A stretch of 64,000 nucleotides of DNA from Saccharicrinis aurantiacus (GTDB lineage Bacteria > Bacteroidota > Bacteroidia > Bacteroidales > Marinilabiliaceae). This document shows, one piece after another, positions 1-64,000 of the stretch. The notes beneath the pieces are model-generated. The model had not been told where the DNA came from and ran no database searches. It saw only the letters and a program-made list of their open reading frames with translations. The stretch covers positions 1-64,000 of the forward strand of contig NZ_LYBV02000027.1 of assembly GCF_001660705.2 (NCBI RefSeq). The letters are read 5' to 3'. Position 1 is the first letter of the stretch. The number at the start of each line of letters is the position of its first letter. Both the position numbers and the translations under genes were made by a program.

Positions 1-20
1 GATAATACATCAATAATGGT

Positions 21-54
21 AAAGCCTTGCAGATACTCTGTGAGGCTTTTTTTT
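21..54 (+). terminator. Rho-independent terminator of an upstream gene
   Basis: The arms AAAGCCT (21-27) and AGGCTTT (43-49) pair, extended by an inner GCAG/CTGT helix, and a run of eight T begins inside the right arm. The U-tract lies on the plus strand, so it ends a transcript entering from before position 1. Confidence 0.75.
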
Positions 55-110
55 GTGCCTTAAAATTGACTTTTAAATCTTTATTATATCACTGCTTGAA
101 TAGTTCTTGT

Positions 111-200
111 GTGAGGGATTGAAGTGACATCCTTTGTGAGCCCATTATGGCGAAGCAAAGATATAACGCAAAGCCCGACCCGCAGGGGCACACCCAAAAT
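111..200 (-). repeat. Dispersed intergenic repeat, copy A (inverted relative to copy B)
   Basis: The reverse complement of this stretch matches 18083-18171 at roughly nine bases in ten over about 88 bp, including the uninterrupted block GGGCTCACAAAGGATG and the block ATATCTTTGCTTCGCCA. It lies between genes and has no reading frame. It looks like a short non-autonomous or REP-like element; no transposase or RAYT gene is present in the window. Confidence 0.75.
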
Positions 201-282
201 AGAATTTTATTAGTTAGGAATGGTTACATTTTAGGTGATTACGTTATGCCAATATTGAAAATTGTAATTAGTGATTAAACAA

Positions 283-310
283 TTTGGTAGTTTCTGCCTT
301 TATATATTTG
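283..310 (+). promoter_or_regulatory. sucD promoter (Bacteroidota type)
   Basis: TTTG at 283-286 and TATATTTG (TAnnTTTG) at 303-310, 16 bp apart. Transcription would begin near 317, which excludes a TTG start at 312 and supports the ATG at 363. Confidence 0.65.
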
Positions 311-362
311 ATTGTTTTTTTATATCTTAAAACAGCAAAATAATCTTATAAAATCTATATGT

Positions 363-1247
363 ATGAGTGTATTGGTATCAAATAAATCAAAAGTAATAGT
401 ACAGGGATTTACAGGCAGTGAAGGTTCTTTTCATGCTTCTCAGATGATAGAATATGGAACTAATGTTGTTGGTGGTGTAACGCCTGGAAAAGGCGGATCA
501 ACCCACCTAGATAGACCTGTTTATAATACAGTAAAGGAAGCTGTAGGTGCTCAGGGGGCTGATGTTTCAGTCATTTTTGTTCCACCTGCATTTGCAGCGG
601 ATGCTATTATGGAGGCTGCTGATGCTGGTATAAAAGTAGCTATTGCAATTACCGAAGGTATACCTACCAACGATATGGTAAAAGCTAAAGATTACATTAA
701 GGATAAGGATATTACTTTGATTGGACCTAACTGTCCTGGGGTAATTACAGCAGATGAATGTAAGGTGGGTATTATGCCTGGTTTTATATTTAAGAAAGGG
801 AGAATAGGAATTGTATCAAAATCTGGTACGTTAACATATGAGGCAGCCGATCAGGTTGTTAAAGTTGGTTTAGGAATTTCTACAGCTATTGGTATAGGTG
901 GTGATCCGGTAATTGGAACCAATACAAGGGAGGCCGTTGAATTGTTCATGAATGATGATGAGACAGATGCTATTGTCATGATTGGTGAGATTGGTGGCAC
1001 GATGGAAGCTGATGCAGCACGCTGGATTAAAGAAAATGGTACCAAACCTGTTGTTGGCTTTATCGCTGGTCAAACGGCTCCAAAAGGGCGTAGAATGGGA
1101 CATGCTGGTGCTATTGTTGGCGGAGCAGAAGATACTGCTGCAGCTAAAATGGAAGTAATGCGTGAGTGTGGTATCCATGTGGTTGACTCACCTGCTGATT
1201 TAGGTGAAACAATGAAAAGAGCATTAGAAACCGTATCAAGTTTATAA
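363..1247 (+). CDS. sucD: Succinyl-CoA synthetase (ADP-forming) alpha subunit
   Basis: This is the alpha subunit of succinate-CoA ligase, which makes succinate and ATP/GTP from succinyl-CoA in the TCA cycle. The 294-residue product has the N-terminal CoA-binding Rossmann region ([14 protein letters not shown] around residue 16), the [10 protein letters not shown] segment near 151, and the phosphohistidine loop RRMGHAGAI with the active-site His at about 247. The ATG at 363 was chosen over a TTG at 312 because the -7 box is at 303-310 and 294 residues is the usual family length. The beta subunit gene sucC is not adjacent; the gene appears monocistronic, with its own promoter and terminator. 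The call is secure from motifs and length. Confidence 0.95.
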
Positions 1248-1266
1248 TATTTATTTAGTAATTGGG

Positions 1267-1304
1267 TTAAAAAGGTGTTTCATACTAGATGGAACACCTT
1301 TTTT
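1267..1304. terminator. Bidirectional terminator between sucD and the methylase gene
   Basis: AAAAGGTGTT and AACACCTTTT form a ten-base-pair arm pair with A and T tracts on both sides. It can end sucD on plus and the convergent gene 1336-2277 on minus. Confidence 0.8.
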
Positions 1305-1335
1305 ATGTTTTAAAAGCTTACCACGCAAATGGTGA

Positions 1336-2277
1336 TTATTTTTCACATACCCATACTTTTCTAGCAAAACTTCCTTTTCCGGGTTTACCAACGTTACATT
1401 GATCGATTATCTTAAATTTGGTTTCGGCTATAAAGTCAGTGATGTCAGAAGTGGATACAATAACGAGTCGATCTGATATTTCAGCTGATGATTTAATTAT
1501 ATGTAAAACCTCTTCATCAGTAGCCTTGCTGTATAAATTGTAAGGTAAATCGAGAATAGCAGCATCGTATCTTTTTTCAAGATCTTTTATGTCTGACCGG
1601 AATACTTCGGTTGTATAATTGAAGTGCGCCAGGTTTATGCGAGCATCTCTGGTGGCTTTCCAATTAATATCGCAGCCTTCAATATGGTATCCCGAGAAGC
1701 AGGCTTCAAGCATAATTGTGCCAACACCACAGCATGCGTCAATTAAGCTTGTATTTTTATTGTTTTCGGCAGCAATACTTACCAATGCTTTTGCTATGCT
1801 TACATTTATTGAGTTACTGAATGAGCGTGGTTTTTTGTTGTGTTTATGCCACGCAAAATCATCTTTGTTAATAATGCCAAAATACCAAATCCCTTTGTAC
1901 GTGCATAAACCATAGGTTATCTTCGGTTTATAGTAATCAGGATCACCTTCGATACTGAATCCAATATCCTTTAGCTTTTTTAATCTATCAGAATATTCTG
2001 TTGTATCTCCATCCAGAACAATATATTCTACTTTAAAGTCATCAACATGTATGTTCTGTTTTTTGACAAGAGTAACGAGCGTTGAATAATCATCTGATGA
2101 TGTTATTATATCAAAACGCTTTTTTATATAGGCACTTTCTGATGGCTCTGCTTTAATATCAGAGAAAAGTTGTCGGTTTTCCTCTTCTTTTTTAAAGATG
2201 TATTTTGATTCGAGCTTGCATAATTCAGCTTCAGTGTTATCGTAACTAAAGGTGTATATATATTGCTTTATTGACAT
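1336..2277 (-). CDS. Putative RNA methyltransferase, UPF0020/TRM11-like
   Basis: A SAM-dependent methyltransferase, probably of tRNA or rRNA bases. The 313-residue protein has an N-terminal half of uncertain fold and a Rossmann methylase half: motif I DACCGVGT at about 180-187, the acidic GCDIN at 201-205, and the catalytic motif DLPYN at 243-247 in the place of the [DN]PPY of amino-methylating enzymes. This arrangement matches the UPF0020 family (RlmL, Trm11, Trm14 relatives). A THUMP domain is expected in that family but I cannot confirm one in the N-terminal part. The gene is followed by a shared terminator and preceded by the FKBP gene on the same strand (63 nt gap). Substrate is not deducible. 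Confidence 0.75.
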   Translation of the reverse strand: MSIKQYIYTFSYDNTEAELCKLESKYIFKKEEENRQLFSDIKAEPSESAYIKKRFDIITSSDDYSTLVTLVKKQNIHVDDFKVEYIVLDGDTTEYSDRLKKLKDIGFSIEGDPDYYKPKITYGLCTYKGIWYFGIINKDDFAWHKHNKKPRSFSNSINVSIAKALVSIAAENNKNTSLIDACCGVGTIMLEACFSGYHIEGCDINWKATRDARINLAHFNYTTEVFRSDIKDLEKRYDAAILDLPYNLYSKATDEEVLHIIKSSAEISDRLVIVSTSDITDFIAETKFKIIDQCNVGKPGKGSFARKVWVCEK

Positions 2278-2340
2278 ATTGTATTTTGTTTATTTATAAG
2301 ATTTTGATGCTTATCTAGTTAACTATAATTGTGTTATTAG

Positions 2341-2796
2341 TTACAATATATCTTTCAAAGTCATATCAAATATTAGCGTAGTATAGGGTTTGATATCTTT
2401 ACCAGAACCATTTTTACCATAGGCAGCAGCAGAGGGAATAAAAATAGTAGCTTCTTCGCCCTGTTGTAGGGCTTGGGCTCCGATACTAAAACCTGCTATC
2501 ATATCTTTTTGCCCAATACTAAATACCATATTTCCTGAGTCGATTTTTCGGCCATTTGGTAAATAGCCTTGGTAGCTTACCTTCACAGTTTGTCCGTTAG
2601 GAAGTTTTGTTCCATAATTATTAGACTCTTTATAAATACGAACGCCCATTTCTAACTCTTCACTTTCTTCAAATGCTTCGAGTTTATCTTGAGCAAAATG
2701 TTTGAGGGCTTTCATCTTAGCTTTTAAAGCAGTTTGCATGGCAACCATGGTTTGTTCGGCTTCCTCGTTGGTAGATATTTTTCGTGTTTTTGACAT
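2341..2796 (-). CDS. Cytoplasmic FKBP-type peptidyl-prolyl isomerase
   Basis: The 151-residue protein has a charged helical N-terminus (residues 1-60) and an FKBP domain: VKVSYQGYLPNGRKID at about 77-92, FSIGQKDMIAGFSIGAQAL, and the hallmark AAAYGKNGSG with the closing LIFDMTLKDIL. It would speed cis/trans isomerisation at prolines and act as a folding helper. There is no signal peptide or lipobox, so unlike many Bacteroidota FKBPs it is probably cytoplasmic. It lies between the methylase and GNAT genes on the minus strand with gaps of 63 and 115 nt, so it may or may not be co-transcribed. Confidence 0.85.
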   Translation of the reverse strand: MSKTRKISTNEEAEQTMVAMQTALKAKMKALKHFAQDKLEAFEESEELEMGVRIYKESNNYGTKLPNGQTVKVSYQGYLPNGRKIDSGNMVFSIGQKDMIAGFSIGAQALQQGEEATIFIPSAAAYGKNGSGKDIKPYTTLIFDMTLKDIL

Positions 2797-2911
2797 GCGT
2801 AATAAGTTGTAAGCATTAAGTTAATTGCATCTCGTTTATCGTATCTTATAAACGTGTCACTTTAATGTTTTTGATGACTTTTTTATCATTTAAAGCCTAA
2901 AATTCAGGATG

Positions 2912-3436
2912 CTATTTAGTAATGGTTTTCTTTTCTTCAATTATGGTTTTGTAATGCTTAAAACCCATTTTTTTATAGGTTGGTAATGCATTTGGATGAT
3001 CGAGGTCGCAAGTGTTTAATTCTACATAATTGGGCGTTAAATCCCAAGCCAAATCAATGGCCTTTTGCAGAAAGTAATTGCCATAGCCTTTGCCTACAAA
3101 AGCAGGGCTCAATCCAAAATATAATATTTCAACGGCTTTGTTGCTTCTAACTAATTCGCAATAACCAGCTAGAGTCTCCTTTATGTAAAAGCCATGAATA
3201 AAGGTATCTTCACTATTAATTTTAGCAGCAAGTTCTGCATCATCCATTAAAACTCTATCTAACCAATTTAAACTACCGCCCACACTATTGTATAGTTTTA
3301 AATAATTACTGGTAGAAATGGGCTTTTTTAATTGTTGAATGTTGGTATCCTCTTTTGATAAAGCATTTTCCCATACAGGGCGCTGCTCCATTTTAAGGTA
3401 ATAGATATTTGACTTTACTGTGCTATATTGCTGCAT
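2912..3436 (-). CDS. GNAT-family N-acetyltransferase
   Basis: Probable acetyl-CoA-dependent N-acetyltransferase of 174 residues. The acetyl-CoA motif A is visible as LSPAFVGKGYGNYFLQKAI (R/Q-x-x-G-x-G/A type), followed by LNTCDLDHPNALPTYKKMGF, the classical end of the fold. The substrate is unknown. The ATG at 3436 lies about 16 nt below the transcription start expected from a -7 box at 3459-3466 on the same strand. Neighbours (an FKBP and an MFS permease) give no clear functional hint. Confidence 0.8.
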   Translation of the reverse strand: MQQYSTVKSNIYYLKMEQRPVWENALSKEDTNIQQLKKPISTSNYLKLYNSVGGSLNWLDRVLMDDAELAAKINSEDTFIHGFYIKETLAGYCELVRSNKAVEILYFGLSPAFVGKGYGNYFLQKAIDLAWDLTPNYVELNTCDLDHPNALPTYKKMGFKHYKTIIEEKKTITK

Positions 3437-3458
3437 TCTGTATTGTTTTATTCAATGG

Positions 3459-3466
3459 CAAAAGTA
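3459..3466 (-). promoter_or_regulatory. -7 box upstream of the GNAT gene
   Basis: The minus-strand reading is TACTTTTG, matching TAnnTTTG. A clear -33 TTTG is not seen. Confidence 0.4.
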
Positions 3467-3489
3467 GCAATTATCTTATGAAATAGAGG

Positions 3490-4692
3490 TTAAATAGGTT
3501 TTGTATTAATGTCAGATATTGAGCTTTTAGTTTGTTTATTATTGGCTCTTTCATTTATTAGTGTGCTTATCAAGCCAAAGCTTGAAAGGCCAAGAACTAC
3601 AAAGAAACTATAATATAAGCCAACCATTTCTGCAATTACTCCTAACAAAACAGGACCTACTAAGTATCCGACATAACCAGCTCCGGCAATAAAAGCGATG
3701 TTTTCGCTTCTGCGATTCTCATCGTAATTTGAAACAATACGATATACCTCTGGTACCACAACTGAAAATCCTATACCGGTAAAAGCAAAGCCTAGAATAC
3801 TAAGAACGGTATTGGCACTTAGCACTAATAAAAAACCTACTATGCTAATTGAGAAAGCCATTATTAGAACTTTGAATGAACCGTACTTTACCGATAGATT
3901 ATCACCTATTAAGCGAACTAATGTCATTGATAATGAAAATGCTGCATAGCCAAGTCCAACTATGTTTTCGTTTGAATGAGTTACATCCCTCAAAAAAAGT
4001 CCGCTCCAATCTGCAATAGCACCTTCACTCACCATAGATGCTACTCCTATTAAAGAAAGTAATAAAATAGGTTTTTCGATGGCGATGTGTCTCTTCTTTT
4101 TAGTGGGATTATTTGCGTCTTTCTTTTTATCACGCAAGTGCGAAAAATCTTTTCTAAACCACATTTGTATTCCTATTACCAAAGCGGCCATCATACTAAT
4201 ATGAACAAGGGGTTGACCTATATTTGCCATAAGTATAGTTCCGCCACCAGCAGAAATTAAGCCTCCTACGCTCCAAAAGCCGTGGCATGTTGACATTATT
4301 GAAACGTTATTCTGGCGTTCAACAACTCCAATTAACGAATTGGATGCTACTTGTAATGATCCAGATACGGCGCCATATATTATAAAAGCTGCTCCTAAAA
4401 GATAAAGGTTGGGAGCAATAAAAAATAAGATACTGGATAGCGCTACAAATAGGATGCTGTAAAATGATATTTCACCCTCGCCATATTTACGTATTAAGGG
4501 TTTACCTAAGTTTACACCTATTAGAGACCCAACGGCTCCTAAGGCCAATACCGCACCTAATTGTCCTTCTGACATATTTAATTTGCTGGTTATATAGGGA
4601 ATGTATATAATCCATGTGCCAAAAATTAGGGATATAGACAGTAATAACTGTGCTGAGGGCAGTAGTAATTTAAAATTCTTCACGGTATGCAA
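3490..4692 (-). CDS. MFS permease, YbjJ/fucose-permease-like
   Basis: An inner-membrane major facilitator of about 400 residues with roughly twelve hydrophobic segments and a basic central loop (residues about 185-205, KKKDANNPTKKKR). The segment MSTCHGFWSVGG in the fifth helix region is typical of the YbjJ/FucP-like branch. It probably exports or imports a small solute; the substrate is unknown. The start is uncertain: the frame opens with TTG at 4692 and a GTG is three codons on; the first ATG is too far inside. A -7 box at 4742-4749 on the minus strand supports a start here. The gene is divergent from the AraC-type regulator at 4876, which is its likely controller. Confidence 0.8.
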   Translation of the reverse strand: MHTVKNFKLLLPSAQLLLSISLIFGTWIIYIPYITSKLNMSEGQLGAVLALGAVGSLIGVNLGKPLIRKYGEGEISFYSILFVALSSILFFIAPNLYLLGAAFIIYGAVSGSLQVASNSLIGVVERQNNVSIMSTCHGFWSVGGLISAGGGTILMANIGQPLVHISMMAALVIGIQMWFRKDFSHLRDKKKDANNPTKKKRHIAIEKPILLLSLIGVASMVSEGAIADWSGLFLRDVTHSNENIVGLGYAAFSLSMTLVRLIGDNLSVKYGSFKVLIMAFSISIVGFLLVLSANTVLSILGFAFTGIGFSVVVPEVYRIVSNYDENRRSENIAFIAGAGYVGYLVGPVLLGVIAEMVGLYYSFFVVLGLSSFGLISTLINERANNKQTKSSISDINTKPI

Positions 4693-4741
4693 TATTCTTA
4701 TAAATGTAATTTTCAGTATTCTATGTGATCCTAAAACCTTG

Positions 4742-4749
4742 CAAATTTA
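4742..4749 (-). promoter_or_regulatory. -7 box of the MFS gene
   Basis: Minus-strand TAAATTTG (TAnnTTTG), about 50 nt upstream of the TTG start at 4692. The -33 element is not obvious. Confidence 0.45.
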
Positions 4750-4797
4750 GAATTGTGTAAATAGTTATTATTGTCTTATAATATCAAATACTTGGTC

Positions 4798-4805
4798 TAT
4801 ATTTG
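4798..4805 (+). promoter_or_regulatory. -7 box of the AraC-type regulator
   Basis: TATATTTG on the plus strand, 70 nt upstream of the chosen ATG at 4876. With the minus-strand box at 4742-4749 it makes a divergent control region of about 60 bp between the two promoters. Confidence 0.5.
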
Positions 4806-4875
4806 CATTAATCTAATGATTTAGTCTCCATTGAATGTATTTTTCATAGAGTACTCAACACATCATTCTACAAAA

Positions 4876-5727
4876 ATGAAGCCTATTTACGAGCAAATTA
4901 GTCCTAATATTGATAGTAGTTTTAAGTTGCAAGCTGGTGATCCTTGTTGTGAGCCGTTATGGCATATTCATCCGGAATACGAATTGGTTTATGTGCGCAA
5001 TGGCGAAGCTGAAATACAAGTAGGCGCATCTATATATAAATATACCGATGGTTTACTTTTGTTGGTGGGTTCTAATGTGCCGCATTCTAATATGGGGAAT
5101 AACTTACATACCAATAATCATGAGGTTGTGGTGCAAATAAAGCCTGAAACTATTGATTATACATTAAGCCAATTGCCTGAGTTTGCTTCTATTATTAAAA
5201 TGATGAAGCGTTCGGTGCATGGTATGGTATTTACTCAGTTGTTGGATAAGGATATTCCTGATTTAATTGAAGGATTAGAAAAGGAGGATACACTCAATAG
5301 GTTGTTACAACTATTCTCAATATTAGGTCGATTAGCCTCGGAGAAAAACTATAAGCTGTTAAACACTAGTACTACTGTTGGCGAAACCAAGAGTAATGAT
5401 TACTTGCGTATGTCGGCAGTATATAACTTTATTAATGAGCAATACCACCGCAATATTTCAATTACAGAATTGGCCAAATTAACGCAACTTACTGAAACTA
5501 GCTTTTGCCGTTTCTTTAAAAAGGTAAGCGGCCAATCATTTACTAAGTTTTTGAATGAGTATAGAGTAAATAGGGCTTGTAATTACTTAGCAAATCATAA
5601 ATCAACCATAAGCGAGGCTATGGAAATATCGGGCTTTAATGATCCGGCACATTTTACACGTACCTTTAAATCAGTATCGGGTTACACACCTAGGGCATAT
5701 CAAAAGAAAATGCAGAAATGGGAGTGA
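4876..5727 (+). CDS. AraC-family regulator with N-terminal cupin sensor domain
   Basis: A transcription factor of 283 residues. The N-terminal half is a cupin/AraC-binding domain (WHIHPEYELVYVRNGEAEI, then LLLVGSNVPHSN), which would bind a small ligand. The C-terminal ~100 residues carry two helix-turn-helix motifs (ISITELAKLTQLTETSFCR and STISEAMEISGFNDPAHFTR) ending in the family signature GYTPRAYQKK. The frame also opens with TTG at 4831, but the ATG at 4876 follows an A-rich leader and gives the usual domain start. It is divergent from the MFS permease, so it probably regulates that gene in response to the transported solute. Confidence 0.85.
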   Translation: MKPIYEQISPNIDSSFKLQAGDPCCEPLWHIHPEYELVYVRNGEAEIQVGASIYKYTDGLLLLVGSNVPHSNMGNNLHTNNHEVVVQIKPETIDYTLSQLPEFASIIKMMKRSVHGMVFTQLLDKDIPDLIEGLEKEDTLNRLLQLFSILGRLASEKNYKLLNTSTTVGETKSNDYLRMSAVYNFINEQYHRNISITELAKLTQLTETSFCRFFKKVSGQSFTKFLNEYRVNRACNYLANHKSTISEAMEISGFNDPAHFTRTFKSVSGYTPRAYQKKMQKWE

Positions 5728-5822
5728 GTAATGATTTTAATGAGGTTGTTTATTGTTATAGCAGAATGTGAATTGTTGCAATCCTATTTTAAACCACTGT
5801 AGTACGTATGCTTTAATTACTA

Positions 5823-5864
5823 AAACAAAAATGCCTCGCTAAAATTAGTAAGGCATTTTTGTTT
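5823..5864. terminator. Bidirectional terminator
   Basis: A perfect 14-bp inverted repeat, AAACAAAAATGCCT (5823-5836) and AGGCATTTTTGTTT (5851-5864), between the convergent AraC gene and the gene at 5880-7220. Confidence 0.85.
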
Positions 5865-5879
5865 GTCCATTCTTTATGA

Positions 5880-7220
5880 CTAATAATTGTCTCTAATGTG
5901 AATGCGCTCGTATTCAATGATCTGTTCAGGATTGATTTTATTACCTTCGGTAAATAAAAAAGGTGCTAAAACAAGTTTATCTTTCGTGATAGATCTTATT
6001 TGTATTTTATCAATCATATTAAAATTCTCCTTTTCGTTATCGAGGGTCTCCTTATCATAGGCCAGTAACAAAATTTTATTACCATTAACCATAGAATAAT
6101 TTTTCCAAAACATTTCAGCATCATAAGATTGATGGTCCCACCATCCTTTTTGACTTAAAAGTTTACCATCTGGTTTTATATGTACTATACGGCTTTCATC
6201 TGATTTCCCATTAACCTTTACTTGTTTCCACGATCCATATAAAAGGGCATTTATTTCGGCATATGTATTTGGATGCTCTACCAACTTAAAACTTGGGCTT
6301 GGAGAGAAACCATTAGGAAATTCAAAATCGCTTACGGATAGTTCTTTGGTTGTATTTTTTACCATTTCATTCTCTTCAAGAATCTTAATTCTTTGTTGTG
6401 CTCTTTGTGCAGGCATAGCACTAAAACCCTGAAAGTGTGTTAAGAACTCATCGCATAAAGCACCTACCTTTTTGTAGTTACCCATTAGCATAGCTGCATA
6501 AAAGTTGTTAATTAGAACTGGTTGAGCCACCTTTTTATTAATTCTACTCTTTTTATCTTCGTAATTGGCTTCTTCCAATATCTTATCATTCATCTCAATT
6601 GCTTTACTAAAAAACGAATTGGCTGTTACGTAGTCTTTAATCTGATGCGCTTTAATACCTTTTTCAAGTGTTTGGTAGGCAGCTTTTACATCGTCAATAT
6701 TATCGCCTTTTTTTACCTCAAATACTACTAAGCGTAGCACCCTGTTGGTTGAATGGAAGAGGTGACTGAAGTGTTCACTAATTTCTTTGTTTACATCGCC
6801 CGACATAGAGCTTAGGTATTGCGGAGAATACTTTTCAGGCTCTAAGTAAAAGAAATGATTAAACACACGGTAATACACTAAAGTGTCTTGCTTTTTATCT
6901 CTAACCTCAAATTCAACAACTGATGAAACCGCAATTTTATTGATGTTTTCAGCTGTGGCTACGTGGTTTACCCATTTAGTGTTGTGTTTATAGGTTTTAT
7001 TTGGGCTTACTTTTAAGTAATAATCATAATTGCTTTCGTGACTTTTACCATATAAACGTATATCCATGTGGCTGTTCGAATACCATGAGGCAGTACTATC
7101 TATCATATGAACATAAGGAAATTGCTCATAAGTAGTTTTGAATCGTACTTTTTTAAACGATTGTGCGCTTAGGTTGATGCCAGTACAAAGTATCAGACAA
7201 AAGTAGAATGTTTTTTTCAT
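5880..7220 (-). CDS. Exported protein of unknown function
   Basis: I do not recognise this 446-residue protein. It begins with a Sec signal peptide (MKKTFYFCLILCTGINLSA, cleavage before QSFKK) and lacks a lipobox, so it is probably periplasmic or exported. Residues about 160-280 are helical with alternating A/K/E-rich stretches (AYQTLEKGIKAHQIKDYVTA) that could be TPR-like helices. The C-terminal part (LYGSWKQVKVNGKSDESRIV, about residues 325-440) looks like a small beta domain similar in tone to lipocalin-like stress lipoproteins. The ATG at 7220 is the only sensible start. It stands alone on the minus strand. Confidence 0.6.
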   Translation of the reverse strand: MKKTFYFCLILCTGINLSAQSFKKVRFKTTYEQFPYVHMIDSTASWYSNSHMDIRLYGKSHESNYDYYLKVSPNKTYKHNTKWVNHVATAENINKIAVSSVVEFEVRDKKQDTLVYYRVFNHFFYLEPEKYSPQYLSSMSGDVNKEISEHFSHLFHSTNRVLRLVVFEVKKGDNIDDVKAAYQTLEKGIKAHQIKDYVTANSFFSKAIEMNDKILEEANYEDKKSRINKKVAQPVLINNFYAAMLMGNYKKVGALCDEFLTHFQGFSAMPAQRAQQRIKILEENEMVKNTTKELSVSDFEFPNGFSPSPSFKLVEHPNTYAEINALLYGSWKQVKVNGKSDESRIVHIKPDGKLLSQKGWWDHQSYDAEMFWKNYSMVNGNKILLLAYDKETLDNEKENFNMIDKIQIRSITKDKLVLAPFLFTEGNKINPEQIIEYERIHIRDNY

Positions 7221-7675
7221 AAAGTTTAATTATAGTTTAGATGCCTTAGGGAGGATGTTATATACATATCCCGTTATTTCATTATAGCCTGTATACTAAT
7301 CACTTAGCAATGAGGTTACGTTTTGTCTTTTTTATGATAAGTTTACTTCGTATCTAAATTGAATTTGCTTCGAAATAAAAAGCGCAACATTTTCATTTAG
7401 GATAGTGCTTATAATGAATGGTTTTATAAAATAGAAGTATTTTATTTTATGTTAATAATCATTAGATTTGATAGGATATTTGAATGTTGAATAATTGTAT
7501 CCGAATATTGTATGGGTGCTGATTGCTACTGTCAATTATGAAAATAATAAGATTAAATAAAGTACCATTTGAAGAATAAATATCTTATGGCATGCGTATT
7601 AATGGTCAGCTAGTTGGGTTTATAATTCATGCTATTGATATAAGGTTTGGCCTAAAATTAAATTTTAAGAAGTAA
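7221..7675. other. Intergenic region without a visible gene
   Basis: 455 bp between the exported protein gene and the YdeI-like gene, which diverge. It is AT-rich, and both strands are broken by stops except for the antisense shadow that enters from 7676. A weak -7-like sequence (ATAAGGTTTGG near 7639-7649) could serve the gene at 7676. I see nothing else. Confidence 0.5.
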
Positions 7676-8242
7676 ATGAACGAACCAACAACTATATATT
7701 TCAACAACAGAAAAGAGTGGAGGCAATGGCTTGAGCTAAACTTTGAAACAAAAGATGAGATTTGGTTAGAGTATCCTTTAAAGAAATCGAATAAGAAACG
7801 AATACTGTATAATGATGCCGTTGAAGAAGCGCTTTGTTTTGGTTGGATTGATAGTACGCTTAAGTCCTTAAACGAAAATACATCTATACAAAGGTTTTGT
7901 AAGCGAAGAAAGAATTCTACTTTTTCACAACCCAATATTGAACGATTAAAATGGCTTTTCAATAATGATTTAGTTCATCATTCAATTAAGGGCGAAGTTC
8001 TAATAATAGTTCAGCAAAAATTCACTTTTCCCGATGATATAATAGAAAAGTTGAAAAAGGATAAAGTTGTTTGGGATAATTATCAAAACTTCACAGAGCC
8101 TTATAAACGAATTAGAGTTGCGTATATTCAAAGTGCCCGAAAAAGAGAAGGTGAGTTTGAAAAGCGTTTAAGTAATTTTATTAGCAAAACAAAAGAGAAC
8201 AAAATAATTAAAGGTTTTGGTGGTATTGATAAATACTACTAG
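7676..8242 (+). CDS. YdeI/OmpD-associated (OmdA) family protein
   Basis: A 188-residue cytoplasmic protein matching the YdeI/OmdA pattern: the N-terminal WRQWLELNFETKDEIWLEYP, the signature YNDAVEEALCFGWIDSTLK at about residues 45-63, RRKNSTFSQPNIERLKWL, and a C-terminal lysine/arginine-rich helical tail. The family is widespread, often annotated as bacteriocin-protection or OmpD-associated, with no settled biochemistry. The usual RFTPR-x-x-S-x-W-S core reads RFCKRRKNSTFS here, so the Trp is replaced. It is followed by a hairpin at 8261-8292. Confidence 0.8.
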   Translation: MNEPTTIYFNNRKEWRQWLELNFETKDEIWLEYPLKKSNKKRILYNDAVEEALCFGWIDSTLKSLNENTSIQRFCKRRKNSTFSQPNIERLKWLFNNDLVHHSIKGEVLIIVQQKFTFPDDIIEKLKKDKVVWDNYQNFTEPYKRIRVAYIQSARKREGEFEKRLSNFISKTKENKIIKGFGGIDKYY

Positions 8243-8260
8243 ATACCATAATCGAAAAGA

Positions 8261-8292
8261 AACAGTGCCTTTTATATAACAAAGGCACTGTT
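8261..8292 (+). terminator. Hairpin after the YdeI-like gene
   Basis: Perfect 12-bp arms AACAGTGCCTTT and AAAGGCACTGTT with an eight-base loop. There is no strong T-run after it, so it may be a weak terminator or an mRNA-end stabiliser. Confidence 0.5.
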
Positions 8293-8324
8293 ATCACCCA
8301 TAATTTAATCTAAAATTAACAGAA

Positions 8325-8786
8325 ATGAAGGAACTTAAAATTAACTCAGAAGGAATTAATCATTCAGCAATTAACCTTGGTAGTCTTGATGAATTAAAGG
8401 ACTATTCTTATATGCACCCAAAGCGAAAGCAAGAAGTAAAAGGAAAAGTTTTTATTGGAGAAATATTAAAATCAAGCAGTGCCGAAATTTCATTTACCGT
8501 ATTTCCGCCCCACACAGAAATGCCTTTTTTTCATCAACATAAAAACAATGAAGAAATTTATGTTGTTATAAAAGGATCGGGACAATTTCAAATAGACGAT
8601 TCTTTGTTTGATATCTCTGAAGGCTCGGTAATAAGAGTATCTCCTGAAGGAAAAAGAACATACCGTAATAACTCAGATAGTCCCTTAACATTTTTGTGTA
8701 TTCAGAATAAAATGGGTTCGCTAGATCAATTTAATGTAGAGGATGGTTGCTTAGCAGAATGTGAAAATCTTTGGGAGAAAGAATAA
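8325..8786 (+). CDS. Single-domain cupin protein
   Basis: A 153-residue cupin. Motif 1 appears as FFHQHKNNEEIYVVIKGSG (two His and a Glu of the metal triad, about residues 67-85), and motif 2 as RVSPEGKRTYRN-x-SDSPL, where the second-motif His of G-x(5)-P-x-G-x(2)-H-x(3)-N is missing. Metal binding may therefore be incomplete, or the protein may be a ligand-binding cupin. It is cytoplasmic with no signal peptide. The neighbouring YdeI-like gene is separated by a hairpin, so it is probably transcribed on its own and ended by the terminator at 8916-8955. Confidence 0.75.
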   Translation: MKELKINSEGINHSAINLGSLDELKDYSYMHPKRKQEVKGKVFIGEILKSSSAEISFTVFPPHTEMPFFHQHKNNEEIYVVIKGSGQFQIDDSLFDISEGSVIRVSPEGKRTYRNNSDSPLTFLCIQNKMGSLDQFNVEDGCLAECENLWEKE

Positions 8787-8915
8787 TAACTTTACAACAA
8801 AACAGCAGTCAATGTTAATGACATTTTGGCTAAGAGTAATATTTTAGAATCAAACGGCTTATACTTATATGACAGGTATAGGTGGTTTAAAGAAACAACT
8901 TTCAGAAAAAATGCG

Positions 8916-8955
8916 AACGAGAATAACTACTATAGTTGTTCTCGTTTTTATTTAT
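8916..8955 (+). terminator. Rho-independent terminator after the cupin gene
   Basis: Arms AACGAGAATAACTA (8916-8929) and TAGTTGTTCTCGTT (8933-8946) pair at 13 of 14 positions, with a T-rich tail. Confidence 0.8.
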
Positions 8956-9029
8956 AATAAGCTTATTGTGCAATGTTTTAACTAACTTGAAACAACTTCT
9001 AAATATTAACCAGCAATAATATTAAAACT

Positions 9030-9482
9030 ATGAAAGTGAACAAGTCACGTAAATGGCATTTTATTAACCAAGGGTTTATAATTATAATGGTAGCATATTT
9101 ATTAATATGCTGTGAGAATAAACCCACCGCTAAATCTATTGAGGGCGTATGGGAGTTAACTAACTTTTATCGGATTAAAGAAGCAGATACTATTCTAAAC
9201 ATTAGTGATAAGGTTCAACATAAAATATATCTCGATGGACATGTAATTTGGAATGTGAGCTCAGGACCCGATTCTACAGAATGGCATGGCTACGGAACTT
9301 ATACCTTTGAAAATGATACCTTAACTGAAATATTGACTTCAACATCAATACCTATGCGTAGTGATAATAACATGTATTTGCTTCGGGTAGAGCTCAATGG
9401 TAACAATTTTAAACAGATAGTTGAATTTGAGTATTACGATACCCTATATCAGCATATAGAGTTATATAAAAAATTGAATTAA
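9030..9482 (+). CDS. Small lipoprotein, lipocalin-like
   Basis: A 150-residue predicted lipoprotein. The N-terminus is positively charged, followed by a hydrophobic segment ending in the lipobox YLLICC, with Cys about residue 28. The mature part reads SIEGVWELTNFYRI and later GHVIWNVSS, WHGYGTYTFENDTL and a run of beta-strand-like segments. That pattern is common to Bacteroidota lipocalin-like/DUF4488-type lipoproteins, which have no fixed function. It has the same general size and character as its neighbour at 9712 but no clear sequence identity to it. Confidence 0.65.
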   Translation: MKVNKSRKWHFINQGFIIIMVAYLLICCENKPTAKSIEGVWELTNFYRIKEADTILNISDKVQHKIYLDGHVIWNVSSGPDSTEWHGYGTYTFENDTLTEILTSTSIPMRSDNNMYLLRVELNGNNFKQIVEFEYYDTLYQHIELYKKLN

Positions 9483-9640
9483 TTTAAGCCCCAATAGTCC
9501 AAACTATATGGCAATTAATCTTGGTAGTAGTACCATTCTAACTCAATAGTAATAATAAAAAGCTCCTATAGATTGGTTGAATCATTTGAATAAAAGGAGA
9601 TGTAATTCATATTTCCGACCCAGTTTTGGTGTGCTTATAG

Positions 9641-9648
9641 TATATTTG
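9641..9648 (+). promoter_or_regulatory. -7 box upstream of lipoprotein gene 9712
   Basis: TATATTTG matches TAnnTTTG, and 63 nt separate it from the ATG. A TTTG occurs only 12 bp upstream (9625-9628), so the -33 element is poor. Confidence 0.4.
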
Positions 9649-9711
9649 CACCTAATTTTACAATAACTATCAACTGTTATCTGGTTAAATACAATCTAAC
9701 TTACCAATACT

Positions 9712-10302
9712 ATGAAGTACATAAACCTCCTATCTATACTAGTAATTACCATTTCGTGTACAGCAAATAAAGGAAATAATAAAGCTATAGATGCCCTTAA
9801 TTCTGTAACTAGTAATACCGATGAAGTAATATCAAAACAAAAAAATACCACCGAGTTAAATGGTATTTATGAATATGTTTATCCTTACAATTCCGATGAT
9901 TTAATTGAAAATCATTACATCGCCTTTAAAACCTTAGGAAAAGAAATAGAGGGTTGGTATTACGGTACTTCTGATGAATTTGATGAGGCCAGGGAAGGGT
10001 ATCTACCTGGGTATTTTGTTTCAAGTATCAAACAATTAGAAACAACAACAGATTCTATATTCTTCACAATAGAAACGGGCTATAACAAGTGCTATGATCA
10101 GTCAATACCAATCGGTTTTGTTGATGCCAAGCAAATAAGTGCACACAATCAAGCTTGGGATGGATCTGATGATATAGAGGTAGTTGAGTACGCAGGGAAA
10201 CTTACAGAACAAGCTATTACAATTACTATAAACGGAGACACAAGAGTGTATACAAAAAGGAAAAATGATTTTAAATTGGGTATAGATAATCTAACAGACT
10301 AG
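9712..10302 (+). CDS. Small lipoprotein of unknown function
   Basis: I do not recognise this 196-residue protein. It carries a short lipoprotein signal peptide (MKYINLLSILVITISC, Cys at residue 16) followed by a Ser/Thr/Asn-rich linker, so it should be anchored in the membrane. The mature part contains LNGIYEYVYPYNSDDLIENH and FKTLGKEIEGWYYGTSDEF, suggesting a beta-rich fold. Bacteroidota hold many such orphan lipoproteins. It lies in the accessory stretch before the decarboxylase operon, with a 485-bp gap after it. Confidence 0.6.
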   Translation: MKYINLLSILVITISCTANKGNNKAIDALNSVTSNTDEVISKQKNTTELNGIYEYVYPYNSDDLIENHYIAFKTLGKEIEGWYYGTSDEFDEAREGYLPGYFVSSIKQLETTTDSIFFTIETGYNKCYDQSIPIGFVDAKQISAHNQAWDGSDDIEVVEYAGKLTEQAITITINGDTRVYTKRKNDFKLGIDNLTD

Positions 10303-10790
10303 TTAAGGCATGATATAATGTTTAATTAGTAAGCGGCGTACTACAATTTATGATTTTGTGTCTACCGCTTCTTGTTTTTTGCTCCGTAAGTTTCTGTTGA
10401 TTAGCTAAAGACTCTTTTGTCCAATCTATAAATACATCGCTATTTTCAAATACACCGGTAGGAATATTTTAAGCTGTAGGTAATTTATAAGAGTACAATC
10501 TCCACCTTAAGTATTTTGTTATCAGGTTTTATTGCCAATATTTAATGTAGGCAGTCATGCTCATTATACCCTATTAAGTGGTGGTTTAATGGGCTATCCT
10601 ATTTTTATAAGTCTTGCTTATAATTCTACGAGATGCTAATGCATTATAATGAGATTGATATTTGATCGATTTTTTGACAAAATTAGCATGCCATAATATT
10701 TTTACTTACTCAAGCTATCTGTCCATTTGTACAATAAATCATTCCTTTCACGCATAACTATTTTTAAGAACCTAGTATAAATCTACCTTG
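10303..10790. other. Gap before the decarboxylase operon
   Basis: 488 bp. It holds a possible minus-strand gene remnant at 10322-10468 and two exact direct copies of TTAAGAACCT exactly 40 bp apart (10764-10773 and 10804-10813), the second within the hairpin ahead of the decarboxylase start. No intact gene is seen. Confidence 0.5.
10322..10468 (-). pseudogene. Possible C-terminal gene remnant
   Basis: The minus strand holds an open run of 48 codons with protein-like composition (FENSDVFIDWTKESLANQQ, then KLTEQKTRSGRHK) ending in a TAA at 10322-10324. A stop in the same frame lies immediately upstream and no start codon fits. It may be the tail of a gene whose front has been lost. I do not recognise the family. 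An open run of this length can occur by chance in AT-rich DNA about once in fifty trials per frame, so confidence is low. Confidence 0.3.
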
Positions 10791-10820
10791 TGGTATATTC
10801 TAATTAAGAACCTTATACCA
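10791..10820 (+). promoter_or_regulatory. Hairpin directly upstream of the decarboxylase start
   Basis: TGGTATATTCT (10791-10801) pairs with AGAA plus TATACCA (10807-10820), with a three-base bulge and an AATTA loop. The stem ends six bases before the ATG at 10827, so in RNA it would cover the translation start zone; in DNA it is an inverted repeat suited to a dimeric repressor. Confidence 0.45.
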
Positions 10821-10826
10821 TATGAA

Positions 10827-12389
10827 ATGCTAACAAAAAATTTAACTCCTACAGGTCAAATTTATGACGATTACACATTAATACAAGAAAAAAATACAGA
10901 CAATCTTCAGCCTAACAAACAAGATCCTTTTAATCCGTATATTTTTAAAGAAACTACAAATCTAATAAGTGATCTTTTAGAGAAACATTTATTACAAACT
11001 GACACGCGCGGTTTAAAGCTTACTGACCCATCTGTTCTCACTGAAAGGGCCAAAGAAATGATGGTTGCTGAATCAAATTATCCGGCGTCTTTAGATGAAA
11101 ATAGACTATTATCTATTCTTAAGCTTTATTTAGAAACTGGCATTCCAGTGCAATCGAAAGGATATATGGGTCGCCAATTCTCGAGTCCTATACCATTATC
11201 CGGAATAACTGATTTTGTAAGTTCTATAATTAATCAACCTTCATCTTTTTATGAGGCAGCTCAGCTTCCCAATGTTGTTGAAAAAATAATAGCCAATAAG
11301 TTTTTTAAACTCTTTGGATGGAATAATAATTCTCCAGAAATGATAACCACGTCAGGCGGATCATTAGCTAATATGACGGCTATTTTAGCTGCGCGAAATA
11401 ATGCCTATCCTGATGTGTGGAAAGAAGGATATAATAAGAAATCAGAACTACTAAAGCCAGCAATTGCCGTTAGCGAAACTGCACATTATAGCATAACGCG
11501 TGCAGCTGGAATTTTAGGAATAGGTGAAAATCAGATTATAAAACTTGAGACAAATGATAAATATCAAATTGATATAACTAAGGCTATAATTACTCTAAAC
11601 CAAGCTAAAGCTAAGGGCTTAAATGTTTTTTGTTTGGTAGCCTCAGCCGGAAGTACCTCTGTTGGTGCAATAGATAACCTAGATGAGTTAGGTGCGATTG
11701 CAAAAAAAAGAGACATATGGTTTCATATTGATGGCGCACATGGAGGAGCTATAATTTTATCTGATAAGCTTAAAGATAAACTTAAAGGAATTGACCAGGC
11801 TGATTCAATTGTTATTGATGCACACAAAACCTTATTTGTACCGGGCACTTGTACCTTACTTTTCTATAAGAATAAGTTAAAAGCCAAGCAAGCCTTTCAG
11901 CAACAAGCCAGTTATGTGTTTGAAAAAGACGAAGACATTTATACCGCCTATGATAGCGCTGACAAAAATTTTGAATGTACCAAGCGACCTATGATTATGA
12001 ATTTATGGGTGCCATGGGCAGTGTACGGTAAATCTGTTTTTTCTAGAAAACTAGAATACCTATTTAAACTTACTCAGTTAGCATACAATACTATAAATAT
12101 CTCAAATGATTTTGTTGCCCACCATCAACCCGAAACAAATATATTTTGCTTTAGCTACAAGCCTAAAAATATAATTGACATAGATACTTACGATTTTCAG
12201 TTAGCCATAAGAGATGTGATTAAGCAAGATGGTAGGTTCTTTATATCAAAAGTGATGTTAGAGAATAAAACAGTTTTAAGAGTTGTTTTTATGAATCATA
12301 ACCTAAAAATAAGCGACTTCGAAAAACTACTTGATGCGATTAGGCTAATAGGTCAAAAATTACTTGAAAGTAAAAAACACTACAATTAA
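10827..12389 (+). CDS. PLP-dependent group II amino-acid decarboxylase
   Basis: A 520-residue cytoplasmic enzyme of the aromatic-L-amino-acid/glutamate/diaminobutyrate decarboxylase group. Seen: TSGGSLANMTAILAARN (175-191), the PLP-stacking His in VSETAHYSITRAAG (His 220), the acid pairing with the pyridine nitrogen in HIDGAHGGA (Asp 302), and the Schiff-base lysine in DAHKTLFVPGT (Lys 334). All catalytic residues are present, so it should release CO2 from an amino acid and leave an amine. The substrate cannot be read from sequence. The ATG at 10827 was preferred to a TTG at 10788 that would lie upstream of and inside the hairpin at 10791-10820. It is the first gene of a six-gene operon; 22 nt separate it from the next. 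Confidence 0.85.
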   Translation: MLTKNLTPTGQIYDDYTLIQEKNTDNLQPNKQDPFNPYIFKETTNLISDLLEKHLLQTDTRGLKLTDPSVLTERAKEMMVAESNYPASLDENRLLSILKLYLETGIPVQSKGYMGRQFSSPIPLSGITDFVSSIINQPSSFYEAAQLPNVVEKIIANKFFKLFGWNNNSPEMITTSGGSLANMTAILAARNNAYPDVWKEGYNKKSELLKPAIAVSETAHYSITRAAGILGIGENQIIKLETNDKYQIDITKAIITLNQAKAKGLNVFCLVASAGSTSVGAIDNLDELGAIAKKRDIWFHIDGAHGGAIILSDKLKDKLKGIDQADSIVIDAHKTLFVPGTCTLLFYKNKLKAKQAFQQQASYVFEKDEDIYTAYDSADKNFECTKRPMIMNLWVPWAVYGKSVFSRKLEYLFKLTQLAYNTINISNDFVAHHQPETNIFCFSYKPKNIIDIDTYDFQLAIRDVIKQDGRFFISKVMLENKTVLRVVFMNHNLKISDFEKLLDAIRLIGQKLLESKKHYN

Positions 12390-12411
12390 TCTATAATATA
12401 CAACTGCAGAA

Positions 12412-13953
12412 ATGACACAAAAAAAATGGACAGCCAGCGCTATTGAAGGTTTGGTTACTAAACTAATACCTGATAATGAATTCGAACCCAAATCGATAAC
12501 TGATGTAGTGAATCTTCCAACATTCAGAAGTAAGATGATGGCATGTGAAACACATTGTAATTTACCATACAATAAAATTCCTATAGAAATTCAGGATGCG
12601 CTGGTATTACGCCGACTACAGCAAGTAACAAATATAATAAAACTAAATGCTGTGTGGTTGCAAAAGCTAAAGGAGGCTGGGGTAAAAGAAACACCTAAAT
12701 CTTTTAATGAATGGCAAAATATGCCTTTATCAGATAAAGAAACTCAGAAGACTTTGTTCATGGGGGATAGACCTGGTTTAGTGGTTCCTTTAGAGTATGG
12801 AGGATTTGAGATTGTAGCAAGTGGAGGAACAAGTTCAGGAACTCCTGTAGAAACAGTGTATTCATTGCAAGAACTTGATGATACTTATAAAATTGCAGGA
12901 GATTTTATAGGAAAACACATGCTCAATAATTACCTCGATAACGATGAACCAAAGTGGGTTGCCACCACCTTAGCAGATTATCAGATGTGGAGCAGTGGTA
13001 CAATGGTTGGTGGTGTATTACAGAAAATACCAAATGTTAACTACATAGCTGCAGGTCCTCTTAGTTCAACAGTTTATCAGCATATGATGTCGTATAAAGG
13101 CTCAAAAGCCATTATGGCAATTTCACAAGGCATTGCAATGTTAAGTAAGTTAGGTGATAATATGTGTGAGGAATCACGTAAAAGCCTAAAAGTAGCCATG
13201 TATGGTAGTGGTGTTTTAACCAATTGCCAACAACAAGAATTAAAAGAAATGTATCCCAACGTTTCTATATTAAGCTATTTTGCGGCAACGCAAGCCGAAA
13301 CCATAGGTCTTCAACTCGATGCTAATTCACCTACACTGTCATCGGTCCCAGGCTTACATTTTATTGAAATAGTAGATGAGGATGGTAAGTGGGTGAAAGA
13401 AGGAGAAGAGGGAGAGCTAGTTATTACACGTTTGCATGCTAACGAAGCACCATTGCTGCGTTTTAAGCTTGGTGATAGGATGATTCGAAAACCTATTTTG
13501 AAAAGTAAAAACTTGGTAACTACACAATTTGAATTTGCGGGCAGAAGTGGTGATGTTATCCATTTAAACGACACGCAGTATTCAGCAAAATTGGCCTTTG
13601 AGGAGATTGCCAAAAATATGAAAGAGAATTTTAATCTAGATTTAAAAGATATTGCTAAAGAAGTGCAGTTTCTGAACTACAGAAAAGACTGTAAACTATC
13701 ACTATTGGTTATTAGCGAAGATTCTGATAAGTATAATAAGGCTTTAGCCAAGGCATTAGGAGATAACACACTAAAAGATACGTTCATTAACTCCTTAATT
13801 AATTCTCTACCCATATTTAATAAAACAGAGGCTAATCCGGCAAGTATTGAAAAAACTAAATACGATTTCGAAATCTTATTTGTTTCTGAAGATTCCGAAT
13901 TAAAGTTTACCACATCAGTTGGCAAAGTGCCTCTTATACGAGATATTTTTTAA
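12412..13953 (+). CDS. PaaK-like adenylate-forming enzyme (acyl/aminoacyl-CoA ligase type)
   Basis: A 513-residue ANL-superfamily protein closest in character to phenylacetate-CoA ligase and GH3-type enzymes. Seen: the P-loop-like motif VASGGTSSGTP (135-145), a possible second adenylate-binding motif in SYFAATQAETIG, the ribose-binding core LLRFKLGDRMI, and a C-terminal TTSVGKVPLI whose Lys would be the A10 lysine. It should activate a carboxylate with ATP to an acyl-AMP and then transfer it to CoA, an amine or a protein. No carrier-protein domain is attached or encoded nearby. Sitting 22 nt after a decarboxylase, one simple inference is that it conjugates an acid to the amine made there, but that is unproven. 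Confidence 0.75.
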   Translation: MTQKKWTASAIEGLVTKLIPDNEFEPKSITDVVNLPTFRSKMMACETHCNLPYNKIPIEIQDALVLRRLQQVTNIIKLNAVWLQKLKEAGVKETPKSFNEWQNMPLSDKETQKTLFMGDRPGLVVPLEYGGFEIVASGGTSSGTPVETVYSLQELDDTYKIAGDFIGKHMLNNYLDNDEPKWVATTLADYQMWSSGTMVGGVLQKIPNVNYIAAGPLSSTVYQHMMSYKGSKAIMAISQGIAMLSKLGDNMCEESRKSLKVAMYGSGVLTNCQQQELKEMYPNVSILSYFAATQAETIGLQLDANSPTLSSVPGLHFIEIVDEDGKWVKEGEEGELVITRLHANEAPLLRFKLGDRMIRKPILKSKNLVTTQFEFAGRSGDVIHLNDTQYSAKLAFEEIAKNMKENFNLDLKDIAKEVQFLNYRKDCKLSLLVISEDSDKYNKALAKALGDNTLKDTFINSLINSLPIFNKTEANPASIEKTKYDFEILFVSEDSELKFTTSVGKVPLIRDIF

Positions 13954-13970
13954 ATATAAAACTCTGAATT

Positions 13971-14384
13971 ATGAATACAACAAATATAAATATAGCTATT
14001 GATGTAATTGCAGCTCTATCAGATAAAACCCTAAGGGGAAACATATTTGTTATGGATGATGGTTTATTAAATAGCCGAAATAAAGGAACGGATCATTTAG
14101 TAACCGTTTGTTCTGCTGGGCAACTTATTAAATGGAGTATTTATGCAATCGATTTGCAAACACCTGTTTCTATAAAAAGTATATCATTTTCTCAAACAGA
14201 GAAAGATAATAATGAGGATATCCCCAATAACCACTATACAAATTTAGATTTAAACGAGTGGTCGGGGTATGTACCTAATTATCTATTGCCTAATAAACAA
14301 TATAAATACAAGCTTGAGTTACAGATGGGTGAAGGCCAGTATAGTATACTATCGATAGATTCTCTTTGTCTTGAACTAATATAA
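13971..14384 (+). CDS. AidA/PixA-like inclusion-body family protein 1
   Basis: A 137-residue cytoplasmic protein without signal peptide. It shows the pattern shared by all four small proteins of this operon: an opening strand ending in a Val/Ile-Asp pair (INIAIDVIAALSDKTL), an NIFVMDD strand, a GTDHLVTVCSAGQLIKW block, and a closing tryptophan plus tyrosine-lysine strand (LNEWSGYVPN, then KQYKYKLELQ). From memory this matches the AidA/PixA inclusion-body family (Xenorhabdus PixA, Ralstonia AidA), whose members form crystalline inclusions or are quorum-regulated and have no known enzyme activity. It starts 17 nt after the ligase stop. It is the shortest but one of the four. Confidence 0.6.
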   Translation: MNTTNINIAIDVIAALSDKTLRGNIFVMDDGLLNSRNKGTDHLVTVCSAGQLIKWSIYAIDLQTPVSIKSISFSQTEKDNNEDIPNNHYTNLDLNEWSGYVPNYLLPNKQYKYKLELQMGEGQYSILSIDSLCLELI

Positions 14385-14404
14385 ATCAACTTAATTCTGA
14401 AATA

Positions 14405-15190
14405 ATGCAAGAAATAACAGTAATAGTAATGATTGATACTCAAGCTGCGTTAGAAAATAACTTGCTTGAAGATCATATTTATCTAATAGATAATTTAAGA
14501 ACTGAAGGTTCTATCGGTGAAGGAACAAAAGATTTAACGTCTAAAGTGAATGGTGCCTATTGGTCTGACGGTTCTCAGGCTGGCGAATATTTATTTAATT
14601 GGCTGCCTTATCCCATAGCTTCTATATCGCCAATTCTACCAAAAACATATAAAAAAGATAGAGCTAAAGCGCATGACGTAACTAATCTTGAACGTCTGCA
14701 AAATATCGCTCAGTCCACAAAAGAAAATGCGACAAAAGATTTTTCTGAATTGACATCAAAAATAGGTAGAAACCTTAAAATAAAAAATGAATTGGGTGAG
14801 ATTAGTACCGCTAGTACAAAACTAATGGGCCTTAACGGGGATATATTGCCAAATAATTATAGCGACCCTGCTAATATGATTACACATCTAACCCCTCAAA
14901 TTACAAACATAACTGGCGAAGCTGTTGATAAAGGAATAATATACCCAGCACAGTATGGTACTCCTGTTCCAATAAAAGATGGGTGGTATTGGAGTGCATC
15001 AACTGCCTCAAAATTTGTAGGTACATATAAATACACAATGCACATTACGTTATTTAAACCATCGGTATCAAAAGGTGAAATAATTTGGACACCAAAGTAT
15101 TTTACTCACGATGCACAAATAGAAATTGTAAATGCACCCATGGTAAATGGATTTACAAAAGCAGGTGTTACTTTTCTACCGATTATATAA
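14405..15190 (+). CDS. AidA/PixA-like family protein 2, with a central insertion
   Basis: A 261-residue paralogue of its neighbours. The N-terminal part (VIVMIDTQAALENNLLEDHI, YLIDN, then GTKDLTSKV) and the C-terminal part (GWYWSASTASKFVGTYKYTM) align with the other three. Between them lies an insertion of about 110 residues (from KTYKKDRAKAHDV to PAQYGTPVPIKD) that is polar and helical with coiled-coil tendency in RLQNIAQSTKENATKDFSEL. No signal peptide. It sits 20 nt after protein 1 and 17 nt before protein 3. Family call as for protein 1, from pattern only. Confidence 0.6.
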   Translation: MQEITVIVMIDTQAALENNLLEDHIYLIDNLRTEGSIGEGTKDLTSKVNGAYWSDGSQAGEYLFNWLPYPIASISPILPKTYKKDRAKAHDVTNLERLQNIAQSTKENATKDFSELTSKIGRNLKIKNELGEISTASTKLMGLNGDILPNNYSDPANMITHLTPQITNITGEAVDKGIIYPAQYGTPVPIKDGWYWSASTASKFVGTYKYTMHITLFKPSVSKGEIIWTPKYFTHDAQIEIVNAPMVNGFTKAGVTFLPII

Positions 15191-15207
15191 ACCTAATATT
15201 TAAAGAC

Positions 15208-15612
15208 ATGAAAACAATAACAATAGTATCTGTTGTAGATGTGGTTGGTGCTTTAACAACCGATTCATTAGAAAATAATATTTATTTACTCGATAATAAT
15301 AAAAATGGAGGATCCAGTGAACTGGCTACCGAAACTCTAAAAACTAAAGTAAATAAGGGAGACACTTTATTATGGACCATTATGCCAATGGAGCCTGAAT
15401 CGTATTCTGCCATTGCTAATATTGAAATAGATAAAGCAGTCTGTGAACCAAAGCAATTAACTTACGAAGGATCTGATGTAACTTATTGGTCTGCTACTAT
15501 TAAAAAAGATTTTATTGAGGCACCCTATTCCATACATTTTAAATTGGGCAATAAAGAACATGTTGTAAAACCTAATAAAAATAGTAGACCTGCTTTAATT
15601 GGTAATAAATAG
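15208..15612 (+). CDS. AidA/PixA-like family protein 3
   Basis: A 134-residue cytoplasmic protein. It shows ITIVSVVDVVGALTTDSLEN, NIYLLDNN, LKTKVNKGDTLLWTI and VTYWSATIKKDF, the same order of motifs as its three neighbours, so it is a tandem paralogue. The ATG at 15208 was chosen: a longer frame starting with TTG at 15085 overlaps the previous gene by over 100 bp in another frame and adds a non-homologous, cysteine-rich start. The C-terminus (KPNKNSRPALIGNK) is short and basic. 17 nt separate it from the preceding gene and 30 nt from the next. Confidence 0.6.
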   Translation: MKTITIVSVVDVVGALTTDSLENNIYLLDNNKNGGSSELATETLKTKVNKGDTLLWTIMPMEPESYSAIANIEIDKAVCEPKQLTYEGSDVTYWSATIKKDFIEAPYSIHFKLGNKEHVVKPNKNSRPALIGNK

Positions 15613-15642
15613 CCAAATAGATACAATTATAAAATACCTATA

Positions 15643-16173
15643 ATGGAAAAAGATAAAAATAACTCAGTTAAATTTAACTCGGTACAGCTAAATATAGTCA
15701 CTTTTGTAGATGTACCTAAGGCAGATGTATACAATAGTTTAAGTGATGCTGTTTATATGTGCGACAATAATATAGAAAGTGAAAATCAAGGTACCAATGG
15801 CTTGCAAACATTGTGTAAAACTGGCCAAACGCTAAACTGGATTATTTACGCCATGGATAGCAAAAAAAAGCCAGACGGAACGTGGCCTCCATCAGCACGA
15901 ATAACAAATATTGTTTTTACTAATGCTGATGGAACAGACGTAGCTGATTTTAAAGTGTGTAACGAGCTAAAACTCATAGGTCCACCAGACGAAATGCGAT
16001 CGCCCTATACTCCTGTATACTATTATTGGGCAGCAACTGTGGCACCTATGCTCCCAGAAGGGATATATAAATACCGCTTAATTGTAGAGGTAGATACTCA
16101 AGACAAAACGTTTGCTTCAGGAAAGAAGAATTTAAATTTAAATACACCTTCATTAAAGGTATTGGCAGTTTAA
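15643..16173 (+). CDS. AidA/PixA-like family protein 4
   Basis: A 176-residue cytoplasmic protein, last in the operon. Motifs: LNIVTFVDVPKADVYNSL, AVYMCDNN, GTNGLQTLCKTGQTLNWII, a longer proline-rich middle, then YYYWAATVAPMLPEGIYKYR. Among the four it keeps the fullest version of the domain, closest in length (about 175-185) to PixA and AidA as I remember them. A charged 14-residue extension precedes the first strand. No terminator with a U-tract on the plus strand follows closely; the hairpins at 16274-16328 lie 100 bp downstream. Confidence 0.6.
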   Translation: MEKDKNNSVKFNSVQLNIVTFVDVPKADVYNSLSDAVYMCDNNIESENQGTNGLQTLCKTGQTLNWIIYAMDSKKKPDGTWPPSARITNIVFTNADGTDVADFKVCNELKLIGPPDEMRSPYTPVYYYWAATVAPMLPEGIYKYRLIVEVDTQDKTFASGKKNLNLNTPSLKVLAV

Positions 16174-16290
16174 TTCAAGAAGTAATAACTCAAGTGTTCT
16201 TGTAATAGACTATTTTATTCTTAATAGTTCGATATTATCATTGTATTGACATCAATACATTTTAGGCTTAATTAGGGGATTTTTTTATAG

Positions 16291-16328
16291 CAAAATAAAA
16301 ATCCCCTACTGCAATAAGCGGTAGGGGA
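16291..16328 (-). terminator. Terminator of hcp (minus strand), part of a three-segment structure
   Basis: CCCCTAC (16303-16309) pairs with GTAGGGG (16321-16327), and on the minus strand an ATTTTTATTTT tract follows. The same central segment can instead pair with AGGGGAT at 16274-16280, so two hairpins compete. Confidence 0.7.
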
Positions 16329-16379
16329 CGAACAAAAACTTCAATATAATATTAGTCTCCTAAAAGACAACGCAAATAC

Positions 16380-18026
16380 TTAAGATAAAATCATACTCTT
16401 AATATCTTCCTCAACAGTAGTAATACCGCCAATACCGAAATTCTCGATAAGAATATTAGCCACATTAGGAGATAAGAAAGCAGGTAATGTAGGACCTAAG
16501 TTGATGTTCTTAACACCTAAACTTAATAAAGCTAATAATACAATAACCGCTTTTTGCTCGTACCAAGCAATGTTATAAACAATAGGTAAATCATTAATAT
16601 CATCTAAACCAAATACCTCTTGTAACTTAAGAGCAGTCACAGCAAGTGAGTATGAGTCATTACATTGTCCGGCATCCAATACTCTTGGTATCCCACCAAT
16701 ATCGCCCAAAGGCAATTTGTTGTAACGGTATTTAGCACAACCCGCAGTTAAAATAACTGTATCATCAGGTAATTCGTTAGCAAAATCAGTGTAGTAGTTA
16801 CGGTTGTTCATACGACCATCGCAACCTGCCATAACCACAAACTTTTTAATAGCACCACCTTTAACGGCGTCCACAACTTTGTCGGCCAATTGTAAAACTT
16901 GGTTGTGTGCAAAACCACCAATTATTTCACCAGTTTCAATTTCAATAGGAGCAGCACATTTTTTAGCATGCTCAATTATCGCACTAAAGTCTTTTTGCTT
17001 ACCCTCTGTTCTGTCGGCAATATGCGTACAGCCATCAAAACCACTCGCACCTGTAGTATAAACTCTGTTTTTGTAACTATCTGCCGGAGGAACAATACAG
17101 TTTGTAGTAAATAAAATAGGACCATTAAAAGTCTCAAATTCTTCTTTTTGTTTCCACCATGCATTACCATAGTTACCCACAAAATGCTCGTACTTTTTAA
17201 ACGCAGGATAGTAGTTAGCAGGTAACATTTCGCTGTGTGTATAAACATCAACACCAGTTCCATCAGTTTGCTTTAACAGCTCCTCCATATCTTTCAAGTC
17301 GTGACCCGAAATTAATATAGCCGGATTATTACGCACACCAATATTTACCGAAGTAATCTCTGGGTTACCATAGCTTTCAGTATTCGCTTTATCTAATAAA
17401 GCCATTACATCAACACCATTTTTACCACACTCTAAAACCAAACCAACCAACTCGTCGGCAGTAATTTCTTTATTTGTAGTTGCTACCAATGCTTTTTGCA
17501 TAAATTCAGCAACATCGTTATTCTCGTAACCCAAGTTAAAAGCATGCTCAGCATAAGCAGCCATACCTTTAACACCATAAGTTAATAATTCCTTTAACGA
17601 ACGGATATCTTCGTTCTCAATACTTAAAATACCAATTGCCGGAGCCACTTTTAAGAAATCCTCCATCGAATCTCCCTTATAGCTAATGCTATGATCTGTG
17701 TTTGTTACTTCAATACCTTTATCAGCAAGTTCAGCCTTAAGAGCATCGCGCAAAGCAATACCATCTTTAATTTTTGCTACAATTTTATTGGCATCAAAGT
17801 TGGCATTTGTAATAGTTATAAATAAAGCATCTACCATAAATTTGTAGGCAGCTTTACTGGCCATATCATTCTCAGCAGCCAACTGATTTACGTTAGCAAT
17901 ACCTTTCGAAACAAAAAGTAAAACATCCTGCAATGCGGCAACTTCATCCGTTTTTCCGCAAACTCCTTTAATTGTACAGCCTTCACCTTTCGCTGCTTCC
18001 TGGCATTGATAACAAAACATACTCAT
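16380..18026 (-). CDS. hcp: Hydroxylamine reductase / hybrid-cluster protein, class I
   Basis: Hcp is a cytoplasmic iron-sulfur enzyme that reduces nitric oxide to N2O, and hydroxylamine in vitro, and protects anaerobes from nitrosative stress. The 548-residue protein has the N-terminal cluster ligands C5, C8, C17 and C23 (C-x2-C-x8-C-x5-C), the arrangement of class I proteins of strict or facultative anaerobes, and the hybrid-cluster ligands in [19 protein letters not shown] and [10 protein letters not shown]. It lies downstream of a ferredoxin-like gene on the same strand; a 323-bp gap with a dispersed repeat separates them. No HcpR-type site is seen directly before hcp, so it may depend on the ferredoxin-gene promoter. 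Confidence 0.95.
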
Positions 18027-18082
18027 GACTAGATATTTAAATTGTTTATAATGGTTCTGATAATAAAAAATCTTCTATAATT

Positions 18083-18171
18083 ATTTTGGGCTTCCCCTGC
18101 GGGTCGGGCTATGCGCTATATCTTTGCTTCGCCAAAATGGGCTCACAAAGGATGCCGCTTCTATCCCTAAG
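18083..18171 (+). repeat. Dispersed intergenic repeat, copy B
   Basis: Matches the reverse complement of 111-200 over about 88 bp with one small indel and a few substitutions. The sequence begins ATTTTGGG and runs through CCCCTGCGGGTCGGGCT to CTATCCCTAAG. With the adjacent hairpin at 18193-18257 it may form a larger element of about 175 bp. Confidence 0.75.
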
Positions 18172-18192
18172 CCAAGCGTCATTTAAGTTTAT

Positions 18193-18257
18193 AATTAGTA
18201 GCAAGTGGCTTCCCAACAACACTATGCGCTCTCCATGAGCCACTTTAGCTACTAATT
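18193..18257. repeat. Large imperfect hairpin next to repeat copy B
   Basis: AATTAGTAGCAAGTGGCT (18193-18210) pairs with AGCCACTTTAGCTACTAATT (18238-18257) with a two-base bulge and a 27-base loop. It may be one end of a mobile repeat or an mRNA processing signal between the two genes. Confidence 0.6.
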
Positions 18258-18297
18258 AAAACCTAACCTAACCCTAAACTATTTTTTAAATTGTAAA

Positions 18298-18339
18298 TGA
18301 TAAGAAGCAATCTGTAATTGCGTTTATAACTTATCATTT
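18298..18339 (-). terminator. Hairpin after the ferredoxin-like gene
   Basis: ATGATAAG and CTTATCAT arms enclose an inner GCAAT/ATTGC helix. It starts just past the stop at 18350 on the minus strand and has no clear U-tract, so it may be a weak terminator or stability element. Confidence 0.35.
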
Positions 18340-18349
18340 ATATTGCTAC

Positions 18350-19228
18350 TTAAACCCAATCTTCACTCAATACTTCACCCTGAATAGACACAACTGCTCT
18401 CTTCAAAGGCACTTTTCTGCTCGCTAGCTGTACAGCTTGTTGTGCAATAGCCATTAAACCACCGCAACACGGAACTTCCATAATAACTACTGTTAACGAG
18501 TTGATCTTAGAATCGTTAATCAGAGTAATTAATTTATTTAAATAGGTCTCTTGTCCGTTATCTAACTTAGGACAAGCAATACCCAATACCTTATTTTTAA
18601 GGAAAGTAGAATGAAAATTACCCATGGCAAATGGTGCACAATCAGCTGCTAAAACCATATCAGCTCCCTGAAAGAAACTAGCTCCTGGGTTAATTAAATG
18701 CATTTGTACAGGCCACTGTTGTAATTCAGAACCACCTTGTTGTGGGGCAACTGACGTTGGCATAGTAAAAGCAGGACGTTTAATCTCTTGCGATTGTGAT
18801 CCTGGGCATCCGCCACCGCATCCACCTTCTTGAGGTTTATCTTCGGCGTGTATTGCATTTTTTAATTCACTCATTGTAAAATCTAATTCAGCTTCATGAC
18901 TACTTAAGTAAGCCATCGCTTCTTTTATAAAATCGTATTCGTTATGATCTTTTAAATGGCGCAGGTGAGCAACAACTGTATTAAAGCCTTTCTCAAGCAT
19001 CAATTTAATTACCGTTGTTTCGTTATACGGATCTGCTTCTCTTCGCTCAATTTCCATAGCACCCATTGGGCAATGTCCAAGACAGGCACCTAAGCCATCA
19101 CACATTAAATCAGAAATTAAACGTGCTTTACCATCAATAATTTGTAATGCACCTTCGTGGCAACCCGGAACGCATTCTCCACATCCATTACATAACTCTT
19201 CGTCTATTTTGATAATATCTCTTTCCAT
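18350..19228 (-). CDS. Ferredoxin-like iron-sulfur protein of the hcp locus
   Basis: Probable electron carrier or partner for Hcp, 292 residues, cytoplasmic. The N-terminus holds a complete [4Fe-4S] motif C13-x2-C16-x2-C19-x3-C23. The second motif reads CDGLGACLGHCP: C43, C49 and C53 are present but the second Cys is replaced by Leu46, so it may carry a 3Fe-4S or no cluster. After a cysteine/glycine stretch (GGCGGGCPGS), a C-terminal domain has further Cys (LAADCAPFAMG, GIACPKL, EVPCCGG). Such proteins sit beside hcp in several anaerobic Bacteroidota, as I recall. Its start faces the HcpR-like gene across a palindromic operator at 19285-19302. Confidence 0.8.
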   Translation of the reverse strand: MERDIIKIDEELCNGCGECVPGCHEGALQIIDGKARLISDLMCDGLGACLGHCPMGAMEIERREADPYNETTVIKLMLEKGFNTVVAHLRHLKDHNEYDFIKEAMAYLSSHEAELDFTMSELKNAIHAEDKPQEGGCGGGCPGSQSQEIKRPAFTMPTSVAPQQGGSELQQWPVQMHLINPGASFFQGADMVLAADCAPFAMGNFHSTFLKNKVLGIACPKLDNGQETYLNKLITLINDSKINSLTVVIMEVPCCGGLMAIAQQAVQLASRKVPLKRAVVSIQGEVLSEDWV

Positions 19229-19256
19229 TGCTAATGCTTTTTGTTTTTGTTCAATG

Positions 19257-19264
19257 CAAATATG
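19257..19264 (-). promoter_or_regulatory. Probable -7 box of the ferredoxin-hcp transcript
   Basis: Minus-strand CATATTTG, one mismatch from TAnnTTTG. The operator centre at 19293.5 lies about 36 bp upstream of its last base, near -42 to -44 of the expected start, a normal place for an activating Crp/Fnr-type regulator. Confidence 0.45.
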
Positions 19265-19284
19265 CGGCTTAAACTTTCCCTAGC

Positions 19285-19302
19285 TTGTAACGAATGTTAC
19301 AA
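19285..19302. promoter_or_regulatory. HcpR-type operator
   Basis: Perfect palindrome TTGTAAC-GAAT-GTTACAA between the divergent ferredoxin gene and the Crp/Fnr gene. It contains GTAAC-N4-GTTAC, which I recall as the site proposed for HcpR in Bacteroidota, clostridia and Thermotogales. Confidence 0.75.
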
Positions 19303-19347
19303 AACCAGTATTTATCATTAAATTTAAGCAATTAAATACTTAGATTC

Positions 19348-20025
19348 ATGATAAATAACTACCCTATAGTAATGCAGAGTCCTCTTTTTAAGGGGGTTGG
19401 AATGGATGATCTTAATAACGTTTTTTCTTCAATACATTATAGAATAAAAAAATACGATGCAGATCAGATAATCGCTTTTGAAGGGGATGAGGTGAAATGC
19501 TTATATATATTATTGAAAGGAAGTGTTAAAGGCGAGATGATGGACCCAAGTGGGAAAACCATTAAAATTGAAGATATTCTGCCTCCAAAACCTTTGGCTA
19601 TTGCCTTTGTATTTGGTAGTGCTAATAAATTTCCCGTAAATATTGTAAGCAACGAACCATCAGAGCTTTTAGTTATTGAAAAGGCCGACGCACTTAAATT
19701 ATTTAGTAATAATGAGCAAATCCTTCAGAACTTCTTAAATGTGATATCCAGTCGTTCGCAGTTTTTAACTCAGAAAATAAAAATGCTGTCCTTTCAGACC
19801 ATCAAAGGGAAGCTTGCCAATTTCTTTTTACAAGAGACGAAAGGTGAGGCTATTGATTTTGTGCTTAATAAATCACAAAATGCCTTGGCTGAGTTATTCG
19901 GAGTTGCTCGTCCTTCAATTGGTAGGGCATTTAAAGAGATGAATGATGATGGTTTTATACATATTAAAGGAAAATCAGTTCGTATTATTGATATTAAAGG
20001 ATTGCGTTCTTATTTAAGTACCTAG
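19348..20025 (+). CDS. hcpR: Crp/Fnr-family regulator, HcpR-like
   Basis: A 225-residue transcription factor: N-terminal cyclic-nucleotide-binding-like beta barrel (residues about 10-125), a dimer helix, and a C-terminal winged helix with HTH SQNALAELFGVARPSIGRAF (176-195). It lacks the N-terminal Cys cluster of Fnr; in the HcpR of other species the sensor is thought to be heme. Divergent placement from ferredoxin-hcp and the TTGTAAC palindrome between them mark it as the nitrosative-stress activator of the locus. The ATG at 19348 is 45 nt beyond the operator, so it could also regulate itself. Confidence 0.8.
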   Translation: MINNYPIVMQSPLFKGVGMDDLNNVFSSIHYRIKKYDADQIIAFEGDEVKCLYILLKGSVKGEMMDPSGKTIKIEDILPPKPLAIAFVFGSANKFPVNIVSNEPSELLVIEKADALKLFSNNEQILQNFLNVISSRSQFLTQKIKMLSFQTIKGKLANFFLQETKGEAIDFVLNKSQNALAELFGVARPSIGRAFKEMNDDGFIHIKGKSVRIIDIKGLRSYLST

Positions 20026-20100
20026 TTTTATGTGATTCAAAAATTTGGCATAGTTTTTTCATATAGCCCAATAGTTAATTTAAAAATTGGAGGACTAAAT

Positions 20101-20865
20101 ATGAAGAAGTTATTATTTGCATTACCACTATTGTTGGGCTTACTGTCGTTAAATTCATGTAAAGATGATGATGATGGATATTCTTTAGGTGATTATTGGT
20201 TAACAACGGGTACGTTTATGGATTCGGGAAGTTATTACTATATAATAACAGATGGTGGAGATACATTATGGCCATCCGCATCTAATATTCCACCAAATAA
20301 GCACGAAGAAGGTGATAGAGTATTTGTTAACTACACTATTTTAGCTGATGGTTCAGAAGATAGTGGCTATGATTATATGGTTAAAATTAATGGCACCTCA
20401 GAAATTTTAACTAAGCCAGTTTTCAATTTTACAGAAGAAACTACAGAAGAAACAAAAGATTCTATTGGTCACGACCCTATCACAATAGTTGATACGTGGT
20501 TTACTGATAAATATTTAAATGTAGAGTTTCAGTATGGTGGAGGATTTGGTATTCATTATATCAACCTTGTTAAAGACACTGAGAATCTAGAAACATCTGA
20601 AGGTCAAATTATATTGGAGTTAACTCATAACAAAAATGGTGACCCGAATAACTACTTACAATGGAGTGTAGCTTCTTTTGATTTAACAGAGCTTCAGGAG
20701 CCAGGTCAGGAATCGGTAGATATATTTGTTCGCAGTATGGGTAAAGAAGGTGAGTATACCTATAATAAGGTATTAACTTATGAATATTCTCCGAGCATAG
20801 AACACCTGCCAAGTGTAAAAACTTTCGACGAATCGAACCAAATTGAGCAAGATTTGCTTCAGTAA
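20101..20865 (+). CDS. NigD-like lipoprotein
   Basis: A 254-residue lipoprotein with signal MKKLLFALPLLLGLLSLNSC (Cys at residue 20) and the acidic KDDDDGYSLGDYWLTTGT opening typical of the Bacteroidota NigD-like family (N-terminal OB-fold domain followed by a C-terminal beta domain). The function of the family is unsettled; NigD was named from a Porphyromonas bacteriocin-related operon. The frame also opens at a GTG (20032), but the ATG at 20101 gives the signal peptide directly and has a rare clear ribosome site, GGAGGA, eight bases before it. It is 75 nt downstream of hcpR on the same strand and could be co-transcribed. Confidence 0.8.
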   Translation: MKKLLFALPLLLGLLSLNSCKDDDDGYSLGDYWLTTGTFMDSGSYYYIITDGGDTLWPSASNIPPNKHEEGDRVFVNYTILADGSEDSGYDYMVKINGTSEILTKPVFNFTEETTEETKDSIGHDPITIVDTWFTDKYLNVEFQYGGGFGIHYINLVKDTENLETSEGQIILELTHNKNGDPNNYLQWSVASFDLTELQEPGQESVDIFVRSMGKEGEYTYNKVLTYEYSPSIEHLPSVKTFDESNQIEQDLLQ

Positions 20866-20879
20866 TAAGACATATTTCA

Positions 20880-20911
20880 TTTAAGTCCGATTTTTTTTAA
20901 TCGGACTTAAA
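20880..20911. terminator. Hairpin after the NigD-like gene
   Basis: Perfect 13-bp arms TTTAAGTCCGATT and AATCGGACTTAAA with an all-T loop. No T-run follows, so termination may be weak or the hairpin may stabilise the 3' end. Confidence 0.6.
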
Positions 20912-20995
20912 GTTTATAACAATTTGATTAGGATGTAGATATCCGCAGAAAGGTTGTGGTTGCTGAAAAAAGTAAGATATTTTTATGTTTGAGGC

Positions 20996-21027
20996 TTGGA
21001 TTTTTAAAACAAAATTATCTATATTTG
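20996..21027 (+). promoter_or_regulatory. Promoter of the tRNA-Arg pair
   Basis: TTG at 20996-20998 and TATATTTG at 21020-21027, 21 bp apart. Transcription would start near 21034, about 32 bases before the first tRNA. Confidence 0.6.
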
Positions 21028-21065
21028 CACCGCATTTGAGAGGAACGCCACTCAAATAAACAAAA

Positions 21066-21139
21066 GGTTTTGTAGCATAATTGGATAGTGCACCTCGTTA
21101 CGGCCGAGGAGGTTGGGGGTTCGAATCCCTCCAAAATCA
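21066..21139 (+). tRNA. tRNA-Arg (anticodon ACG), first copy
   Basis: A full cloverleaf: acceptor GGTTTTG/CAAAATC, D stem GCAT/GTGC, anticodon stem CCTCG/CGAGG with loop TTACGGC (ACG), T stem GGGGG/CCCTC with loop TTCGAAT, discriminator A. CCA is not encoded. A34 would be converted to inosine by TadA. Confidence 0.95.
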
Positions 21140-21180
21140 CATAAACATCTAGTGAGATGTTATTATAAAATTGAAATAAT

Positions 21181-21254
21181 GGTTTTGTAGCATAATTGGA
21201 TAGTGCACCTCGTTACGGCCGAGGAGGTTGGGGGTTCGAATCCCTCCAAAATCA
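21181..21254 (+). tRNA. tRNA-Arg (anticodon ACG), second identical copy
   Basis: Identical over all 74 bases to the copy at 21066-21139, 41 bp downstream and in the same transcript. It is followed by a terminator at 21274-21308, so the two form a dedicated tRNA unit. Confidence 0.95.
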
Positions 21255-21273
21255 CGAAATATATTTCATTTGT

Positions 21274-21308
21274 AAAGCCAGTAGATCCTTTGATCTATTG
21301 GCTTTTTT
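21274..21308 (+). terminator. Terminator of the tRNA-Arg unit
   Basis: AAAGCCAGTAGATC and GATCTATTGGCTTT pair at 13 of 14 positions around a four-base loop, and the T-run follows. Confidence 0.85.
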
Positions 21309-21416
21309 GGTTTCTTAATTACAATAATTCACAAAAATTTACATTTATTTACATTTGTATTAGAATTTTTATATTTTTGTCACGGGATAATTCTGTAACA
21401 ATTAAAAATTTGTACT

Positions 21417-21530
21417 ATGTCTTTATTAATTGGGGAAGTGATTTTGATAATTGGAGTGTATTTGGTTCGTAGAGAAAGAATTAAATTAGAGGAGAGATTA
21501 AGTTCTGCTCATGGTACAGAAGAAAGCTAG
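21417..21530 (+). CDS. Small membrane protein of 37 residues
   Basis: A short open frame with ATG at 21417 and TAG at 21528. It encodes a hydrophobic N-terminal segment (LLIGEVILIIGVYLV) followed by a basic, then acidic, tail (RRERIKLEERLSSAHG), as in single-span small membrane proteins. It stands as its own unit: a TATATTTTTG-like promoter lies 40 bp upstream (about 21370) and a strong terminator follows 25 bp after the stop. No function can be given. The alternative is that the transcript is non-coding. Confidence 0.5.
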   Translation: MSLLIGEVILIIGVYLVRRERIKLEERLSSAHGTEES

Positions 21531-21555
21531 TTTAAAAGGAAGCTTTTGTTGACTT

Positions 21556-21601
21556 TTAAAGGGGGTTGATTAATATATAGTATTAATCAACCCCTTTTAA
21601 G
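21556..21601. terminator. Strong bidirectional terminator
   Basis: Arms of about 18 bp, AAAGGGGGTTGATTAATA (21558-21575) and TATTAATCAACCCCTTTT (21581-21598). It serves the small plus-strand unit and the convergent LacI-type gene ending at 21607. Confidence 0.85.
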
Positions 21602-21606
21602 TTTTA

Positions 21607-22620
21607 TTAAATTGATTTATTCGAAGATTGACGAGGTATAAATTCAACATCTACAGTTTGATTGGTCTCTACTGGTTTATTGTCAATCGAATTTAGGAGT
21701 GCTATAGCAGCTGTACGTCCTAGTTTAAATGAGTTCTGCTCTACAGAACTTAACTTAGGGCTTATAAGTTTGGTAAATGGTTCGTTAGCAAATCCTATAA
21801 TTCCAAACTCAGAGGGGATATCAACCTTCATCTTATTTAGTGCTTCAAGTGCCCCTAATGCCGCAAAATCACTCGAACAGAATAATGCATCAATCTCGTT
21901 ATCGTTAAAAAATCGAATTAGTTCTGATGAACCTGTTTCTTGTGTAATGGTATCAAACTTAATTAACTTGTCGTTAATGTTCATATTGTAGGTATTCATT
22001 GCCTTTATATATCCGTTATACCTCTCAGAATACGCCATTATTTTAGGATTCCCACCAAAGTGGCCAATGTTTTTATAACCTTGTTTTATGAGGTATTCAG
22101 TAGCTAGATAAGCACCTTCAAAATTATTATTGATTACAATTGGAGACTCTATATTTAGATTAACCCTATCAAATTGCACAAGAGGTGTACCTGATGCAAT
22201 AATACTATTGAGGTGCTCGTAATTGTTAGTTTCAACGGATAATGAAATTAATATGCCCCCAACCTGATTTTGTAGTAAAGTTTGAACCGCTTTTTGCTCT
22301 TTGTACTCATTTTCGTTAGACTGGCAAATTACAAGGTTGTATCCCGCAGGGTTTAAAATATCTTCAACACCACTAATTACATTACTAAAAAAGTATCGGT
22401 TAATCCGAGGAACTATCATGCCTATTGTATCAACCTTTCCTTTGCGTAAAGCTGATGCAATTGCATTGGGGCGGTAGCCCATTTCAACAGCTGTTTTTTT
22501 AACTAAATTACGGGTTTTTAAACTTACCCTAGTGTTGCCAGCTAAAGCCCTGCTAACTGTAGATGGAGTACAATCTAGTTTTTTTGCAATATCCTTTATG
22601 GTAATTCTATTAGTGCTCAT
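21607..22620 (-). CDS. LacI-family transcriptional regulator
   Basis: A 337-residue repressor. The N-terminal HTH and hinge helix are complete (ITIKDIAKKLDCTPSTVSRA at residues 6-25, then GYRPNAIASALRKGK), followed by a periplasmic-binding-protein-like sensor domain (TIGMIVPRINRYFFSNVISG, with DALFCSSDFAALGALEAL and GIIGFANEPFTKLISPKLSS near the end). It probably binds a sugar or other small metabolite. It starts 51 nt after the stop of the hydratase gene on the same strand, so the two are likely co-transcribed. It lies next to no sugar-use cluster in this window, so the regulated genes are not evident. Confidence 0.9.
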   Translation of the reverse strand: MSTNRITIKDIAKKLDCTPSTVSRALAGNTRVSLKTRNLVKKTAVEMGYRPNAIASALRKGKVDTIGMIVPRINRYFFSNVISGVEDILNPAGYNLVICQSNENEYKEQKAVQTLLQNQVGGILISLSVETNNYEHLNSIIASGTPLVQFDRVNLNIESPIVINNNFEGAYLATEYLIKQGYKNIGHFGGNPKIMAYSERYNGYIKAMNTYNMNINDKLIKFDTITQETGSSELIRFFNDNEIDALFCSSDFAALGALEALNKMKVDIPSEFGIIGFANEPFTKLISPKLSSVEQNSFKLGRTAAIALLNSIDNKPVETNQTVDVEFIPRQSSNKSI

Positions 22621-22671
22621 TGTAGATTTTTTGTTCTTATAGATATGCTTAGTATATGAGGGTTTTGGGTT

Positions 22672-23361
22672 TTATTTTACTTTTATATCAATAGTTCCGA
22701 GTTCATCGTAAACAGCTTTGTATGTACCTATCTCTAGGGGAAGAATATTTCCTAGTGCACCTGTAATAATTATATCTCCTTTCTTAATAGAATATCCATT
22801 ATCTATTGAAGTGTTAATTGTGGTTGCCAAGGTTAGCCATTGATCATCCATGGCATCTGTTGCTTTTCCTGTGTTAATCAATGTTTCATTATGGTATAGT
22901 TTTACCTCGCAATTATTAATGTCAATATTTTTAGGAGGTATTGCATCTCCAATTACATAATGAGAACTGAAACCATTGTTTGCAATAGTCTCTAGAATAT
23001 TAGCATCTGCCTTTGTTATGTTAGGAATCTCTAAAACTGGTAATATTGCTTTTACAAATTTGGATACCTCAACTACCTCAATTTTATTTTGGATATCTTT
23101 ATTGATAATATAACCAATCTCCGTTTCAATTTTTGAAGCATTAAAATTTTCAAGTAAAAGTGTATCGTTATTATTCACCAGTCCTTCAGCATATAATACA
23201 CCAGTAATAGGCTTTAATAAACCTAATTTCTTCTGAGTACTGTAACTTGATACAGCTGCTTTGTATCCTGATATACTTTTGTGTTTTAGTTCTTTCGTCA
23301 AAAAAAGTTTTTGTTGATTGTAGGCTTCAGTTAATGATTTACTCGATATTTGTTTATCCAT
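22672..23361 (-). CDS. 2-keto-4-pentenoate hydratase / FAH-superfamily protein
   Basis: A 229-residue cytoplasmic protein of the MhpD-like hydratase/decarboxylase branch: an N-terminal helix bundle, ISGYKAAVSSYSTQKKLGL, then PITGVLYAEGLV and the acidic KIETEIGYIINKDI, where the two Glu would bind a divalent metal, followed by GDIIITGALGNILPLEIGTY at the C-terminus. Family enzymes hydrate or decarboxylate keto-dienoic acids in aromatic breakdown. No other genes of such a pathway are near, so the substrate is unknown. A minus-strand -7 box at 23385-23392 lies 24 bp upstream of its ATG, and a LacI-type gene follows. Confidence 0.75.
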   Translation of the reverse strand: MDKQISSKSLTEAYNQQKLFLTKELKHKSISGYKAAVSSYSTQKKLGLLKPITGVLYAEGLVNNNDTLLLENFNASKIETEIGYIINKDIQNKIEVVEVSKFVKAILPVLEIPNITKADANILETIANNGFSSHYVIGDAIPPKNIDINNCEVKLYHNETLINTGKATDAMDDQWLTLATTINTSIDNGYSIKKGDIIITGALGNILPLEIGTYKAVYDELGTIDIKVK

Positions 23362-23384
23362 AAAATTAGATGTTTTTATTTAAA

Positions 23385-23392
23385 CAAAAGTA
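23385..23392 (-). promoter_or_regulatory. -7 box of the hydratase-lacI transcript
   Basis: Minus-strand TACTTTTG (TAnnTTTG), 24 bp upstream of the ATG at 23361. No clear -33 element. Confidence 0.45.
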
Positions 23393-23443
23393 GTATCTTA
23401 ATTCTTATATAATACTAATATGTAAAACTTTAAGATATATTTT

Positions 23444-23849
23444 ATGAAATAAAATATACTAATAATTTTTACATTCGCCTTTATCGCATTTTCGTGTACG
23501 AAAAATGTGATTGAACAGATTGATTCTGGTGTAAATGAATTAAGAGGAACTACAGAAGGCTGTCAGTCTTCTTATGAATGTCATTTTTTTCAGATTGCAG
23601 AATCAGCCACAGAGGATGATTTAGAAAACCTGATAATAGATGAAGGTGTCGATTTCGTTAATATTTTACGCTAAAGGCGGCGATAGAATTGATATTAATA
23701 ATGTTGAGCCTATTAGTGTAGCAGAGTTATTTGAAAATGAAGGTATCTCTGTTTCCGAGTTGAATTTCGATTATGTAGAATGGGTTGAAATTGATGGAAA
23801 ACTGAAAAATGTAGCTTTTCAGGTAAAGACCAATACAATCGTAGATTAA
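23444..23849 (+). pseudogene. Broken lipoprotein gene (nonsense plus frameshift)
   Basis: Starting at the ATG 23444 the frame reads Met-Lys-stop and then continues NILIIFTFAFIAFSC, a clean lipoprotein signal peptide with its lipobox Cys. The TAA at 23450 is one base from AAA (Lys). The frame goes on through TEGCQSSYECHFFQIAESA to IIDEGVDF and meets TAA at 23672. A second frame, opening near 23640, carries on with SLIFYAKGGDRIDINNVEP and ends at 23849. Two lesions, a nonsense change at codon 3 and a frameshift near 23641-23665, therefore explain the layout. The family is unknown. The rest of the sequence is still well kept, so the loss looks recent. Confidence 0.7.
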
Positions 23850-23865
23850 TAGCAGAATACATTCT

Positions 23866-23896
23866 TTTGAATTATTAAATTGGCATAGTACCTTTG
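23866..23896 (+). promoter_or_regulatory. Consensus promoter of the MBL-fold gene
   Basis: TTTG at 23866-23869, exactly 19 bp, then TACCTTTG at 23889-23896: the full Bacteroidota consensus. Transcription would start near 23903, giving a 27-nt leader to the GTG start at 23930. Confidence 0.75.
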
Positions 23897-23929
23897 TGAT
23901 AACAATGGTTTTAAGATAGAATTATAAAA

Positions 23930-24691
23930 GTGAAAATAACTTTTTTAGGAACAGGAACTTCTCAGGGGGTTCCTGTTATTGCATGTAATTGTAATACTTG
24001 TTTATCAAACGATTCAAAAGATAAGCGATTAAGGGCATCAGTGCTCATCTCGATAGGAAATAAGAATATACTTATAGATTCGGGGCCTGATTTCAGGTAC
24101 CAAATGTTGCGCGCAAAAGTACAATCTTTAGATGCGATTTTATTTACTCACGAACATAAAGATCATACAGGAGGATTAGATGATGTAAGGGCATATAATT
24201 GGGTTACCAAGCAATCAATGGATGTATATGCAGAGTCTAGAGTTTTAGAAGCTTTAAAAGTGGAGTATGCGTATTGTTTCGCACCTAATCCATATCCGGG
24301 AATTCCTAAAATCAATTTAAATACTATTACAGAAAATCCTTTTAATCTTTTAGATATTGAAGTTATACCAATCAGAGGCATGCACCTAAAGCTCCCTGTA
24401 TTGGGTTATAGAATTGGTGATTTTGCTTATTTAACCGATTTTAATTTTATATCGGAAGAGGAGAAAAAGAAGCTTACAGATCTGCAAGTATTGGTTGTAA
24501 ACGGAGTTCGTAAAGAAAAACACATATCACATTATTCTTTACCAGAAGCTATAGCGCTTATTGAGGAAATAAAACCACATAAAGGATACATTACGCATAT
24601 ATCTCATTATTTAGGATTACATGCTATTGAGAATAGGGAATTGCCTCATAACATTAGTCTTACATATGATATGCAAGAATTGGAAATATAA
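23930..24691 (+). CDS. MBL-fold metallohydrolase, PhnP-like
   Basis: A 253-residue cytoplasmic phosphodiesterase-type hydrolase. It has the opening GTGTSQGVPV, the cysteine set CNCNTC (C19, C21, C24) that binds a structural zinc in PhnP, the metal motif THEHKDH (His74, His76, Asp78, His79), and later GMHLKLPVLGYRI, YLTDFN and ISHYLGLH. PhnP cleaves cyclic ribose phosphates; the substrate of this relative is not known and no phn genes are nearby. It starts with GTG, which is unusual here, but a full-consensus promoter ends 34 nt upstream and no ATG is near. Confidence 0.85.
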   Translation: MKITFLGTGTSQGVPVIACNCNTCLSNDSKDKRLRASVLISIGNKNILIDSGPDFRYQMLRAKVQSLDAILFTHEHKDHTGGLDDVRAYNWVTKQSMDVYAESRVLEALKVEYAYCFAPNPYPGIPKINLNTITENPFNLLDIEVIPIRGMHLKLPVLGYRIGDFAYLTDFNFISEEEKKKLTDLQVLVVNGVRKEKHISHYSLPEAIALIEEIKPHKGYITHISHYLGLHAIENRELPHNISLTYDMQELEI

Positions 24692-24757
24692 ATCTGTTTT
24701 TGTGTTTTGAATTGTTAATTTAGCGGCCCCTAATTTATACGATTCTAACTTTTTTTT

Positions 24758-24765
24758 TACATTTG
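24758..24765 (+). promoter_or_regulatory. -7 box of the SLC13-type gene
   Basis: TACATTTG (TAnnTTTG). The TTG codon at 24763 that opens the longest frame lies inside this box, so translation must begin later, at the ATG 24796. Confidence 0.55.
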
Positions 24766-24795
24766 TTATCCAGCATTTTTAGCAGACATTCTTAT

Positions 24796-26574
24796 ATGCA
24801 CCATTTTGATGTAATTCTTGTATTTGTTGTAATTGTATTTATCCTAATATCGCTTTACAAAGAGTTGATGGGAGCTGCATTTACCTTTTTTATTGCAGTT
24901 GTAGTTCTTGGTATTTTTGGTGTTTTAACGCCAAGTGAGATTTTAGCAGGTTTTGCAAATGAGCAAATTGCAGTGATATTAATGTTACTTTTACTAGGTG
25001 ATGCGATTCGGCAAATCTCGGTTATTGAGATATTTTTCAATAAAATTTTTCCCCGATCAAGTGGTCAGAAGGCATTTTTAGCTAGGATAATGCTATGGAT
25101 TGGCGGTTTCTCAGCCTTTTTGAATAATACCCCATTGGTTGCAGTAATGATGCCATATGTGCATACATGGAGTAAGCGTAATAATGTATCTCCATCTAAA
25201 ATACTAATGCCTCTTTCGTATGCAGCAATATTAGGGGGCTGTGTAACCTTAATTGGTACATCAACAAACCTTATTGTAAATGGTATGGTGGTAGATCAAA
25301 CCATTTTTCCGGATATGGAACCATTACATATGTTTGATTTCTTTTGGGTTGGTTTTCCAATGTTGATTATTGGTTTCTTGTATTTATTCTTCTTTTCAGA
25401 TAAACTATTGCCTAATCGTGTGCCCATTATTGATGATGTAACAGTCTCAGATCGTAAATATCTAGTGGAAGCTTTGATTAGAAGTAAATCTAAATTAGTA
25501 GGAAAAACAATCACTGAATCTGGTTTAGGTAGTGAAAAAGGACTTTTTCTGGCCGAAGTGGTTCGTGATAATTATACATTTCAGGTAATTGATAAGGATT
25601 TCATTCTAAAGTCTGGCGATATTCTTCGTTTTGCTGGGGAATCAGAGGATATTGTTAATTTACTTTCTGATGGAAGTGGTTTAACATTGCCTAATGTAGG
25701 TATGATGACCAAATTAAAGCGGGCTGATGTTATTGAAGTTGTAATTTCGCATAACTCTACTTTGATTAGTAAAACAGTGCAAGAGGTTAATTTTAGAGGA
25801 CGATTAGATTCTTCATTGTTGGCCATTCACCGAAATGGAGAACGTATTAGTGGTAAGTTAGAAGATATTAAACTAAAGGCAGGTGATGTGCTTTTATTAT
25901 TGGCTGGCGATAACTTTACTGAGGTATCTAAGGGTAATATGGACTTTTATTTGATATCGAAAGTTAAGGAGGTTAGAAAGCCTGAACTTTATAAAATATG
26001 GACGCTTTTTGGTGGTACGCTCTTGGCTATCTTTTTATCCGCACTAAATATTATCCCATTATTTATGGGCTTAATTGTAGTTCTAATATTAATCAATTTG
26101 CTTAATGTTGTTAATGCCAAGGATCTACCTAAAAGTTTAGATTACAACTTGGCTGTAATTATAGCGCTCTCGTTGGCGTTAGGGACAGCCATGATTAAAA
26201 CAGGCGTAGCAGATATGATTGCTGATTTCTTGATAAGTATATTCTTCCCTCATGGAAACTTGGCGGTGCTTTTCGGTATTTATGCCGTTACAAGTGTGTT
26301 GGCGGCTTATATTACCAACAAGGCAGCGGTCGCAATTGTATTTCCAATATCTTTAACCGCGGCTTATAATTTAGGATTAAATCCATTGCCTTTTGCTTTA
26401 GTAGTATCCTTTGCGGCAGCGGCGAATTTCATTACGCCAATTGGCTATCAAACCAACCTGATGGTATACGGACCAGGCGGTTACTCGTTTAAAGACTTCT
26501 TCCGTTTAGGTTGGCCATTAACTATCATTTACATGATTGTTACTGTGCTGATTTTAAACTATATGTATTTATAG
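24796..26574 (+). CDS. SLC13-family anion permease with TrkA-C domains
   Basis: An inner-membrane transporter of 592 residues. Two membrane halves carry the paired signatures FLNNTPLVAVMMP and GTSTNLIV in the first, YITNKAAVAIVFP and TPIGYQTNLMVYGPGGY in the second. Between them (about residues 210-400) lie two cytoplasmic TrkA-C/RCK-C regulatory domains (KLVGKTITESGLGSEKGLFL; TLISKTVQEVNFRGRLDSSL). This layout is that of YfbS-like sodium/dicarboxylate or sulfate-type carriers. The substrate is unknown; sulfate is worth noting because two sulfatases lie 14 kb away, but there is no direct link. The start is fixed by the -7 box at 24758-24765. Confidence 0.85.
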   Translation: MHHFDVILVFVVIVFILISLYKELMGAAFTFFIAVVVLGIFGVLTPSEILAGFANEQIAVILMLLLLGDAIRQISVIEIFFNKIFPRSSGQKAFLARIMLWIGGFSAFLNNTPLVAVMMPYVHTWSKRNNVSPSKILMPLSYAAILGGCVTLIGTSTNLIVNGMVVDQTIFPDMEPLHMFDFFWVGFPMLIIGFLYLFFFSDKLLPNRVPIIDDVTVSDRKYLVEALIRSKSKLVGKTITESGLGSEKGLFLAEVVRDNYTFQVIDKDFILKSGDILRFAGESEDIVNLLSDGSGLTLPNVGMMTKLKRADVIEVVISHNSTLISKTVQEVNFRGRLDSSLLAIHRNGERISGKLEDIKLKAGDVLLLLAGDNFTEVSKGNMDFYLISKVKEVRKPELYKIWTLFGGTLLAIFLSALNIIPLFMGLIVVLILINLLNVVNAKDLPKSLDYNLAVIIALSLALGTAMIKTGVADMIADFLISIFFPHGNLAVLFGIYAVTSVLAAYITNKAAVAIVFPISLTAAYNLGLNPLPFALVVSFAAAANFITPIGYQTNLMVYGPGGYSFKDFFRLGWPLTIIYMIVTVLILNYMYL

Positions 26575-26642
26575 GATTTATTCAATTCATACTAATCGTA
26601 TTAAATTATCAATCGATTTAATTTTCCCGTTTATCTAAATGC

Positions 26643-26650
26643 TATCTTTG
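26643..26650 (+). promoter_or_regulatory. -7 box of the uvrA paralogue
   Basis: TATCTTTG matches TAnnTTTG and lies 53 bp upstream of the ATG at 26704. The -33 region has only TTTTC about 19 bp upstream. No LexA-like palindrome is recognised. Confidence 0.5.
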
Positions 26651-26703
26651 TGCAACATATAGATTTTAATGTTGTTATTCTTGTTCACAGGTAGTATAAA
26701 CAC

Positions 26704-29496
26704 ATGGTTGTAGCATCGAAGGAAATTCAAATAAAGGGAGCTAAGGTTCATAATTTAAAGGGAGTTGATATAAACATACCACGAAATAAATTTGTAGTAA
26801 TTACAGGTGTTTCGGGTAGTGGAAAGTCTTCTCTTGCATTTGATACTCTATATGCTGAGGGGCAGCGTAGGTATGTAGAAAGTTTAAGTTCTTATGCCCG
26901 CCAGTTTTTAGGGCGAATAGACAAGCCTGAAGTGGATTTTATTAAAGGAATTCCACCAGCTATTGCCATTGAGCAAAAAGTAAACACTCGCAATCCTCGT
27001 TCAACAGTCGGTACTTCAACCGAGATATATGACTATATAAAATTGCTGTTTGCCAGGATAGGTAAAACCATTTCTCCCGTTTCAGGCAAAGAAGTAAAAC
27101 GTCATTACGTTAGTGATGTGGTGAATAAAATTACTGAGTTTGAAGAAAAGACCCGTCTTTTAATTGTTGCACAAATTCTTAACCCTGAAGGGAGATCGTG
27201 TACAGAACATCTAGAGGTGCTTATGAAACAAGGCTTTGTAAGGATAGAAAAAGAGGGTGAATTTCATAAAATTGAAGATGTATTAAAGGATAAAGCATCG
27301 GAAATATCCTGTTCCGATTATAATTTGGTGATTGATAGAGCCACTGCATCCAAAGATGAGGATAATTTATCGCGACTAGCAGATTCTATTCAAACTGCTT
27401 TTTTTGAGGGTAAAGGCGAATGTATTTTAAAAGTATTTACAGAGAGTGGTATCGAAGAATTTGTATTTTCTAATAAATTTGAGTTAGATGGTATTGAGTT
27501 TGAAGAACCTTCGGAGCACATGTTCACTTTTAATAATCCTGTGGGCGCTTGTCCAAAATGTGAAGGATTTGGTAATGTTATAGGTATAGATGATGATTTG
27601 GTAATCCCCAATAAAACCTTATCTGTATTTGAAGATGCCGTGGCATGTTGGAAGGGTGAAAAGATGGGAGAGTATAAGCGCATGTTAATTGAAAGTGCTT
27701 ATAAATTCGATTTTCCGGTGCACAAACCCTATTATGAATTAAGCGAGAAGGAACAACGCTTATTATGGAAGGGAAACCAACACTTTCATGGTATTGATAC
27801 CTTCTTTAAGCATGTTGAAGAACAACAATATAAAATACAATACCGTGTAATGTTATCCCGCTATCGCGGAAAAACAAAATGTCCGGAGTGTAACGGAACT
27901 CGCCTTAAAAAAGAGTCTTCGTGGGTTAAAGTTGCTGGTAAAAGTGTTTCAGAATTGGTGCAGATGCCCATAAATGAACTTGCTGAATTGTTCAAAACAC
28001 TAAAATTAGATACGCATCAACAAAAAGTTGGACATCGTTTATTACATGAAATAAATACGCGACTAACCTTTTTGTTTGAAGTAGGTTTGGGGTATCTAAC
28101 CCTAAATAGGTTATCATCAAGTTTATCTGGAGGAGAAAGCCAGCGTATTAATTTAGCAACTTCCTTAGGAAGCACTTTGGTGGGCTCGTTATATATATTA
28201 GATGAGCCTAGTATTGGCTTGCACTCGAAGGATACAACGCTGTTGATTTCGGTTTTGCAAAAATTAAAACGAATGGGTAATACCGTAATTGTGGTTGAAC
28301 ACGATGAGGATATTATGCGTGCTGCTGACGAAATAATTGATATTGGTCCTGGTGCCGGTCGTTTAGGCGGAGAATTAATTTATCAAGGCAAGCTAGATGA
28401 AAGTACCGATGCCAACTCAAGTTTAACTTGCGAGTATTTATCAGGCACCAGAAAAATTCCTGTGCCTACATCGCGCCGCCAATGGAACAACTACCTCGAA
28501 GTAATAGGGGCGAGAGAAAATAATTTAAAGAATATTTCGTGCAAAATACCGCTTAATGTAATGAATGTGATTACGGGGGTCAGCGGTTCTGGTAAATCTA
28601 CATTGATTAAGTCGATATTGTATCCTGCCATTAAAAAACGGATCGGTGGTTATGCTGATAAAACAGGAAGCTTTGATTTATTAAAAGGTAATGTGGATCA
28701 AATAACAGAGGTGGAGTTTGTAGATCAAAACCCCATTGGCAAGTCTTCTCGCTCGAACCCGGCCACCTATTTAAAAGCCTACGATGAGATACGCAAGTTG
28801 ATGTCGGATCAGCAAGCATCAAAAATAAATAATTTTAAGGCCTCTCACTTTTCGTTTAATATTGATGGCGGACGATGTGAGGAATGCCTTGGAGAAGGAA
28901 CCATTAAAGTAGAGATGCAGTTTATGGCTGATATCATACTTACTTGCGAGAGTTGTAATGGTCATCGATTTAAGAGTACTGTTTTAGAGGTTAAATATCG
29001 CGAGAAGAATATTCACGATATATTGGAGATGACAATTGACCAAGCCATTGAATTTTTTGAAGAAGACAAGACACCTACACCCAAACGTATTGTAAGTAAA
29101 TTAAAACCTCTATCAGATGTGGGCTTGGGTTACATTAAAATGGGACAATCGTCGAGTACGCTTTCCGGAGGGGAGAGTCAGCGGGTAAAATTAGCTTCCT
29201 TTTTAGCAAAAGAAAAGAGTGATCCTACCTTATTTATTTTTGATGAGCCTACAACAGGACTTCATTTTCATGATATCAATAAATTATTGGATGCCTTTAA
29301 TGCACTCATCGCTAAAGGGCATTCGCTTGTAATAATTGAGCATAATATGGAGGTGATTAAGTCGGCTGACTGGATTATTGATCTTGGCCCTGAAGGTGGA
29401 GATAAAGGAGGGCATATAATTTACGAGGGTATTCCTGAAGATCTTATCAAAGTAAAAGAATCTTATACTGGGCAGTATTTGAGCCCTTTGTTATAA
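26704..29496 (+). CDS. uvrA: UvrA-type excinuclease ABC subunit A, paralogue with partial first zinc finger
   Basis: The damage-recognition ATPase of nucleotide excision repair, 930 residues. Both ABC units are complete: Walker A GVSGSGKSSLAFD and GVSGSGKSTLIKS, signatures SLSGGESQRINLA and TLSGGESQRVKLA. The second zinc finger is intact (CEECLGEG, then CESCNGH). In the first, the leading CxxC is missing: the region reads FELDGIEFEEPSEHMFTF, where E. coli has CPIC, and only the second pair (GACPKCEGFG) remains. The protein is also slightly shorter than standard UvrA. It is thus probably one of several UvrA paralogues known in Bacteroidota rather than the main one. It appears to be monocistronic. 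Confidence 0.85.
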   Translation: MVVASKEIQIKGAKVHNLKGVDINIPRNKFVVITGVSGSGKSSLAFDTLYAEGQRRYVESLSSYARQFLGRIDKPEVDFIKGIPPAIAIEQKVNTRNPRSTVGTSTEIYDYIKLLFARIGKTISPVSGKEVKRHYVSDVVNKITEFEEKTRLLIVAQILNPEGRSCTEHLEVLMKQGFVRIEKEGEFHKIEDVLKDKASEISCSDYNLVIDRATASKDEDNLSRLADSIQTAFFEGKGECILKVFTESGIEEFVFSNKFELDGIEFEEPSEHMFTFNNPVGACPKCEGFGNVIGIDDDLVIPNKTLSVFEDAVACWKGEKMGEYKRMLIESAYKFDFPVHKPYYELSEKEQRLLWKGNQHFHGIDTFFKHVEEQQYKIQYRVMLSRYRGKTKCPECNGTRLKKESSWVKVAGKSVSELVQMPINELAELFKTLKLDTHQQKVGHRLLHEINTRLTFLFEVGLGYLTLNRLSSSLSGGESQRINLATSLGSTLVGSLYILDEPSIGLHSKDTTLLISVLQKLKRMGNTVIVVEHDEDIMRAADEIIDIGPGAGRLGGELIYQGKLDESTDANSSLTCEYLSGTRKIPVPTSRRQWNNYLEVIGARENNLKNISCKIPLNVMNVITGVSGSGKSTLIKSILYPAIKKRIGGYADKTGSFDLLKGNVDQITEVEFVDQNPIGKSSRSNPATYLKAYDEIRKLMSDQQASKINNFKASHFSFNIDGGRCEECLGEGTIKVEMQFMADIILTCESCNGHRFKSTVLEVKYREKNIHDILEMTIDQAIEFFEEDKTPTPKRIVSKLKPLSDVGLGYIKMGQSSSTLSGGESQRVKLASFLAKEKSDPTLFIFDEPTTGLHFHDINKLLDAFNALIAKGHSLVIIEHNMEVIKSADWIIDLGPEGGDKGGHIIYEGIPEDLIKVKESYTGQYLSPLL

Positions 29497-29522
29497 TGAA
29501 TTGTTATACTTAATTTATCTAC

Positions 29523-29555
29523 ATACCTCATGATTTTTCATGGGGTATTTTTTTT
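29523..29555 (+). terminator. Terminator after uvrA
   Basis: ATACCTCATG and CATGGGGTAT pair with one G-U, followed by eight T. Confidence 0.85.
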
Positions 29556-29655
29556 AGTGCTTGATACTTACACTAGTGATTTTTATTTGCAAAAAAATAG
29601 AGTTATCTATTTGTATTTAAAGCAGAATAAATACAATTTTGTACGCTGTTAGAAG

Positions 29656-30027
29656 ATGAGACGGGATAATAAGAGATATCACAATTTTGTAATTTATGTA
29701 TTACTTGTATTAATCATTAATATGAGTGTTAATATACATGATAGTATGTTGGGTACTTCATCATCTTCTGATTCTTCAAATGAAATAGAAACTTTAGTTG
29801 AGTTATTAATGGTTAGTTATGATTCAACATGGGTTTTGCCCGATACCCCTGATGGGGCCGATGAAGATCATATTACTACAAGTAGTTTAAAAACGGCATT
29901 GTTTAGTTGTAAATTGTCATCATTGATGGGTTACTTTCCACGGTATGAATTTTTATACTTCCCCGAAGTGAATACCAATTACAATAGGTATTTAGAAAGT
30001 CCTATTCCTCCTCCACCAATAGTTTAA
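29656..30027 (+). CDS. Small membrane-anchored protein of unknown function
   Basis: I do not recognise this 123-residue protein. It has one hydrophobic segment near the N-terminus (FVIYVLLVLIINMSV, about residues 11-25) after a basic start, so it is a signal-anchor or exported protein. A serine-rich stretch (GTSSSSDSSNE) follows, and the C-terminus is striking: FPRYEFLYFPEVNTNYN followed by a proline run PIPPPPIV. It lies between uvrA and a porin gene, 137 nt upstream of the latter on the same strand, and could be co-transcribed with it. Codon use looks normal. Confidence 0.55.
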   Translation: MRRDNKRYHNFVIYVLLVLIINMSVNIHDSMLGTSSSSDSSNEIETLVELLMVSYDSTWVLPDTPDGADEDHITTSSLKTALFSCKLSSLMGYFPRYEFLYFPEVNTNYNRYLESPIPPPPIV

Positions 30028-30164
30028 TTGTAATTTACTAAGAAAACTGCTCCATATTAAATATGGGGTATTTGTATTGTTGTGTTCGTATTTTATTTAC
30101 AGAAGTATGAAGCACCTTTGTATCAATATTTCTAATTATTTACAATTTATATACTATCATTAAA

Positions 30165-31457
30165 ATGATAAAACACTTTTATATACTACTAAGCATATCC
30201 TTATTGCTACTTATAAATACAGGATTAAAGGCACAAGAACAAGCTGATACTATTCAATCAGAAAAAAAAGGAGCCATATCAGAATTAAAATATATTAAAC
30301 AAGCTGGGTTTGCGAATGCTTCTTCTAAAATATTTACTGCCGACAGACGTTTTACGGTGAGTGGGTTTGGAGAACTGAACTACGTAAACTATGAAAGCGA
30401 TATCCCTAATAAAGGGAATAAGGAAATGGAACAATTCTATACCAACTTAATGCGTTTCGGAACCTATTTTGGTTATCGAATTACCGATAAGATTGTTTTC
30501 ATGAGTGAAATTCAGGTTGAATATTTGCAAGATGGTTTTTTTCAACGCGAAGGCCATTTTGAATATAACTTAGAAGCTTCGTTTGATTTCTTACTTCATC
30601 CTATGTTTAACGTTAGGGTAGGTAATTACCCTCTAAGTTTGGGTTGGGTAAACGTAAATGAAGAGCCTATTGGTTTTTATTCGGTTAACAGACCCGAAGT
30701 GGAGCGTACTATTATTCCAACACAATGGCTTGAGCAGGGTTTTTTAATTTATGGTTCGCCATTTGCTGATGCCGAGTTTCAATTTGGAGTTACCAAAGGT
30801 TTAGATGCGCAAAACTTTACCTCAGGTACTTGGATTAGAGATGGCCGATATACTTCATGGACTGAAATTCCTCCTACGGTAGCTTACAATGGTAAATTAG
30901 GATATGGGCACGAAGATAGAAGCCTATTATCTATTGCGGGTTATTATGGCGATGCATCGAGAGGTTATGCTTTTGATAATGGCGATAAGCTAAATACCAA
31001 TTTAGGTTTAATGACTATTGTTGGAGCTCACAACATTGGTAATTTTACCCTGTTTGGTTTATATGCACATGGCTGGCTTTCAGGTACCGATCAGTTATTT
31101 GATATTAATAATGAAGTTTTGGGTTCTCAAACTCAAGGATATTATATTGAAGGTAGATATGATATTATGCCACACATTGTAAAAGGAAAAGAGTGGAAGT
31201 TACCTCTTTTTGTACGTTACGAACGTATGAATACCCATTATAAAATTGATGATGCTGTGCAAGATAAATGGGATACTTATGGTTCACATACTGCTAATGC
31301 CGATTTAAAAGATCTTGAAATTATTACAGTAGGATTAAATTTTAGACCAAAGAAAAATTGGACGTACAAAGCCAATTATCAATTTAGAGCCAATAAATAT
31401 GCAGGTTCTCCCAACGAACCTAATCAATTTGAATTAGGGTTAGGTTTTATCTTCTAA
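30165..31457 (+). CDS. Outer-membrane beta-barrel porin (OprP/OprO-like)
   Basis: A 430-residue protein with a signal peptide (cleavage after LLINTGLKA) and a barrel-like pattern of alternating strands rich in Tyr, Gly and Asn. Segments such as FGYRITDKIVFMSEIQVEYL, HPMFNVRVGNYPLSLGWVN and the final aromatic FELGLGFIF are typical of phosphate-selective porin-like and related OM channels in Bacteroidota. The closing Phe is the outer-membrane assembly signal. The solute is unknown. A near-consensus -7 box (CACCTTTG, 30113-30120) lies 45 bp upstream, and a strong terminator follows directly. Confidence 0.75.
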   Translation: MIKHFYILLSISLLLLINTGLKAQEQADTIQSEKKGAISELKYIKQAGFANASSKIFTADRRFTVSGFGELNYVNYESDIPNKGNKEMEQFYTNLMRFGTYFGYRITDKIVFMSEIQVEYLQDGFFQREGHFEYNLEASFDFLLHPMFNVRVGNYPLSLGWVNVNEEPIGFYSVNRPEVERTIIPTQWLEQGFLIYGSPFADAEFQFGVTKGLDAQNFTSGTWIRDGRYTSWTEIPPTVAYNGKLGYGHEDRSLLSIAGYYGDASRGYAFDNGDKLNTNLGLMTIVGAHNIGNFTLFGLYAHGWLSGTDQLFDINNEVLGSQTQGYYIEGRYDIMPHIVKGKEWKLPLFVRYERMNTHYKIDDAVQDKWDTYGSHTANADLKDLEIITVGLNFRPKKNWTYKANYQFRANKYAGSPNEPNQFELGLGFIF

Positions 31458-31458
31458 C

Positions 31459-31502
31459 AAAATAAGCCGTCAGAATATTTTATTTTGACGGCTTATTTTA
31501 TT
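31459..31502 (+). terminator. Terminator of the porin gene
   Basis: AATAAGCCGTCA pairs with TGACGGCTTATT, followed by TTATTTT. The right arm overlaps the first unit of the 42-bp repeat array. Confidence 0.8.
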
Positions 31503-31829
31503 TTAAATACCCTTATAAAGAATAATATTGCTGTAGCTAAATATATTCTTCCCCTTATAAACTATAATAAACCATGTGCTAAGTATATTTTTACTCTTCT
31601 TAATAAGTATGAACAACTTGCTAAGAGTATTTATACTTATGTAATTCAGGTTTACTCACTTATTAAATGTATTTTACCACTTGCCTAGTAGTTTTACCCA
31701 CCTACACATAAAAGTTTTGTGTGTTTTAACAAGATTAGTATATCAGCTAAGAGTGTTTTTATTTCGACTAACTACTATTATATAATACCTAAGTAGTTTA
31801 TTGCTTTTGCGAAAGGGCATAACAATCCC
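31494..31829 (+). repeat. Degenerate tandem array with an exact 42-bp period
   Basis: Units begin at 31494, 31536, 31578, 31620, 31662, 31704, 31746 and 31788 without drift. The GCTAAG-type head recurs at 31536, 31578, 31620, 31746 and 31788, with an A/T-rich TATTTT body, and CCCTTATAA recurs at 31510 and 31552. The unit at 31704 is the most decayed. A frame from 31494 to 31688 spells related 14-residue units (VAKYILPLINYNKP, CAKYIFTLLNKYEQ, LAKSIYTYVIQVYS), but its only start is a TTG in the terminator stem. The array fills most of the 31503-31916 gap; the rest holds nothing recognisable. Confidence 0.7.
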
Positions 31830-31916
31830 GTAAAGGGATATTTTTAGCCTTTAGAAGAGGATATTTGTTGATGTAATAGAAATTTGGTATTCAGAATATA
31901 TAGATGCGCTTATGAA

Positions 31917-32603
31917 CTAGTCTATCTTTTTAAAAGTAAGTAATTCATTGCTTTCTGCATCAAAAAGAGTGAGTTCCATACCATCTAGTTTATAGGCTTT
32001 AACTATGCTCATGGCTTGGTTAAAAGAATCAGCTATCTCAATATCACCGCACATCTTTTTAGTACCCATCATGGCACCAAATTCAATTTCAGTTTGGTTT
32101 AATTTAATTAGTTGTCCACCATATTGGTTGCAACCATCAGTTCCTAGTATTCGATGTTTTGCAATATGAATTTCTAAAATAGGTACGCTATTAGGTCTTT
32201 TAAGCTCTTGAGGATTAATTGGTGCTCCTTTAATTGAAGTAAGTAACCATATATCGTTTAATCGTAATGTTTGGTCCTGCTTTTTTTCTTCCATTTTTAA
32301 CAATGTGTACTTAATTGATGAGGCATCGGCTGGTACGTTTGAAGGATCTAGTTGTTCTTCTTTTACCTTTAGTTTATAAATATAACCAGGCTGATATTCA
32401 AAGCCTTCTATTTTACTATAAAAGTTTTGCCATGAATCTTCTTGAATTCTATCACCCTTTTGTATTAACATGCAATGCATGGGTGCAACGCCTGTACATT
32501 CCGTTTTATAACTATTAACCCAGTACGTAACTGCGTTTTTATTTTTTAAACTACCACAAGAAGAAAGTATGAATACGAGTGCGATGATTAATATATTTTT
32601 CAT
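31917..32603 (-). CDS. Lipoprotein with DUF4377 and META domains
   Basis: A 228-residue lipoprotein: signal MKNILIIALVFILSSC with Cys at residue 16. The first half (VTYWVNSYKTECTGVAPMHC, with LMIQKGD-like continuation) fits the DUF4377 pattern. The second half (IWLLTSIKGAPINPQELKRP, GTDGCNQYGG, MGTKKMCGD) is a META domain, as in HslJ. META-domain proteins of the cell envelope are linked to stress or motility, without a settled activity. It lies 52 nt after the batD stop on the same strand and may be the last gene of that long transcript. Confidence 0.8.
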   Translation of the reverse strand: MKNILIIALVFILSSCGSLKNKNAVTYWVNSYKTECTGVAPMHCMLIQKGDRIQEDSWQNFYSKIEGFEYQPGYIYKLKVKEEQLDPSNVPADASSIKYTLLKMEEKKQDQTLRLNDIWLLTSIKGAPINPQELKRPNSVPILEIHIAKHRILGTDGCNQYGGQLIKLNQTEIEFGAMMGTKKMCGDIEIADSFNQAMSIVKAYKLDGMELTLFDAESNELLTFKKID

Positions 32604-32655
32604 AATAATTTGCTTAAATGTTATTCAGTAAAGGTAGTAAGATAAAGTAAGTTTA

Positions 32656-33972
32656 TTAAGGATTGAGTCTTGAACTTGATAGTTTATTGCTCGCAGGTTT
32701 CAATATGGATTGGCGAATTTGAGAGCATAGATTTTTAGCTGTTTTTACCTCCTCATGATTTAAACTATCTGCTTTACTCATGATTAATTGAAGAAGAACA
32801 ACATTCTGTTTTTTATTTAAGATGGTATTTATAGCCGGACTCATTACTCCGTTATTGGCAACATCGTACCAACGGTATAAGGCATTTATAAATTCGGCTC
32901 TATTTTTTTTACTTAATGTGCGTTGCAATTCTTTGTAGTAAAAAGGTTCGCTTACCAAATACTCGCTCTTAATTTCCTTTTGTATCTTGTATAGTTTCGT
33001 GCCGTATTTAATGCCATACCATAATATTAGTAGGCTTAATACCGAAATAATAAGTATTCTTTTCCAGTCAGTAACATTGTCTTCAGTTGTGGCTTCAATA
33101 TTGGTATTCGGAGACATTGCCATTAAAGAATCCTTGAGGCTTTCCATCATTGCCAAATCTGGATTTGCCTTTATATTTACAACCCTTTCTGGTATCGAAC
33201 GTTTGTAAGTTCTTTTATTGATGGGATTAATCCAGGTAATTTCTGTTTCGGGTATGCTTACTTCACCTTCTTTTTCAAAAAGGTAGGAGAATTCTTCTAT
33301 TCTAATTCCATTTACATCAGCATTAGTTCTTTTATCTTGGAGTTTAGCTTCGGCAGGATATATACTGGTGTTATTGGGTTCATCAATGGCTAAAGGGGCA
33401 ATGAGTGAGGGTAGGGTACCAAATGCTTTCGTGGTAATGGTTCGTTTCACCACATCGCCAACTTTAAGATTATCGAGCGGTTTATTCCAGTTGTCCTGTA
33501 TGGTGATGTTTTTAGCCACCATCCACGTTCCATCTTCAGTATTGTTAACCTTAATATTCTGTACTTTTGTTTTAATAGTAACTGGTATTCCTTTGTAATC
33601 GCCTTCGGGAGGAATTGAAGCCACAATGTTTAATGAGGGTATTTCTAATGGGCCACTTTTATAAGGGAAAACTAAGTAATAGAACGATAAGGTTGCGTAT
33701 TTTTTATTATTGATGTAGTCAATACCACTTTGCGTTCGTGTAAAGGGAATGATAAAAGCGTTTTCAATTCTAAGGTTCTGAAATTCTAATGGCTTAGCAA
33801 ACCAAGTAGAAGAATGTACATGTATGGTAACCTTGTAGGCTTGTCTGACTAACCCTTCACGGGGAGTTACTTGTATTCGCGCAAAGGCATCGGTTTTTTG
33901 CCCTACACATACAATTGTATTGATGGTTAGAAAGACAAGGAGTACTGATATGTATTGAAATAACTTTACCAT
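32656..33972 (-). CDS. batD: BatD family protein (aerotolerance operon)
   Basis: A 438-residue exported membrane protein of the Bat (Bacteroides aerotolerance) system. It has a signal peptide (VFLTINTIVCVGQ), beta domains beginning IQVTPREGLVRQAYKVTI, where BatD proteins have their oxygen-tolerance domain, a C-terminal membrane span (WKRILIISVLSLLILWYGIK) and a cytoplasmic helical tail. It is shorter than the ~600 residues I expect for many BatD proteins, so one beta domain may be missing. It overlaps the batB-batC gene by seven bases, as in translational coupling. No batE is found downstream. Confidence 0.8.
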   Translation of the reverse strand: MVKLFQYISVLLVFLTINTIVCVGQKTDAFARIQVTPREGLVRQAYKVTIHVHSSTWFAKPLEFQNLRIENAFIIPFTRTQSGIDYINNKKYATLSFYYLVFPYKSGPLEIPSLNIVASIPPEGDYKGIPVTIKTKVQNIKVNNTEDGTWMVAKNITIQDNWNKPLDNLKVGDVVKRTITTKAFGTLPSLIAPLAIDEPNNTSIYPAEAKLQDKRTNADVNGIRIEEFSYLFEKEGEVSIPETEITWINPINKRTYKRSIPERVVNIKANPDLAMMESLKDSLMAMSPNTNIEATTEDNVTDWKRILIISVLSLLILWYGIKYGTKLYKIQKEIKSEYLVSEPFYYKELQRTLSKKNRAEFINALYRWYDVANNGVMSPAINTILNKKQNVVLLQLIMSKADSLNHEEVKTAKNLCSQIRQSILKPASNKLSSSRLNP

Positions 33973-35717
33973 TGTTCTTCTAGTTCGTTTTGGTTGTTGT
34001 AATATTTCTTTTGCTGATACTTAAATCGACGGCGTAAAAATTCAGAAGGATCTTCAGAGATCTTTCGGAGCAATACATTTTGTGGGGTATTTTCATTTCC
34101 TGCTTCAAAATCTTCAGGCACTTCTTCTAGTTCTTCTGCTTTTCGTTCGCCAGTTTCAACTTGATCAGTAACTCTATCGCCATCTTCAGGAAGTTCCTCT
34201 ACTTCAGTATCCGAGGTGAGTTCTTCATCTTCAGATGCTGCTTTTCGTTCATTGAGTTCACCTTTTTGATCTTCATCCTTTTCAGGTAACTGAATGGGAA
34301 TACCGTTCGTTCTTAATGAATCTACCAAAATGATTAACTCCTTGGTTTGTGCAAGTGTTTCCTTAAACTGTTCATTATTAGGTTCAAGTTTTGTAGCTAA
34401 AACAATGGCTTCTTTAGCCTTATCATATTCGCCCATTTGAGAATAAGCTAAACTTAAATTATATAAGCTATTGGCACTTGAATCTGCTTCAAAAGCTTGA
34501 GCTGCGGCATCGAAATTTCCAGCTTTATAATAGGCTACTCCCTTGTGTAGGTTAGATTCAAAAGTATTGGCTGCATCGGTATATAAAGTGTCGTTGTATA
34601 ATTTCTGACCTTGATAGTCATCCGTATACCATAAATTTTTCCATTGTGGTGTGTTACACGAACTCAATAATATAATGAAGGGAAGCCAACAAAATTGTAA
34701 CATCCATCCTTTACGAAACCAAAAAGGAAACAGTAAACTTAAAACTATCACAAGAGCGTATCCCATATCTTGCCATTGTTCTTCGCTTTCTTCATTATCC
34801 TGCTGAAAAGTTAAAGTTTGCCGTATGTTTTTGGCTATAATTTCCATGTCAGAATTATCCAAGGTTAGTGTGTTAATGTTGATTTTTGCATGTTTTTGTA
34901 ATTCAAAAACAACCTTGGTATCTAACTTAGATATTACAACTTCGCCATTCTTATTTTTAATAGGCTGCTTCCACTTGTTTTTGGGTATTTCGGCTCCTTG
35001 AGTGGTAGCCATTGCCAATATTTCAATTCGGTGGATGCTATTATCTACAAAGTCCTTTAGTTTATCAATATCTTCCGTTTTTATATTGTCGGTTACCAGT
35101 AATAATGTACTTGGGGCTTCTATTTTATTAAGTGTAGAGTCGGCCAAATGCAACATTTGGCTTAGGTTAGATCCCCTAACTGGCATTATTCCTGGAGATA
35201 GCGATTGTAAGTGATGGGTGATTAAGTTATAATCGTTACAAAATGGAACAACAGTATGCGCAGTTCCTGCGTAAACATATAGGCCCGTTTTAGCAATAGG
35301 ATTGGCATCCAGAAGATCTTGGATTTTAAATTTAGCTCTTTCTAATCGATTGGGCTGTATATCTTCTGCCATCATGGATAGTGAAGCATCAAAAGCAATT
35401 AATAAAACAGCTTCACTTTTAGCTCCGGCAACCTCTATTTTTTTCCAAGTAGGTCCGGCCATAGCTAATATACACAAGCTCATTATTGTGATGAAAGCAA
35501 CAAGTGGAAATACCACTCCTGATCGTTTTTCTTTGGTAAACATGAATGGGCGTAAAGCAGGAGCAATAACTTTTTTCCATTTATTATCTTCACGAGCATT
35601 CCATATAATTAATGCTGCAATAATTACCATTGGTATAAATGCCCAAAGCCACTCTTCTCTTAGAAAGTGAAACTGATCTATGTTAAAGGAGTTGATATCT
35701 TTTATATACTCTATCAT
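33966..35717 (-). CDS. BatB-BatC fusion (vWA domain plus TPR domain)
   Basis: A 583-residue inner-membrane protein that joins two Bat proteins usually encoded apart. Residues 1-335 are BatB: two N-terminal membrane spans, a von Willebrand A domain with MIDAS D110-A-S112-L-S114 and VTDN at 208-211, and a span near 318-334. Residues 339-583 are BatC: a signal-peptide-like segment with lipobox-like LLSSC (Cys 354), TPR helices (KGVAYYKAGNFDAAAQAFEA; LYNLSLAYSQMGEYDKAKEA), an acidic Glu-rich linker and the tail FLRRRFKYQQKK. Met 339 (ATG at 34701-34703) follows AAAGGATGG, so separate internal translation of BatC is possible. Four-base overlap with batA. Confidence 0.8.
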   Translation of the reverse strand: MIEYIKDINSFNIDQFHFLREEWLWAFIPMVIIAALIIWNAREDNKWKKVIAPALRPFMFTKEKRSGVVFPLVAFITIMSLCILAMAGPTWKKIEVAGAKSEAVLLIAFDASLSMMAEDIQPNRLERAKFKIQDLLDANPIAKTGLYVYAGTAHTVVPFCNDYNLITHHLQSLSPGIMPVRGSNLSQMLHLADSTLNKIEAPSTLLLVTDNIKTEDIDKLKDFVDNSIHRIEILAMATTQGAEIPKNKWKQPIKNKNGEVVISKLDTKVVFELQKHAKININTLTLDNSDMEIIAKNIRQTLTFQQDNEESEEQWQDMGYALVIVLSLLFPFWFRKGWMLQFCWLPFIILLSSCNTPQWKNLWYTDDYQGQKLYNDTLYTDAANTFESNLHKGVAYYKAGNFDAAAQAFEADSSANSLYNLSLAYSQMGEYDKAKEAIVLATKLEPNNEQFKETLAQTKELIILVDSLRTNGIPIQLPEKDEDQKGELNERKAASEDEELTSDTEVEELPEDGDRVTDQVETGERKAEELEEVPEDFEAGNENTPQNVLLRKISEDPSEFLRRRFKYQQKKYYNNQNELEEQW

Positions 35718-36691
35718 ATTTGTTTGGTCAGTAAATTTACAATTCCCCTAATGAAAGCAAGTAAAAACGATAATAGTATGCAGATAGCCAGAGGGTACTG
35801 AAATAGCAGTGTTATTGGAGCATTTTCTTCTTCCTCATATTCCACAGGTTCTAATTCGTTTAGCGTTTTGTAGGCATCTTGCATTTGAGCTTCATCTTCA
35901 GCTAAAAAGTATTTTCCGCCAGCAATATTTGCTATTTCTTTTAAGGTCTGTTCATCTAATCCGGCATTGTTCCCGCTAGCCTCACCAATACCAATAGTAT
36001 ATATTTTGATGCTATCTTGTTTGGCCATATTAGCGGCATCTGTTGGAAATAAACCACGTCCGTCATCTTGACCATCGGTAAGTAGCAATAACACCTTTTG
36101 ATCTAAACTATCTCCTTCGAATATTTTCATCGAATAGCCAATGGCCTTTCCTATAGCCGTCATTTGGCCTGCCATACCAACATCAGTTTCTTCTAACATG
36201 AATTTAACTACCTCGTGGTCGGTGGTTAGTGGGGCTTGCAGATAGGCATTCGAACCAAAAAAAACTAGGGCTAATCGGTCACTTTCTCGTTGTTCTATAA
36301 ACTCACTTAACACCTGTTTTACACCTTCCCATCTGGTAACTCTTTCTCCATCAATAAACCAATCTTTATTAGCCATACTGAAGGAAATATCGGCAGCTAT
36401 AACAAAGTTTCGTGCTGTTTTTACCTTTTGTTTTGGTTCGCCAATAATTTGCGGACTAGCTAAAGCCGTTAGCAAGGAGATCCAGATCAAACTGAGCATG
36501 ACCCATTGTAGAATATTTCGCTTCGAAATCCACGCTTTTGTGCTAGCCTTATTCCCACTAATTTCATTGGCGCTATGAAATTTTGAGTAACGTAAAGCTT
36601 CTTTTCTCATTTTAAGAGGAGGTACTAACCAATAAACCAATAGTGGTAGTGGCAGTAAAAAGAAAACCCATATGTATCCAAATTCGAACAT
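35714..36691 (-). CDS. batA: BatA von Willebrand factor A protein
   Basis: A 325-residue inner-membrane vWA protein: two N-terminal spans (residues about 5-25 and 60-78), a vWA domain with MIDAS D101-I-S103-F-S105 (AADISFSM) and LLLTDGQDDG, and a C-terminal span (FQYPLAICILLSFLLAFI). vWA proteins of this operon are thought to form complexes with the MoxR ATPase and assist protein folding or metal insertion in the envelope; exact work is unknown. The gene is two bases after the DUF4381-like gene and overlaps the next by four bases, as expected in a tightly coupled operon. Confidence 0.9.
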   Translation of the reverse strand: MFEFGYIWVFFLLPLPLLVYWLVPPLKMRKEALRYSKFHSANEISGNKASTKAWISKRNILQWVMLSLIWISLLTALASPQIIGEPKQKVKTARNFVIAADISFSMANKDWFIDGERVTRWEGVKQVLSEFIEQRESDRLALVFFGSNAYLQAPLTTDHEVVKFMLEETDVGMAGQMTAIGKAIGYSMKIFEGDSLDQKVLLLLTDGQDDGRGLFPTDAANMAKQDSIKIYTIGIGEASGNNAGLDEQTLKEIANIAGGKYFLAEDEAQMQDAYKTLNELEPVEYEEEENAPITLLFQYPLAICILLSFLLAFIRGIVNLLTKQI

Positions 36692-36692
36692 C

Positions 36693-37169
36693 TTATGCTT
36701 TGTGTTTTTTTACCCAGTTAGTAGAAAAGGCTATAAAGGCCTTTGTTAGTTCGCTATTAGCATTGTGGTTTGAGCTATAAATCGCTTCTGCGAATTGTTG
36801 ATATTGTTTCTCATTACTCATACTATTGTTTGTTTTAGTATTCAGGAATGAGAACCACTCTATGCCATATAAGCTGGCTACTTCGGTTCTTTCATATAGA
36901 CTTAAACATAATGATTTTAATAGGGTGTTGATTGCTTGCAAAGTGTTAATGTTATCTTCTTGCACAGTTTTATTTATGCTTTTAATCGCTTCTCTGCGAT
37001 AGGCATTCTTTCGGTACCTAAAAAAATATTTCAATGCTATTGAGATGCTAATAACTACTAGGGTTATAGCCACAATTTGCCAACCTAAAGTATTAAAACT
37101 ATACGAGATAGTTTCAGGTTCAATGATTTTGCCAATGGATGAATTATATGTAGAAATATCTTTTATCAT
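36693..37169 (-). CDS. DUF4381-like membrane protein of the Bat operon
   Basis: A 158-residue single-span protein: a short N-terminal outer part, one membrane helix (IVAITLVVISISIALKYFF, about residues 32-50), then a cytoplasmic helical part (AYRREAIKSINKTVQEDN; LLKSLCLSLYERTEV) that ends YGIEWFSFLNTKT. This layout and position between DUF58 and batA fit the DUF4381 family. Its start codon overlaps the stop of the DUF58 gene by four bases. Its role in the Bat complex is unknown. Confidence 0.75.
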   Translation of the reverse strand: MIKDISTYNSSIGKIIEPETISYSFNTLGWQIVAITLVVISISIALKYFFRYRKNAYRREAIKSINKTVQEDNINTLQAINTLLKSLCLSLYERTEVASLYGIEWFSFLNTKTNNSMSNEKQYQQFAEAIYSSNHNANSELTKAFIAFSTNWVKKHKA

Positions 37170-38110
37170 CTGTTCTTTTGCAATTTATTTTTAAATAGGT
37201 TTTTAAGTTGAAGATTGATTGGTTCAACAGTGTTGAGCTGCATAAAAGGAATTCCATAACGAGAAATTTCTTTTTGAAAATTCTGATTGTATTCGTTTTG
37301 TTGCCTTTTAAAATTTGCAGTTTGTTTTTGGTTGTTCTCTTTCCAAAGAAATTGCAAGTTTCCATCCGATAATACCAATTTATCACTTCCTAAATCTGAT
37401 TCCATCGGATCACTTATTGGGCATAATATTACATCGTTATGTTGTGATATATGAATGATTTGTTTTTTTGTTTTTGCTGATGTATTGATAAAATCACTTA
37501 TTATTATCACCAAAAAGTCGTGAGTAGCAATGCTTATTGTTTTGTTTAATACCTTTTCAAATACTTCAGTTTTATCTTCTATGTTATTATTTTCGTTTAG
37601 CAATTCTTTATTAAACGAAACCATTGTATTGAAATATTGGAGTATGTTTTTGCGATTCCTTTTGGGTGCATGCGTAACAGTCTGCTTATGGTTAAAGGTA
37701 ATTCCACCAACTCTATCGCTATTTTTTAATACCTTAAAAGCAGATATTGCAGCTAATTGACTCGCGATATACGATTTTGTATAGACCTTTGAACCAAAAA
37801 ACATGCTAGGAGTGAGGTCTGTAATTATAAGTACTGGCTTTTCCTTTTCTTCGGTAAAAACTTTTGTATACGTAGTTCGTGTGCGCGCCGTAACACGCCA
37901 ATCAATATTTCTAATATCATCTCCTGCTACATATTTTCGAGCCTCCTCAAAATCTAATCCTCTACCTCTAAGTTTAGAGGCATGTTTACCAGCCAGCACA
38001 CTATGTACCGGTTGCTTGGGAAGCAAAGAAAAACCTGTTGAGGCAACCAAATATTCTAGTTGTAACAAATCATTCAGTGTTGGGATGATATTATTGGTAT
38101 TTGATTTCAA
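37166..38110 (-). CDS. DUF58 domain protein of the MoxR-Bat operon
   Basis: A 314-residue cytoplasmic protein with the DUF58 signature GRGLDFEEARKYVAGDDIRN followed by IDWRVTARTRTTYTK (about residues 48-82), and a vWA-like fold afterwards (PVLIITDLTPSMFFGSK, a reduced MIDAS D-x-T-x-S). DUF58 proteins occur with MoxR ATPases almost everywhere. The start is a TTG at 38110; the reading frame upstream closes at a stop five codons before, and no ATG fits. It sits 93 nt after moxR and overlaps the next gene by four bases. Confidence 0.85.
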   Translation of the reverse strand: MKSNTNNIIPTLNDLLQLEYLVASTGFSLLPKQPVHSVLAGKHASKLRGRGLDFEEARKYVAGDDIRNIDWRVTARTRTTYTKVFTEEKEKPVLIITDLTPSMFFGSKVYTKSYIASQLAAISAFKVLKNSDRVGGITFNHKQTVTHAPKRNRKNILQYFNTMVSFNKELLNENNNIEDKTEVFEKVLNKTISIATHDFLVIIISDFINTSAKTKKQIIHISQHNDVILCPISDPMESDLGSDKLVLSDGNLQFLWKENNQKQTANFKRQQNEYNQNFQKEISRYGIPFMQLNTVEPINLQLKNLFKNKLQKNR

Positions 38111-38203
38111 ATCGATATGTAATTAAAGGATGAATATTTTTATTTACTCAGTTTATACCTTAATCGTACAAGGCTTTTGCCAGTATAATTTCAGGATATG
38201 CTG

Positions 38204-39169
38204 CTAGGCAACTGCTACTACTTTTAATATTTCATCAATTACTTTGTCGGTTGATATACCTTCTGCTCCTGCTTCATAGCTCAATATTAATCTATGTCGC
38301 AATACATCATGGAGTATGGCTCTTACATCATCTGGTGTTACATAGTTTCTATCGTTCATCCAGGCCATAACTCTTGCACATGTATCAATAGCAATAGTAC
38401 CTCTAGGACTTGCACCAAAGTCAATCCAATTCTTCAATTCTTCATTGTATTTTTCAGGGTATCTTGTAGCTGCTATTAAATCAACAATATATCTTTCAAT
38501 ATTCTCTGAAACTTCTATGTTTTGGATTTCGGCTCTTGCATCAAATATAATTTGAGGATTCAAAGTGGCCTTTTGATGTGTTGTATTATCGTTTTTAATT
38601 TCGTTGCGCACCAATTGTAGTATTTTCGTTTCGGAGTCGGTACTTGGGTAATCAATTAGTACCTTCATTACAAAACGATCCATTTGTGCCTCTGGGAGTG
38701 GGTACGTACCCTCTTGCTCAACTGGATTTTGGGTGGCTAAAACCATAAAAAGAGGATCCATTTTATGGGTTTTACCAGCAACTGAAACCTGTCTTTCTTC
38801 CATGGCTTCTAAAAGTGCAGCTTGTACTTTAGCGGGAGCTCTATTGATCTCATCAGCCAGTACTAGGTTGCTAAATATCGGCCCTTTCTGAAATATAAAT
38901 TTTTCTTCCAATTCAGGTTGATATACTTCCGATCCTGTAATATCAGAGGGTAGTAAATCGGGTGTAAATTGAATTCTACTTAAATCAGCCTCCAGTTCCT
39001 TGGCTAATGATTTTACAGCTCGTGTTTTCGCCAAGCCTGGTAATCCCTCCAGTAATACATTCCCATTAGCAAGTAATGCAATTAATATTCTATCAACCAA
39101 AACTTCCTGACCAATGATAGATTGGTTCATTCGGTTTCTTAATTCTTGGATATCTGATAATACACTCAT
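38204..39169 (-). CDS. moxR: MoxR-type AAA+ ATPase
   Basis: A 321-residue AAA+ chaperone-like ATPase: Walker A EGLPGLAKT (residues about 37-45), Walker B LVLADEINRAPAKVQ, sensor 1 MVLATQNPVEQEGTYPLPEA with the second PEAQMDRF block, and the C-terminal lid (WIDFGASPRGTIAI, VTPDDVRAILHDVLRHRL). It powers the vWA proteins of the Bat operon. Its ATG lies only 12 bases after the stop of the HAD lipoprotein gene on the same strand, so the Bat genes seem joined to the sulfatase-HAD transcript. Confidence 0.9.
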   Translation of the reverse strand: MSVLSDIQELRNRMNQSIIGQEVLVDRILIALLANGNVLLEGLPGLAKTRAVKSLAKELEADLSRIQFTPDLLPSDITGSEVYQPELEEKFIFQKGPIFSNLVLADEINRAPAKVQAALLEAMEERQVSVAGKTHKMDPLFMVLATQNPVEQEGTYPLPEAQMDRFVMKVLIDYPSTDSETKILQLVRNEIKNDNTTHQKATLNPQIIFDARAEIQNIEVSENIERYIVDLIAATRYPEKYNEELKNWIDFGASPRGTIAIDTCARVMAWMNDRNYVTPDDVRAILHDVLRHRLILSYEAGAEGISTDKVIDEILKVVAVA

Positions 39170-39181
39170 CTTTTACAGTAT

Positions 39182-40159
39182 CTATTTAGAAAAAATTTCT
39201 TTAAAATCATTTTTCATACTAACTATACGCCAACCTTTTTCTTTAGCATCAGCTATGGCTTTTTCAGTGCCATGCATGTATGCATATTCTCTATCTGCAT
39301 CATCATGATTTACTAAAATTGCCATTGAAGGACCTTGACCTGATAAGGTGTATTCCATCATTTCGTAGTCACCGTCGCTATTACCCGCGGCAAAGATAGG
39401 TTTGCGGCCTATGTGTAATTCTATGTTGGTGGGTTTAATATGTTTATCGTTTGCCGATTTTATTTCGTTAGTGCGTATGATATAGGGATCAGAAGTATTA
39501 TTGACATATTCCATTCCCACATTACTTCCAATTACATTCTCCATAGGAATATTGTAGATTTCTTCGGATACGGTACGTGCAAAGGTAATTTCTCCACCTG
39601 TTACAATAAATACTTTAAATTCATTCTCTTGAAGGTATTTTACCAATTCTACCATAGGAGAATAGATCATTTCTTTAAAAGGTCGGTTAAATTTTGGATG
39701 ATTTTTGTTGCTTAAAAAGTCGTAAGCATTCTGTTTGTACTCGGTTTCAATTTGACCTTGATGGGCACCGAATAACTTTTGGATAAGATCAATAGAGGAG
39801 TATTCTTTAAATGGTGATAGATCGTTATTGGCAAGTTTTGAAAAGAATTCATCATTTTCCCATTCGGGTTTCTCACTATAATGTGTTTTGATATAATCTA
39901 ATTCAAATTCAAGTGGGATGTATAATGGTTTTTCATTCCACAGAGTTCCATCATTATCAAAAACAGCTATGCGTTCTTTGGGAGGTACGTAGTTGGTATT
40001 ATTAACATTGGTAACCTTGTTAACAAATTCAACAATCTCTTTTTTTATTGGTGTGTCATTCCATTTAGACAGGCTGTTTTGAAGTGTTTTAGGTGTGGAT
40101 GTATTGCATGAAAAAACGATTGAGCTTATTATTGTGATGATAACCAGATTTTTGTGCAT
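39182..40159 (-). CDS. HAD-family phosphatase-like lipoprotein
   Basis: A 325-residue lipoprotein (signal MHKNLVIITIISSIVFSC, Cys 18) carrying a HAD-superfamily fold: AVFDNDGTLWNEKP (the Asp nucleophile motif DxDGT), a cap region, VFIVTGGEITFARTVSE (motif II Thr) and FAAGNSDGDYEMM (motif IV). It should hydrolyse a phosphate ester in the periplasm. The frame opens six codons earlier at 40177; the second Met at 40159 is preferred because it gives a standard lipoprotein signal and follows an A-rich leader. It lies 78 nt after a sulfatase and 12 nt before moxR. Confidence 0.85.
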   Translation of the reverse strand: MHKNLVIITIISSIVFSCNTSTPKTLQNSLSKWNDTPIKKEIVEFVNKVTNVNNTNYVPPKERIAVFDNDGTLWNEKPLYIPLEFELDYIKTHYSEKPEWENDEFFSKLANNDLSPFKEYSSIDLIQKLFGAHQGQIETEYKQNAYDFLSNKNHPKFNRPFKEMIYSPMVELVKYLQENEFKVFIVTGGEITFARTVSEEIYNIPMENVIGSNVGMEYVNNTSDPYIIRTNEIKSANDKHIKPTNIELHIGRKPIFAAGNSDGDYEMMEYTLSGQGPSMAILVNHDDADREYAYMHGTEKAIADAKEKGWRIVSMKNDFKEIFSK

Positions 40160-40237
40160 TGTTTTTATTTTTAGCATGTGTTAAGTGGGTAAAAGTGACT
40201 GCAAAAATGCAGCCACTTTTTGTTTTGTTAAAAAGAA

Positions 40238-41779
40238 TTATTGAGCTCCAGGGTGTGATGTAAGTGATTTGACAACCTGATCAACTCCTAATGAAGAACC
40301 TCTTACCGGTGGATATTCTTTAAATGTAGCTAAGAAGTTGCCAACTACATCCTGTGCAGGTACGAAAAGCCACATATTATCTGCAAACCATCTAATGTAC
40401 ATCGCTGATTCAAAAGATTGTTCGTATGGATCTGCTCGTAAATTAATAGCAATAGGCCACGATGGAGTTTTGCGGTATGCTTCGTTAATGGCACCTTCCA
40501 TTATTGTAAAGTGTAGTTTCCAATCATTATATCTGACTGCATTTAAGTTTCCTCCTGCATCAAAATAAAAGATCTCTTTACGCGGATTTTCTTCAACTTC
40601 ACCACTCCAGAGTGGTTTTAAGTTATAACCATCTAAATGAACATTAAAGTTTTTGTCGTCAGCCTTATAACCTTTTAATAGTTTTGATTTAATATCCGGA
40701 ACTCCTGCTGCTGCAAGAATTGTAGGTAACATATCTTCATGTGAATGTATGTCGTTTGAAATTGTACCAGGTTCTATTACACCATTCCATTTAATACAAC
40801 AAGGTACTCTAAAGCCCCCTTCCCATGTGGTTCCTTTTTCGCCAGCAAAGGGAGTTGTTCCTCCATCAGGCCATGTGAATTTTTCAGCACCATTATCAGT
40901 AGAATACATAATCATGGTGTTGTCATAGATACCTAATTCCTCAAGCTTAGCTAAAACACGACCAATTTGTTTGTCATGCTCAACCATTCCATCAGGATAT
41001 AAACCAATACCAGTTACCCCTATACTTTCTTCTTTTAGATGTGTCCAAACATGCATACGGGTGGCGCTAAGCCATACAAAGAAAGGCTGACCTTGTTTAT
41101 GTGCTTTTTCAATAAATGCGATAGCCGCATCCGTAAATTCATCATCGGCAGTTTCCATTCTTTTACGGGTCATAGGGCCAGTATCTTCTACCTTGCCATC
41201 AGAATAAGAATGCAACACACCACGTGGGCCATATTTTTTATGGAATTCAGGATCTTTTGGATAATAATATGTTTCAGGTTCTTCCTCTGCATTTAAGTGA
41301 TAAAGGTTACCGTAAAACTCATCGAATCCATGATTTGTTGGTAAATGCTCATCTCTATCTCCAAGATGGTTTTTACCAAACTGACCAGAAGTATAACCTT
41401 GGGGTTTAAGTAACTCAGCTATTGTAGCTTGGTTTTCTTGAATACCTTGCTTTGAGCCTGGCATACCAATAGTTAATAAACCTGTACGGAATGGGTGTTG
41501 CCCTAGGATAAACGCAGCACGACCAGCTGTACAGGATTGTTGTGCATACCAATCGGTAAACATAGCACCTTCGTTAGCAATTCTATCAATGTTTGGCGTT
41601 TTATACCCCATTATGCCATGATTGTATTTGCTAATGTTAGCCCAACCAATATCATCACCCCAAATAACTAGTATGTTGGGCTTTTTCTTATTCTTTTGTG
41701 CTTCTACCGAACCGGTAAACAGAAATGTAACTGCGAGTATTGTCGCAGTTACTAAAGTTATTTTTGAGTTAATCTTCAT
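40238..41779 (-). CDS. Exported arylsulfatase, paralogue 1
   Basis: A 513-residue sulfatase with a signal peptide (cleavage near SVEAQ). NILVIWGDDIGWANIS holds the calcium-binding DD pair, and SCTAGRAAF contains the C83-T-A-G-R87 motif in which Cys becomes formylglycine. GQFGKNHLGD, TRMHVWTH and MIMYSTDNGAE complete the active site. It would remove sulfate esters; the substrate is unknown (the sequence is near bacterial arylsulfatases rather than a typical heparan enzyme, from memory). A maturase (anSME) is needed but not in view. It is a tandem relative of the gene at 41798 (18-nt gap), with long identical stretches. Confidence 0.9.
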   Translation of the reverse strand: MKINSKITLVTATILAVTFLFTGSVEAQKNKKKPNILVIWGDDIGWANISKYNHGIMGYKTPNIDRIANEGAMFTDWYAQQSCTAGRAAFILGQHPFRTGLLTIGMPGSKQGIQENQATIAELLKPQGYTSGQFGKNHLGDRDEHLPTNHGFDEFYGNLYHLNAEEEPETYYYPKDPEFHKKYGPRGVLHSYSDGKVEDTGPMTRKRMETADDEFTDAAIAFIEKAHKQGQPFFVWLSATRMHVWTHLKEESIGVTGIGLYPDGMVEHDKQIGRVLAKLEELGIYDNTMIMYSTDNGAEKFTWPDGGTTPFAGEKGTTWEGGFRVPCCIKWNGVIEPGTISNDIHSHEDMLPTILAAAGVPDIKSKLLKGYKADDKNFNVHLDGYNLKPLWSGEVEENPRKEIFYFDAGGNLNAVRYNDWKLHFTIMEGAINEAYRKTPSWPIAINLRADPYEQSFESAMYIRWFADNMWLFVPAQDVVGNFLATFKEYPPVRGSSLGVDQVVKSLTSHPGAQ

Positions 41780-41797
41780 AATTAAAAAAGTTAGATT

Positions 41798-43375
41798 TTA
41801 TTTAGAGCCACTATTTTCTTGTAGTTTATCCATTACTTTATCAAGGCTAAAGCTGGCAGCTTCCATTCTAGGAGGATAAGCTTCGAATGTGCCTAAGAAT
41901 TGACCTACAACTTTTTGTGCAGGAACAAGTAAAAATACATGATCCAGTAACCAATCGTAATAGGTGTTAGAGGTAATGGTAGCCTCTTCAAAAGGATCAC
42001 GTCTTAAATTAAAAATTAATGGTACACGTAAAGGTGTAAACGGATTAGCCCAGACAGCTAATGTTCCCTCAGTGCGTTGTTCCATAAAAATAAATTTCCA
42101 ATCATCGTAGCGAAGTGCTGTTAAATCACCATCATCTGAGAAATAGAAAATTTCTCTGCGGGGTCCCTCTTTTACTTCTCCTGTTAAATGTGGTAAGAAA
42201 TTATATCCATCAAGGTGTACTTTAAAATTTTTGTTGCCTGCACTTTTACCTTTTAATAATTCATCTTTTATATTATCATTTCCTGCAACTGCAAGTAGGG
42301 TAGGGAACCAGTCCATGGTGCTCATTATTTCGTTAGAAATGCTACCTGCTTTAATATGGCCTGGCCAACGAACCATTGACGGGGTTCTCCAGCCGCCTTC
42401 CCAGTTGGTGTTTTTTTCACCTCTGAAAGGACTAACAGCAGCATCGGGCCATGAGTTTTTATGCGGGCCATTATCAGTTCCATATTGAACAATGGTGTTA
42501 TCGGCTATGCCAAGTTCGTCGAGTAAATCAAGTAACTCACCTACGTGCATATCATGCTCTACCATGCCATCACCATATTCATTCTGACCTGATATACCTC
42601 TGTGTTCTTCTTTTACATGAGTTCTAAAGTGCATTCTAGTGCCATTCCACCAAACAAAAAATGGCTCGCCACTTTTTACAGTTTTTTTGATAAATTCCTT
42701 AGCTGCCGCAACAGTTTCATCGTCGATGGTTTCCATTCTTTTTTTTGTAAGAGGGCCTGTATCTTCAATTTTACCATCGGCAGTTGAATGTATTACTCCT
42801 CGAGGTCCAAAGTTTTTTCTGAAATCAGGATATTTCTTTGGGTCAGGATAATCGGGTAACTCAGGTTCTTCTTCTGCATTTAAGTGATATAAATTTCCTA
42901 AAAACTCATCGAAACCATGATTTGTAGGTAAATGCTCATCTTTGTCGCCTAAGTGGTTTTTACCAAATTGACCGGTGCTATAACCTTCCTCTTTAAGCAT
43001 TTCTGCAATTGTAGGATCCTTTTCGTTGATTCCTTCTTTAGCTCCTGGTAGGCCAACTTTACTCAAACCTGTACGGAAAACACTCTGACCTAAAATAAAT
43101 GAAGAACGACCTGCAGTACAACTCTGTTCTGAATAGTAATCTGTGAAAATCATACCTTCGTTAGCAATTCTATCAATATTAGGTGTTTGGTAACCTACCA
43201 TACCTTTTGTGTATGCCGAGATGTTAGCGATACCAATGTCATCACCCCAAATAATAAGAATATTTGGTTTCTTGTTTTTCTTCTGTGCTTCGGTATGCGA
43301 TGGCAGAAATATTACCGATACAGCCAAAAGAAACGCGGATGCAATCCATCTTTGAGCGAAATTCCTTGTTTTCAT
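41798..43375 (-). CDS. Exported arylsulfatase, paralogue 2
   Basis: A 525-residue sulfatase with signal peptide (cleavage near PSHTEAQ). It keeps the same motifs as paralogue 1: NILIIWGDDIGIANIS, SCTAGRSSF with C86 as the formylglycine site and R90, GQFGKNHLGD, GTRMHFRTH and IVQYGTDNGPH. Over half of the residues appear identical to the gene downstream, so the pair came from a tandem duplication, but the C-terminal thirds differ, which may reflect different substrates. It is the first gene of the run sulfatase-sulfatase-HAD-moxR. An 18-bp imperfect palindrome lies about 45 bp upstream. Confidence 0.9.
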   Translation of the reverse strand: MKTRNFAQRWIASAFLLAVSVIFLPSHTEAQKKNKKPNILIIWGDDIGIANISAYTKGMVGYQTPNIDRIANEGMIFTDYYSEQSCTAGRSSFILGQSVFRTGLSKVGLPGAKEGINEKDPTIAEMLKEEGYSTGQFGKNHLGDKDEHLPTNHGFDEFLGNLYHLNAEEEPELPDYPDPKKYPDFRKNFGPRGVIHSTADGKIEDTGPLTKKRMETIDDETVAAAKEFIKKTVKSGEPFFVWWNGTRMHFRTHVKEEHRGISGQNEYGDGMVEHDMHVGELLDLLDELGIADNTIVQYGTDNGPHKNSWPDAAVSPFRGEKNTNWEGGWRTPSMVRWPGHIKAGSISNEIMSTMDWFPTLLAVAGNDNIKDELLKGKSAGNKNFKVHLDGYNFLPHLTGEVKEGPRREIFYFSDDGDLTALRYDDWKFIFMEQRTEGTLAVWANPFTPLRVPLIFNLRRDPFEEATITSNTYYDWLLDHVFLLVPAQKVVGQFLGTFEAYPPRMEAASFSLDKVMDKLQENSGSK

Positions 43376-43418
43376 TTTGATTATAGTTTAAGTGAGAGAA
43401 TTATGAGCATTAATAACA

Positions 43419-43436
43419 ATCTGGAATTTCAGATTA
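43419..43436. promoter_or_regulatory. Palindrome upstream of the sulfatase genes
   Basis: AATCTGGAATTTCAGATT, 16 of 18 positions symmetrical, 44 bp before the sulfatase start. It could be an operator; no consensus is known to me. Confidence 0.35.
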
Positions 43437-43604
43437 TTTGCTTATCAATTTATAAATAAAAAGTATAAGATGATAGTGTAAATTACTTATTACTAATTAA
43501 TACCTCAATTCGTAAACATAATAAATGAAGTATTGTTCAGGATTTATGATTAATTGTGTTTTAAATTAATGTGACCTTCTACAATTTTTTGTGGAAAATA
43601 AACG

Positions 43605-43642
43605 CATAAAAAAACCAGTGAAGTAATACTCCACTGGTTTAA
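43605..43642 (-). terminator. Terminator of the lipoprotein gene 43665
   Basis: On the minus strand AAACCAGTG and CACTGGTTT pair and a run of seven T follows. Confidence 0.85.
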
Positions 43643-43664
43643 TTTATCATGTGTTGTTATCTTT

Positions 43665-44594
43665 TTATGAGATAAACTCAGTTCTAATTTCAGACACTTT
43701 ATTAATTAATTGTTTAAAGGTCTCTTCTGAAATATAGGTTTCAGAATCAGCCTTTATGGTTGTTGTTCTTCTACTGGCATCTGTTTCTGCAATTACATTA
43801 GAGGTATTTACAATTTTTATTTGCTCAAAAATACCCTGTAATTCAAGCATTTTATTTTTCAGATATGTTAAATCCTCGTTCTCTTCATGCGACTCAATTA
43901 AGTTTATCACTGTTATTAAAGAAAGCTTTTGATATACAATTCTATCCAATAAACGTTTGTTGTTTTGCATAGAGCCATTGGTTAATGAAGTTGCTAAGTA
44001 TAAGCCTTCAATCCATCCACCGACTAAAATTTCGGTAGAAATTATTGGTCTATCATTCTCTTTTAAGTATGAGTGAGAGTTCATGAATGATTCGGATACA
44101 ATATCAATAATTGCATCTCTATTATTCATGTTCTCTTCAATGTTTTTTAGCGTATTTTCATCAATGATATCTAAAATATTTAAACCATCTGCCAGCTTTT
44201 TAGTTGCAGCCATATACTGAATAGAGCTTTGTGTTTGATCAAATAAACTTGTATAGCTCAAATCTGCACCATAAATACCTAGGTTTACAGCCATCTTTAA
44301 ATTAGTGCTGTATTTGCTAGCATTTTTTGTTGGATTTAGAATATCTGCATCAAAACGAGCACCTGATTTCTTTATAAGCATTGCTGTTTCAAGAGGAGAA
44401 GGTAGGGAGTAAAAAATAAGTTTTGATTTATTAAAATTATCCATTAATTGGGCATCTATCTTTGATGCTGATTCAATTAATTTTTCTTCTGCTCCTTTTG
44501 TTTTTGTTCCACTCGATTGACATGAACTCATCAAGCCTGCTACAACAACAAAACCAAGAGATACAATAAATAGGTGCTTTATTCGCATTTTCAT
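43665..44594 (-). CDS. Lipoprotein of unknown function, helical
   Basis: I do not recognise this 309-residue lipoprotein. The signal MKMRIKHLFIVSLGFVVVAGLMSSC ends in a lipobox Cys. The mature part is almost entirely helical (YLKNKMLELQGIFEQIKIVN; RLLDRIVYQKLSLITVINLI) with a short glycine pair in STEILVGGWIEGLYLA. The frame opens at 44639, but the Met at 44594 begins the signal peptide directly. It has its own terminator and lies 117 nt after the DHOD-like gene on the same strand. Related proteins are widespread as uncharacterised Bacteroidota lipoproteins, as far as I recall. Confidence 0.65.
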   Translation of the reverse strand: MKMRIKHLFIVSLGFVVVAGLMSSCQSSGTKTKGAEEKLIESASKIDAQLMDNFNKSKLIFYSLPSPLETAMLIKKSGARFDADILNPTKNASKYSTNLKMAVNLGIYGADLSYTSLFDQTQSSIQYMAATKKLADGLNILDIIDENTLKNIEENMNNRDAIIDIVSESFMNSHSYLKENDRPIISTEILVGGWIEGLYLATSLTNGSMQNNKRLLDRIVYQKLSLITVINLIESHEENEDLTYLKNKMLELQGIFEQIKIVNTSNVIAETDASRRTTTIKADSETYISEETFKQLINKVSEIRTEFIS

Positions 44595-44711
44595 ATTAGA
44601 TAGTTTAAGCATCTTTATAAGATCGTATGTGATATCCATAGTATAACAAATGAAGTATACGCACCGATTCTATTTTGGATTCATTTAGTTGTATTTTTAT
44701 TTAGAATTATT

Positions 44712-45698
44712 TTATTCCATTGATGAAAAATACTTTATGAACTGTGCACGTTCATAAACTGCAGGGTTAGGTATGTTTTTATAACTAAGTAGCCCCTTAA
44801 ATTCATCAACTGTTTTGTAGCCTTTTTCATCCATCCAAAATGATAATTCATTAAGCATTTCAGAAATAACTTTGGCGCCGTTATTATAAATGGCCGAACA
44901 TACTTGCACGGTTTGGGCACCAGCTAAAATTTGTTTGATGACAGACTCACCATTATGGTTTCCTGTAGAAGCTGATATGTCAATTTGGTCAACCTTATCT
45001 GATACAATAGCTACCCAACGCAATGATTTTCTTATGTCAGCGGGTGAGCTAAATACAGAAGCTGAAGTTATTGATAATTTATTGATGTCAATATCTGGTT
45101 GGTAAAAGCGATTGAATAAAACTACTCCATTGATACCAATTATACTTAATTTATTGATGACGCTTACCAAGTTGATGAAGTTATCGCCAAGTTTAAATAC
45201 GATAGGAATAGATACCGCTTTTCGGATATTTTCAGCAATGGTATAATATAGTCCTTCAATAATTGAGGCTTCAACGTTTTTATCAGTGTTAACCACGTGC
45301 ACATTAAGTTCTATTGCATCAGCACCAGCGGTTTCTACCTTTTTAGCGAAGTCAATCCATTCGTCAGATGAGAAGCAATTGATACTTGCAATAATTGGAA
45401 TATCAAATTTTGCTTTAGCATCGCTAATTAACTTAAGATAATCACCAACTGAATTTTCTTTTGTATAACCCGCAATTAAATCGTGAGCTTCTGGGTAATC
45501 AACATCACCAGAGTTAGAGATTTGTTTATTGATATCGTGGTTAATTTGCTCTTCAAATAAAGATTTTAAAACAACTGCTCCTGCTCCTGCATTCACAACT
45601 TTTTCAATCTGATCAATGCCTTTGGTTAAACCAGAACTGCTTACAATAATAGGGTTTTTAAGCTTTAAGCCGAGGTATGTTGTATTTAAATTTGACAT
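44712..45698 (-). CDS. Dihydroorotate dehydrogenase-like protein lacking the catalytic cysteine
   Basis: A 328-residue TIM-barrel flavoprotein of the PyrD class 1 type. FMN-barrel segments are present: LGLKLKNPIIVSSSGLTKG at the start, GADAIELNV, IPIVFKLGDNF and GAQTVQVCSAIYNNG (phosphate-binding end). The loop that in class 1A enzymes reads ELN-x-SCPN, with Cys as the base, here reads ELNVHVVNTD, so neither Cys nor Ser is in place. It is therefore probably not a true dihydroorotate dehydrogenase but another FMN oxidoreductase. A minus-strand -7 box at 45729-45736 supports its own promoter. Confidence 0.8.
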   Translation of the reverse strand: MSNLNTTYLGLKLKNPIIVSSSGLTKGIDQIEKVVNAGAGAVVLKSLFEEQINHDINKQISNSGDVDYPEAHDLIAGYTKENSVGDYLKLISDAKAKFDIPIIASINCFSSDEWIDFAKKVETAGADAIELNVHVVNTDKNVEASIIEGLYYTIAENIRKAVSIPIVFKLGDNFINLVSVINKLSIIGINGVVLFNRFYQPDIDINKLSITSASVFSSPADIRKSLRWVAIVSDKVDQIDISASTGNHNGESVIKQILAGAQTVQVCSAIYNNGAKVISEMLNELSFWMDEKGYKTVDEFKGLLSYKNIPNPAVYERAQFIKYFSSME

Positions 45699-45728
45699 GG
45701 AATATTTTTGAGATGTTAACTAATTGAA

Positions 45729-45736
45729 CAAATATA
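45729..45736 (-). promoter_or_regulatory. -7 box of the DHOD-like gene
   Basis: Minus-strand TATATTTG, matching TAnnTTTG, 31 bp before the ATG at 45698. Confidence 0.5.
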
Positions 45737-45877
45737 ATTGTTTTTCAAAACTAATAACCTGACTTGCAGATAAAATATTAAAGAGGTAAAATTCTTTTTA
45801 TAACTAGAAGTATTTTTTATGTAAAACACTCGATTATGTTGAGGATGTATTATAATTGTGCCCTTCTAATTTGCTAA

Positions 45878-46540
45878 TTATCTGGCTCCGAATATTGAAC
45901 TGCCTACTCTTATCATTGTGCTACCGCATTCAATTGCAAGTTGGTAATCGCCAGACATGCCCATTGATATTTCTTTAAAATGCTCGTTATTACTAAAATA
46001 CGTCTGCTTAAAGTTATTGAAAGTATCTCTTAAAGAGCAGAATTCCTTTCTTACTTGTAGTTCGTCTTTTGTATTGGTTGCCATTCCCATCAAGCCACAT
46101 ATCTTTATATTGCTTAGTTCATTGATGTTGCCGCTTTCTAATAATTCAGTGATCTCATTCACTGAGAAACCGAACTTTGTATCTTCTTCGGCAATATGTA
46201 CTTGAAGCAAGCAGTTAATGGTTCTATTGTTTTTTAAAGCTTCCTTATTGATAGCTTTAAGTAATTTATAAGAATCGACTCCATGAATTAAAGATACAAA
46301 GGGAGCAAGGTATTTTATTTTATTGGATTGTAGGTGCCCAATAAAATGCCATTCTATTTCTTTTGGCAACACTTCGTATTTGGCAACTAAATCCTGTACT
46401 TTATTTTCTCCAAATATGATTTGACCAGCGTTAAAGGCTTCAATAATATCACTATTGGGTTTTGTTTTACTCACGGCAACAAGTGTGGTGGCAGAGGGGA
46501 GGGTATTTTGTATTTTTTCTATATTATTTGCTATCGACAT
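45878..46540 (-). CDS. YggS/PLPBP pyridoxal-phosphate homeostasis protein
   Basis: A 220-residue cytoplasmic PLP-binding protein that keeps free PLP and amino-acid pools in balance. The PLP lysine is in LVAVSKTKP (Lys 25). EWHFIGHLQSNK, CLLQVHIAEEDTKFGF, CGLMGMAT and SMGMSGDYQLAIECGSTM followed by VRVGSSIFG-type ending are all family hallmarks. The frame opens at 46579, but the Met at 46540 is chosen because a -7 box lies at 46561-46568 between the two and 220 residues is the usual length. Its place beside serC-serA and gcvT, with several PLP-linked reactions, fits its role. Confidence 0.9.
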   Translation of the reverse strand: MSIANNIEKIQNTLPSATTLVAVSKTKPNSDIIEAFNAGQIIFGENKVQDLVAKYEVLPKEIEWHFIGHLQSNKIKYLAPFVSLIHGVDSYKLLKAINKEALKNNRTINCLLQVHIAEEDTKFGFSVNEITELLESGNINELSNIKICGLMGMATNTKDELQVRKEFCSLRDTFNNFKQTYFSNNEHFKEISMGMSGDYQLAIECGSTMIRVGSSIFGAR

Positions 46541-46560
46541 TTTATGAATCTTTGTTTCTA

Positions 46561-46568
46561 CAAAATTA
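46561..46568 (-). promoter_or_regulatory. -7 box of the yggS-type gene
   Basis: Minus-strand TAATTTTG (TAnnTTTG), 21 bp before the ATG at 46540. It lies downstream of the longer in-frame start, which decides the start call. Confidence 0.5.
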
Positions 46569-46579
46569 CAATATTCCAT

Positions 46580-46613
46580 AAAAAAAGAGAGAACAACAGT
46601 CCTCTCTTTTTTA
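46580..46613 (-). terminator. Terminator of the serC-serA-DUF1015 transcript
   Basis: AAAAAAGAGAG and CTCTCTTTTTT pair on the minus strand with a T-run, directly after the DUF1015 stop at 46636. Confidence 0.85.
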
Positions 46614-46635
46614 TTAAATGCATTTTCTACTTTAA

Positions 46636-47886
46636 TTAGTCCAATTTATGAATTACTAAGCCCGAACGTAATTTAGGTTCAAACCAGGTTGTTTTCGGAG
46701 GCATAATATTACCAGTATCTGCAATGTCAATTAATTGTTGCATGGATACAGGATACATGGCAAAGGCCACTTCCATTTCTCCAGAATCAACTCTTTTTGC
46801 TAATTCACCAAGACCTCTAATTCCTCCAACAAAATCTATTCGTTTATCCGTTCTTAGATCTTTAATGCCTAAAAGCTCATCTAAAACAAGGTTTGAAAGT
46901 ATGGTAACATCTAGTACGCCTATTGGATCACTGTTGTTAAAAGTACCTTCTTTTGCAGATAACTTGTACCATTCTCCTTTAATATACATAGAGAATTCAT
47001 GTAGTTTCGATGGTTTTACTATCTCTGAAGTGGCCTCACTAAGCTCAAATTTATCAGCAAGTTTATTTATGAATTCTTCTTTTGAGAGTCCGTTTAAATC
47101 TTTTACAACTCTATTGTAATCGATTATTTTTAACTGCGTATCTGGGAAATGCACGGCTAAAAAGAAATTATACTCCTCATCACCTTTATGGTTTGGGTTC
47201 TGTTTCTTTTTTTCATTTCCAACAAGTGCTGCAGCAGCTGTTCTATGGTGTCCGTCTGCAACGTAGGTAGCAGGTACCTTTGTAGCAAATAGGGTTTCTA
47301 TTTTATTGTTAGTTGCCTGATCGTTTATCACCCAAAAGTGATGACCAAAGCCATCTTCAGCCACGAAATCGTATTCTGGTTTTTGTGAGTTTACAATCTC
47401 AGCTACTAGCTCATCAATTTCGGCTACAGCCGGATATGTGAAAAATACCGGTTCAATATTGGCATCGTTAATTCTTACATGAATCATGCGATCTTCCTCT
47501 TTCTCTTTACGAGTAAGTTCGTGCTTTTTAATGATGCCATTCATATAATCATAAACAGCAGCGGCACCAACAATACCATATTGCGTTCTGCCATTCATGG
47601 TTTGCGCATAGATGTAGAATTTGGCTTCTGTATCTTGAACCAACCATCCTTTTTGTTGGAAGGCTTTGAAATTAGCAATAGATTTATCGTAAACTGCTTT
47701 AGAGTGGATATCTGTTTCGTCAGAGCAATCAATCTCGCTTCGCGTAATATGTAATAAGGAAACCTCTTTTTCTTCGGCCATTTTTTTAGCCTCATTACGG
47801 TTCATTACATCGTATGGTAAACAAGCCAAATCTTGTGCTATATTTTGTGGTGGACGTAATCCTTTAAATGGTTTAACTATTGCCAT
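46636..47886 (-). CDS. DUF1015 family protein
   Basis: A 416-residue cytoplasmic protein with the DUF1015 marks: VKPFKGLRPPQN and LACLPYDVMN at the N-terminus, RTQYGIVGAAAVYDY, the ADGHHRTAAAALV block at about residues 214-226, FLAVHFPD, and KRIDFVGGIRGLGEL near the end. The family has no proven activity but is commonly found beside serA in Bacteroidota and clostridia, as here, so a link to serine synthesis is likely. It follows serA by 163 nt, with a terminator between, so it may have both read-through and its own promoter. Confidence 0.85.
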   Translation of the reverse strand: MAIVKPFKGLRPPQNIAQDLACLPYDVMNRNEAKKMAEEKEVSLLHITRSEIDCSDETDIHSKAVYDKSIANFKAFQQKGWLVQDTEAKFYIYAQTMNGRTQYGIVGAAAVYDYMNGIIKKHELTRKEKEEDRMIHVRINDANIEPVFFTYPAVAEIDELVAEIVNSQKPEYDFVAEDGFGHHFWVINDQATNNKIETLFATKVPATYVADGHHRTAAAALVGNEKKKQNPNHKGDEEYNFFLAVHFPDTQLKIIDYNRVVKDLNGLSKEEFINKLADKFELSEATSEIVKPSKLHEFSMYIKGEWYKLSAKEGTFNNSDPIGVLDVTILSNLVLDELLGIKDLRTDKRIDFVGGIRGLGELAKRVDSGEMEVAFAMYPVSMQQLIDIADTGNIMPPKTTWFEPKLRSGLVIHKLD

Positions 47887-47995
47887 AATAAATAGATTTT
47901 AGTTTTTTAGTTGATTACCACAATATATTAAGAGTTGAGTTATGTTGTTGCTGATAATTATCAGATGAAATTGTGAAAAAACGATGACTTTAAGC

Positions 47996-48029
47996 ATAAA
48001 AAAAGGCTGTTGATAATTCAACAGCCTTA
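47996..48029 (-). terminator. Terminator after serA
   Basis: AAGGCTGTTGA and TCAACAGCCTT pair and seven T follow on the minus strand. Confidence 0.85.
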
Positions 48030-48049
48030 AATATTATAAAGTAATTTTA

Positions 48050-48970
48050 TTACTTGTTTACTTTAAAAGTTGTGTCTCCATTATTGATGAAATTCACAAT
48101 TTGGTTAGCAGCAGCTACACCTGCATTGATGTTTGCCTCTGAAGTTTGAGCACCCATTTTCTTTGGAGTAAAGAAGAATCTTCCGCCAAATGGAGCGTAA
48201 TCATTTTTGTTATCAGGAGCAATATCAGAGATGTAAGAGAAGTCTTCTCTTTCCATCATTAATTTAATCATATCAGCTTCGTGAATTACTTCTTTACGAG
48301 CAGTGTTAACTAAAACAGCATTGGCTGGCATCGTTTTTAATAAATCGTAGTTGATAGATTCTTTTGTTTTTTCAGTTGCAGGAATATGTAATGATACATA
48401 TTGACAAGTAGAATAAAGCTCTTCCATTGAAGCAAGAGGAGTAACCCCATCAGCCTTAATTACAGCATCGTCAACAAACGGATCGAAAGCAAAAACTTCC
48501 ATTCCCATTCCTTGAGCAATTTTTGCCACGTAAAGACCTACATTTCCATAGGCGTGGATACCAATTTTCTTTCCTCTTAACTCAGTTCCTGCAGTACCAT
48601 TGTATGCGTTACGAGCCATAGCAATCATCATTCCGAAAGCAAGTTCAGCAACAGCATTTGAGTTTTGTCCTGGTGTATTCATGGCAACCACGTTTTTAGC
48701 AGTACAAGCCGCTAAATCAAGGTTATCATATCCAGCACCTGCGCGTACTACAATTTTAAGGTTTGAAGCAGCATCAACCACTTCTTGCGTAACTTTGTCA
48801 GAACGAACAATTAAAGCATCTGCATCTTTAACAGCTTCTAATAATTCTGCTTTGTCAGTATATTTCTCTAGTAAAGCAAATTCAAAACCTGCTTTGTCAA
48901 CTATCTCTTTAATTCCTTCTACAGCAACCTTTGCAAATGGTTTTTCTGTAGCTACTAATACTTTAGCCAT
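48050..48970 (-). CDS. serA: D-3-phosphoglycerate dehydrogenase, short Bacteroidota form
   Basis: First enzyme of serine synthesis: oxidises 3-phosphoglycerate with NAD. The 306-residue form lacks the C-terminal regulatory ACT domain of E. coli SerA. Seen: RAGAGYDNLDL, the nucleotide fold GIHAYGNVGLYVAKIAQG, the substrate-binding Arg in VNTARKEV (Arg 225). In place of the TPH-x-G motif that supplies the catalytic His, the protein reads TPKKMGAQTSEA (Lys 270-271). I recall this substitution in other Bacteroidota SerA proteins, so it is likely a clade feature and not a defect. It follows serC by 67 nt. Confidence 0.9.
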   Translation of the reverse strand: MAKVLVATEKPFAKVAVEGIKEIVDKAGFEFALLEKYTDKAELLEAVKDADALIVRSDKVTQEVVDAASNLKIVVRAGAGYDNLDLAACTAKNVVAMNTPGQNSNAVAELAFGMMIAMARNAYNGTAGTELRGKKIGIHAYGNVGLYVAKIAQGMGMEVFAFDPFVDDAVIKADGVTPLASMEELYSTCQYVSLHIPATEKTKESINYDLLKTMPANAVLVNTARKEVIHEADMIKLMMEREDFSYISDIAPDNKNDYAPFGGRFFFTPKKMGAQTSEANINAGVAAANQIVNFINNGDTTFKVNK

Positions 48971-49037
48971 TTTCTTTTTGATTTAATCAGGTAAGAAATG
49001 AAGATGGCTGTTATAAACCATCTTCAATTAATAAATT

Positions 49038-50108
49038 CTAGTGCTTAGATGCAAATTCTTTCATTGCGGCAACTAATACTTCAACACTTTCTTTAGGTAA
49101 AGCATTGTAAGTAGATGCACGGAAGCCACCAACAGAACGGTGACCTTTAATACCAACACATCCTTTAGCTGTTGCCAACTCCATAAAGTCTTTTTCAAGC
49201 TCTACGTACTCATCGTTCATCACAAAACAGATATTCATTAAAGAGCGATCTTCTTCAGCTTCAACAGTAGCTTTAAAGAATTTGCTGCTATCTATCTCAT
49301 CGTATAATAATGCTGCTTTTTCAACATTTTTCTTGTTCATAGCTGCAATACCACCTTGGTCTTTTAACCACTGTAGTGTTTGTTGCGCTGCAAATACAGG
49401 AAGAACAGGAGGTGTGTTGAACATAGACTCTTTACCAATGTGAGTTCTATAATCTAACATTGTTGGAATTTGACGATCAACTTTACCTAAAGCATCTTCT
49501 TTTACAATGGCAAAAGCAACACCAGAAGGAGCTAAGTTCTTTTGAGCACCACCATAAATAATGTCGTATTTTGAAATATCAATCTGACGAGAGAAAATAT
49601 CAGAAGACATATCCGCAACTATTGGCACATTTACATCTAAGTCAGTTTTAATTTCTGTACCATAGATAGTATTGTTAGTTGTAATGTGTAAATAATCAGC
49701 ATCAGAAGGAACTTCAAATCCCTTAGGGATATAATTGTAGTTTTTATCTTTTGAAGATGCAACCTCAACAACTTCACCAAACAACTTCGCTTCTTTTTGA
49801 GCTTTTGCTGCCCATGCTCCAGTGTTTAAGTAAGCCGCTTTTTTATTCATTAGGTTATAAGGAACCATGCAGAATTGAGTACTTGCTCCACCACCAACAA
49901 AAACCACTTGGTAACCAGCCGGAACATCAAGCAATTCTTTTACAAGCGCAATTGCGTTATCCATTACAGCTACAAATTCTTTAGAACGGTGGGATACTTC
50001 CATTACAGATAATCCTGTTCCTGCAAAATTTAAAACTGCATCCGCAGTATTTTTAATAGTGTATTCCGGTAAAATAGAAGGACCGGCGTAAAAATTGTGC
50101 TTTTTCAT
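49038..50108 (-). CDS. serC: Phosphoserine aminotransferase
   Basis: Second enzyme of serine synthesis and also used in pyridoxal-phosphate making: transfers an amino group from glutamate to 3-phosphohydroxypyruvate. The 356-residue protein opens with [16 protein letters not shown], has [26 protein letters not shown], the PLP lysine in [12 protein letters not shown] (Lys 190), and [15 protein letters not shown] at the end. It leads the serC-serA operon. A -7 box at 50290-50297 would give a leader of about 175 nt, long for a housekeeping gene. Confidence 0.95.
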
Positions 50109-50527
50109 GTTTCTAATTTTTATTTGTTGGTCACAGGCCTAAGCTTTCATTTGCAAAGGCGGGGAACTGTTACATTATATTTAAATGAGCAGTAAAGAAC
50201 AGTGCATATTATCAAAGTATCCTTAAAGCATATTTAATTTTACATTAAATTTTACACCTATTTAATAGGTGCTTTTAATTTTAAGTGTGCAAAAGTAAAA
50301 AATTAATGAACTAAAATCTAGTAAACAAAGCGAAAACATTATTGCACTCTGTTAGTTAATTAGGCTTTTTAGTATCAGTTTATTAATAATTACATTCAAT
50401 TACTTGCTACTAAAAAATTGCAAGTCAGAACTATGTGATAAAAGTCATAATTATTCAAGGACATAATTAATTAAAGAAAAAAAACTTTAATTTTTTTAAC
50501 CAGACCATCATTTCCTTGTTTTGAACT
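50109..50527. other. serC leader and intergenic region
   Basis: 419 bp between serC and gcvT (same strand). It holds the serC -7 box at 50290-50297, a leader of about 175 nt with a CACCTAT/ATAGGTG hairpin (about 50256-50272), and a weak AT-only hairpin (AATTAAAG/CTTTAATT, 50469-50492) that could end gcvT. I recognise no known riboswitch. Confidence 0.45.
50290..50297 (-). promoter_or_regulatory. -7 box of serC
   Basis: Minus-strand TACTTTTG (TAnnTTTG). The -33 element is not clear. Confidence 0.45.
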
Positions 50528-51610
50528 CTAAATAAAAGGTAGTTTACAGATTTCGGCTTTCAGTTTTCTCTTTCTAACAGCAATATAAATCTCAGAATGC
50601 TCTTTGGTATATTCAGTAGAAATATAACCTAATCCAATGCCTTGTTGTAGTACTGGTGATTGTGTTCCTGAAGTAACAATTCCTATTTTATTACCATCTG
50701 CATCCACAATCTCATAGTCTTTTCGTGGTATTCCTCTATCGATCATTTTAAAAGCCTTTAATCGCTTGGTAATACCGCTTTGTTTCTGATTGCTTAAAAA
50801 CTCTTTATCAATAAAGTCCTTCTCATCAGTAAACTTAGTAATCCATCCTAATCCAGCTTCAAGTGGTGATGTAGTATCGTCGATATCATTACCGTAAAGG
50901 CAGTATCCCATTTCTAAACGGAGGGTATCTCTTGCCCCTAATCCAATTGGTTGTATTCCGAATTCTTCGCCTACCTCAAATAAAGCCTCCCAAATTTTAG
51001 ATGCATCCTTATTATACATGTATAATTCAAAACCGCCTGCACCTGTATAGCCTGTGTTAGAAATTATTACTTCATCAACACCCGCAAATGTGCCAACTTC
51101 AAAATTGTAAAACGGAATATTAGATAAATCGGTATCCGTAAGTTTTTGTAATAATTCAGTAGCATTTGGTCCTTGTATGGCTAGTTGAGAAATATCATCG
51201 GAAGCATTTTGTAATTCGGCATTCATTGTATTTTGAAGCACGCACCAATTCCAATCTTTCTCAATATTAGAGGCGTTAACTACCAATAGGTACTTTTCAT
51301 CGCTGTATTTATATACTATTAAATCATCAACAATTCCGCCTTTTCCGTTGGGGAAACACGAGTATTGTGCTTTGCCAATGGTAAGTGTAGCAGCATTATT
51401 AGAGGTAACTTTTTGAATAAATGCAAGTGCATTAGGTCCTTTAACCCAAAATTCGCCCATGTGAGATACATCAAATACTCCAACAGAATTACGAACTTGC
51501 ATGTGTTCGGTATTAATTCCAGAATATTCAATTGGCATATCATATCCTGCAAAAGGAACCATTTTAGCCTTTAGTGCAGTGTGGTATTTGTGAAAAGCCG
51601 TTGTTTTCAT
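50528..51610 (-). CDS. gcvT: Aminomethyltransferase, glycine cleavage T protein
   Basis: T protein of the glycine cleavage system: moves the aminomethyl carbon from H protein to tetrahydrofolate, releasing ammonia. The 360-residue protein has [36 protein letters not shown] (the catalytic Asp region), [50 protein letters not shown] (folate-binding) and [20 protein letters not shown]. The ATG at 51610 was chosen because the promoter (51654-51682) would start mRNA near 51647, downstream of the longer frame at 51652. The other gcv genes are not adjacent. Its place beside serC-serA groups one-carbon metabolism. Confidence 0.95.
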
Positions 51611-51653
51611 TAGTTTTTTGTTTTTTTGGATTAAATAATGTGTTCTTAACATA

Positions 51654-51682
51654 CAAATTTAGAGATTGTTTTTTCTAACAAA
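51654..51682 (-). promoter_or_regulatory. gcvT promoter
   Basis: Minus-strand TTTG (51682-51679), 17 bp, then TAAATTTG (51661-51654). The expected leader is about 37 nt to the ATG at 51610. Confidence 0.6.
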
Positions 51683-51851
51683 TATGACTTAAGTTGGTAT
51701 GAATGTTAAGTATCCAATTCTATAGTGGTTTTGTAAAGAATGTTAATTAGTTGTAAATTTTGTTTTTTGGGTGCAAAATACCTATTTTGAGCGAATCGTT
51801 TTTGAATAAAACGGTTAATTTTACGCACTTATATATTAAGCCTATTAAGAG

Positions 51852-52325
51852 ATGGAATATAATCTGATAAATCTTTCTTACTTAGAAGAGGTTGCAGATG
51901 GCGACACAGAATTGATTAAAGAATTGATAAATATATTTATAGACCAACTACCAGAATTTATCAATGGTTTTGATGAGGCAGTGCAAGAAAACGATTGGTT
52001 AAAAATTGCTGCAATTGCTCATAAAGCCAAGTCTTCTGTTGTTTCAATGGGCTTAAATGAGTTAGGAAATGTTGATTTAAAAAATTTAGAATTACTGGCG
52101 AAGCAAAGTAGGGTTAACCAACTGAATGAGGTTGGGATAAATACAAATTCTGAAAAGACCGAGTTTGAAGCTTTAAGCAAAGGTTTAAGTGAATATCCAG
52201 AGAAACGGATGGAGTGGATTAAAGAGAATTCGAATATAGGAACCATTAAGGAACTTGTGAATAAGTTTGGGAAAGTAATAGAAGAGGTTACTGTTGAACT
52301 GAATCAGGTTTTATGTAAAAGCTAA
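51852..52325 (+). CDS. Hpt (histidine phosphotransfer) domain protein
   Basis: A 157-residue cytoplasmic phosphorelay protein. The N-terminal ~115 residues form the helical Hpt domain: YLEEVADGDTELIKELINIF, DEAVQENDWLKIAAIAHKAK with the phospho-accepting His 57, and SSVVSMGLNELGN. The last ~40 residues form another helix (ELVNKFGKVIEEVTVEL). It would shuttle phosphate between a hybrid sensor kinase and a response regulator, neither of which is nearby. It is seven bases ahead of a STAS gene, so both form one operon and may connect a phosphorelay to a partner-switch circuit. Confidence 0.85.
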   Translation: MEYNLINLSYLEEVADGDTELIKELINIFIDQLPEFINGFDEAVQENDWLKIAAIAHKAKSSVVSMGLNELGNVDLKNLELLAKQSRVNQLNEVGINTNSEKTEFEALSKGLSEYPEKRMEWIKENSNIGTIKELVNKFGKVIEEVTVELNQVLCKS

Positions 52326-52332
52326 TAATAAA

Positions 52333-52641
52333 ATGATGATAGAAACTAGCGAAAAAGAAGGGGTTATTGTTGCCCAAGTGAAGGATTCTGACAGGATTAA
52401 TGCAGTTGTTGCTGACCAAATTAAAGCTGAGTTAACTGAAAAGGTTTCAGTTGAAGGTTCTGCAATTGTTTTAAATTTGTCCAACATTAGGTTCATTGAT
52501 AGTACAGGTATTGGTGTACTAATTTCAGCGTTGAAAACAGCTCGACAAAATAATAGTACTTTTAGTTTATCTGAGATTCAAGAAGATGTATTGAACTTGT
52601 TAAAGCTAATGAAGCTAGATAAAGTTTTTGATATAATATAA
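52333..52641 (+). CDS. STAS-domain anti-anti-sigma-like protein
   Basis: A 102-residue single STAS domain of the SpoIIAA/RsbV type: IVAQVKDSDRINAVVADQIK, IVLNLSNIRFIDSTGIGVL with the conserved phosphoserine (Ser 57), and the final helix VLNLLKLMKLDKVF. Such proteins bind an anti-sigma or a phosphatase partner and are switched by phosphorylation. It follows the Hpt gene by seven bases. A second Met is directly after the first, so the start may be at 52336. No anti-sigma kinase (RsbW-like) or sigma gene is nearby. The transcript ends at the hairpin 52668-52704. Confidence 0.85.
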   Translation: MMIETSEKEGVIVAQVKDSDRINAVVADQIKAELTEKVSVEGSAIVLNLSNIRFIDSTGIGVLISALKTARQNNSTFSLSEIQEDVLNLLKLMKLDKVFDII

Positions 52642-52667
52642 GGTGGCAATTCACCTTATAAAAGCAC

Positions 52668-52704
52668 AAGGGTTCAGTTATATGTTATAGCTGCACCCTT
52701 TTTA
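52668..52704 (+). terminator. Terminator of the Hpt-STAS operon
   Basis: AAGGGT-CAG-TATA pairs with TATA-CTG-ACCCTT with single mismatches, followed by TTTTTATT. A smaller hairpin (ATAAGGTG/CACCTTAT, 52638-52660) lies just before it. It abuts the convergent larE stop. Confidence 0.75.
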
Positions 52705-53520
52705 TTATTTGCCAATAGCTCTATTTAATTTGCCAGATACTAATCCTTCGGTATCAATTTTTGCGTTGGTAAACCCGTAAGTTTTAAGTTGAGCATTAAC
52801 GGCAGTTTCATTTTCGATAAGCTTACTAACCTCTTTGTTAGGTACTTCAATGCTCGCAGTTCCTTTATTGTAACGTACTCGCACATCTTTAAAACCAAGC
52901 GAGTTAATATAGTCTTCGGCTTGCTCAATCATATTAAGTTTAGGAATGGTAATGGCTTCACCATACGGAAAGCGGCTGCTTAAACAAGGGCTTGCCGGCT
53001 TATCCCATACAAATAAATTAAAATGTTTACTCAGTAGCCTGATGTCTTCTTTTGTAATTTCACAATCAGCGAAGGGACTTAATATTTGGTTTTCGTTGGC
53101 AGCATTAATGCCCGGGCGATAATCGCCTAAATCGGTAAAATTATTACCATTGGCAATTTCAAAGCCTATATAACTTTCCTTTACCAGGTGATGGATGGCT
53201 TCGTATAAATTGGTTTTACAGAAGTAACACCTGTCAACCGGATTTGCGGCGTAATTAGGATCGTTAATTTCGCCGGCATTAATTTCTTCTAATTTTATAT
53301 CATAACTGTCCGCAAATTTTCGGGCATCTATTAAGTCTTTTTGCTTTAAGCTCTCCGAATTGCTAATTACTGCAATGGCATTTTCAGCACCCAAATAATA
53401 CTGCCCTAAATAGGCCGCTAAACACGAATCTACACCTCCAGAAAGGGCAATTAGTAGTTTAGGGTGTGCTTTATACCAAGTTTCAAGTTTAGTGAGTAAT
53501 TTATTTATTTGTGTATTCAT
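52705..53520 (-). CDS. larE: LarE-type ATP-dependent sulfur transferase, three-cysteine form
   Basis: LarE adds sulfur to the nicotinic-acid-derived nickel-pincer cofactor of lactate racemase and related enzymes. The 271-residue protein has the PP-loop LLIALSGGVDSCLAAYL (residues 22-38) and the active-site DKPASPCLSSRFPYG with Cys 179, equivalent to the sacrificial cysteine. It also has Cys 98 and Cys 101 (DRCYFCK), so it belongs to the three-cysteine type that I recall as binding a [4Fe-4S] cluster and using it catalytically. The start at 53520 is chosen over a longer frame (53622) that adds a non-homologous extension. larA, larB and larC are not in the window. Confidence 0.85.
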   Translation of the reverse strand: MNTQINKLLTKLETWYKAHPKLLIALSGGVDSCLAAYLGQYYLGAENAIAVISNSESLKQKDLIDARKFADSYDIKLEEINAGEINDPNYAANPVDRCYFCKTNLYEAIHHLVKESYIGFEIANGNNFTDLGDYRPGINAANENQILSPFADCEITKEDIRLLSKHFNLFVWDKPASPCLSSRFPYGEAITIPKLNMIEQAEDYINSLGFKDVRVRYNKGTASIEVPNKEVSKLIENETAVNAQLKTYGFTNAKIDTEGLVSGKLNRAIGK

Positions 53521-53833
53521 TGTAGTTGCATTATCAAATGAAATGCCAAAATACGGAATAATTTGGATGGTAACATTTTTTATTCGACTTCGATTATTTA
53601 TTTTGTTTCTTTGGAAGTACATTTTGCTCTTGCGAAAGTAAATATCGTCCTGATGAATAAGGTTATTCCCTTCTGTAAGTGTGTTTCGTTCTTAAATAAA
53701 AAAAAGCCCGAAGGAGAATTTCCCTCGGGCTTAATAATATAATGTTTTGAATAGAATGTGTAATTATTAAAGAGAAGTATGTAGCGGTATTTGCTACTAA
53801 CTAAGTATTAACAACTACTAGCTTTTACAGCTA
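53521..53833. other. Gap between larE and aconitase genes
   Basis: 313 bp between two minus-strand genes. It holds the aconitase terminator (53697-53733), a near-consensus minus-strand -7 box TACTTTCG at 53633-53640 that could serve larE with a leader of about 110 nt, and no gene. The in-frame extension of larE across 53521-53622 is not supported. Confidence 0.5.
53697..53733 (-). terminator. Terminator of the aconitase gene
   Basis: AAGCCCGA and TCGGGCTT pair, followed by TTTTTTTT on the minus strand. It lies about 100 nt after the stop. Confidence 0.85.
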
Positions 53834-56095
53834 TTAAGCATTCTGCTTTTTAATTAAATTAAGTGCGCTACCATTTTTAAACCACTCAATTTGCTGAGCA
53901 TTGTAAGTGTGGTTGGCAACAATTACATCTTTGCTTCCATCAGCATGAACTACCTCAAGGTTTAATGGCTTACCAGGTGCAAAGTCTGCTAAATCAGTAA
54001 AGTTGAAAGTATCATCCTCTTGAATTAAATCGTAATCGGCTTCTGTAGCAAATGTAAGACCTAACATACCTTGTTTTTTAAGGTTTGTTTCGTGAATACG
54101 TGCAAAGCTTTTTACCAATACAGCTCTAACCCCTAAATGACGAGGCTCCATGGCAGCATGCTCACGAGAAGAACCTTCACCGTAGTTATGGTCGCCCACA
54201 ACAATGGTTGGGATACCCGCTTCTTTATACTGGCGCTGTGTAGCAGGTACTTCGTTATACTCGCCTGTAATTTGCGATTTTACTTTGTTGGTTTCGCCAT
54301 TAAACTTGTTAACTGCACCAATAAGCATGTTGTTTGAAATATTATCAAGGTGACCACGGTATTTTAACCAAGGACCAGCCATTGAAATATGATCAGTAGT
54401 ACATTTACCTTCAGCTTTAATTAAAAGCTTGGCACCTGTAATATTTGATCCATCCCACTCGGTAAAAGGAGATAATAATTGTAAACGATCGCTCTGGTCA
54501 GATACAATTACTTTAACACCTGAGCCATCGGCCGAAGGAGCTTGGTAACCTGCATCTTCAACAGCAAAACCATTTACTGGTAATTCGTTTCCTGTAGGAA
54601 CATCTAATTTAACTTGCTCACCTTTATCATTGGTTAATGTATCGGTAATTGGGTTAAAACCTAAATCTCCGGCAATAGCCAAAGCAGTTACTAACTCAGG
54701 AGAACCCACAAAAGCAAATGTATTTGGATTACCATCGGCACGTTTAGCGAAGTTACGGTTAAACGAGTGTACAATGGTATTTTTTTCTTGTTTCTCAGCA
54801 CCCATACGCGCCCACATACCAATACATGGTCCGCATGCGTTAGCAAATACCACACCGTCAATTTTCTTGAAAGTATCCACTAAACCATCACGATCGATAG
54901 TATAACGTACCAACTCAGAACCTGGCGTAATAGAGAATTCAGCAGCAGCTTTTAAGCCTTTGTCAACAGCATCAGAAGCAACAGATGCCGCTTTAGAGAT
55001 ATCTTCGTACGATGAGTTGGTACAAGAACCAATTAAACCTACCTCAACTTTTAAAGGCCATCCGTTTTTCTCAGCTTCAGCTTTCATTTGGCTAATAGGC
55101 GTAGCTTTATCCGGAGTAAATGGTCCGTTTAAGTGTGGTTCAAGCTCATCAAGGTTAATTTCAATTACCTGATCAAAATATTTTTCAGGAGAAGCATAAA
55201 CTTCAGCATCAGCTTTAAGTACGTCGGCAGCATTGTTGGCAGCATCAGCTACATCATCACGATTAGTGGCACGTAAATAACGTTCCATTGAGCTATCGTA
55301 GGCAAACGTAGAGGTAGTTGCACCAATTTCAGCACCCATATTACAAATAGTACCTTTACCAGTACATGAAAGAGACTCGGCACCGTCGCCAAAATACTCA
55401 ACAATACATCCAGTACCACCTTTAACCGTTAGGATACCTGCTACCTTAAGAATAATATCTTTAGGGGCAGCCCATCCGCTTAATTTACCAGTAAGTTTAA
55501 CCCCAATTAGTTTTGGGAATTTAAGCTCCCAAGGCATACCTGCCATTACATCAACCGCATCGGCACCACCAACACCAATGGCAACCATACCCAAACCCCC
55601 TGCATTAACAGTGTGTGAATCGGTTCCAATCATCATTCCACCCGGGAATGCATAATTTTCTAATACCACTTGATGAATAATACCAGCACCTGGTTTCCAA
55701 AAGCCAATACCATAACGGTCGGTTACCGAACTTAAAAAGTCGTAAACCTCTTTGTTGGTATCCTTGGCATTTTTTAAATCAACAGTAGCTTCTGTTTTGG
55801 CTTGGATAAGGTGATCGGCATGAACAGTTGAAGGAACCGCAACTTTGTCTTTACCAGCTTGCATAAACTGTAATAGAGCCATTTGTGCTGTTGCATCTTG
55901 CATAGCAACACGATCAGGATTAAAGTTTACATATGATTCGCCTCTTTTGTAGGCCTCTGTAGTATCTTCAGCAAGGTGAGCGTAAAGAATTTTTTCGGTA
56001 AGTGTTAGGGGTTTACCAAGAAGGGTGCGGGCTTTATTCACCTTTTCTCCCATTTCTTTGTAAACCTTCTCAATCATTTCAATGTCAAATGCCAT
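53834..56095 (-). CDS. Aconitate hydratase, mitochondrial type
   Basis: Aconitase isomerises citrate to isocitrate in the TCA cycle through a labile [4Fe-4S] cluster. The 753-residue protein carries the ligands in [12 protein letters not shown] and [10 protein letters not shown], substrate residues in [16 protein letters not shown] and in [18 protein letters not shown] of the swivelling C-terminal domain. Length and sequence are of the mitochondrial (Aco2) kind, the usual one in Bacteroidota. A minus-strand -7 box lies at 56172-56179. The gene is not in an operon; isocitrate dehydrogenase and citrate synthase are not beside it. With sucD this gives two TCA genes in the window. Confidence 0.95.
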
Positions 56096-56171
56096 ATCAA
56101 TTTCTTATTAAGTATTATGTACTTTGTTTAAAGCTGTGCTTATTTATACGCACTATAATGTTACACTCGAG

Positions 56172-56179
56172 CAAAATTA
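56172..56179 (-). promoter_or_regulatory. -7 box of the aconitase gene
   Basis: Minus-strand TAATTTTG (TAnnTTTG), 77 bp upstream of the ATG at 56095. No clear -33 element. Confidence 0.4.
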
Positions 56180-56338
56180 AGAAAAAATAGAAAATAAGTG
56201 CGATATGTCATATTTATATATTACACTTAATAACTAATTATTTTTGCACACCGTTATAACCACTTTGTAAACAAAATGTTTAAAGCTTTAATAAGGTAAT
56301 TGATTATTTGTGGCGAAGTTGTTTTGAAGCGGGAATAA

Positions 56339-56719
56339 TTAGCTTTTTGCTTTTTTCCAAACTATAATAAACGGCTCATTTGATTGAACACTAAGCTTAA
56401 TTAATTCTTTGTGGTCTACAGAATTCTTTGATTGTTTTAAATGATTGCCCACATATTCTAAATCAGCATGGCCTGAGATGATCTTTGTAGTTAAATCAGG
56501 GATTAATCCGTAACCGGTAATAATTTTACCACCCTCAACATATAAAACACCCAATATATCACCATTATCTACGTATTCCATCCTATAGAAAAAAGCATCA
56601 TCACCTTTTTCAAGTTTGATAGACTCAATAATGTTTTGATTACGTTCCTGCAGACGATCTAGTTCCTGAGCAGAGATGCTCTCTGCAGACGGGGTTTCTA
56701 ATTTAATAACTGCATTCAT
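56339..56719 (-). CDS. Small conserved-looking protein of unknown function
   Basis: I do not recognise this 126-residue cytoplasmic protein. It starts with a helical, acidic N-terminus (ESISAQELDRLQERNQNII) that could form a coiled coil, followed by a beta-like middle (AFFYRMEYVDNGDILGVLYV, KIITGYGLIPDLTTKII) and the tail PFIIVWKKAKS. No membrane segment or signal peptide. It stands alone between the aconitase gene and the T9SS region, with 243 bp before the aconitase gene and about 600 bp upstream. No terminator or promoter of its own is clear. Confidence 0.5.
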   Translation of the reverse strand: MNAVIKLETPSAESISAQELDRLQERNQNIIESIKLEKGDDAFFYRMEYVDNGDILGVLYVEGGKIITGYGLIPDLTTKIISGHADLEYVGNHLKQSKNSVDHKELIKLSVQSNEPFIIVWKKAKS

Positions 56720-57316
56720 ATTGATAATGTTTTATGTTCTTAATTCAATCTTCTATTCTGCATATTGGCCAACTAATCTTGTAACATATTCATATTTATT
56801 ACCTAGTTGCGTGTCGTTTAAATGTAGTTAAGTTCACAAAGTGTTATAAACTAATAATCAAGTAACGTGCCAATATTTCAATTTTATCCGATTTCATTAT
56901 AAGTGTGTTACGATGAACTGAAATTAATGTTACGATTTGAATTATACAGTTATGATGTTTTATCGTATGTTCGTGTAAATAGATGGGTAATTAATGTAAG
57001 CTAGAGTAGGTATTTTTTTACCATTGAATTAAAAATAATATTAAATATTTAAATACTTGTTAATGTCCACTTATATAGAGTATTATGTGTCTGTTGTTGT
57101 GTTTTAATGATAGAATTTATTAAAAGGAGTGTAACCTAAAGTAAAGTTTTTATGTACAAAAGGGAAATGGCGTTCGTGTAATAAAAACAACACTTTGTCA
57201 AATCTAAAACTTCTTTTATCAAACCTCACACAAGGGTGTGAGTGAAGTAATGCAGGGTTTGTTTGTATTATGTAAGTTAAAATCACAGCTAATTTATAAC
57301 CTAAATATACCGTACA
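56720..57316. other. Long regulatory-looking gap before the T9SS cluster
   Basis: 597 bp without a gene. Seen: direct repeats TGTTACGAT at 56906-56914 and 56928-56936 (22 bp apart) and a near copy AGTTATGAT at 56948-56956, roughly two helical turns each; and a hairpin at 57225-57242. No full -33/-7 promoter could be picked with confidence. Confidence 0.45.
57225..57242 (+). promoter_or_regulatory. Hairpin in the T9SS cluster leader
   Basis: CTCACAC-AAGG-GTGTGAG, a perfect seven-bp stem with a tetraloop, 74 bp before the ATG at 57317. It may be part of a 5' leader. Confidence 0.4.
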
Positions 57317-60300
57317 ATGAAGTGTTCATATTTTTTTGCGCTTTTAATATTATTAAGTTTTAATATCAGTATTTATTCTCAAAATGATAAGGAATTTTGG
57401 TTTGTAGCACCTGATATTACGGATCAGCATGGAGATGAGCCTTTATATATAAGAGTTACGGCTTTCGATGAAGACGCAGAAGTGACAATTTCAATGCCTG
57501 CTAATAATGGATTTAAAGCTGAGACTTTCACAGTGAAAAAGAATTCGCAATATAGGCACAAGCTTGATGAGGATGAGGTTGAGAATTTCCCTGTAAATAG
57601 TATAAATAATAAAGGTATATTTATTGAATCTACAGAAAATGTATCGGTTTATTACGAAGTTGCAAATCAAGGTAACCCAGATAAGTTTACCTTAAAAGGG
57701 GAGAACGCCTTGGGAAAAGAGTTTTTTGTCGTATCTCAAGATGATTATCAAAATTGGACAGGCTATAATGGAGATGCTAATGAAAAAGCAGATATAGTTG
57801 CTACGGAAGATAACACCGTTGTAACAATTATACCAAAAGTTAATATTACCGGGCATACGGCCGATGTACCTTATACTATAAACCTAAATAAGGGACAAAC
57901 TTATTGTATAGAGTATAGAGATATTGGTCATAACGCCTCTTTAGCAGGTACATACATTAATGCAGATAAAGATATAGCAGTAACTATTTCTGACGATTCT
58001 GTAAATGAATCAAGTCATCCACATGATCTTATTGGAGATCAAATGATTCCGACATCAGTTATTGGCTATGAATATATCGCTGTTAAAACTAGTGATCAGA
58101 CTAATGCAACTCAAAAGGTTTATGTACTTGCAACTGAAGATAACACTCATATTTTTATTGATGGGGACAATTCTAAAGTAGCTAGTTTAAATAAAGGTGA
58201 GTTGAAGAGTTTTCATATTACCAATCATGCTATTCATATTAGAGGAACCAAACCTATATATGCCTATCAGTTATGTGGTTTAGTTAACGTTAATGGTAAT
58301 GGAACAGCTAATGAACTTGGCTCAGCGTTGTTACCAACCATAGAATGTACGGGTTCTTCTTTTGTATCCTTTACAAGGATATTTGCCCGGTTATTTTGGG
58401 TTCAAATTTTAGCAAAGGAAAAAGATTTGAATTATTTTGTGATGCGTGATGAGAATAATAATGTTGTAGATGATATTAATAATTTAAGTTGGCATAAAGT
58501 TGCAGGTACTGATTCTGGAAGTAGCGACGATACATGGTACTCGGCAATCATAGATTTAAATATTACAACTGGAGTTCCTTATACTATTCAAAATACCAAT
58601 GGATTGTTTCATTTAAGTGTACTTGATGAAAACGATCCTAGTAGCGGGCCTGGGAGTGTTAGTTATGGTTACTTCTCGTCATATGGTAGAATGAAACTTC
58701 AAGGGCCAACGCAGGAGTGTGTTGGTAATGCTATTGAGTTAAGTTCTAGCGTAGCAATGGATTCTTATAATTGGTTTTCAACCTTATCAAATGGAACTAT
58801 TATCTCAACAGATCCCTCAATTAAAGTTACTGAATCAGGTAGATATTGGTTAACAGCAGAAACAAAATTAGGAGGTTGTGAAATTACGGATAGTATAGAT
58901 GTGGATTTTATGCTACCAGAAGTTGACCTTGGTGATGATGTAGAAGTTTGCCCAGGAGAAACAGTATCACTTACAACGCAAGCTGGCTATCAAAATTATA
59001 ATTGGAGCAATAATGCCTCAGGTAATAGTACCACAGTAACTACCTCCATTGGTTCATCGGAAACCATTAGAGTTGAGGTTACTGATGAGTTGGGGTGTGT
59101 GAATTCGGATGATGTTTTAGTTGAAGCTTTGCCGTTACCTCTTATAACGCTTGATAAAACAGTAGTGTGTGCAGGACAGGTAGTTACAAATACTAGTTCA
59201 GCTGAAAAATACGAATGGGAACTTGAAGGGAGAATCTTAAATGCAGATTTAACTCAAAATTTCATTATTCCTGAAAGATCAGGTGATTACACCATAAGGG
59301 TTTGGAATGCTGAAGGCTGTATGGCTTCACAGGTGTTTACAATTACTGTAAATTCGCTTCCTGTTATTACATCATTAGATCAAATTTTATGTGATGGGGA
59401 AGAGGGTACTTTCACTGCTCCTTCAGGTACAGGATATACCTATTTATGGCATGATGGATCTACAGCTAGTAATTTTGTACTAAGCTCTCCAGGTAATGTT
59501 TCTTTAACAGTAACAAATAATTTAGGTTGTGAGGCTTCAGATGAAGGTAGTTTATCCTGGTACGCTCCAAGTTCTATTGATTTAGGTGAAGATAGAGAAG
59601 AGTGTGCAGGGGTATCGTTAGAAATAGAAGAGCCTAACTTATATTCAAATTACCAATGGTCGTTTATTAAAGAGGGTACAACAAATGAGGTGATATTACC
59701 AACTCCAAGTCCTGAACATATTTACGAGATAGTAAATTCAGGTAGCGATAATAACGGAAACTATATTGTAAATGCTTTAGATAATAATGGATGTCCTGTG
59801 TCGGATGGCGTTAATGTTGAATTTACTGATACACCTGCTCCAACAATTACACCCGATAGAAATTTGTGTCAAGGTAATACGGTTGAATTGGTAGCTTCAG
59901 GTGGATATGATTCATATGTTTGGTATAAAGATGGTGTAGATATGAATGTATCGAGCAACCAAAATAAGGTTACCTCAACAGGAGCTGGAAGTTATGTTGT
60001 TGAAGCTACTTTTGCGGGTTGTTCTAAGCGAACAGAAGTTGATGTGATTGAGTATGCTAACCCATCAGTTATTTTAGTAAACGATTTCAATATTTGTGAT
60101 GGAACCTCGGTAAATATTGAAGTGTCTAATTTTACGGATGGAGATGCAGTGTTCGATTATTTGGTTTGGAGTAATGGAGTAAGAGAAAATGATTGGAATA
60201 CGGCTTTAATGCGTGTTGATGTAGCTGGTGATTTTTCTGTAACAGCCTACGATGAAAATGGCTGTTCTGATACCGACCAAGTTAGAACTTCAATGGTATC

Positions 60301-61858
60301 TCCTGTTATTGTTGATTTAGGAAATGATATACCAAGCTGTTTAGGAACATCGGTTACGCTAACTAACCCTGTTTCGCCTGTAAATAGTTATAAGTGGTTT
60401 AAGGTTGAGGCTACAGGAGATATTGAAGTGGCTGATAATTCTGATTATATCACCAATATTGCGGGTACTTATCTTTTAAAGGTTGAGGATATAAATGGTT
60501 GCGAAGCCCAGGATGATATTGTGCTAAGTAGCTTGCCATTGCCAGCCCTTAATTTAGGTGATGATGTTGATATATGTGCTGATTCTTATACCATTTCTGT
60601 AGATGATATATATAATATTTATGAGTGGAATAATGACCCACTATTAAATACGCACCAATTAGAGGTTATAACATCCGGAACCAATATTTTAAAGGTTACT
60701 GATTTAAACGGTTGTGTGGCGAGTGATGATGTAGATATTACCTTAAAGCAATTGCCAGTTGTTGCTTTAGATTATACACAGGCATGTGCAGGTGAAGATA
60801 TGTATTTAGGTGTAAGTGGGAGTTCTTCTAATACATATTCTTGGTCTACGGGAGAGGCTACTAGCTCAATAAAAGTAACTCCTGGAACATATTGGCTCGA
60901 TGCGATAAATATTGAAGGATGTACAACACGTGTTGAAGAAAGTGTTAATTGGTTCCCTGTTCCAAAAGTATCCTTAGGGCCTGATGTTATCGTTTGTCCA
61001 ATGCTTTCATTAGAGGCGTTAGATGCAGGTAGTGGTTATGCTTCATATTTGTGGCATACGGGTGATCGTACTCAAATGATTTACCCTACCATATTGGATA
61101 CAGTTAATATGGTTACTGTGAGTGATGCAAATGGTTGTAGTGGGTTTGCAACCAAATCAGTAAAACATGAAGCATATGAAGGTCCAAAGTTGATATCGGA
61201 TACAACTGTTTGTGAGTTTGAGATTATTCAGCTTGATGCAGGGCCAGATTTTATTAGTTATAAATGGAACGATGGTGATGAATCGCAACTGAAAACGATT
61301 GAAGAAGCAGGGCAATATATAGTCGAAGTATCGGATGCGTGTTATATACATACTGATACTGCCAATATTGTACATTATGAGTCGCCTGTAATTGCAAGGC
61401 TTGATACGAGCATCTATGCTCAAGTTGTAGTCTTCGCTGAGGGTGGAAGAATACCTTACACCTATACTTTAAATGATGATTTTCCTCAAAATGAGAATGT
61501 CTTTAAATCATTAGATAATGGAGATTATACCGTATATGTAATTGATAGAAATGGATGTACTGCTGAAAATGCTTTTAGTCTCAATAATGTATTCGATATT
61601 GAGGTTCCATCATTTTTCACACCAAATAATGATGGTATAAACGATCGTTGGGAAATTGATGGAATTGATCGCTTCCCCGATAGTATCATTAAAATTTATG
61701 ATCGTTTTGGTAAGCTCCTTATTAAATATAAAGCTTCTGCTCCAGGTTGGGATGGAAGATATTTAGGGCAGCCAGTAAAGACTGATGATTACTGGTATGT
61801 AGTAGAATTAGTAGAGGTGAAAAAAGCATTAAAAGGCCATTTTACTTTAAAACGATAA
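57317..61858 (+). CDS. Large T9SS-exported surface protein (IgGFc-binding-like N-terminus, type B CTD)
   Basis: A 1513-residue cell-surface or secreted protein. It has a signal peptide (cleavage near SIYSQ|ND) and an N-terminal region of about 430 residues beginning KEFWFVAPDITDQHGDEPLY that resembles the IgGFc-binding-protein domain found in Bacteroidota surface proteins. A series of about ten Ig-like repeats of 75-90 residues follows, each with motifs such as DLGDDVEVCPGETVSLTT and NGCVASDDV and a paired Cys. A C-terminal gliding-motility-associated domain (SFFTPNNDGINDRWEIDGID, then KIYDRFGKLL and GWDGRYLGQP) is a type B T9SS sorting signal. The next gene is a PorP/SprF partner. It may act in adhesion or gliding; the ligand is unknown. 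Confidence 0.85.
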   Translation: MKCSYFFALLILLSFNISIYSQNDKEFWFVAPDITDQHGDEPLYIRVTAFDEDAEVTISMPANNGFKAETFTVKKNSQYRHKLDEDEVENFPVNSINNKGIFIESTENVSVYYEVANQGNPDKFTLKGENALGKEFFVVSQDDYQNWTGYNGDANEKADIVATEDNTVVTIIPKVNITGHTADVPYTINLNKGQTYCIEYRDIGHNASLAGTYINADKDIAVTISDDSVNESSHPHDLIGDQMIPTSVIGYEYIAVKTSDQTNATQKVYVLATEDNTHIFIDGDNSKVASLNKGELKSFHITNHAIHIRGTKPIYAYQLCGLVNVNGNGTANELGSALLPTIECTGSSFVSFTRIFARLFWVQILAKEKDLNYFVMRDENNNVVDDINNLSWHKVAGTDSGSSDDTWYSAIIDLNITTGVPYTIQNTNGLFHLSVLDENDPSSGPGSVSYGYFSSYGRMKLQGPTQECVGNAIELSSSVAMDSYNWFSTLSNGTIISTDPSIKVTESGRYWLTAETKLGGCEITDSIDVDFMLPEVDLGDDVEVCPGETVSLTTQAGYQNYNWSNNASGNSTTVTTSIGSSETIRVEVTDELGCVNSDDVLVEALPLPLITLDKTVVCAGQVVTNTSSAEKYEWELEGRILNADLTQNFIIPERSGDYTIRVWNAEGCMASQVFTITVNSLPVITSLDQILCDGEEGTFTAPSGTGYTYLWHDGSTASNFVLSSPGNVSLTVTNNLGCEASDEGSLSWYAPSSIDLGEDREECAGVSLEIEEPNLYSNYQWSFIKEGTTNEVILPTPSPEHIYEIVNSGSDNNGNYIVNALDNNGCPVSDGVNVEFTDTPAPTITPDRNLCQGNTVELVASGGYDSYVWYKDGVDMNVSSNQNKVTSTGAGSYVVEATFAGCSKRTEVDVIEYANPSVILVNDFNICDGTSVNIEVSNFTDGDAVFDYLVWSNGVRENDWNTALMRVDVAGDFSVTAYDENGCSDTDQVRTSMVSPVIVDLGNDIPSCLGTSVTLTNPVSPVNSYKWFKVEATGDIEVADNSDYITNIAGTYLLKVEDINGCEAQDDIVLSSLPLPALNLGDDVDICADSYTISVDDIYNIYEWNNDPLLNTHQLEVITSGTNILKVTDLNGCVASDDVDITLKQLPVVALDYTQACAGEDMYLGVSGSSSNTYSWSTGEATSSIKVTPGTYWLDAINIEGCTTRVEESVNWFPVPKVSLGPDVIVCPMLSLEALDAGSGYASYLWHTGDRTQMIYPTILDTVNMVTVSDANGCSGFATKSVKHEAYEGPKLISDTTVCEFEIIQLDAGPDFISYKWNDGDESQLKTIEEAGQYIVEVSDACYIHTDTANIVHYESPVIARLDTSIYAQVVVFAEGGRIPYTYTLNDDFPQNENVFKSLDNGDYTVYVIDRNGCTAENAFSLNNVFDIEVPSFFTPNNDGINDRWEIDGIDRFPDSIIKIYDRFGKLLIKYKASAPGWDGRYLGQPVKTDDYWYVVELVEVKKALKGHFTLKR

Positions 61859-61897
61859 TTATTAACCAACCATAAAAATAATACAACCACTAACTAA

Positions 61898-62908
61898 ATG
61901 AAAAGGCACTATAAAGTCATATTATTTTTTTGTATCATGTCGATGTCAATGTCGGCACAGAAATATTATATCACAAATTTGTATGTGTATGATATGTTTT
62001 TAATGAACCCAGCTAGTGCAGGGGGTGATAAAACGTGCTATAACATTGGTGCTTTTTATCAGAATCAATGGTTAGGTATGGATAATTCACCTACCACTCA
62101 AATCATAAACTTTCAAGGTCCAATAACAGGTAAGTTAGGTTTTGGTAGTTATGTCTATAATGATAGAAATGGTAATATGGGGGAGCTTGGTTTGCATCAG
62201 GCTTTCTCTTACGAAGTGCTGCTTTCTAAAACACGGCGTCATATATCTTCTCTTTCCTTTGGTTTGGGATTTACGGCAGAACAAACTAAAATTGATGAGT
62301 CAGGGTTTGGATTGCCCGGGGCAAATGACCCTGCCATTTCAGGAGGCATTAATAGTGGGTGGGGATTTAATTTTAATTCAGGCTTAATTTATAAGTTTGA
62401 TGATTATCAATTAGGAGTTTCTGTGACTAATATGTTGGAGCAAAATAACCCCTTATTTATGAGCCCCGAGGAACCTGAGCAGCCAATTGATTTTCATATT
62501 TACGCAAGTTCGATGTATAAAATTGTGGATAGAGATATTTATCTCGAACCAATTGTTATGTATCGACAAAATACACTTTTGGATAAACGACTAGATTTAA
62601 CGCTTAAAGGTACTTTCCCAACACCTGATCCAGATTATACTTTATGGAGTTTGGTTTCATATAGGCATAATGTCGACTATCAGATAGGGAAAAGTATTGG
62701 TTTAGGTGCAACAGCCGGTATTAACTATAAAAAGATTGGTTTTGGTTTTGAGTATCAGTTAGGTTTAACGGGTGCTCAGCTTGATTATGGTAGTGCTTAT
62801 CAATTGTTACTTCGTTATAGTTTTTGCACATCACGAGAAAATGGAGCTATCCCTTGTTCAATTGCGCGACAAAATAAGAAGTCGCGATATAAAGGTTTAA
62901 GTTGGTAG
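61898..62908 (+). CDS. PorP/SprF-family T9SS outer-membrane protein
   Basis: A 336-residue outer-membrane protein with a signal peptide (MSMSMSAQ cleavage) and the family opening YDMFLMNPASAGGDKTCYNI, then YQNQWLGMDNSPTTQIINFQ, GFGSYVYNDRNGNMGELGLH and a beta-barrel C-terminus (GFGFEYQLGLT). PorP/SprF proteins help bring type B CTD proteins encoded beside them to the cell surface; SprF does so for SprB in gliding Flavobacterium. It starts 39 nt after the large surface protein and 25 nt before another CTD protein, which fits a shared operon. Confidence 0.9.
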   Translation: MKRHYKVILFFCIMSMSMSAQKYYITNLYVYDMFLMNPASAGGDKTCYNIGAFYQNQWLGMDNSPTTQIINFQGPITGKLGFGSYVYNDRNGNMGELGLHQAFSYEVLLSKTRRHISSLSFGLGFTAEQTKIDESGFGLPGANDPAISGGINSGWGFNFNSGLIYKFDDYQLGVSVTNMLEQNNPLFMSPEEPEQPIDFHIYASSMYKIVDRDIYLEPIVMYRQNTLLDKRLDLTLKGTFPTPDPDYTLWSLVSYRHNVDYQIGKSIGLGATAGINYKKIGFGFEYQLGLTGAQLDYGSAYQLLLRYSFCTSRENGAIPCSIARQNKKSRYKGLSW

Positions 62909-62933
62909 TATTGCTATATTGCGTTAGTAAAGT

Positions 62934-63902
62934 ATGAATATCGATAGAGAATTAAATTTTAGCTTTAATCGAAAAGGAAGAAATCATATAGTTTTGGTTA
63001 TCTTCCTTTTGTTGCATCTGTATATCAACGACGTTAGTGCTAGTAATTTGCCCATAGTAAACAATACGGTTATTGCCAATAGTGATATTGCCATTCTGAT
63101 TCAGGGCGAGGAAATAAAAATTAATGTTTTAAATAATGATTTTGGTTTAGAGGATGGTGTAGCTAGTTTGGTAATTAGTGTTGAGTCTCAATATGCAGAA
63201 ACTACAGTCACTGAGAATAATGAAATTCTGTATAAACCCGATCCGTCATTTAATGGTAAAGATGAGTTTACGTATAAGGTTTGTAACGTAAACGGAGGTT
63301 GTGATGAGGCCAAAGTAAGTGTTGAGGTATCTTATTTTAATTATATTCCCACAGCAAATAATGATACGGTTGTAGCTTTTGCAGGTGAAGATATTAATAT
63401 AGATGTTTTGAATAATGATGAGGGTATATTCGATGCTCCACTTGATTTAATAATTATTACCGATTTCAATGAAGGGTATGCTTCAGTAAATAGTGACCTA
63501 AGTATTAATGCTATTTTCGATACTGGTTTTACGGGTGTAGATTCACTTCAGTATCAGGTTTGTGATGTGGATAATGATTGCGATGATGCATGGGTTTTTA
63601 TTCAGATTGAAACTCCTGAAGGATATGAGGTTTTTATCCCGCAAGGTATTTCGCCCAATGGAGATGGTCTTAATGATGTGTTTTATGTGCCTGATTTTAA
63701 GGATAAGAATCTCGAGATTCAAATCATCACAAGTATTGGAGAGGTTGTTTTTAAGGATTTAAACTATCAAAATAACTGGGATGGCATTGCAAATACAGGC
63801 AAATATAAAGGGCAATTATTGAAGCAAGGGACTTATTATTACACTATAAAAGTGCTCGATTCTAAGGATGTATATAGTGGTTACGTTTATTTAAACTGGT
63901 AG
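62934..63902 (+). CDS. T9SS-exported protein with cadherin-like repeats and type B CTD
   Basis: A 322-residue secreted or surface protein. After a signal peptide (hydrophobic VLVIFLLLHLYINDVSA) come two Big_9/cadherin-like repeats with the same pattern: IKINVLNNDFGLEDGVASLV with CNVNGGCDEAKV, and INIDVLNNDEGIFDAPLDL with CDVDNDCDDAWV. The C-terminal ~90 residues (FIPQGISPNGDGLNDVFYVP, NWDGIANTGKY, GTYYYTIKVLD) form a gliding-motility-associated type B CTD, the sorting signal for the type IX system. It lies between two putative PorP-type genes, so it is likely the substrate of one of them. Confidence 0.85.
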   Translation: MNIDRELNFSFNRKGRNHIVLVIFLLLHLYINDVSASNLPIVNNTVIANSDIAILIQGEEIKINVLNNDFGLEDGVASLVISVESQYAETTVTENNEILYKPDPSFNGKDEFTYKVCNVNGGCDEAKVSVEVSYFNYIPTANNDTVVAFAGEDINIDVLNNDEGIFDAPLDLIIITDFNEGYASVNSDLSINAIFDTGFTGVDSLQYQVCDVDNDCDDAWVFIQIETPEGYEVFIPQGISPNGDGLNDVFYVPDFKDKNLEIQIITSIGEVVFKDLNYQNNWDGIANTGKYKGQLLKQGTYYYTIKVLDSKDVYSGYVYLNW

Positions 63903-63907
63903 GGGAG

Positions 63908-64000
63908 ATGCGCATTAAGGTATCAAATATAACCATGTATATTACCTTGTTTGCAATTTGCATTGCAGGTAAGTTAAATGCTCAATTTGAGGTGTCGTCT
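63908..64000 (+). CDS. Start of an exported protein (partial, probably PorP/SprF)
   Basis: The ATG at 63908 opens a frame of 31 codons to the end of the window. The residues form a signal peptide (ITMYITLFAICIAGKLNA) followed by QFEVSS. Mature PorP/SprF proteins often begin with such a Q-F motif, and position after a CTD protein agrees. Only the first ~5% of the gene is in view, so the family is an inference from context. Confidence 0.5.
   Translation, partial: MRIKVSNITMYITLFAICIAGKLNAQFEVSS

What the first reader, a model, noticed from the sequence alone, without database searches (positions are those of the whole stretch)
10791..16173. Six-gene operon: PLP decarboxylase, adenylating enzyme and four AidA/PixA-like proteins
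Seen: six plus-strand genes with gaps of 16-30 nt; complete catalytic residues in both enzymes; four small cytoplasmic proteins that share one motif order (Val-Asp strand, acidic Asp-Asn strand, G-T-x(2)-L block, G-x(3)-W, then a Trp-Ser-Ala and Tyr-Lys-Tyr strand). Known: PixA (Xenorhabdus) forms inclusion bodies and AidA is quorum-regulated; neither has a known biochemical role. Inference: the two enzymes could make an amine or amide conjugate that the four PixA-like proteins bind, sequester or package. I know of no description of this gene set.
Basis: partly seen in the sequence, partly recalled or inferred. Interest (0 to 1): 0.85.

Follow-up and report, generated by a model that had tools for sequence, protein, structure and literature searches.

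The report
Conserved six-gene cassette of unknown product
A set of six neighbouring genes, two enzymes followed by four related small proteins of unknown role, recurs in the same order in scattered bacteria from several phyla, so it looks like a real, apparently undescribed system whose product and purpose still have to be found.

Summary
Window 10827-16173 carries six plus-strand genes with gaps of 17-30 nt: a group II PLP decarboxylase, a PaaK-type adenylating enzyme and four homologous small proteins (A-D). It is a conserved cassette: of 84 loci examined (found through the ligase), 83 hold all six genes in the same order; the 84th ends at a contig edge. They come from seven phyla. A, B, C and D are four orthologous groups. 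In 37 of 37 cassette genomes tested, no more than four family members were found. Decarboxylase and ligase are fused in one Kordia locus and duplicated together in four flavobacterial loci. An isochorismatase-type hydrolase lies within 1.5 kb in 26 of 84 loci (not in the window). The small proteins are closest to MakC/MakD of Vibrio; PixA/AidA is a more distant fold relative (Pfam PixA cut-off not met). Best reading: the enzymes make and couple an amine derived from an acidic amino acid, and A-D form a hetero-oligomer that binds or stores the product. Gene set, orthology and enzyme classes are shown; chemistry, assembly and binding are inferred. None of my paper searches listed a description, but their lists were capped and the library is partial.

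The parts
10827..12389 (+). dec: group II PLP-dependent decarboxylase, 520 aa, best database matches glutamate and aspartate decarboxylases
   Evidence: Pfam PF00282 8.4e-53; NCBIfam PanP 1.3e-49, below that model's cut-off; GAD1 3vp6 2.4e-51 and alignment; catalytic residues invariant in 27 of 27
12412..13953 (+). lig: PaaK-type acyl-adenylating enzyme, 513 aa
   Evidence: profile vs PDB 4r1l 1.3e-14; AlphaFold model pLDDT 86.3; Foldseek best hits PaaK-type ligases, E 1.5e-25; motifs invariant in 29 of 29
13971..14384 (+). A: MakCD/PixA-superfamily small protein, 137 aa
   Evidence: NF049870 58.5 bits, E 6.4e-16, below cut-off 110; own orthologous group
14405..15190 (+). B: MakCD/PixA-superfamily protein with an extra helical insert, 261 aa
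   Evidence: NF049870 37.7 bits; model pLDDT 85.5; Foldseek best hits MakC 8rqy, MakD 6tct, PixA 4lzk
15208..15612 (+). C: MakCD/PixA-superfamily small protein, 134 aa
   Evidence: NF049870 74.6 bits, E 6.6e-21; profile vs MakC 8rqy 6.2e-20 and MakD 6tct 3.4e-16
15643..16173 (+). D: MakCD/PixA-superfamily small protein with an N-terminal extension, 176 aa
   Evidence: NF049870 41.8 bits; profile vs 8rqy 2.4e-9; alignment; own orthologous group

Best explanation
The six genes form one conserved cassette. Step 1 (enzyme class shown, substrate inferred): the decarboxylase removes the alpha-carboxyl group of an acidic amino acid (aspartate, glutamate or cysteine-sulfinate type), giving a small amine that keeps an acid group. 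Step 2 (enzyme class shown, substrate inferred): the PaaK-type ligase adenylates a carboxylate, either of that product or of a second acid, and couples it to form an amide or a thioester. Step 3 (inferred): A, B, C and D, four MakCD-fold paralogues encoded together, assemble into a cytoplasmic hetero-oligomer that binds, protects or stores the product. Step 4 (accessory, inferred, not in the window): where present, an isochorismatase-type hydrolase cleaves the conjugate to release it.
For: Same six genes in the same order in 83 of 84 loci from seven phyla. A-D are four orthologous groups: at each position the matching seed model scores best in 83 of 83 loci, five of which supplied the seeds, and each group is one side of a branch in a 124-row tree (quick method). 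37 of 37 cassette genomes searched (37 of the 79 found) carry no more than four NF049870 matches. The second decarboxylase-ligase pair of L102 is one uninterrupted 1047-residue ORF; L101, L102, L105 and L115 carry the pair twice, so the two enzymes behave as a unit. The decarboxylase shares with human GAD a glutamine (Q117, invariant in 27 of 27) where the diaminobutyrate enzyme 8zpi has methionine, and a YD-x-x-DK-x-x-x-C loop that 8zpi lacks. The ligase model's nearest folds are PaaK enzymes, with the ester/amide ligases NatL2 and ClxA and the GH3 amido synthetases further down (titles and abstract starts of PMC7204872 and PMC12519233). An isochorismatase-type hydrolase is within 1.5 kb in 26 of 84 loci. 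MakC and MakD are dimeric in crystals, cytosolic and not secreted, and MakC forms large complexes on crosslinking (PMC11484084).
Against: No substrate, product or complex has been measured. 58 of 84 loci, the window among them, show no such hydrolase within 1.5 kb (72 of 84 have at least 1.5 kb on both sides). The hydrolase profile was seeded from eight near members, which favours near hits. The ligase's best structural matches are CoA ligases, so the thioester option is at least as likely as the amide. Binding by A-D rests only on fold and gene linkage; I found no relative with a known ligand. The loci were found by two exact ligase peptides (LADYQMW, TMVGGVLQ), so more divergent ligases, with or without A-D, would have been missed.
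Confidence: 0.4

Rival explanations
1. A-D are protein inclusions (PixA-like storage bodies), and the enzymes act in a separate pathway that happens to be co-transcribed.
For: PixA proteins are classed as inclusion body proteins (PMC9060813 passages); model B matches PixA 4lzk.
Against: The gene set is too constant for a chance partnership: 83 of 84 loci. PF12306 cut-off not met.
Confidence: 0.15
2. A-D are themselves catalysts or enzyme partners (tailoring or channelling subunits) of a biosynthetic pathway rather than binding or storage proteins.
For: Each group has its own invariant polar residues (A: D61, Q63; C: E62, E64; D: D41, N42; B: N65) and B a strongly conserved GEAVDxGVIYPAQYGSP block. 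SO1698, titled an aspartic peptidase, has a related fold.
Against: I know of no catalytic motif that these residues match; the SO1698 match is weak (E 1.3e-3); MakC/MakD have no known activity (PMC11484084).
Confidence: 0.15
3. It works like the Mak accessory pair: A-D regulate, stabilise or chaperone other proteins, as suggested for MakC/MakD and secreted toxin subunits.
For: MakC/MakD are the closest family; their double deletion lowers MakB and MakE and impairs MakA secretion (PMC11484084).
Against: The constant partners here are metabolic enzymes. The six-gene operon holds no toxin-type gene; of seven flanking window genes scanned with Pfam, five had other matches and two had none. Flanks of the other loci were only compared for recurring families, not scanned for toxins.
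Confidence: 0.08
4. It is an anti-phage or anti-competitor defence system.
For: Rare and patchy; present on rhizobial plasmids, two of them with toxin-antitoxin genes within about 10 kb.
Against: PADLOC gives only weak matches: DndA 2.5e-5 and SspA 2.9e-5 for the decarboxylase, a restriction enzyme model 0.0019 for A. No match to the ligase in 50,697 phage records. Flank genes were not scanned for defence families.
Confidence: 0.06

Closest known systems
MakC/MakD of the Vibrio mak operon (NF049870; PDB 8rqy, 6tct)
   Same: Same family by profile (C vs 8rqy 6.2e-20; best hits of the B model); small, multi-copy, side by side
   Different: Two copies with a tripartite toxin there; four fixed paralogues with two enzymes here; every copy scores below the 110-bit curated cut-off
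PixA/AidA inclusion-body proteins (PF12306; PDB 4lzk)
   Same: Related fold (model B)
   Different: Pfam cut-off not met by any of the four; the word decarboxylase does not occur in the paper on the aidA/BCAS0292 pair
Group II PLP decarboxylases: GAD, CSAD, PanP, diaminobutyrate decarboxylase
   Same: Catalytic set and overall alignment
   Different: Scores below the cut-off of every NCBIfam model listed; not placed in a tree with named decarboxylases
PaaK-type adenylating enzymes (PaaK1/2, BT_0428, NatL2, ClxA, AjiA1)
   Same: Fold and adenylation motifs
   Different: 12-18% identity in the structural alignments to these enzymes; carries a LADYQMWSSGTMVGG block, not checked in other PaaK enzymes; its invariance here is partly by construction, since the search used it
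SO1698 of Shewanella oneidensis (PDB 3njm; DUF1888 and self-cleavage recalled)
   Same: Foldseek probability 1.00 with model B
   Different: E only 1.3e-3; no sequence link found; no open paper on it in the library

Membership tests
PixA (PF12306) | score at or above the Pfam gathering cut-off (21 bits) | tested here: not met
   C 14.6 bits; A, B, D not listed at E up to 1
PixA (PF12306) | PixA fold | tested here: met
   model B vs 4lzk, E 1.9e-5, probability 1.00, TM-score 0.58 by target; A, C, D not modelled
PixA (PF12306) | forms inclusion bodies | not testable with these tools
   needs microscopy
MakCD (NF049870) | score at or above the curated cut-off (110 bits) | tested here: not met
   58.5, 37.7, 74.6, 41.8 bits; 0 of 37 cassette genomes over the cut-off
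MakCD (NF049870) | significant homology to MakC/MakD | tested here: met
   NF049870 E 1.9e-9 to 6.6e-21; C profile vs 8rqy 6.2e-20
MakCD (NF049870) | operon with a tripartite pore-forming toxin | tested here: not met
   the six-gene operon holds none; seven flanking window genes gave no such Pfam match, two of them no match at all
Group II PLP decarboxylase (PF00282) | family score and PLP lysine, PLP aspartate, stacking histidine, carboxylate arginine (roles recalled) | tested here: met
   8.4e-53; K334, D302, H220, R485 invariant in 27 of 27
Group II PLP decarboxylase (PF00282) | identity of the amino acid substrate | not testable with these tools
   pocket resembles GAD at one glutamine and one loop; no NCBIfam equivalog cut-off reached
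PaaK-type adenylating enzyme | ANL fold and adenylation motifs including the C-terminal lysine (motifs recalled) | tested here: met
PaaK-type adenylating enzyme | acceptor (CoA or amine) | not testable with these tools
   needs assay
Known anti-phage defence system (PADLOC) | specific PADLOC match | tested here: not met
   only weak matches among eight proteins

The most novel reading that the evidence does not exclude
A-D build an enzymatically loaded protein body: a four-component cytoplasmic assembly that is charged with (or covalently modified by) the decarboxylase-ligase product and releases it on demand. It would be a new kind of bacterial metabolite store or delivery particle, and it would suggest a role for the whole PixA/AidA/MakCD superfamily.
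Probability: 0.2. Interest if true: 0.92.

Novelty: new variant of a known kind. Interest (0 to 1): 0.7.

Why it matters
PixA, AidA and MakC/MakD have no known biochemical role (for MakC/MakD stated in PMC11484084; for PixA called poorly understood in PMC9060813). A cassette in which four such proteins are constantly tied to two enzymes gives the superfamily constant metabolic partners, so its function becomes directly testable: find what the two enzymes make and ask whether A-D bind it. It also widens the view of PMC11484084, whose discussion treats toxin-associated MakC/MakD as exclusive to V. cholerae: relatives without the toxin are here found in seven phyla.

Tried and rejected
Strict filing as PixA/AidA: rejected, cut-off not met. 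Filing as a Mak-type toxin accessory: rejected on the gene set. Defence system: PADLOC gave only weak matches. Phage origin: no match. Recurring neighbours: single-linkage clusters of flank ORFs (first 45 clusters printed, many spurious GC-rich ORFs) gave one family close to the cassette in three phyla, the isochorismatase-type hydrolase. Other clusters spanning phyla, such as a response-regulator type (5 loci) and an ABC-transporter type (11 loci), lay at scattered distances and strands and were not pursued; clusters confined to one phylum were not annotated. Promoter and terminator scan: no excess over shuffles (29 found, mean 29.6; 2 found, mean 3.7). First automatic labelling of A by iterated models failed because the models absorbed each other; it was replaced by position plus uniterated seed models. 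An acetyltransferase-like neighbour downstream in some cyanobacteria (my reading) had no NCBIfam match and was not pursued.

Rows dropped: hits H8 (Selenomonas) and H9 (Burkholderia stagnalis, L039) are distant PaaK-like proteins (24%) and were not counted as cassettes; H5-H7 were not fetched. One search kept the best 80 of 89 confirmed matches (79 loci). L100 was left out of the ligase tree. Alignments A2-A6 used 29 loci including the window and A7 used 27, out of 31 chosen as less than 75% identical in the ligase; the two plasmid-collection loci were left out of all, and L054 (cut) and L102 (fused) also of A7. For L102 the first, unfused ligase copy was used.
Full report
What is there. Six plus-strand genes lie at 10827-16173 with gaps of 17-30 nt. 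The first is a PLP decarboxylase (PF00282 8.4e-53), the second an adenylating enzyme with weak PaaK-type matches, and the last four are small proteins that all match NCBIfam MakCD, NF049870 (A 6.4e-16, B 1.9e-9, C 6.6e-21, D 9.4e-11), each below that model's 110-bit cut-off. Only C touches Pfam PixA, at 14.6 bits against a cut-off of 21. The four are homologous to each other: hhalign E 1.7e-13 to 3.1e-35 for six of six pairs, against 0.14 to 0.69 for eight controls with the enzymes.

It is a conserved cassette. In the other 70 genomes of the family the ligase finds only weak PaaK-type matches (best 1.7e-9, 22% identity), and in the other 394 genomes of a class sample nothing at 1e-15. A tblastn of plasmid records found it at 47-54% identity in Nonomuraea, Sinorhizobium and Bradyrhizobium; the four of these records that I fetched have the same gene order. 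A scan of one genome per species with a ligase alignment gave 79 loci. That scan needs one of two exact ligase peptides, so divergent members are missed. With the window and four plasmid-collection loci this makes 84: 46 Actinomycetota, 14 Pseudomonadota, 12 Cyanobacteriota, 9 Bacteroidota, and one each of Aminicenantes, Acidobacteriota and Chloroflexota (grouped by me from record titles; the window, unnamed, counted with Bacteroidota because its ligase falls among theirs). All six genes in order are found in 83 of 84; L100 ends inside the ligase. At each small-gene position the matching uniterated seed model scores best in 83 of 83 loci; five of these loci supplied the seeds. A tree of 124 small proteins puts A, B, C and D each on one side of a branch, with SH-aLRT support 83, 99, 98 and 96 (quick method), so the duplications look older than the spread across phyla.

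Reverse test. Searching with the MakCD family instead of the ligase (E up to 1e-4): 4 of 245 genomes of the order of L048 matched, including the centre genome, and all four carry the cassette; two of the other three are the loci L057 and L068 already known, one is new. In 319 genomes of the phylum of L056, 2 matched: the centre, and one with a quartet near the start of its contig, where the enzymes cannot be seen; whether it is one of the known loci was not checked. In 318 genomes of the class of L097, 2 matched: the centre and one genome with a single weak match (28.9 bits) and no cassette. In the family and phylum of the window only its own genome matched, 1 of 71 and 1 of 395. So the family is rare in these samples. 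In 37 of 37 cassette genomes searched (37 of the 79) there were never more than four matches: four in 31, three in 6. The known case outside the cassette is MakC/MakD of Vibrio.

The enzymes act as a pair (inference from gene structure). In L102 (Kordia) the second decarboxylase and ligase are one ORF of 1047 residues without a stop. L101, L102, L105 and L115 carry decarboxylase-ligase twice in tandem. In L041, L046 and L049 a class I aminotransferase stands between ligase and A. An isochorismatase-domain hydrolase (PF00857 in two of two tested) lies within 1.5 kb in 26 of 84 loci: 11 of 12 cyanobacterial, 8 of 14 pseudomonadotal, 7 of 46 actinobacterial, none of 9 Bacteroidota, the window included. 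72 of 84 loci have at least 1.5 kb on both sides. Of about 1,017 kb of flank in all (window left out), about 240 kb is within 1.5 kb; outside it there is one weak match (60.5 bits). That profile was seeded from eight near members, so the contrast holds for this subfamily only.

Chemistry. The decarboxylase keeps the PLP lysine, aspartate, stacking histidine and carboxylate arginine in 27 of 27 (roles recalled). Against human GAD it shares Gln and Ser of the N-Q-L-S segment and a YD-x-x-DK-x-x-x-C loop; the diaminobutyrate enzyme 8zpi shares the Ser but has Met for the Gln and lacks the loop. Q117 is invariant. I infer an acidic amino acid substrate; that the GAD glutamine and serine lie at the distal acid group is recalled, not tested. 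The ligase model (pLDDT 86.3) matches PaaK-type enzymes best (E 1.5e-25; putative acyl-CoA ligases and PaaK1/2), then hydroxyisobutyryl-CoA ligase, NatL2, ClxA, AjiA1, and further down GH3 amido synthetases. NatL2 and ClxA are tied to ester or amide formation (titles and abstract starts); that they need no CoA is recalled. CoA or an amine can therefore be the acceptor, and the nearest structures favour CoA.

The small proteins. The B model (pLDDT 85.5) matches MakC (5.9e-7), MakD (1.6e-6), PixA 4lzk (1.9e-5) and, weakly, SO1698 (1.3e-3); the TM-scores are 0.38 by the query, which carries an insert, and 0.72-0.73 by MakC/MakD. A, C and D were not modelled. MakC and MakD are dimers in crystals, cytosolic, without lipid binding; MakC forms large complexes in cells (results part 1 and discussion of PMC11484084). 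One fixed set of four, each kept in 83 of 83 loci, is best explained by an obligate hetero-oligomer (inference).

Evolution. The ligase tree follows phyla closely: 7 label changes, 6 being the least possible, shuffled mean 34.7 (83 rows, quick method). Together with rarity and presence on a mobilizable and a conjugative Bradyrhizobium plasmid this suggests an old cassette, sparsely kept and sometimes mobile (inference).

Literature. None of the papers listed is shown there as describing this gene set; lists were capped, and subscription papers and preprints are largely not in the library. Seen: PMC11484084 abstract, first part of results and discussion; PMC9060813 passages; PMC7204872 and PMC12519233 title and start of abstract; the others as listings.

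Verdict. A real, widespread, apparently undescribed six-gene system. Shown: gene set, orthology, enzyme classes, fold of B and ligase by prediction. Inferred: substrates, coupling reaction, quartet assembly, binding and storage. I rate it a new variant of a known kind, because on my best reading it is a small-molecule making-and-coupling operon, of a make-up I know from no described system.

Noticed in passing
L102 7342-10482; L101, L102, L105, L115: Decarboxylase-ligase pair duplicated in tandem in four flavobacterial loci, and the second pair fused into one ORF in Kordia.
   Followed up: partly
L041 5006-6202, L046 10515-11753, L049 10543-11730: A class I aminotransferase is inserted between ligase and A in three distantly related bacteria.
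   Followed up: partly
26 loci, e.g. L036 15937-16497, L045 6552-7112, L079 12965-13582: An isochorismatase-type hydrolase stands beside the cassette, on either side and either strand.
   Followed up: yes
   Followed up: partly
L080 10230-11105: The A gene appears as two overlapping pieces, perhaps a frameshift in the record or the gene.
   Followed up: no
L042 4088-4636: A 183-residue reading frame without NCBIfam match lies between ligase and A in a Crocosphaera record.
   Followed up: partly
L035 (NZ_LT559118.1): An 11.85 Mb Nonomuraea record is filed as a plasmid; by size it is probably the chromosome.
   Followed up: no
window 16380-20025: Downstream of the cassette: a prismane/CO-dehydrogenase-family gene and a 4Fe-4S protein on the minus strand, then a Crp-type regulator on the plus strand.
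   Followed up: partly
window 21066-21255: Two tRNA-Arg(acg) genes in tandem, 40 nt apart.
   Followed up: no
window 14405-15190 (B residues about 82-119): B carries a two-helix insert in its model; the region varies strongly in length between loci and is nearly absent in L061.
   Followed up: no
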